IMG/VR virus record: IMGVR_UViG_3300046004_000118
Location: 1 to 23,170 of that record
From: a virus
Reading direction: 5' to 3' (one strand)
DNA length: 23,170 bases
Shown here: positions 1-23,170 of the stretch, piece after piece
Layout: every line of letters begins with the position of its first letter
How positions within the stretch are numbered: position 1 is the stretch's first letter
Translations under genes and position numbers: made by a program
The notes under the pieces: model-generated
Database searches by the model: none
Told to the model about the DNA's origin: nothing
The model's input: the letters and a program-made list of their open reading frames with translations, nothing else

Positions 1-2
1 AC

Positions 3-1178
3 GGGCCGTCAGGGTCAGGCAAGTCATTAGCTCAGCTTATGATTCAGTCCCTATGGGGCAATCCTGATATGCTCCATTACGCATCCAAGTTTACACACAA
101 TGCCCTCTATGCCCGCATGGGTCTATGCAATAATCTACCCATGACGATTGACGAAGCCACCACGATGGCGGCTAAAGACATCGGTGATTTCCTGTACGAT
201 GTGTCGCAGGGTAGAGAGAAGGCTCGACTGACTCGCACTGCAGAGGAACGCAACGCCCGTACGTGGCGGTTACCCTGTATAACATCTGCCAATAAGTCTC
301 TGAATGCCTCGCTTATATCGACTGGCTTGGAGACCGACGCTCAGATGATGCGCCTCTTTGAGATCACAGTCACCCCGCATCCGTTATTCGAGAAGTCTAC
401 AGATGCGGGACAACGTATTTATAACTTCGTGTCAGTCCATTATGGGACTATTGGTCGAGCCTTTATCCGCAAGCTGTTGGAGATTGGTGCTGAAGACTTA
501 GCCACCATCATTGACAACCACAAGGCTGAGTTCACCAAGAAGTATAACTGCAAGTTCGAAGGCACTGAACGGTTCTGGGAGCAGAGCGTTATCCTCGCTG
601 ACCTAGCTGGCAAGCTGGCCTGTGAGTGGGGACTGTTCAAGTTTGACTACACCAAATGCACAAACGCCGTCCTGTCACAGATGGGTTCGATCCGTAAGAA
701 TGTGCAGGAGAATATCACTGATTCCTTCGACCTGATCGCTGAGTACCTCAACGCGCACAGCGGGGCGTCGATCACAGCTACCCATACTGGTGGAAGCAAA
801 GTCTATGTGGATACCACCCGGCTACCGCGCGGGGATGTGCGTATTAGATTCGATCTGTACCGCCCGTCGCATTCCGATCCTTATGAGCGCGGCGTTGTTC
901 TACTAGATAAGGCGCACTTCAAACGCTGGCTCTCCAACAACGGAGCCGATATGCGTACCGTAATGAAAGACATCATAGCGGCGAACGCAGATGCTACGCC
1001 CAAGATTGGCAAGGCTTATCTAGCCAAAGACTCGTCGATCAAACTGGGCCAGACCTACGTTATTGGTGTCAGTCTACAGCATCCGCGCCTTGTCGGCATC
1101 CTCACTGACAAGGATGACAACGCCATCAACAATGATCTGGCTGGCTTAACGGTGCTTCAAGGAGGAAGGGCAGATTAG
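3..1178 (+). CDS. DUF927-like P-loop ATPase/helicase, 5' end cut by window
   Basis: Probable replication ATPase (primase-helicase type) of the phage. The frame is open to the window edge: reading in frame from base 3 gives GPSGSGKS, a Walker A loop (GxxxxGKS), so the ATG at 39 is internal and the real start lies upstream. In the 391 visible residues a Walker B (PMTIDEA, with Asp50 and Glu51) follows, then a sensor-like TSANKS around residue 95. The spacing P-loop, NALYARMG, LPMTIDE, SQGREKAR, TW, TSAN matches what I recall of DUF927 proteins of phages and mobile elements. The remainder is helical and ends in a winged-helix-like region of no clear family. It is the only + strand gene here and converges on the structural block. 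The P-loop ATPase call is firm; the DUF927 family name is recalled, not searched. Confidence 0.8.
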   Translation, partial: GPSGSGKSLAQLMIQSLWGNPDMLHYASKFTHNALYARMGLCNNLPMTIDEATTMAAKDIGDFLYDVSQGREKARLTRTAEERNARTWRLPCITSANKSLNASLISTGLETDAQMMRLFEITVTPHPLFEKSTDAGQRIYNFVSVHYGTIGRAFIRKLLEIGAEDLATIIDNHKAEFTKKYNCKFEGTERFWEQSVILADLAGKLACEWGLFKFDYTKCTNAVLSQMGSIRKNVQENITDSFDLIAEYLNAHSGASITATHTGGSKVYVDTTRLPRGDVRIRFDLYRPSHSDPYERGVVLLDKAHFKRWLSNNGADMRTVMKDIIAANADATPKIGKAYLAKDSSIKLGQTYVIGVSLQHPRLVGILTDKDDNAINNDLAGLTVLQGGRAD

Positions 1179-1191
1179 TCTGCCGCTTCCT
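1163..1191. terminator. Hairpin over the convergent stop codons, possible bidirectional terminator
   Basis: Left arm 1163-1174 pairs with right arm 1179-1191: twelve base pairs with one bulged G at 1185 and the loop TTAG at 1175-1178. The loop contains both stop codons, TAG for the + strand gene and TAA for the - strand gene. A stem between converging transcripts would fit a shared terminator, but neither side has a proper U tract (TGTTCT on the + side, CTTGAA on the - side). It could instead act by blocking exonucleases or with help from a factor. Confidence 0.4.
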
Positions 1192-4100
1192 GTTCTCCGG
1201 TCAGTGCTTTGAACTGCTCCGCGAACCTGCGTTCACGCGCAGTCTGCTGCTTCGGCGCACTCTTCAGGTTGGCTATGGCCGATGGCTTGAGGCCGACACG
1301 CTTCTTGGCAGACTGGAGAGCCAGCCATTCAGACTTGGCAGCTTCCACACCAGAACTATCGCCAGCGCGCTGAGCCTCAACGAAGTCACGGCGCACCTCA
1401 GTCGTACGCTCACTAAAATATTTGTCGTACTCGTACATCTCTTGGCGCTTACGTCGGACGTTAGCCATGTTGGTGGACGTAAAGCCAAGTCCCTGCAACA
1501 TACTGTCAAGAAGCGTAAACTCTTCCGGCGATACAACGAGGTCGCCGTTACGGCGCGTGACGCCCTTATCAAACGTCTCACGATACGCCCGCATTGCGCT
1601 CTTGATTCCGTTGGGCATCATGAACTCGACGCCTTTCCAGTAATCTCCCTGCGCCATCATGCCCATGCCGTCTGCAAAGTTGGCGGCAGTACCCATAAGC
1701 GGGCCACCGACACCGAGAAGCGTACGGCCAAGACCTTCACGCGAGGTAAGATCAACGTCAGTGTATGGCAGCGGAGAGAAGACATTACCCAAGCCAAGTT
1801 GGCCGGAGACATCGACACCGAGGCCAGCCGGTACACCTTTGAGAATCGTGTCAGCTAACCAGCCATCTCCGATAATCTGACGGAGGAAGCGTTCCTCATT
1901 CACCGGCTCATCCGGCGGTCCGAAGATAGCCGCCAGAATGTAGGACATGAGCGTAGCCAGTGGCAGTCCAAGCGCACCAGTGAACACAGCCGTCTGACCG
2001 ATGACGTTACGCATGACTGCACGGGCAATGGCGCGTTCTTCCTTCGATGCACCTGCAAACATATTGTAGCCATTGCGGATCAGCAAAGACGCCTGCATGA
2101 CTTGGTATTTGCGGAACTGAGTAATCACCTTGCTGAAGGCGAACGCATTGAAGTAACGCGGCGCATTCAGGCTAGAGTAATCACCTTGCGTCTGGCTCAG
2201 AACTTCAGCCGCATAGTTCAACGCTTGCTGATTCGAACGACCATCGGCTTTGGCTAGACGGTACGCAGCCATACCAGCCGTGACACGGTTGGCGACTTCG
2301 ACCTGACGAGTCAGCGCTGTCAGTTTGTGCATGACATCTTGAAGCGCTTTCTGTGGACCACTGGTCTTGAAAGTCTCCCAGTACCCAAGGTCATAGCCCA
2401 TACCGATGTCGAGCAGTCCGTTGTCACGGAGCGTCGTCAGAACATCCTGCTCTTCCTTGGAATATGCTGAGCCATCCAGCTTGCGCATCTTGGCTACGTC
2501 AAACTCGCCGCGCATAAACTTGTTGAAGTCGCCTTTGTTCTTGAACAGGCTCGTACCAAGTTCTTTATACGTGCGGTTGACGGCATCAGCCGAACGACCA
2601 TAGCCAAACTTAGCCGCCATATAAGGGAGACTAAGCATGTAGGTCTGAGTCGCATTCTGCAGGTAATACCGAGGTAGCGTAAGCAGCGTCCACATGGAGT
2701 TGAACGCCATCAGTTTGTCCTGCAGAGGCGTCGGCGTATAGGTCAGCCCTTGGACATGGCGGCGCAGCACTTCATTCAGCGCCCGCATACGGTCGGCTTT
2801 GGAGCCATCAATACCAGCAGCCGCAGCTTCTTCGTCGGACATACGAGCCTGACGGCTCATCTCTTCAAGCGAGTTCGACACTTCGCTATCATTGGTCATC
2901 GACGCGATGAAATGGGCGTCAGCCGTACCCTTGGTGGCGAATGCCCGCAGCATGTCGTCGTAACCCGCAACGCCAGTACGTGCGAGTTGGTGGCGACGGG
3001 CGCTGTTCTCAGCAAGCGTACCAATATACAGGTCGGTGATAAGCTGATTGATTCGCTCAACTTCTTGAGGCTGGAGATCAGCGGCAAGGTCTTTCTCCAC
3101 CAGCGTCTTGATTCGCTGGAGGTTGAGCCATGCAGGGACATCGACTTTGCCCGGCGACAACTGGCGTTCGAACGCCTCAGTAAACATGCCGGGGAACTGA
3201 GCCTTCATCTCCTCTTGCTTCTGCATCGCAGCGCCAAGTGACTCAGAGAAGATCACGATATAGCTGTCAGGATCAGCACGCAGGGCTTCGAGTTCCGCCT
3301 TTTCTTCGGCGGTACGATCCATCGCCGGGATAGATTCCAGTTCGCGGAACCGCGCCGACTTGCCGACGGTGACGAATTGACCGAAGCGAGACAGCGGAGC
3401 ATACGGACCTTCACGTTCCTTGAAGATGGTATTCATAAGCTGCAATCTACGTGCAACATCTTCCTGACGCTGCTGCTTGATGTCAGCCGGAAGCGATTCG
3501 TACTCCGGTCCCGTGAGTTCGCCCCTAATCTTTTCTACAATAGCTTGACGCATACGCTTCGAGGTCTTGAAGCCATGCTCGAATATCTGATCCGCCACAC
3601 GCTGAGCATTTTCAGGCAGCGCTTCGTACTGCTCTTTGGCAGTCGGGTCTATTACAACTTGTTTACCAATCCATGTAGGCTGGTATCCCCACGCTTGGTC
3701 AATAGTGCTGCTGGCTAGAAACTTATTCAGAGCCTCGCGTGCGTCACCAAGATCACCAGTCTGGAGCATGATCTGATCGACTTCCTGACGCAGCTTATTC
3801 GTCAGGGTCATACGGCTAATCATAAAGTCGAAGTAGGTGCGCACCGCTGGCAGCATGGGACTGATCCAGTCCACAAGGTCACGACCAAAGGCCATGCCAT
3901 ATGCTTTCTTCAGAGCGCCATCACGAATGTTTCTGGCGATAGAGAGCGCAGCCGACTGCATCGGAGCCGGTACCGCACCGGCTACGAACTGCCTGATCGA
4001 CTCGTCTGTGCTGCGACGTTCCGCTGTTGTGGCAGTATCCTCCATCGGAGCAATGCCGCCACCGCCGGGAGGAGTCGTATCCTCCTTGATACCGAGGATT

Positions 4101-7100
4101 TCAGAGAAGTCTGGACCGCCAAGACCGTTGAGGAAGTCCGTGACATTCTGGGTAGGCAGACCTTCTTTGCGACCAGCATCGAACAACTTGTTCATCAAAC
4201 GGCCAAGCGTCGAGAAGAACCGTTCAGTGATCGTCAGCGGCTTACGCTGCGTCGTAGCCCATTTAGATACCTGATCGGCAAACCATTCGCTAAAGCTATC
4301 CCAGTAACCCGGATCAGCCTTAAACATCTCTCCAGCCGATGCACGACCACGCGCACCGAGAGAACGTACAGACTGCTTGGCTCTCTGTGGTGTACGGAGT
4401 AGTCGCATCCATTCAGCCATAGTGGGCATGGCATATTTAGGATCGGCTTTCCGTAGGAACTTTTCGAAGTCACTCTTGATAGCAGCCTGAACTTCAGGCG
4501 AAGCATTGGCGAAGGCGTTAAACTCTACACCATGACCGATCTCGTGAGCGATAACTTCGAGCGCCAAAAGATACCGACGCCCACCTGCTTGATTAACTAA
4601 GTCTTGGTTAAACAGGATAACATCGGTGCCGTCACCCAAACGCGTATAAAGGCCACGCGTCGTAGTTGACAACAAATATTTGCGCAGTGAGCCTTTGAGT
4701 ACAGTTAACTGCGTGTCGGTGATACCGAACTGTTTACCACTTCTGGCATTGACAAGTCGCTGCAAATCACCCTTGGCGATGGAGCCAAAGAGAATCTTGC
4801 GATTGCCAAAGCCAAGTGCTTTTGTCAGTGCAGACACGTAGTTGGCGAAACGTGCATCGACATCCGCGATGACCGTGAGGTTGCCAATCTTAGTGCCAGC
4901 CGGAGTCGGCGTGATTACTTCTTGCGGCTGCGGCCCGCCTTCGACAACGAGATTGCCACCGCCTGCTTCACCGCCGCCTTCTTGGACTTGGGCCGCGACG
5001 TTCCGATTGACCCCTTCGCTTGGTACTTGTCCACCAACTCCTTGATATTGGCCGACACCACCTTGTTCGATTTGCCCGACTTGAGCGGCATTGGGAACCT
5101 CCACTGGTTGAATAGGCGCAGCCGCAGGAGCGACAGGCGCGGGAGCAGCAACCGGCTCTTCGACCGGCACAGCAACGGTAGCGTTCTTGCCACGCTTCTT
5201 GGCAAGCGCAGCCTGAGCTTTCTTCAAACTCTCCATACGCTTAGCGGCAATGGCTTCACCGCGTGCGTTGCCTTCAGCAGCCGCAGCTTTACGCGCAGCG
5301 TTGATGCGGAGCATCTCATTGCGCAGCGCCTCACGGCTCAGAATCTGCTGAGCGCCAAGTTGGCGTACGATCTGCGCACCACGACGCAGCCGAGTGACGC
5401 CGCCTTCCAAGGGCATTTCCATCTGCGGTTCAGCAAGAGGAAGCTGAAGCTGTGTCGGCGTAGCGACTGGTATCTCAGTAGGCGCAGGGGCAACGCCAGC
5501 GCCGCCCTGCAGAGGCAGCGGAATCTGTTCGCCGGGAGGAGTCTGAAGCACACCTTCTGGGAAACTAAACAGAGGCAGACCTTCAACACCAACCTGCGGG
5601 GCCGCTGCAGATGCGGGGGGTGCGGAGACAGCGGCCCCGCGCAGAAGATTTTGCTGACCGAACGGCAACGTCGGCTGTTCTGCAAGACGTTGAGCCATGG
5701 CTTCAGACCGACCAGCGGTCGTCAGCCTGCCAGCGGCGTCGATAGATGCGATGGCTTCACGCGCCCGAGCGATCTGGCTCGTCAGCATGGAGACGCGAAC
5801 TGGGTCGAGCGATCCAGCGCCAGCGGCAGCAGCCTCAAGCTGAGCAGTAGACTCAGCGATCAGACCTTCAAGCCGACGACGTTCATCAATGGCGGCGAAG
5901 TCAGTCTCGCGTGCAGCAGTGAGCGTCTCGCCTGTAGGCTGCATCGCCATCTGAGGGGCTGCACCAAGTTCAGCGCCGGGGAACAACTCGCCCTGTGCGC
6001 CCGGTTGCGGCCCAACAGTCGGAGCTTCTGGCTTCTCACCACCAGCGCCTTCAAGCAGATTAGTGGGTTTCAACGGAGCAGCAACGCCACCCACACCACC
6101 GAATGCACCACCAAGCACAGCGCCAGCGCCAGCGGCGATGAGCGCAGACTCGCCATACTTTTCAATGACATAAGGCGCAAGCGCCTTCCAGTCTGAAGCA
6201 TTAAGCTGGCGACGGAACTCAGGATCAAAGACAGCCTGCTGAGCAAGTTGGGTTGCACCTTCAGCAAACGCTTCAGACGCAGCGCCTTCGGCAGTACCAG
6301 CGGCTATCGCGCCAATGCGCGAACTGGCTGCACGTTCACCGGCTTTGACAACTGCATCTTTGAAGAACGGTGAGAAGCCACGGGCAATGACGCCATCGGC
6401 TAAGGTCTGAAGAAGCGTCGTACCACCAGCCGCAGCAGCAATCTGCATACGTGTGCTGGGGTCATCTAGATTATAGGCAGGCGAACCGTCTGGGTTCTTA
6501 GCGTTCTTCGCTGACTCATAGAAGTTTTGGAACTCAGACGGATATGTTGACGCAGCGAGGCCAGTTAGTGCGCCGACTGTACGAGCGCGCCCAATATTAG
6601 CAGCAACGCCAGCAGCCCGAGTGGCGGCAGCAACGCCCCCAACAGCGCCAAGACCACCAGAGACAAGTGAAAAACCAGCAGAAGGAATACCTTGAGCAAC
6701 GGCGTCCCATATGTTTGACAGCGTCGAGTTCGACTGCTGGATGAGGGCGGACCGTGCCTGCTCAGCTTTAGTCTGACCAAAGGTTGATTCGGCAAACCTA
6801 GCGATAGGTTCACCAACAGACGGTGCACCGGTAGCAGTGAGTATATCACCGACGCCACCGATTGTCTGCTCTGCTAATCCACGCGCGCCGAGGGCGACGT
6901 TAGCCCCGAACCCACGGGGGGTCTTCAGCTTAGAGACATATGCGCCATAGGCGGCGGGACTCATCGGAACCCAGTCTGTCGCCACGCTTGCGGGCGCAGG
7001 CTGCATGGGTTGGTTAATAAGTTTGGAGCCTTCGGATACGTCGAGCGCATTGGTCGCATCAACGAGACGGCCACCGATCCAGAATTTCTGAGTCGAAGGG

Positions 7101-7378
7101 CTATATGGAATGTAGGAAGCAGCGCCACCCATGCCGCCAAGACCTTTAGGCGCAGCCGATCCAGCTACGTCCACACCGGACGGGACGTTCTTAAGCCCGG
7201 CACCTTCACGTAGCTGTTCACCAAAAATGGCAACATCGGCCTGAGTGGGGGCAAGGCTAGGCATTCCCATCTGCGCGGCTGGATCACCAGCGGCACGACC
7301 GTATGCACTACGCGGTCCAATATCCATAGCATCCAGCACTGGACTGGCGAACGCTAACCCAATTCTGTCCATTGCCAT
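1175..7378 (-). CDS. Giant internal virion (ejection) protein with HExxH metallopeptidase domain
   Basis: 2067-aa protein, last gene of the structural block and probably packaged and ejected with the DNA. Residues 1-440 are Gly/Ala-rich with hydrophobic stretches (one near 405-435). About 440-830 is a Pro/Ala/Gln-rich linker with Lys/Arg-rich helices. About 830-1070 looks like a zinc metallopeptidase: HEIGH at 945-949 (zinc ligands His945 and His949, catalytic Glu946) and EWFAD at 1031-1035, 82 residues on, as the likely third ligand (gluzincin-like). The rest is long and helical, with a hydrophobic segment near 1790-1818. The C-terminal half resembles large polyvalent or T7 gp16-like ejected proteins only in general character. 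The start ATG at 7378 has AAGGA eight bases upstream, overlapping the previous stop. A second ATG lies two codons in. The stop overlaps that of the convergent gene by 4 nt. Confidence 0.8.
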   Translation of the reverse strand: MAMDRIGLAFASPVLDAMDIGPRSAYGRAAGDPAAQMGMPSLAPTQADVAIFGEQLREGAGLKNVPSGVDVAGSAAPKGLGGMGGAASYIPYSPSTQKFWIGGRLVDATNALDVSEGSKLINQPMQPAPASVATDWVPMSPAAYGAYVSKLKTPRGFGANVALGARGLAEQTIGGVGDILTATGAPSVGEPIARFAESTFGQTKAEQARSALIQQSNSTLSNIWDAVAQGIPSAGFSLVSGGLGAVGGVAAATRAAGVAANIGRARTVGALTGLAASTYPSEFQNFYESAKNAKNPDGSPAYNLDDPSTRMQIAAAAGGTTLLQTLADGVIARGFSPFFKDAVVKAGERAASSRIGAIAAGTAEGAASEAFAEGATQLAQQAVFDPEFRRQLNASDWKALAPYVIEKYGESALIAAGAGAVLGGAFGGVGGVAAPLKPTNLLEGAGGEKPEAPTVGPQPGAQGELFPGAELGAAPQMAMQPTGETLTAARETDFAAIDERRRLEGLIAESTAQLEAAAAGAGSLDPVRVSMLTSQIARAREAIASIDAAGRLTTAGRSEAMAQRLAEQPTLPFGQQNLLRGAAVSAPPASAAAPQVGVEGLPLFSFPEGVLQTPPGEQIPLPLQGGAGVAPAPTEIPVATPTQLQLPLAEPQMEMPLEGGVTRLRRGAQIVRQLGAQQILSREALRNEMLRINAARKAAAAEGNARGEAIAAKRMESLKKAQAALAKKRGKNATVAVPVEEPVAAPAPVAPAAAPIQPVEVPNAAQVGQIEQGGVGQYQGVGGQVPSEGVNRNVAAQVQEGGGEAGGGNLVVEGGPQPQEVITPTPAGTKIGNLTVIADVDARFANYVSALTKALGFGNRKILFGSIAKGDLQRLVNARSGKQFGITDTQLTVLKGSLRKYLLSTTTRGLYTRLGDGTDVILFNQDLVNQAGGRRYLLALEVIAHEIGHGVEFNAFANASPEVQAAIKSDFEKFLRKADPKYAMPTMAEWMRLLRTPQRAKQSVRSLGARGRASAGEMFKADPGYWDSFSEWFADQVSKWATTQRKPLTITERFFSTLGRLMNKLFDAGRKEGLPTQNVTDFLNGLGGPDFSEILGIKEDTTPPGGGGIAPMEDTATTAERRSTDESIRQFVAGAVPAPMQSAALSIARNIRDGALKKAYGMAFGRDLVDWISPMLPAVRTYFDFMISRMTLTNKLRQEVDQIMLQTGDLGDAREALNKFLASSTIDQAWGYQPTWIGKQVVIDPTAKEQYEALPENAQRVADQIFEHGFKTSKRMRQAIVEKIRGELTGPEYESLPADIKQQRQEDVARRLQLMNTIFKEREGPYAPLSRFGQFVTVGKSARFRELESIPAMDRTAEEKAELEALRADPDSYIVIFSESLGAAMQKQEEMKAQFPGMFTEAFERQLSPGKVDVPAWLNLQRIKTLVEKDLAADLQPQEVERINQLITDLYIGTLAENSARRHQLARTGVAGYDDMLRAFATKGTADAHFIASMTNDSEVSNSLEEMSRQARMSDEEAAAAGIDGSKADRMRALNEVLRRHVQGLTYTPTPLQDKLMAFNSMWTLLTLPRYYLQNATQTYMLSLPYMAAKFGYGRSADAVNRTYKELGTSLFKNKGDFNKFMRGEFDVAKMRKLDGSAYSKEEQDVLTTLRDNGLLDIGMGYDLGYWETFKTSGPQKALQDVMHKLTALTRQVEVANRVTAGMAAYRLAKADGRSNQQALNYAAEVLSQTQGDYSSLNAPRYFNAFAFSKVITQFRKYQVMQASLLIRNGYNMFAGASKEERAIARAVMRNVIGQTAVFTGALGLPLATLMSYILAAIFGPPDEPVNEERFLRQIIGDGWLADTILKGVPAGLGVDVSGQLGLGNVFSPLPYTDVDLTSREGLGRTLLGVGGPLMGTAANFADGMGMMAQGDYWKGVEFMMPNGIKSAMRAYRETFDKGVTRRNGDLVVSPEEFTLLDSMLQGLGFTSTNMANVRRKRQEMYEYDKYFSERTTEVRRDFVEAQRAGDSSGVEAAKSEWLALQSAKKRVGLKPSAIANLKSAPKQQTARERRFAEQFKALTGEQEAAD

Positions 7379-7389
7379 GGATTAAATCC

Positions 7390-9507
7390 TTAACGGGCCA
7401 TCGGTATCGAAAGCGGAATATTTGTAACCGACGGGTTAGGCAATGCAGTCCCGTCCGGCATGGTGATCTGACCCTGCGGATCAATGTAAGCGACATAAGC
7501 CCCGTCTTTGCGATAGACTAGGAACTTACCATCCTCACCCTCGCGCACTTCAAATCCACTTAGCTTTAAGCGTTCAGCCTGAAGTTTGGTTATGCCATCG
7601 TAGAGTTTTTCTACGCGCTTCTCTTCAATCTTATAACCGGCTTCAGCGCGTTTCTTAAGCAGTTCGATCTGAAGATCATACTGCTTCTTCTGCATCTCCA
7701 TGGTCTGCGCACGATAGGATTCACTCAGTGTGTACTGAGCAAAGTCCTTGACGTCAGCCTTAGAGACATTGGAACGGACCGTCTTGCCATCGACAACAAG
7801 ATTAAAGTTGCCATTGCTAAGCGGCTGCAATCCAACCTGACGACCTATGGATTTAGACAGCGCATTGCTGATTGAGATGTTATCTCCAAGATCAAAGTTA
7901 GTGATCGACTCAAGACCCTGCAGATTACTGTACGTGGTGCGCATCTGGATACGCTTAAGACCAGCTTCAGCAGCGCCAGCGATGTCGCCACTCTGCGCGA
8001 GGTATCGCTGATAACGCGCTAACTCCTGATCCTGCGCCACGATGATCTGCATATCCTGAGTAAGTTTTGCAGGATTACGCATATAGGACATAGGTGCCGG
8101 AGCAGGCACAGCTTCACCCGGCTTAGCCGACATGATCGGCGCAACCACAGAAGTCGGCGTCGTCGGTTCTCTAATACCAGCAGGAGCAACACCGCCCATC
8201 GGCGTGGGCGATAACATTTCAGTCGGTAGACCCTGCGGCTGCGCAGCCGCAGTAGCCGCAGTAGCCGCAGCAGTCGTTGGTTCTGCAAGCGCACCGCTGT
8301 ATTTCTGATAGAATGCCACCGGATTGCTTTGTGCTTCAGCAAGCAACGTCGGATTCGTGGTTAGCGCATTGACAACTTGCGGAGACTGAAACCATGCCTG
8401 TGCTGCTTGCGCCCTCGCATCGCGCTGAGCAAGAGCCGCACCGCGTTCTGGTGTGCCTACTAAATAATTAAGGGCGCTAGATACAGGTGCCGCAAAATAT
8501 TTGCCAGTGGTAGTTGCTGGGTATCCACCGACAGTTTCCGCTATACCACCAACGGTAAGACCTGCGCCGAGTCTGCTAATGTCCTGTCTAAGACCAGAAC
8601 TGCCGGGGGGAGCAACACCGGGACCAGCTTCACCCATCTTGAGCGCAGCCCACTGCTGCATATCACCAGCGGTACGGATGTTTCTAAACACCGAAGGATT
8701 GGCTGCAATAGAAGCAGCGTCAACGACTTGAGCGATTGGCGTATTCGGCGCAGCCGATAGCACTTTAGTAGCGCCACCAGCGCCGAGGAAATGCGCAAGA
8801 TAAGTATTGGCGTTAGTCGGAGCGAAACCTCTGCTTGCCAATACAGCTTGGTTGTCTTCCGTAAATTTCTTGAGCATCGCAGTCTCAACGCCAGTACCGC
8901 GTTGAGCAAGAATCTGCTTGTCAGTCATTCCAGTGGACGCATCAGGAAAAGTTTTCCTAAACGTCTGCACGAATGTGCTGTCGATAAACTGACCCGGTCC
9001 TTGGGCAGATGACATGGGATTACGACCGCCACCTTCTACCTGTAGCATACGTGCAGTGTAGTCAGTCGGTCGCGTAGGCACCGCCGTGTATGCACCTAGA
9101 CCACCGGGTGCAAATCCAGTAGCACCTGCAGGTTGTTGCGCACCAGCGGGGGCTTGTTTAACTGGTAGATACCCAGCGCCACCAGCAGTCTGAGCATATT
9201 CAGGAAGACCTGCGCCCATTCCGCTAATGTATTCTTGCTGCGCAGCGAGTTTTCTATTCTCTGCGTCGATGCCTTGCTGGATGATCTGATTCTTCAGCGC
9301 ATTAGTCTGCGCTTCTTGTACGCCTTTAGCCATGGCAAGCGGAAACTTTATAGCTTCCTGAGCGTAATTTTGCTGCAGCAACTCTCGTTGCATATTTTCA
9401 TAAGCTAAATCCGCAGCGTTCTTTTGACCTTCCTGAAAACCAGTGGCCGTCTTCGCAACGTACACATTACGTGCGTATTCATTCGGGTCAAAAGTGAGAT
9501 CAGCCAT
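7390..9507 (-). CDS. Internal virion protein with lytic transglycosylase-like domain
   Basis: 705 aa. Residues 1-95 are helical and Gln/Glu-rich, followed by a Pro/Gly/Ala linker. From about 148 to 285 there is a lysozyme-like fold: VEGGGRNP around Glu158 (candidate catalytic Glu), SSAQGPGQFIDSTF as the equivalent of the usual 'S-x-G-A-x-G-L-x-Q' stretch, and YLAHFLGAGGA, which is common in phage transglycosylase domains. The second half has Ala/Pro linkers (380-480) and a charged helical part (610-680). The likely role is local peptidoglycan opening during DNA entry. It lies between the Gly/Ala-rich 442-aa protein and the giant protein, the usual place for T7 gp15/gp16-like proteins. AGGA precedes the ATG at 9507 by a few bases, and the gap to the previous stop is 11 nt. 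The domain assignment rests on motifs; the role is inferred. Confidence 0.75.
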   Translation of the reverse strand: MADLTFDPNEYARNVYVAKTATGFQEGQKNAADLAYENMQRELLQQNYAQEAIKFPLAMAKGVQEAQTNALKNQIIQQGIDAENRKLAAQQEYISGMGAGLPEYAQTAGGAGYLPVKQAPAGAQQPAGATGFAPGGLGAYTAVPTRPTDYTARMLQVEGGGRNPMSSAQGPGQFIDSTFVQTFRKTFPDASTGMTDKQILAQRGTGVETAMLKKFTEDNQAVLASRGFAPTNANTYLAHFLGAGGATKVLSAAPNTPIAQVVDAASIAANPSVFRNIRTAGDMQQWAALKMGEAGPGVAPPGSSGLRQDISRLGAGLTVGGIAETVGGYPATTTGKYFAAPVSSALNYLVGTPERGAALAQRDARAQAAQAWFQSPQVVNALTTNPTLLAEAQSNPVAFYQKYSGALAEPTTAAATAATAAAQPQGLPTEMLSPTPMGGVAPAGIREPTTPTSVVAPIMSAKPGEAVPAPAPMSYMRNPAKLTQDMQIIVAQDQELARYQRYLAQSGDIAGAAEAGLKRIQMRTTYSNLQGLESITNFDLGDNISISNALSKSIGRQVGLQPLSNGNFNLVVDGKTVRSNVSKADVKDFAQYTLSESYRAQTMEMQKKQYDLQIELLKKRAEAGYKIEEKRVEKLYDGITKLQAERLKLSGFEVREGEDGKFLVYRKDGAYVAYIDPQGQITMPDGTALPNPSVTNIPLSIPMAR
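8233..8252. repeat. Perfect 20-bp palindrome next to a 9-bp triplet repeat
   Basis: CTGCGGCTGC is followed directly by its reverse complement GCAGCCGCAG. Overlapping its right end, the 9-mer AGCCGCAGT occurs at 8245-8253 and 8254-8262 and once more with a final C at 8263-8271. All of it lies in the Ala/Thr/Gln linker of the 705-aa protein, where GCN and CAG codons favour such patterns. Confidence 0.7.
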
Positions 9508-9518
9508 AATAGTCCTGC

Positions 9519-10847
9519 TTATTGTCCGTAGCTAAGACCGAATTTAGCACCGCCGCCACTGCCGTACATGCTGCCGCCGTACATGCTGCCGATAGCTTTT
9601 GACTGCTGTTCTTTCCAAAGTTGCGTACGTTTATCAGCAGCTTGATACAGCGGAAGCGTAGCACGAGCAGCCGTCTCAGGAGCAGACGTCGGAAGCGCCG
9701 CTGCCGCAGTAGACATGCGACCAGCAGCCGCAGTCTCTTCACCGGTCACCGCAGCCGAACCAGCCTGAGCGCCCTTAATTGCAGCTTCACGAGCCATGTA
9801 ACCACGACGCGCAGCCGAACCAGTTCCGCCACCGTAACGGCGTTGCTGTTCTTTAAGGCCACGCTGCACAGCAGTCTGCGTCTCAGCGTATGCTTGTTCA
9901 CGATTAGCTTGAGCCGTCTGCCAAAGAGCATTGGCTTGCTCGACTTTCTGCGTGAACAGTTCTTTGTTCGTGGCAGCAAGCTGCGCTGTTTCTTCAACTG
10001 CGCGACGTTCTTCTTCTGTCAGACCTTCCGGCGGTTTGTTATACATCGTCAATGCAAGGTCAACCATACCGCCTTGCTTGTCGCCAGAAGTGAGCTTACC
10101 CATCGTAGACTGGATAGTGCTTGACAACAGCGGAGCAGCAGCCGAAGCAAGGCTCGGTAGGAGCGTACCAGACAGACCACCAAGAGTGCTGCCAAAACCA
10201 CCGGCAGCGCCAGCAGCGCCAACGCCAGCAGCGCCAAGCGCTGCGCCTGCACCGGGAGCAGCGGCTCCAAACGTCGGGACTGCGAGTCCTCCAGCGCCAC
10301 CAACAACTCCAAGCGGAGCGCCGCCAAGAGCGCCGATAGATGAGGCACCCGCAGCAGTCGGAGCCAAGCCCAGAGCGCTACCGATATTCATCGCGCCACC
10401 GATGCCGCCACCGAGAGCGCCAGTGACAGCGCCCGTCAGAGCGCCGCGTCCAGTAAGAGCGCCAACGCCAGCGCCGAGACCAGCGCCGAGAAGGCTACCC
10501 GTCAGGCCAGCGCCAAGGCCAGTGGCCGCAACAGCAGGAGCCGCAATAGTGCCTGCACCAAGAGCGCCGAGACCGAGGGCCGAAGCCGCGCTACCAAGAC
10601 CAACGGCTCCAAGAGCCGCACCAGCGATAGGCGCAAGGAACGGAGCGGCCACGGCTGCGACGAGGGGGACAGCAATCGTAGCGACAGTCTTCAGAATCTT
10701 GCCGATGCCACTGCCAGAGGATTTTTCTTCCGTACCGCCACGAGCAATGTAGGCCGCTGACTGTTGGATATATCTATTAGCTTCAGCCTGCGCTTGTGCC
10801 TGTGCCTTCAAAGCGTCGAACGCTGCACTCCAGAAATCCGCCATCAT
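9519..10847 (-). CDS. Gly/Ala-rich membrane-active virion protein (putative ejection channel)
   Basis: 442 aa. After a short helical, Gln/Ala-rich N-terminus (1-45), residues about 50-245 are almost entirely Gly, Ala, Leu and small residues. They begin with a hydrophobic stretch (TVATIAVPLVAAVAAPFLAP) and contain many GxxxG-type glycine-zipper spacings. A charged helical segment (280-345) and a Gly/Ser/Tyr tail with a repeated GSMYG follow. Position and composition resemble small internal virion proteins that insert into the host envelope during ejection, but I do not recognise a family. Two ATGs start the frame (10847 and 10844). AGGGGG ends two bases before the first, so the second has the better spacing. 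The next gene begins 11 nt after the stop. Confidence 0.65.
   Translation of the reverse strand: MMADFWSAAFDALKAQAQAQAEANRYIQQSAAYIARGGTEEKSSGSGIGKILKTVATIAVPLVAAVAAPFLAPIAGAALGAVGLGSAASALGLGALGAGTIAAPAVAATGLGAGLTGSLLGAGLGAGVGALTGRGALTGAVTGALGGGIGGAMNIGSALGLAPTAAGASSIGALGGAPLGVVGGAGGLAVPTFGAAAPGAGAALGAAGVGAAGAAGGFGSTLGGLSGTLLPSLASAAAPLLSSTIQSTMGKLTSGDKQGGMVDLALTMYNKPPEGLTEEERRAVEETAQLAATNKELFTQKVEQANALWQTAQANREQAYAETQTAVQRGLKEQQRRYGGGTGSAARRGYMAREAAIKGAQAGSAAVTGEETAAAGRMSTAAAALPTSAPETAARATLPLYQAADKRTQLWKEQQSKAIGSMYGGSMYGSGGGAKFGLSYGQ
9561..9590. repeat. 15-bp tandem direct repeat
   Basis: GCCGTACATGCTGCC occurs twice in a row (9561-9575 and 9576-9590), inside the C-terminus of the 442-aa protein, where it encodes a duplicated Gly-Ser-Met-Tyr-Gly unit. 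It is probably a recent in-frame duplication. Confidence 0.75.
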
Positions 10848-10901
10848 AACCCCCTAAATCTGCTGCCTAAACCTAGCATCTAGCTACACGTTGGTCTAGG
10901 A
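10848..10901 (-). other. Longest gene-free gap, with three CTAG sites
   Basis: This 54-nt gap is the longest in the - strand block. CTAG, usually rare in bacterial DNA, occurs at 10873, 10880 and 10896. CCTAG (10872-10876) can pair with CTAGG (10896-10900) to form a weak 5-bp stem with a 19-nt loop. No sigma70-like -35/-10 pair and no U tract were seen. The Shine-Dalgarno AGGGGG of the next gene lies at the low-coordinate end. Confidence 0.4.
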
Positions 10902-11789
10902 CTATTCCTTCTCATTATACTGCTGGAGCATCTTGTCGAAGAACTCCGTACCCTTGGCGCGAACGATATGCGCTGGGATGACATACTCACCCTCATGAGC
11001 CTTGATCGGAATGGCTCCATCAGCCCGGTTGCTCTTGGTCGGAAGCGGACCACCCATCGCCATCGACGGCATAGCACCCGAGACCTGCGGACCAGATGCA
11101 CCACCCATCTGGGTAGCACCAGCGGTCATAGCAGGATTCTCAGCAACTGGCTGCTGAGCGCCACCCATCGAAGCGCCGCCAGCTTGGAGCGACTGTCCGA
11201 GGATAATAATTGTGAAGAGCAGCCCCGGATCGAACTGCTGGCTGATCTCCTGTTCAGTGAGAAGACCTTCCTTAATAGCCATCGCTCTAAGCTGCGGATA
11301 CATCTCAGGATTCTGCATCGCAACCGTGGCAATCTGCACCAACGTATTCAGTTCCTGCATAGTCAGTTCGCCAGACTGGATAGCCTGCTGAACAGCCATC
11401 TGAATCTCTTGAACCTGACGCGGATTACGCTGAGCGAATCGTTGCGCTTCCACCATCAACTGGGAAGCAGAGATGCGCGGAGCCGCACCCGGCTGGGCCA
11501 AACCCGGCTGACTGGTAGCAGTCATCTGAGGCGGCACGCCGACACCCGGCGGAAGAATAGGTTGACCGGCTGGGCCGACCTGACCACCCATCTGGTATGC
11601 AGGAGTGGGCATAGCCGTATTGGCTACACCAGCGATACCACGAGACGGTGCCTGTTCAGGACCAGTAATCTCGCTCATGTCAATAAGGCTAGCAATGGCC
11701 GGAGGTAAATCCATAGATGCCGTAGACGCCTGAGCGCCAGCATTATCAGTCATTTGCATGGGGTCCATTAGAGTCGGGTCGCCAGCCAT
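10902..11789 (-). CDS. Virion-associated protein with HEGEYVIPA C-terminal motif
   Basis: 295 aa, Met/Pro/Gln/Gly-rich. Three parts are visible: a disordered N-terminus (1-105), a helical middle (about 108-205, with EAQRFAQRNPRQVQEIQ and repeated 'LR..A..EGLL' helices), and a low-complexity Gly/Met stretch. The tail (247-295) carries TKSNRADGAIPIKAHEGEYV, continuing IPAHIV. The pattern 'D-x-I-P-hydrophobic-L/A-x-x-G-E-Y/F-V-I-P-A' also closes many phage tail and tape-measure-like proteins. It lies directly upstream of the ejection proteins and may connect or scaffold them; no function is established. GAGGAAG stands about seven bases before the ATG, and the previous stop is 4 nt upstream. Confidence 0.65.
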   Translation of the reverse strand: MAGDPTLMDPMQMTDNAGAQASTASMDLPPAIASLIDMSEITGPEQAPSRGIAGVANTAMPTPAYQMGGQVGPAGQPILPPGVGVPPQMTATSQPGLAQPGAAPRISASQLMVEAQRFAQRNPRQVQEIQMAVQQAIQSGELTMQELNTLVQIATVAMQNPEMYPQLRAMAIKEGLLTEQEISQQFDPGLLFTIIILGQSLQAGGASMGGAQQPVAENPAMTAGATQMGGASGPQVSGAMPSMAMGGPLPTKSNRADGAIPIKAHEGEYVIPAHIVRAKGTEFFDKMLQQYNEKE

Positions 11790-11793
11790 CGTA

Positions 11794-12189
11794 TTACTTC
11801 CTCAATACGGTTATGATATTCGCCACAGCGAGGCGAAGGTTCTCTAGTTCTTGTAGCAACAAAACAGCGTCTTGGTATCTAGCTGCTACGCTAATGACTG
11901 CGGGTATAGCCGCTGAATTGGAATCATATTTTAGCACTTGGCTACCATTATCCGCAGTAAAATACGTTGTGGAATACGCGGGCAGCGGAGTCACCACTGT
12001 AATATTAGGATCAGCCACATAGTTTAAGCTAAGATCGCTGCGAATGATAGCCCTGCTGGCATTGTCCCGTTCGCCCCGTAGCCCACACAGCAACTCGACA
12101 TTTTGCACCAGAGGACGCAGGGTACGATTCTGCCATTCGGAAACCTGTCCAGTCACAGGGACTGGCGGTATGGAAGTAAACGATGCCAT
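11794..12189 (-). CDS. Third copy of tandem paralogue family (tail-associated, unknown role)
   Basis: 131 aa. The N-terminus FTSIPPVPVTGQVSEW and the following RTLRPLVQNVELLCGLRGE line up with the two genes upstream (shared pattern F-x-x-I-P-x-V-P ... EW-x-x-R-x-L ... Q-N-V/L-x-L-L-x-G). The C-terminus is a short helical zipper (LLLQELENLRLAVANIITVL) like those of its relatives, while the middle has diverged. The C-terminal helix could trimerise. GGGAGGGG lies just before the ATG, which overlaps the previous stop as TGATG. Location between nozzle and ejection proteins suggests a tail-tip or core part; the function is unknown. Confidence 0.65.
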   Translation of the reverse strand: MASFTSIPPVPVTGQVSEWQNRTLRPLVQNVELLCGLRGERDNASRAIIRSDLSLNYVADPNITVVTPLPAYSTTYFTADNGSQVLKYDSNSAAIPAVISVAARYQDAVLLLQELENLRLAVANIITVLRK

Positions 12190-12593
12190 CAGCCCCTCCC
12201 TAACTGGACAGTGATCTGTTCAATAGCAGTACGCAAATTAGCTATATCCTGTTTAATTTTCTCAAGGTCGCCCGCTGATCCGCACTTAGCCAGTTCAGTC
12301 GGTATGCTTTGCCAGCCGCCGGTATCCCAACGCACGACTGTCTTCGTACTACCATCCACAGCGGTCACGTTGACCGATGCGAGGTCAGATACCTGCACAG
12401 GTTCGATTGCCGTGATCGTTGGTAGGATTGTGCCGAGTTGGCCGAAACTTTTCTGCAGGATTACTTGGTTGGTAGTGCTGCCGTCTAGTCCGAGTAGACT
12501 ATCCAGATTTTGCTTTACCGCCAGCAGAGTGCGGTATTCCCATTCGGGGACATTCTCTGTCGGTATAGCTGTGGTAGCTGTAAACGTAGCCAT
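12189..12593 (-). CDS. Second copy of tandem paralogue family (tail-associated, unknown role)
   Basis: 134 aa. It shares the N-terminal motif IPTENVPEWEYRTLLAVKQN with its upstream neighbour (IPEWEYR ... VQN) and ends in a helix (DLEKIKQDIANLRTAIEQIT) with heptad-like spacing. The central part, rich in Thr/Val, is not conserved between copies. It starts in a TGATG overlap with the previous gene and has only a weak Shine-Dalgarno (GGTGA), consistent with coupled translation. I do not recognise the family by name. Confidence 0.65.
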   Translation of the reverse strand: MATFTATTAIPTENVPEWEYRTLLAVKQNLDSLLGLDGSTTNQVILQKSFGQLGTILPTITAIEPVQVSDLASVNVTAVDGSTKTVVRWDTGGWQSIPTELAKCGSAGDLEKIKQDIANLRTAIEQITVQLGRG

Positions 12594-13000
12594 CAGTTCA
12601 CCAACTGCTGAATTATCTCATTAACGACCGCACGCAATACAGCAATTTCACCAATCATTTTTTGCATATCACTAGCATATACGCAGCCGCGAACTGTTGA
12701 TGCGTAAGTCTGCGCGTTAGCATCATATAAAACAGCGGCATCATAAGTAGATGGGCTTGTTAGGATATTATTACCCGTCATGTCTTTTTGCGGATATTGC
12801 TCTAACGTAACAGGGATAGTCGCAGGCAACACATTCGCAAAATCATACGTAGAATAAAGCAGCGCTTTATTCGAAGTGGTGCCATCAGTAAGATTGCCCG
12901 TCAGAAGATCGACGTTCTGTACAAGCGCGCCAACAAGACGGTATTCCCATTCAGGAATATTAGACGTCGGGACCGCTGGGATGGCTGCAAATCTAGGCAT
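12593..13000 (-). CDS. First copy of tandem paralogue family (tail-associated, unknown role)
   Basis: 135 aa from the ATG at 13000, which overlaps the nozzle gene's stop as TGATG; GAGGGATG lies a few bases upstream. A GTG one codon earlier is possible but less likely. The N-terminus FAAIPAVPTSNIPEWEYR, then LVQNVDLLTGNLTDGTTSNKA, matches the next two genes. The C-terminus is helical (MIGEIAVLRAVVNEIIQQL). It is the least diverged from the second copy in the N-terminal motif (PEWEYR in both). The three genes appear to come from two rounds of duplication. Confidence 0.65.
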   Translation of the reverse strand: MPRFAAIPAVPTSNIPEWEYRLVGALVQNVDLLTGNLTDGTTSNKALLYSTYDFANVLPATIPVTLEQYPQKDMTGNNILTSPSTYDAAVLYDANAQTYASTVRGCVYASDMQKMIGEIAVLRAVVNEIIQQLVN

Positions 13001-15207
13001 CACACATCCCTCAGTGAGAGTGGTGTGTCGCCAAGTTGTATTGCTCGAACCCGGATATAACTCTCTACTTCCACTTCGAACGTGTCGCTCTTGTAGCCAC
13101 TTGGCAACCTGAACGCATCGCTATCAGTGCAGATTCTAGCAATCTTAAGCTCTTTATTAACATAGAGCTTGAACGTAATCGGATCGTCGGAGTTCCAGAT
13201 TTGCTCTGCAAGTTCCCAGTCTACAGCCGCAGTCGCCCATTCATATGGAGTTTCATTCGTGGCGTAGTCAGCAATAACTCTAGCAGCACCGACATTGGTA
13301 TAACCCTCAACCTTAAATACCTTTGACTTCCATATGATCTGGGAAGTCGGCTGATTTGGGTCATCCCAGTGATATACGTCGCCGTTTGTACCTGACGAAA
13401 CGTACAAGATATTGGTGAGTGAATCATACCAAGTTGCTGTGAACTTGAAGTCGGAGTTGACGAACGACGTAGCGCCGCCTTGCGCACCGGCTTCAAATAC
13501 AATCGACCCAGCAGAATGTGATGCGAAGTAAGTCTCCTTATAGGAGACGCCAACTAGTGTAGATGGATCAAGCGCGGCATTCCACGTATCGGAACTATGC
13601 ACCTGCCGAGTTATAATCGGCGCACCGCTAGTCGAACTCCAGAGGGCTAGACCATCGTGAGTTGCCCATACAATACCGGAACTTGTCTCGACAATACTTC
13701 TAGCGCTGACGCACGGGTACCGCGATGGCAGCTTAGCAATAGAGAGAACAGATGGATCATTACCTGATACGACATACGGATAGGATTCGGTAAGCACCAG
13801 AATCTCTTGGCCGATGACGGCGATACCGACAATCGAACTTTCGAAAGAAATCTTGTATTGTTCCGGCCACGCATGGAACTCATTAGGCTCAGAGAAGTAC
13901 AGGCTATTACCAACGAATCCGGCGAGGAACGTATTCTGTACGACCTTCAACCCCTTAATATTATCTGGCGGCGGGGCATAGCCGGATGTAGTTAGAATCT
14001 CAGTGAGACTCCTAAAGTTGAAGTCATCCGTAAATGTATAACTACCACCGTCTCCCCAATATCTTGCAGTACTAGATAGCGATTCAGCTATATCATAGTA
14101 CATAGTCCCAGTAACAGTCTTACTTGCAACATCGGAAGCAGTCTGAGAATATGTAAATGAATTAGTATCAATGACTTCTAATACTGATCCTGTGCCATTG
14201 AACGTAGCGTCACTACAACCACCGATCTTAAATCTATCCTCTGCGATAAGATTATGCGGATATTGCAGAGTGATAGTAACGACGTTATTAGAACGTGCCA
14301 CTCGGGTAACAGTGTTTGGGAACCATAGGGTCTGCAACCGGTAATATTCAGCAGACGTTGTCCCTGACAGTGTGCGATAAAGCCGGATACCACGGACAAA
14401 GTTATTGCCAGACGGCGGGGCAGTAGGTAGCCCAGTCACCGTGACGATCTGACCTTCTTTAATGAACAGCGGCGTCGATGGCTCTGAACCAATGGATTCT
14501 TCGTTCCACGGAGTGTACCACGTATATAGATACGTTCTCGCTTGGATAGACCCGCCGAGGTCAATCGTACCGCCAGTCGTCGTGCCAGCAGGACCAACCG
14601 CATAATAACTAAAAGATGTTGAGCTAATAACCGTGGCAGTCGTAACGACGTTGAACGTAGTCGGCGTCAGGCCAGACACAGAGATAGATGCGCCATCCTT
14701 CAGATTGTGCGCGCCGGTCGTCGTCACAGTGACGTTGTTGGCGTTGTCTCGACTGAACGAGCCTGTCGTAATCGCCGTGAATGGAGTAGCTACAGTCGTC
14801 AGAACCGTAGAAGGCAGCGGCAATCCTAGATCATAATAGCCAGTAGTTGATGGGTACGGGGCAGACCCATTCGTAGCTAGCGCGTAAGTACTAACCTTGG
14901 CGTTGCCATCACCGGTATAATAGAACCGCTGCTCACCCAGTTCGTCCGTTGCGGGCGTGACAATAGAAACGTCCGTTAGCCACGATAGCCAAACGAGAGA
15001 GCCACTGGTCGGATTACGTAGAGCATAGAGCGTACGGATGGTACCCGAACGATTAGTAGACGCGACGATATGCGGCACAGGAAAGGGTATAAGATCACCG
15101 GAATAGAGCTTGCAGTTCTCCGCAACCTGCGCCGCTGTGGGCGGCAGCAGTTCAGGAGAAATCTTTGGTGCAGTCCCTAAGAACCCGGTGATCTTAATTG
15201 CTGGCAT
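13000..15207 (-). CDS. Tail nozzle protein (T7 gp12-like tail tubular protein B analogue)
   Basis: 735 aa, close to T7 gp12 (about 790 aa). The start MPAIKITGFLGTAPKISPEL, then AAQVAENCKLYSGDLIPF, is typical of nozzle proteins of T7-like podophages, and the rest is beta-rich with propeller-like segments (e.g. IVGIAVIGQEILVLTESYPY). It would form the distal tail channel through which DNA and internal proteins leave. Two similar inserted modules of about 70 residues (150-217 and 302-372) share 'NNVxxxxxxPHNL...F..G....FNGT..V..V.S.SFSY', which may be surface-exposed Ig-like or adhesive folds. The ATG directly follows the stop of the tiny gene upstream (TAAATG); no strong Shine-Dalgarno is near, so translation is probably coupled. 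Confidence 0.75.
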   Translation of the reverse strand: MPAIKITGFLGTAPKISPELLPPTAAQVAENCKLYSGDLIPFPVPHIVASTNRSGTIRTLYALRNPTSGSLVWLSWLTDVSIVTPATDELGEQRFYYTGDGNAKVSTYALATNGSAPYPSTTGYYDLGLPLPSTVLTTVATPFTAITTGSFSRDNANNVTVTTTGAHNLKDGASISVSGLTPTTFNVVTTATVISSTSFSYYAVGPAGTTTGGTIDLGGSIQARTYLYTWYTPWNEESIGSEPSTPLFIKEGQIVTVTGLPTAPPSGNNFVRGIRLYRTLSGTTSAEYYRLQTLWFPNTVTRVARSNNVVTITLQYPHNLIAEDRFKIGGCSDATFNGTGSVLEVIDTNSFTYSQTASDVASKTVTGTMYYDIAESLSSTARYWGDGGSYTFTDDFNFRSLTEILTTSGYAPPPDNIKGLKVVQNTFLAGFVGNSLYFSEPNEFHAWPEQYKISFESSIVGIAVIGQEILVLTESYPYVVSGNDPSVLSIAKLPSRYPCVSARSIVETSSGIVWATHDGLALWSSTSGAPIITRQVHSSDTWNAALDPSTLVGVSYKETYFASHSAGSIVFEAGAQGGATSFVNSDFKFTATWYDSLTNILYVSSGTNGDVYHWDDPNQPTSQIIWKSKVFKVEGYTNVGAARVIADYATNETPYEWATAAVDWELAEQIWNSDDPITFKLYVNKELKIARICTDSDAFRLPSGYKSDTFEVEVESYIRVRAIQLGDTPLSLRDV

Positions 15208-15348
15208 TTACTTGCAGCCGCCCTTCTTGACCATGCCACCTTTTTTATAGGCGGGCATCTTCTTCTCAGCGGGCATCATCGCTTTGTCTTTACCCATCAT
15301 TTTGCCTTTTGGCATCATCGCTTTGGATTTGCTAGCAGCGTTCTTCAT
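15208..15348 (-). CDS. Tiny Lys/Met-rich protein (46 aa)
   Basis: 46-aa frame between the outer spanin and the nozzle gene: ATG at 15348 overlaps the spanin stop (ATGA) and the TAA directly touches the next ATG. It is very basic, rich in Lys and Met, with repeated AMMP/KMMG units, and ends MPAYKKGGMVKKGGCK. The same kind of ending (EYRKGGMVRK...KKGCK) closes the 55-aa protein at 19950-20117, so the two are probably related. No function is known; the charge suggests binding to DNA or acidic partners. Support comes from exact packing between genes and the conserved tail. Confidence 0.6.
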   Translation of the reverse strand: MKNAASKSKAMMPKGKMMGKDKAMMPAEKKMPAYKKGGMVKKGGCK

Positions 15349-15536
15349 TGTTCCTCACAGTATGCTTTACGTCGCGCATTATGCGCCTTCACTTCCTCAA
15401 TGGTCTGATCCGTATCCTTCTTAGACCATGAGATCGGACGCCAGACCAAACAACTAGTCTCGGCGGTGGGCGTCGTCTTCGCGCAACTTGCCAGAAGCGG
15501 AGTCAGCGCGAGACTTAGAATCAGCAGCCATCGCAT
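15345..15536 (-). CDS. Outer-membrane spanin subunit (Rz1-like lipoprotein)
   Basis: 63 aa. It has a signal peptide of 17 residues (MRWLLILSLALTP...) ending in the lipobox LLASC, so Cys18 would be lipidated after signal peptidase II cleavage, leaving a 45-residue periplasmic part rich in charged residues. It pairs with the inner spanin across the periplasm to fuse the two membranes at the end of lysis. The first 83 nt overlap the inner spanin gene in another frame, the classic nested Rz/Rz1 arrangement. AGGAG lies about eight bases before the ATG. Two further Cys in the mature part (29 and 60) could link subunits. Confidence 0.85.
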   Translation of the reverse strand: MRWLLILSLALTPLLASCAKTTPTAETSCLVWRPISWSKKDTDQTIEEVKAHNARRKAYCEEQ

Positions 15537-15699
15537 TCTCTAATCTCCTACGGGCATCGTCTTGTTGCGCTTTACGAAGATCGCTTTCGCCTTCCGTACG
15601 ACCCTTCTCTTCAGCCATGCGGATAGCAGCCCACACAGCCATAAAAAGAACAGCAATAAGAACAGCGAAAAACGTAACCGCTGCAACAAACGTGTACAT
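15454..15699 (-). CDS. Inner-membrane spanin subunit (Rz-like)
   Basis: 81 aa from the ATG at 15699, which overlaps the holin stop as TAATG. It has one N-terminal membrane segment (about residues 4-26, FVAAVTFFAVLIAVLFMAVWAA) and then a highly charged, helical periplasmic part (EEKGRTEGESDLRKAQQDDA, continuing to the C-terminus). It is shorter than lambda Rz (153 aa) but within the range of small i-spanins. It acts with the lipoprotein encoded in the overlapping frame. Reading upstream of the ATG is open for 36 more codons, but that would run through the holin gene, so the short form is preferred. Confidence 0.8.
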   Translation of the reverse strand: MYTFVAAVTFFAVLIAVLFMAVWAAIRMAEEKGRTEGESDLRKAQQDDARRRLENAMAADSKSRADSASGKLREDDAHRRD

Positions 15700-15878
15700 T
15701 ATTTTTCGCCGGGCGGCGTAGTCGTGACCGAACGCATGACTGCCATGATGACAGACATAGCGATAATCGACCAGCCCGCCTTGGGGTCTTGCAGAAACGA
15801 GTTCCAATCAGCGACCGCGAGAGCGCCGAACGCTGCCGTCAGAGCCGAAAGAAGATAAGTGCGCCATCCGATAATCAT
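15699..15878 (-). CDS. Small holin-like membrane protein (59 aa)
   Basis: 59 aa with two hydrophobic segments (about 8-26 and 38-51) separated by a short polar turn (DWNSFLQDPKAGW), ending RSVTTTPPGEK. This size, topology and the 'R-x-V/I-TTTP' end are common among small phage holins or holin-like proteins. It would make membrane holes that release or activate the endolysin. The ATG at 15878 overlaps the previous stop (ATGA) and has GGAGA six to seven bases upstream. The alternative ATG at 15890 would lengthen it by four residues and has no comparable ribosome site. It lies between endolysin and spanins. Confidence 0.75.
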   Translation of the reverse strand: MIIGWRTYLLSALTAAFGALAVADWNSFLQDPKAGWSIIAMSVIMAVMRSVTTTPPGEK

Positions 15879-15994
15879 AATGATCTCCATGCGTGGGCCG
15901 CAGCCATTCCAAGTTTAGCAGACACAGATGCTGCAAGTGCAGCAATACCAGCGATCACTAGTTTCATAAAGAAATCAAAGTGATCCGGGTGCAT
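15875..15994 (-). CDS. 39-aa single-span membrane peptide in lysis cassette
   Basis: Short frame that exactly fills the space between endolysin and holin: its ATG overlaps the endolysin stop (TGATG) and its TGA overlaps the holin ATG (ATGA). The peptide begins MHPDHFDFFMKL, has one hydrophobic helix (about 11-26, KLVIAGIAALAASVSA), and ends AAAHAWRSL. It could be a second holin, an antiholin or a pinholin-like partner; composition alone cannot decide. The tight fit on both sides is the main support. Confidence 0.6.
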   Translation of the reverse strand: MHPDHFDFFMKLVIAGIAALAASVSAKLGMAAAHAWRSL

Positions 15995-16389
15995 CATTTC
16001 TTCGGATCCGGGTAGAGCTTATGCGGAAGCTGCCAATGCGGACCGTCTTTGAACGAAGTCCAGTCGCCGCCCCATTCTACAGGGACTTTAACATCCTTCG
16101 CTGCTTGTTTCACCACCTTCGAAAGCTGATTATACAACGGCCAATCCCAGCGAACTTCGCCATTAATCAACGGCGCGAGGTCAACAGCGAATCCGTGAAT
16201 GTGCCGTGACCTCATGGTGCGCGTGGCCTTCTTGGCAAATAACTCCCGTTGGCGTTCCACCGTACGCTTGCCTTCAAGGACGGTAAAATCAATCGGAGAA
16301 ATCTCAATGGCGCGACGAACTACCTTGACGAGATCAGGATGTACGCCTTTAAGCCGCTGCTCGGAGCGAGTACCTAGCTTGTACCCCAT
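15994..16389 (-). CDS. Endolysin, M15-family L-Ala-D-Glu-type peptidase
   Basis: 131 aa, the full length of a single-domain M15 endolysin (T5 endolysin is 137 aa). It cleaves the peptide part of peptidoglycan in the periplasm at lysis. The zinc site is visible: SRHIHGFAVD (His63, Asp70) and DGPHWQL (His118), with Asp115 at the position of the catalytic Asp three residues before the last ligand. No signal peptide is present, so release depends on the holin. The ATG overlaps the stop of the upstream membrane-protein gene (TAATG), and GAGGGG is about eight bases before it. The exact bond cut is inferred from the family. Confidence 0.88.
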   Translation of the reverse strand: MGYKLGTRSEQRLKGVHPDLVKVVRRAIEISPIDFTVLEGKRTVERQRELFAKKATRTMRSRHIHGFAVDLAPLINGEVRWDWPLYNQLSKVVKQAAKDVKVPVEWGGDWTSFKDGPHWQLPHKLYPDPKK

Positions 16390-16664
16390 TATTTATGCCC
16401 CTCTTTTTCCAGTCTAGTTTCTATCCGGCTGACAATCTGCAGAATACTAGCCAGTCTTTCATCGGACCGAACTTGGCCTGTCTCAAGGGAACGAATACGA
16501 GCCTCTGCAGCGTTCTGCATCGACTCTAATTCTTTGATTCCTTTGTGAGTTAAGTCACTGCGCTCGGACATAGACCCCCAAGCGACGGCTACTGCGACTC
16601 CCATCGCAACAAGGTTGATTATGTTCCCCAAGGAAAAATCCCAGCGTATCGGAGAATCAGCCAT
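16389..16664 (-). CDS. Membrane-anchored coiled-coil protein of the lysis region
   Basis: 91 aa. The N-terminal DFSLGNIINLVAMGVAVAVAWG forms one membrane span (about 10-30), followed by a coiled-coil-like charged helix (34-90, with ERSDLTHKGIKELESM and RSDERLASILQIVSRIETRL). Small proteins of this design often sit just upstream of phage endolysins. They have been called holin-like or putative membrane proteins, but their role is unproven. GGGGG lies a few bases before the ATG at 16664, and the previous gene ends 3 nt upstream. It could oligomerise in the membrane and regulate lysis timing. Confidence 0.65.
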   Translation of the reverse strand: MADSPIRWDFSLGNIINLVAMGVAVAVAWGSMSERSDLTHKGIKELESMQNAAEARIRSLETGQVRSDERLASILQIVSRIETRLEKEGHK

Positions 16665-16667
16665 GGA

Positions 16668-18005
16668 TTACCCCCAGTTACCGACGTAAGCCGCAGACGC
16701 ATTACCGATCTGGTACGCACGGAAGTAGCTATCCAGCCCGACGACCGCAGCATTGGCAGCACCGAGAGAGACCTGCGGGATCACTGTACCAGCAACTGTG
16801 ACTCGGATGACGCCGTTGATATAAGCCATGCCTACCGTATTGGTATTGGCAGTCGTAAGCGCAGCATTAGCTGTCGTGCTGAACGCCTGCTCCATGGCTG
16901 TCGCAGTAGCTAAAGCCGATGGCTTAGCTGCGGACGAACGCCAAGACTGGGAGATCGTAGCCGTGCCGCCCAGAGCAAAACCAAACGATCCGCTTGACGC
17001 ACTCATATTCGTCAACGAGAAGGCGCACTCGAAGAAGTAAGTGCCGATGGGCAGCGTAATCGCGCCGTTGGTCGTACCGCCGCCGCCGTCAAAGATCGGC
17101 TGCACCGCTGTCTGACTCGACAGCGTGTTGGTGGAAGTAAGAACCATAAAGTGTTCGATGGGCCAGATACCGCGAGTGTTCGCAGCCGTCGTGCCATAGA
17201 ACACAGCGCCGTCGTACTCAGTCGCACCAGCAGCAGCCGTCGAAAGGTTCGTACCAGCCACGTACTTCAACGGAGCAGTCGTCGCCGTACCAGCGGCAAG
17301 CGTTGTCGTGCCAGTCATCGTCGGGCTGGCAATCGTCTTATTGGTTAGCGTATCAGTAGTAGCCCGACCGACAAGAGTATCCGTAGAAGTCGGAAGCGTC
17401 AGCGTGCCGGTATTCGAAATAGTCGAAATGACCGGGGCCGTGAGCGTCTTATTAGTTAGCGTCTGGGCCGTAGCCGTATCGACCATAATCTTACGGCTAG
17501 AACCATCACCGACTGTTAGCAGATTATCGTCGCTATCCCACACGACTGAGCCTTCAGCCGTCTGAGCCGGAGAAGCCGCCGTCGGAAGAAGCACAGTTCC
17601 GTCTGTGGCATTGAGCGTTTTGCCGGAACCGATGTGCAGACCAACCGAAGTACCAGAGCCGTCAGAAGTAAAGGTCTCAGTCTGCAGAGTCGTGGACGCA
17701 TCGCTGATGGCGTCCGTAATAGCCTGTGCCGTAATCCGCAGTTCGACAATCGACCCCTGCGGGAAGGCAATCGCCGTCGTGCCTTCCTGTGCGCGAGTGA
17801 TGGAGATCGCATCCGTCGAACGCGAAGTGACCTTTACAATCTCATAAACACCGCTGGTCGCAGTGATCGTCGCGTAGAAGTACTCGCCAGCCGAAAGAGT
17901 TGGGAATGACGCACCGCCGCCCGTCGTAAGGGTAGCACTAGAATCTGAACTGGATATTGCTGCGGAAAGGTAGCCAACAGCGTTGTTCTTAAATTTGACA
18001 GTCAT
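16668..18005 (-). CDS. Tail fibre / receptor-binding protein
   Basis: 445 aa. Residues 1-95 (VGYLSAAISSSDSSATLTTGG...SAGEYFYATI...RAQEGTTA) resemble the conserved N-terminal module with which many phage fibres attach to the tail. About 180-240 carries fibre shaft repeats (TLTNKTLTAP, TDTLTNKTIASPTMTGTTTL). The last 180 residues are Thr/Ala/Ser/Gly-rich beta structure (FMVLTSTNTL...GTYFFECAF...YFRAYQIG), possibly a jelly-roll receptor-binding head. It would trimerise and bind the host surface. AGGAGA stands about six bases upstream of the ATG at 18005, and 9 nt separate it from the previous stop. The host receptor cannot be read from the sequence. Confidence 0.8.
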   Translation of the reverse strand: MTVKFKNNAVGYLSAAISSSDSSATLTTGGGASFPTLSAGEYFYATITATSGVYEIVKVTSRSTDAISITRAQEGTTAIAFPQGSIVELRITAQAITDAISDASTTLQTETFTSDGSGTSVGLHIGSGKTLNATDGTVLLPTAASPAQTAEGSVVWDSDDNLLTVGDGSSRKIMVDTATAQTLTNKTLTAPVISTISNTGTLTLPTSTDTLVGRATTDTLTNKTIASPTMTGTTTLAAGTATTAPLKYVAGTNLSTAAAGATEYDGAVFYGTTAANTRGIWPIEHFMVLTSTNTLSSQTAVQPIFDGGGGTTNGAITLPIGTYFFECAFSLTNMSASSGSFGFALGGTATISQSWRSSAAKPSALATATAMEQAFSTTANAALTTANTNTVGMAYINGVIRVTVAGTVIPQVSLGAANAAVVGLDSYFRAYQIGNASAAYVGNWG

Positions 18006-18014
18006 CCCTGTCTC

Positions 18015-18935
18015 CTACGCAAATTTTGGGCTGCGGGCTGTCATAGAACCACGCATGTTGGACAGATTGGCACGAGCGCGCCGCTCAGTGAGATGGAATA
18101 GATATTGCCGTGAATGGTACGACGCCAACTCTACATTCGACCATGCCGCATTAGGCATCAGAAGAATTTGCTGTAACGCACCATGGACAATAACATCTTC
18201 TAGTTCATCCATGACATGCTCTTCCATGCCTTCAGCATCGCGCTTCGGCTTTAGCGCATAGAACATACGCATGGTATAGGTCTTGTCGTTATCCGGCATG
18301 GGGAGAACGAGATACCGATTTGGAAGAACTTGGCAGATTGCACGAGGTTCTGACCCTGCTTCCATCGTAGGGTCTAAGATATTGAAATTGCCGGAGAGAT
18401 CGGCACGAGCATACAGAAGACTAATAGCCGACGACGTACGCGTACCAGTGCTGGTCTCCAGCAACAACGCGCTACCGCTTTCTTGAGTCAGCAGGTCTGC
18501 CGCATCTGTGGAATCTATGGCTTCCAACGAGCTATAAGTATTCGCTTCATTGAACTCGCTGTTATTAAACTGCTTAGAGTTCAGCGGCGCTTTAGTCGTC
18601 TCGCTCCAAGCGACATCAGCAGAATAACCACTGAACAAGTCAGCCCATTGAGGATATTGGTACAGCGCTTCTTCAAGCGTCAGCTTTTTCAGCGGCTGTC
18701 CGTTCATCATGGCGTCGAAGACCACATGAACATCTGAGTTCGTCGGCTTATTGTACGCGTATTCGTATGCGCCGGGAGACAGATTAAACGTCGGCTCCAC
18801 ATGCCGCCAAAGTAACGACCGCTCACACGCGCGGATAGCCGCCTTCCGAATCTCGCGGAGCATAACGGGCTGCGGGCAACCGGGGGCGCTAGCGCCTACT
18901 TCTTGAACCAGCGTGGAAAAGGCACGATCAGTCAT
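18015..18935 (-). CDS. Head-to-tail connector protein (adaptor/tail tubular A-type)
   Basis: 306 aa. The helical N-terminus (VMLREIRKAAIRACERSLLW, RHVEPTFNLSPGAYEYAY) is followed by a beta-rich part and a C-terminal helix pair (HVMDELEDVIVHGALQQILL, then WSNVELASYHSRQYLFHLTE). This helix-beta-helix layout and the position directly after another adaptor-like gene fit the ring proteins that join portal and nozzle in podophages (T7 gp11 analogues), though I recognise no named family. GAGGTGA lies shortly before the ATG, which overlaps the previous stop as TGATG. Confidence 0.6.
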   Translation of the reverse strand: MTDRAFSTLVQEVGASAPGCPQPVMLREIRKAAIRACERSLLWRHVEPTFNLSPGAYEYAYNKPTNSDVHVVFDAMMNGQPLKKLTLEEALYQYPQWADLFSGYSADVAWSETTKAPLNSKQFNNSEFNEANTYSSLEAIDSTDAADLLTQESGSALLLETSTGTRTSSAISLLYARADLSGNFNILDPTMEAGSEPRAICQVLPNRYLVLPMPDNDKTYTMRMFYALKPKRDAEGMEEHVMDELEDVIVHGALQQILLMPNAAWSNVELASYHSRQYLFHLTERRARANLSNMRGSMTARSPKFA

Positions 18936-19600
18936 CAGATCACCTCACCGATAATCTGGTCAGTGCGAGAAGGCTTCATAGCCGCAGACTTAGTATCTGT
19001 AAGAGAACGACTCTGCAGCGACGACGTTAGTTGGCTCGTGAACAACTGAAGGAAGAACTCAGCCCGCTTCGAATTGATGCTCTCGTCGTCGATTGACTCA
19101 GCCAAGAATACCACACCATCAACTATGACAGGAAGGAACGCATCACTCGGCTGATCTATGACATCACCAATGGCGTAGTCGGCTGGCACTTTTACGTACT
19201 CGCCCAGCAGTACGGTGCCTGAAGTTGGCGGCGGATATAGGAAGAACCTTTCCGGGTTCTTCACATGCCGCATAAAATTTACAGGCGAACCAGCAGTCTC
19301 ATTCATCCAGTTCGGCGCGTAGCGGGACAACGTCTCACGATCTACTTCGGTAATGGCGTTACTGCCTTTAACCTGAAATATATCAATGAGTCGCATACCA
19401 TCGCTCGGTAACGCCTGCACTGCCGTATTGGCCGTCGTAGGTATATCGCTGATCGACCCGAAGAGATCAGGACGCAGCACTACCATGCGCTTAATTGTCT
19501 GATTAAAAAACCCAAGCAAATCCGTATCGCTGTAACGATAAGGTGCAGCAGTATCTTGTAGGATATTGCGCGCTTCGGTGATTATATCAGATGGTGTCAC
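18935..19600 (-). CDS. Head-tail adaptor protein (DUF6682-like)
   Basis: 221 aa. The N-terminus PSDIITEARNILQDTAAPYR, with YSDTDLLGFFNQTIKRMVVLRPD, is characteristic of phage adaptor proteins that sit under the portal (I recall similar sequences under DUF6682). The middle is beta-rich, with YPPPTSGTVLLGEYVKVPAD; the C-terminus is helical (AEFFLQLFTSQLTSSLQSRS). It would form a 12-fold ring closing the capsid and receiving the tail. It begins with GTG at 19600, which shares its GTGA with the previous gene's TGA, so translation is probably coupled. The family name is from memory; the connector role rests on sequence pattern and order. Confidence 0.65.
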   Translation of the reverse strand: MTPSDIITEARNILQDTAAPYRYSDTDLLGFFNQTIKRMVVLRPDLFGSISDIPTTANTAVQALPSDGMRLIDIFQVKGSNAITEVDRETLSRYAPNWMNETAGSPVNFMRHVKNPERFFLYPPPTSGTVLLGEYVKVPADYAIGDVIDQPSDAFLPVIVDGVVFLAESIDDESINSKRAEFFLQLFTSQLTSSLQSRSLTDTKSAAMKPSRTDQIIGEVI

Positions 19601-19953
19601 AGCAGACCCCGAGACGCTTCGGCATTGAGTTCGGGATTACTATACTCAGGTTCTTCAGGAATGTCATCCGTATGGAGGTCAACTCCCTTACGTTTCCTGC
19701 CTTTGCGCGGCACCTTTAGCCCGGCAACTGGCTCCTCTGTCGCAGCTTCTAAAGCCGCTACTACTTCGGCCACCTCTTCGGCGGCTGGGATTTCCTCAGA
19801 GAACTGAGCAACGCGGGCTGAAATGCCGGGCGTCAAGAACTTCTCAGGAAAAGCGACTTCCTCAGAAACTTCTTCCAGTTTGGGGTGGGCAGCAAGATAC
19901 CGATCCCATTCGTAGATCGTACCATCCTGCTTATGGCGAAGCCATCTGGTCAT
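19597..19953 (-). CDS. Acidic hypothetical protein upstream of adaptor (118 aa)
   Basis: 118 aa from the ATG at 19953 (ATGA overlap with the previous gene, AAGAAGG upstream); a TTG two codons earlier is a less likely start. The N-terminus MTRWLRHKQDGTIYEWDRYL is well ordered and Trp-rich. The middle (about 30-75) is strongly acidic (EEVSEEV, SEEIPAAEEVAEVV), followed by a short basic patch (VPRKGRKRKGVD) and another acidic stretch. The acid/base alternation contrasts with the very basic small proteins just upstream. No family is recognised; it may be a virion or assembly protein, judged only from location. Confidence 0.6.
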   Translation of the reverse strand: MTRWLRHKQDGTIYEWDRYLAAHPKLEEVSEEVAFPEKFLTPGISARVAQFSEEIPAAEEVAEVVAALEAATEEPVAGLKVPRKGRKRKGVDLHTDDIPEEPEYSNPELNAEASRGLL

Positions 19954-20117
19954 TTGCAACCCTTCTTCTTGGGCTTACGGACCATACCGCCTTTACGGTA
20001 CTCTTCACCCTCGTCGTCTTCGCAGCCGCCCTTCATCTTCTTACCGCCGTTACCTTTTTTCATAACGACAATCATCAGAGCCGGACCTTTGGGTTTTTTC
20101 ATAGGGGCTTTAGCCAT
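19950..20117 (-). CDS. Tiny basic protein with KGGMV-Cys-Lys tail (55 aa)
   Basis: 55-aa frame, ATG at 20117 inside a TGATG overlap and TGA at 19952-19950 overlapping the next ATG. It begins MAKAPMKKPKGPALMIVVMK, has a Gly/Lys stretch, a short acidic cluster with one Cys (GCEDDEGEEY), and the tail RKGGMVRKPKKKGCK. The ending matches that of the 46-aa protein at 15208-15348. The function is unknown; it could bind nucleic acid or a virion partner. Support: exact packing on both sides and the shared tail. Confidence 0.6.
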   Translation of the reverse strand: MAKAPMKKPKGPALMIVVMKKGNGGKKMKGGCEDDEGEEYRKGGMVRKPKKKGCK

Positions 20118-20353
20118 CACTTAAATCCTTTTCTCTTACCTGATGGAGACACAGGCCACGACTTACGGGCGGGGCCAGTCTTCTTTGAAGCCATTGTTTT
20201 CTTTTCTGAAGCGGTCATCTTAGACGCTGCTGCTGCCGGACGGCAAGCTGGGTATCCTCGTTTGTCACTCGGACCTGAACGGCCACATGGCTTGCCGGTC
20301 TTTACATCGACCCACTTCTCTCCGAACCACTTTCCGAGTCCGCCTTTAGCCAC
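20117..20353 (-). CDS. Small basic protein with KWVDVKTGKPCGRS motif (78 aa)
   Basis: 78 aa, starting with GTG at 20353, which overlaps the end of the previous gene by 8 nt; the conserved-looking start MAKGGLGKWFGEKWVDVKTG supports this codon over any later Met. Two Cys in CGRS and YPACRP could form a small metal or disulphide site, and the C-terminal half is Lys/Ser/Ala-rich and disordered. Short proteins with this W-D-V...PCGR...YP-C-P pattern occur in phages and some large viruses (I recall the label DUF5872 but am not sure of it). No function is known. Confidence 0.65.
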   Translation of the reverse strand: MAKGGLGKWFGEKWVDVKTGKPCGRSGPSDKRGYPACRPAAAASKMTASEKKTMASKKTGPARKSWPVSPSGKRKGFK

Positions 20354-20516
20354 GCTTCACCCGATTGTCTGCGCCAGACCAAGTACCGCCACGGCTTTTA
20401 TATTCTTTCGCAGCCCACGCATTTGCATATGCGCTTGGATAAACCTTAAACTTCTTCTTGGCCTCGGCTTTCACACGAGACCATAGAGCAGCGTTGTTCG
20501 GTTTAGACGCAGCCAT
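20346..20516 (-). CDS. Small basic phage protein (56 aa) with YPSAYANAWAAKEYK motif
   Basis: 56-aa frame beginning MAASKPNNAALWSRVKAEAK, then KKFKVYPSAYANAWAAKEYK and a short Gly/Trp tail. ATG at 20516 is one base past the previous TGA, and the stop lies within the next gene. I have seen this 'K-F-K-V-Y-P-S-A-Y-A-N-x-W-A-A-K-x-Y-K' signature in small proteins of many phages, without known function. It is basic and largely helical. The frame is real by that motif even though it is short. Confidence 0.75.
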   Translation of the reverse strand: MAASKPNNAALWSRVKAEAKKKFKVYPSAYANAWAAKEYKSRGGTWSGADNRVKRG

Positions 20517-20517
20517 A

Positions 20518-20772
20518 TCAGCAGTTCCAAGCGCGTAAAGATTTATTAATACGCGAGTTAGGATCGTTTGCCGTCTTCGCGCTAGTTAGTTTTTTCTTCA
20601 TGCCTTTCATACGGGCGCAAAAGCTATCGCGGCGTGGACCACCTTCGGGCTGTGGAGGTTTAAGCCCCGGCTTGCCGGGGTTAGCGGCATTGTATGAGGC
20701 ACGACCCTTGGCGTTCAAACCGCCTTTAGGATTCTTACCTTCCTTGCGTGTCCACGCGGGAGTCTTGGGCAT
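20518..20772 (-). CDS. Small basic phage protein (84 aa), DUF6321-like
   Basis: 84 aa from the ATG at 20772, which overlaps the fibre gene's stop as TAATG; GAGGA lies a few bases upstream. The frame is open for 16 more codons, but they would lie inside the fibre gene. The start MPKTPAWTRKEGKNPKGGLN, followed by KGRASY, and the end SRINKSLRAW are like short phage proteins I recall under DUF6321. It is basic and Gly/Pro/Lys-rich, probably poorly ordered. It heads a run of four tiny basic genes. The function is unknown. Confidence 0.72.
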   Translation of the reverse strand: MPKTPAWTRKEGKNPKGGLNAKGRASYNAANPGKPGLKPPQPEGGPRRDSFCARMKGMKKKLTSAKTANDPNSRINKSLRAWNC

Positions 20773-21638
20773 TATGCAATCCTCTTGGCTGTAACAATAA
20801 CAGAAGGGATAGCTGGACAAATAAATGGAGACGACTGGGCCGCTGCATGTTCGAGAGATACGTTACCACTCTCAACAGCAAACAACGCTTCAATATACTG
20901 TGAAGCTGTAACGCTCTCCATAATCGTAACTTGAAAGAGTAATGCACCGCCAACGGAAGTCTTCGGTACAGTCACCTTGGATGCTGAAGCGGTGATGTCA
21001 GTGCCGTTCTTACGAAACCAAACTGTCGCATCTTGTTCTGACGTATCAGAATTAAGAAACTGAATACTTACAGTAAGTTCGTACGTACCAGCAGTGTCAA
21101 ACGTGATACGCGAATTTGAAGCTACTGTGATGCCAGAATTAAATGACGCCGAAGTATTGAGCGTGATAGCCGTCGGCGTATTTGCTGAAGCCGTCTGATC
21201 CTGTGTGGAATAAAACTCACCGTATTTCAGATCAGAGATACTAGATAGCGGTATCGTAACACCAGAGATCGTACCACCCGTGATAGCTACAGCATTGGCG
21301 TTCTGAGTAGCCATGGTGCCGAGGCCAAGATTGGTACGCGCACCAACCGCCGTCGAGGCACCAGTACCACCATCTTCGATAGGGAGATCAACAATACCTG
21401 TGATTGAGCCACCCGAGATGGCGGCATTGGCTATCTCGACGTTACCGCTGAGTGCAGAAACGGAGTTGCCGCTGATGCGAATATTACCTATGGAGCCTGA
21501 GTTAAGGCCGAGATTAAGTGCGGTGGCGACACCCGTGCCACTGTACACCACTTTTTCAGTGGCCGCTGGGCCACCATCAATATGTAAAAGCTGGGAGTAA
21601 GTCTCGTTGATCTTACTGCCGGTAAGATTTGACGCCAT
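20772..21638 (-). CDS. Tail-fibre-like protein with C1q-like head
   Basis: 288 aa. Residues about 40-130 carry shaft-type repeats, including LPIEDGGTGASTAVGARTNL, GLGTMATQNA and VAITGGTISGV, a signature common in phage tail fibres. The C-terminal 150 residues (FYSTQDQTASANTPTAITLN; ITFDTAGTYELTVSIQF; DATVWFRKNGTDI; FICPAIPSVIVTAKRIA) have the strand pattern of a C1q/TNF-like jelly roll, which trimerises and often binds ligands. It is an unusual second fibre, placed among head genes rather than with the other fibre; it might decorate the head or the neck. AGAGGA lies six bases before the ATG, and a terminator-like hairpin precedes it. Confidence 0.75.
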   Translation of the reverse strand: MASNLTGSKINETYSQLLHIDGGPAATEKVVYSGTGVATALNLGLNSGSIGNIRISGNSVSALSGNVEIANAAISGGSITGIVDLPIEDGGTGASTAVGARTNLGLGTMATQNANAVAITGGTISGVTIPLSSISDLKYGEFYSTQDQTASANTPTAITLNTSASFNSGITVASNSRITFDTAGTYELTVSIQFLNSDTSEQDATVWFRKNGTDITASASKVTVPKTSVGGALLFQVTIMESVTASQYIEALFAVESGNVSLEHAAAQSSPFICPAIPSVIVTAKRIA

Positions 21639-21650
21639 AATCTGTCCTCT

Positions 21651-21679
21651 AAAAAGAAGGTAGGGGCTAAGCCCCTACC
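21651..21679 (-). terminator. Rho-independent terminator-like hairpin after the 160-aa gene
   Basis: On the - strand GGTAGGGGC pairs with GCCCCTACC (21659-21679) around the loop TTA, followed by TTCTTTTT (21651-21658). The stem begins two bases after the stop of the 160-aa gene and 13 nt before the next start. It would attenuate transcription from the abundant head genes into the fibre and tail genes. Confidence 0.8.
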
Positions 21680-21681
21680 AA

Positions 21682-22164
21682 TTATTCAAGGACGTAATCG
21701 AAGATAACGTCGATGTGGGTAGCCGTCGTGACACTAGAACCGGTCTTGCTCACATTGATCGCCGTACCGGCGTCGTTCGCCGTATAAGACGCACCATCAG
21801 CAAGAACAGTAGCACCCGAGCCACCAGCGGTCAGAACGGTACTCTGCGTCAGGCTGGCCTGAGCAAAAGCAACGAGCTTACGTGAAGTGGATGAAGTGCC
21901 GGTGACATCAACCGTCGTGACCGCACCAGCAGCGCCACCAACCGAAATAGCCTTACAACTGACCATACGGATGGATTTGCCGCTAACCGCCGCAACGAGT
22001 TCGACGCCAGCATTGACCTGTGCAATCGTCAGACGCTTGCGAACATTCAGAACAACCCCAGTAAACCGGGGATTCGTAATGGTCGCCGTCGTCAACGTCG
22101 CATTGTCAGCCTCAAGGTTGATCGCCTTAAGACGGGAATGAGTTACGCCGTCATAAACAGACAT
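21682..22164 (-). CDS. Small head-associated protein (160 aa), unknown family
   Basis: 160 aa, beta-rich and Thr/Val/Ala-rich: AINLEADNATLTTATITNPR, a central barrel-like stretch (VELVAAVSGKSIRMVSCKAI...) and a last strand THIDVIFDYVLE. Size, composition and location just after the capsid gene suggest a head decoration or capsid-stabilising protein, but I do not recognise the family. The ribosome site is strong (TAGGAGGA, AGGAGG at 22170-22175, five bases before the ATG). Hairpins of nearly identical sequence lie on both sides, so its message could be a discrete, abundant unit. Confidence 0.65.
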   Translation of the reverse strand: MSVYDGVTHSRLKAINLEADNATLTTATITNPRFTGVVLNVRKRLTIAQVNAGVELVAAVSGKSIRMVSCKAISVGGAAGAVTTVDVTGTSSTSRKLVAFAQASLTQSTVLTAGGSGATVLADGASYTANDAGTAINVSKTGSSVTTATHIDVIFDYVLE

Positions 22165-22178
22165 TGAATCCTCCTATG

Positions 22179-22203
22179 AGAAAGTAGGGGCCGAAGCCCC
22201 TAC
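22179..22203 (-). terminator. UUCG-loop hairpin after the 156-aa gene, terminator-like
   Basis: On the - strand GTAGGGGC pairs with GCCCCTAC (22184-22203) around TTCG, the very stable tetraloop, followed by TTTCT. It starts two bases after the stop of the 156-aa gene. The short U stretch makes it a weaker terminator than the hairpin at 21651-21679; it may mainly protect the capsid message from 3' decay. Confidence 0.65.
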
Positions 22204-22205
22204 GA

Positions 22206-22676
22206 TCAGTTCGGGTTAAGAACAACCGCGAAGCAGCGGAGGACGCAGTCCGTAGGCGCAGCCGTGTTAATCAGCAGGTCGATGGTATCGTTCGACGTAC
22301 CGACGATGATCGGATTCGCCAGACCGGTACCAGCAGCCCACGACCAAGCAAGGGCGTTCGACGCAACGTCGTTACCAAAGGCGTTGGCGGCAGCAGGCGA
22401 ACCGCCCGTGAAGCCAAGATCAAAGGTAGCCGTCGTGTTGGTCGATTCGACCTTCGTGACTTCAAAGCCAGCGTGCAGAATCACGGCGTTGGCCGGAACC
22501 TGTATGACCTGAAGAATGTCAGCCGCAGCCAGCGCCGTGGCGGCAGCAGCCGAACGAGCAGCCACAATCGCAGCGAAGTCGAGTTCGACTTCGATGTACG
22601 AAATGCGGGTGTCGCCATAAGCCGGGAACGCAGCCGTTCCTTTATTGAACCCGTAGGAGTCCGTATAAGTAGCCAT
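22206..22676 (-). CDS. Head decoration-like protein next to capsid gene (156 aa)
   Basis: 156 aa, start MATYTDSYGFNKGTAAFPAY. It is beta-rich with an Ala-rich helix (about 36-52, AARSAAAATALAAADILQVI) and a C-terminal barrel (DTIDLLINTAAPTDCVLRCF). The order capsid, then this, then another small beta protein fits head decoration or fibre-knob proteins that are made in large amounts. AAGGAGGACT (AGGAGG at 22684-22689) overlaps the capsid stop, eight bases before the ATG, which is the strongest ribosome site in the window. The role is inferred from context. Confidence 0.65.
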   Translation of the reverse strand: MATYTDSYGFNKGTAAFPAYGDTRISYIEVELDFAAIVAARSAAAATALAAADILQVIQVPANAVILHAGFEVTKVESTNTTATFDLGFTGGSPAAANAFGNDVASNALAWSWAAGTGLANPIIVGTSNDTIDLLINTAAPTDCVLRCFAVVLNPN

Positions 22677-22688
22677 TTATAGTCCTCC

Positions 22689-23170
22689 TTACGAGAAGCT
22701 GATGACGGATTCGACAAGCGCTTCCGGCTTGACAACCTTGTAGCCATACACCTGCAGGCCACGAACGATGTCACCGAACGTCGTCTCCGAACGAATGGTC
22801 TCCATCTCAGTCATCTGAGAAGCGAAGGTCAGGCCCATCTTAGTACCAGCAATGATGTGGTACTTCGTGCTGGACGTCACTTTCAGATTGTGGCTGACGT
22901 AGATCGTGAAACGATCAATCATGCCGAGACGGCCATTGCGGACAATGGACTGGCTGTCGCCCGTGAGCGAAGCATCCTTCAGTTCCGACTTCTTAATCAG
23001 GCCAGCCATACGAGCCGGGATGATAAGGAAGCGGTTCTGTTCCGGGCAGTTCGCCTCGTCGAGAACGGTACCCATGTCAACGACAAGGTCCGTAACCGAA
23101 GTCGTGGAGGTAGCGCCGTCCTTGGTGACCGTCAGCGGAGCGCCGGTCGTGCCAAGGTTGAACGCACCAC
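22689..23170 (-). CDS. Major capsid protein, C-terminal part (start beyond window)
   Basis: The frame is open from 22689 to the window edge: 160 residues are visible and the N-terminus is missing. The ATG at 23075 is internal, since GAFNLGTTGAPLTVTKDG and VTDLVVD precede it in frame. The segment EQNRFLIIPARMAGLIKKSE, RNGRLGMIDRFTIYVSHNL, HIIAGTKMGLTFASQMTEME and FGDIVRGLQVYGYKVVKPEA is typical of the C-terminal half of HK97-fold major capsid proteins of podophages. It forms the icosahedral shell. It heads the - strand block visible here; portal, protease and scaffold genes would be expected further upstream. A strong ribosome site for the next gene overlaps its stop. Confidence 0.85.
   Translation of the reverse strand, partial: GAFNLGTTGAPLTVTKDGATSTTSVTDLVVDMGTVLDEANCPEQNRFLIIPARMAGLIKKSELKDASLTGDSQSIVRNGRLGMIDRFTIYVSHNLKVTSSTKYHIIAGTKMGLTFASQMTEMETIRSETTFGDIVRGLQVYGYKVVKPEALVESVISFS

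Follow-up and report, generated by a model that had tools for sequence, protein, structure and literature searches.

The tail needle of phage P22 is a trimer. In the P22 record, gp10 is followed by the needle gp26 and then by genes 14, 7, 20 and 16. In phage SU10 the nozzle is gp17 and the needle gp18 is made of three chains, according to extracts of the structural report (PMC9509320). Small proteins encoded directly after the nozzle gene have been described in Burkholderia phages of the Bcep22 type. In extracts of one report (PMC9144972), BcepIL02 gp64 is identified as virion-associated; mass spectrometry of virions did not detect the homologues Bcep22 gp68 and JC1 gp62, and the JC1 authors consider neither of them a virion protein. 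Small size and a low copy number would be another reason for their absence from the data. Dual tubeA genes, which are adjacent tail-protein paralogues kept together in Bcep22-like and PhiGT1-like podoviruses, have been traced to fusion of distant lineages (extracts of PMC10386132). Our search of the open-licence literature turned up no description of a phage needle or plug that is a heterotrimer, an absence that is no proof.

The window analysed here is the whole of record IMGVR_UViG_3300046004_000118 (23,170 bases), labelled G000 among the whole records searched. It carries three small genes, lettered A, B and C by their position in the array. The features discussed are the following:

18935-19600, minus strand: adaptor-type gene (PF24175 SU10_adaptor, phrog_399; matches 8jov_2), upstream of the nozzle gene
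18015-18935, minus strand: adaptor-type gene (phrog_437), upstream of the nozzle gene
13000-15207, minus strand: predicted tail nozzle protein, 735 aa (phrog_511; PDB 8jov_A, E = 1.5e-55; fold match), the gene directly before A
12593-13000, minus strand: copy A, 135 aa from its ATG, without G-x-RG; TGATG junction with the nozzle gene
12189-12593, minus strand: copy B, 134 aa, without G-x-RG; TGATG junction with A
11794-12189, minus strand: copy C, 131 aa, G-x-RG kept; TGATG junction with B
10902-11789, minus strand: 295-aa protein, the next gene after C, kept as neighbour of this slot in relatives

The AlphaFold model of the protein encoded at 13000-15207 (pLDDT 85.1, pTM 0.77) matches 8jov_A, from the GP4 portal-tail complex, with a Z-score of 37.1. 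The next-best matches are tail chains of other phages, including Pa223 (Z 25.4), SU10 (Z 23-24) and P22 (8eap_D, Z 23.4), and Foldseek agrees for 8jov, SU10 and P22. As modelled, this product is a podophage tail nozzle, with a fold common to the nozzles of GP4, SU10 and P22. Since the nozzle directly precedes the needle in both P22 and SU10, A, B and C occupy the needle slot by position, and the tail-region placing made earlier from the letters alone is borne out.

The neighbouring genes also resemble those of known podophages. The adjacent phrog_437 and phrog_399 genes apparently correspond to the dual tubeA arrangement described for Bcep22-like phages (extracts of PMC10386132). Downstream of C, the order is 295 aa, 442 aa, 705 aa with a transglycosylase match, and 2067 aa. 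These genes are presumed to encode ejection proteins, and the 295-aa product, from its position only, is presumed to be an ejection or internal virion protein. The 2067-aa protein (1175-7378, minus strand) contains the stretch HEIGH, of the HExxH type found in zinc metallopeptidases, and gave no Pfam match at the 1e-3 threshold. Many relatives, such as L039, L042 and L012, carry behind the 260-330-aa protein a gene of about 145-162 aa whose position suggests an acyltransferase-like product; this gene is missing from the window (10847-10902) and from L041 and L118. The gene after the slot encodes 510-519 aa in L043 (7459-8991), where the small gene is triplicated, and in L121 (6647-8206), where it is single. 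The N-terminal parts of these two proteins are near-identical over at least 120 residues, and other relatives do not have this part.

With B as query, an HMM search of the record itself recovered A at E = 1.1e-17 and C at E = 1.6e-10, and no fourth copy. BLOSUM62 local scores exceed those of shuffled sequences by 30 SD for A-B, 15 SD for A-C and 21 SD for B-C, and for every pair the real score was reached by none of 1000 shuffles. In a MAFFT alignment, B is 31% and A 29% identical to C. Judged by these comparisons, the three genes are full-length paralogues, and the similarity is not limited to low-complexity positions. The sequence-only reading had proposed a tandem triplication of a small gene with fixed ends and a diverged middle. 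The three abutting minus-strand ORFs are indeed such a triplication, and in the alignments the middle is the most diverged part. The N-terminal pattern given in that reading is correct in outline and inexact in detail: PEWEYR is present in A and B, with SEWQNR at that place in C, and the AVPT of A is AIPT in B. At all three junctions (nozzle-A, A-B and B-C), stop and start overlap as TGATG with one base in common, which favours linked translation of the nozzle, A, B and C. A pattern scan of the minus strand from 10800 to 15300, of a kind that proves nothing, found no terminator-like site.

The AlphaFold model of C (mean pLDDT 70, pTM 0.39) has helices at residues 18-35 and 105-130 and strands at 73-78 and 84-89. 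The second helix agrees with the C-terminal helix predicted earlier. These are the only helices of this low-confidence monomer model, and a long coiled coil is absent from it. A fold look-up with the model gave nothing usable (the best match, Z 2.8, is a ribosome entry), and this failure does not argue for a new fold. PDB sequence searches with the small proteins returned ubiquitin, flagellin and coiled coils, and none is a credible relative. A test for homology to P22 gp26 was likewise negative, with an hhalign probability of 2.4% and an alignment lying only within the coiled coil.

Relatives were gathered by scanning viral contigs for both the small proteins and the nozzle. Contigs without a match to a short peptide pattern are out of reach of such a scan, and one scan kept 80 of 102 relatives; the counts are therefore counts of what was fetched. 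Loci were dropped if the nozzle ORF was 700 aa or shorter or cut by a contig end, if no family member lay within 1300 bases, or if the member was at least 200 aa long (L137, fused) or cut. Repeats, judged by the last 120 nozzle residues, were also removed (L040 repeats L039). There remain 107 loci with a complete nozzle and a complete slot, a count that excludes loci from later scans, including the B-type scan. A long nozzle (786-903 aa) is found in 99 of them, each with a single copy of 105-123 aa (99/99). The other eight have a short nozzle (735-742 aa); three copies are present in six and one copy in two (L119 and L121), and the family members at all eight are 128 aa or longer. The family is thus widespread in uncultured podoviruses, nearly always as a single copy in the slot after the nozzle gene.

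Among 22 whole records searched, seven have three copies (G000-G006), 14 have one and one has two (G010). The last is cut at the contig end and consists of the end of a B-type gene and a C-type gene. An uncut two-copy state was seen neither in these 22 records nor in the 107 loci, and within the triplicated group we observed no uncut member with fewer than three copies. The contig L004/L038 is identical to the window in the triplet region and is therefore taken as the same virus. A scan for B-type proteins gave strong matches (E = 3e-17 or better) in seven of 31 loci, all on three-copy contigs; the remaining 24 loci matched weakly (E = 9e-5 to 2e-4), through single-copy members. A tblastn search of 50,697 phage records with B and with a single-copy member found no relatives, and in genome_contigs 105 stretches matched the pattern and none was a relative.

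The nozzles of the triplicated viruses, and those of L119 and L121, do not have the inserted stretch of their long-nozzle relatives, whose position varies but is most often behind residue 184. A link between nozzle-domain loss and triplication was set aside as evidence of contact, L119 and L121 being short-nozzle yet single-copy; moreover, the short nozzles may all belong to one clade, so that there is at most one event. In L137 (3717-5399, plus strand), the first approximately 96 residues of the small protein are fused in frame to the next gene, giving a 560-aa ORF that loses the C-terminal helix. The fusion may be genuine or may stem from faulty assembly.

A maximum-likelihood tree was built with 31 proteins (seven each of A, B and C and 10 single-copy). 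The A proteins are separated from all others by one branch, as are the B proteins and the C proteins (support 82/79, 97/97 and 98/96, respectively), and the 10 single-copy proteins are likewise grouped (88/85). The branch that sets C with the single-copy proteins and A with B has weak support (79/77). As the proteins group by array position, the triplication predates the split of the seven viruses, with the order kept since. Read from this tree, there is a single old triplication with a fixed order and three separately conserved lineages. In the pair L118-L041, dN is 0.064, 0.120 and 0.085 and dS is 0.635, 0.559 and 0.575 for A, B and C, giving dN/dS of about 0.10, 0.21 and 0.15; the values for the nozzle are 0.041, 0.783 and about 0.05. 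Each of the three copies is under purifying selection in this pair, in which synonymous change is not saturated (dS is mostly saturated in more distant pairs). Old separate lineages under purifying selection are as expected for non-interchangeable subunits. The motif G-x-RG after the first helix is present in C in all seven viruses and in A and B in none (0/7 each). This restriction to C, together with the separate purifying evolution, argues that the copies are not interchangeable. C has also gained a longer middle, which the single-copy long-nozzle relatives do not have, and A and B keep the N-terminal Pro-rich segment, the Trp and the C-terminal helix in all triplicated viruses.

In cultured phages, the gene after the nozzle was read in a sample of 18 phages from 156 nozzle-bearing phage records, plus P22. 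The shortest encoded protein has 59 aa (SopranoGao), and the longest, in Vibrio and Aeromonas phages, exceed 1250 aa. An N-terminal module, a helix-type stretch ending in L-x-G-x-[RK]-[GRNA] within the first 100 residues, is present in 15 of the 18 slot proteins; among 2349 other ORFs with 100 aa or more in the fetched loci, it is present in 14. The pattern was written after inspection of the sequences. Of the three misses, POI1126 and Pavtok carry a looser module and CF418P1 has none. Examples are ENVELLTGQRG in phiARM81mr and NIEMLTGQKG in Vibrio phage douglas 12A4, to be compared with QNVELLCGLRG in C. The slot protein of Aeromonas phage phiARM81mr matches PF09327 'Bacteriophage tail tip fiber protein' (1.8e-15). 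Of the seven slot proteins scanned, it is the only one with a PF09327 stretch that passes by itself; CF418P1 is marginal (8.8e-6), and the Pfam scan gave no PF09327 match in A, B or C. Annotated reverse transcriptase genes lie just upstream of the nozzle in phiARM81mr (L246, 2175-3461) and in Vibrio phage 1F273_PE002 (L248, 1666-3317), and one of the two adjoins an Avd protein of a diversity-generating retroelement.

The window-type proteins were also compared with the Burkholderia-type slot family. An hhalign comparison of 83 window-type proteins with eight Burkholderia-type proteins gave a score of 29.2 (E = 2e-4, probability 47%), and the alignment covers the motif (helix-G-x-R) and the C-terminal helix, in register. 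None of 200 column-shuffled controls reached this score (highest 17.6). At E-values up to 1, A, B and C gave no match to phrog_17319, and the single-copy relative L031 gave only 0.12. The window family is thus a distant relative of phrog_17319 and not a member of that PHROG.

These observations suggest a role for the triplet at the tail tip. We judge it slightly short of an even chance that A, B and C are small axial plug subunits docked to the nozzle, probably as a hetero-oligomer; docking, axial location and trimeric state are what we infer here. The N-terminal Pro-rich segment and helix (approximately residues 1-45) would be the part that docks in or on the hexameric nozzle. The middle, which is variable and modelled in C as a short beta element, would be exposed or partner-specific, and the C-terminal helix of the short forms may serve oligomerization. 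The body beyond the docking segment would be exchangeable: a short beta element, a coiled coil or a long fibre. In most relatives one gene would supply all subunits, presumably as a homotrimer, and in this clade an ancestral triplication would have given three overlapping genes, with the canonical motif kept by C and lost in A and B. The needles of P22 and SU10 are trimeric at this slot, which makes a homotrimer probable for the single-copy protein and a hetero-oligomer probable for the triplicated form. The conservation of both ends in all copies, the overlapping frames and the separate purifying evolution fit a hetero-oligomer. A hetero-oligomeric plug at the tail tip would be the likeliest outcome, perhaps an A-B-C heterotrimer. 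The sequence-only reading had suggested a hetero-oligomeric plug or needle, and that suggestion is plausible and borne out in part. In a fuller scenario, this heterotrimer, derived from a homotrimer, closes the tip as an asymmetric threefold plug on a sixfold nozzle, with only C using the canonical motif, and a single N-terminal nozzle-docking module carries exchangeable bodies (59 aa to more than 1250 aa) across many podophages. We regard this scenario as possible but on the doubtful side.

That A and B have lost G-x-RG is compatible both with a single specialized docking subunit in a mixed plug and with an ancestral role retained by C only. It is rather unlikely, in our view, that C alone keeps the ancestral homotrimeric plug while A and B, freed from it, form their own homo-oligomers, stacked farther out axially or elsewhere on the nozzle. 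The confinement of the motif to C in all seven viruses and the position of C beside the single-copy proteins in the tree would be explained in this way. That position is weakly supported, however, A and B keep the whole design in all viruses, and C, having gained a longer middle, did not simply stay ancestral. Very improbable is an interpretation of A, B and C as alternative receptor-contact tips, any of which fills the slot, with variable middles that broaden the host range. The middle is indeed the most diverged part, and the same slot holds long tip fibres in other phages. Interchangeable tips should nevertheless turn over, recombine or vanish, whereas A, B and C were already distinct before the seven viruses diverged and have kept their order ever since, each copy is under purifying selection, and no uncut member with one or two copies was observed in the triplicated group.

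The proteins might also act outside the tail tip, as assembly helpers or small internal (ejected) proteins encoded after the nozzle by chance. The following genes are presumed to encode ejection proteins, and the failure to find JC1 gp62 and Bcep22 gp68 in virions (extracts of PMC9144972) is in line with such a role. This is quite improbable given that BcepIL02 gp64 was found in virions (same extracts), that the slot holds needles in P22 and SU10, and that in a relative with the same N-terminal module it holds a long fibre with a tail-tip domain.

If A, B and C do form one complex in a nozzle-docked plug, the triplet would represent a natural shift of a virion part from homo- to hetero-oligomer. 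The single-copy and triplicated states would then both be sampled in living relatives, and a route to an asymmetric threefold plug on a sixfold tube would be visible. The slot family, defined by gene position and the N-terminal module, provides a handle for naming tail-tip proteins in many podophage entries now listed as 'hypothetical' or 'virion structural protein'.

The closest counterparts are the Lessievirus-type slot proteins (BcepIL02 gp64/phrog_17319, Itty13 gp08, Atu_ph08 and PBC5). Like the window genes, they lie directly after the nozzle gene, and they share with the window family an N-terminal helix, L-x-G-x-R followed by an A-rich basic stretch, and a C-terminal helix. They are present in one copy of 81-117 aa, in contrast to the three copies of the window. 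The needles P22 gp26 and SU10 gp18 occupy the same slot, after a nozzle gene of the same fold. Each needle is made from one gene, whereas the window has three; P22 gp26 has 233 aa, compared with 131-135 aa and one short C-terminal helix here, and this helix is far shorter than the needle coiled coil. The podophage tip fibres (phiARM81mr p63 and those of Vibrio phages douglas 12A4 and 1F273_PE002) share the slot and the N-terminal module with C, but are longer than 1250 aa, with a tail-tip-fibre domain in phiARM81mr, whereas the window proteins have 131-135 aa. The dual tubeA genes resemble the triplet in being adjacent tail-protein paralogues kept together (extracts of PMC10386132); unlike those pairs, the triplet looks like a duplication in place. 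The known kind is therefore a tail-tip component in the needle slot; what is new is its triplicated form, with a putative heterotrimer as the part of most interest.
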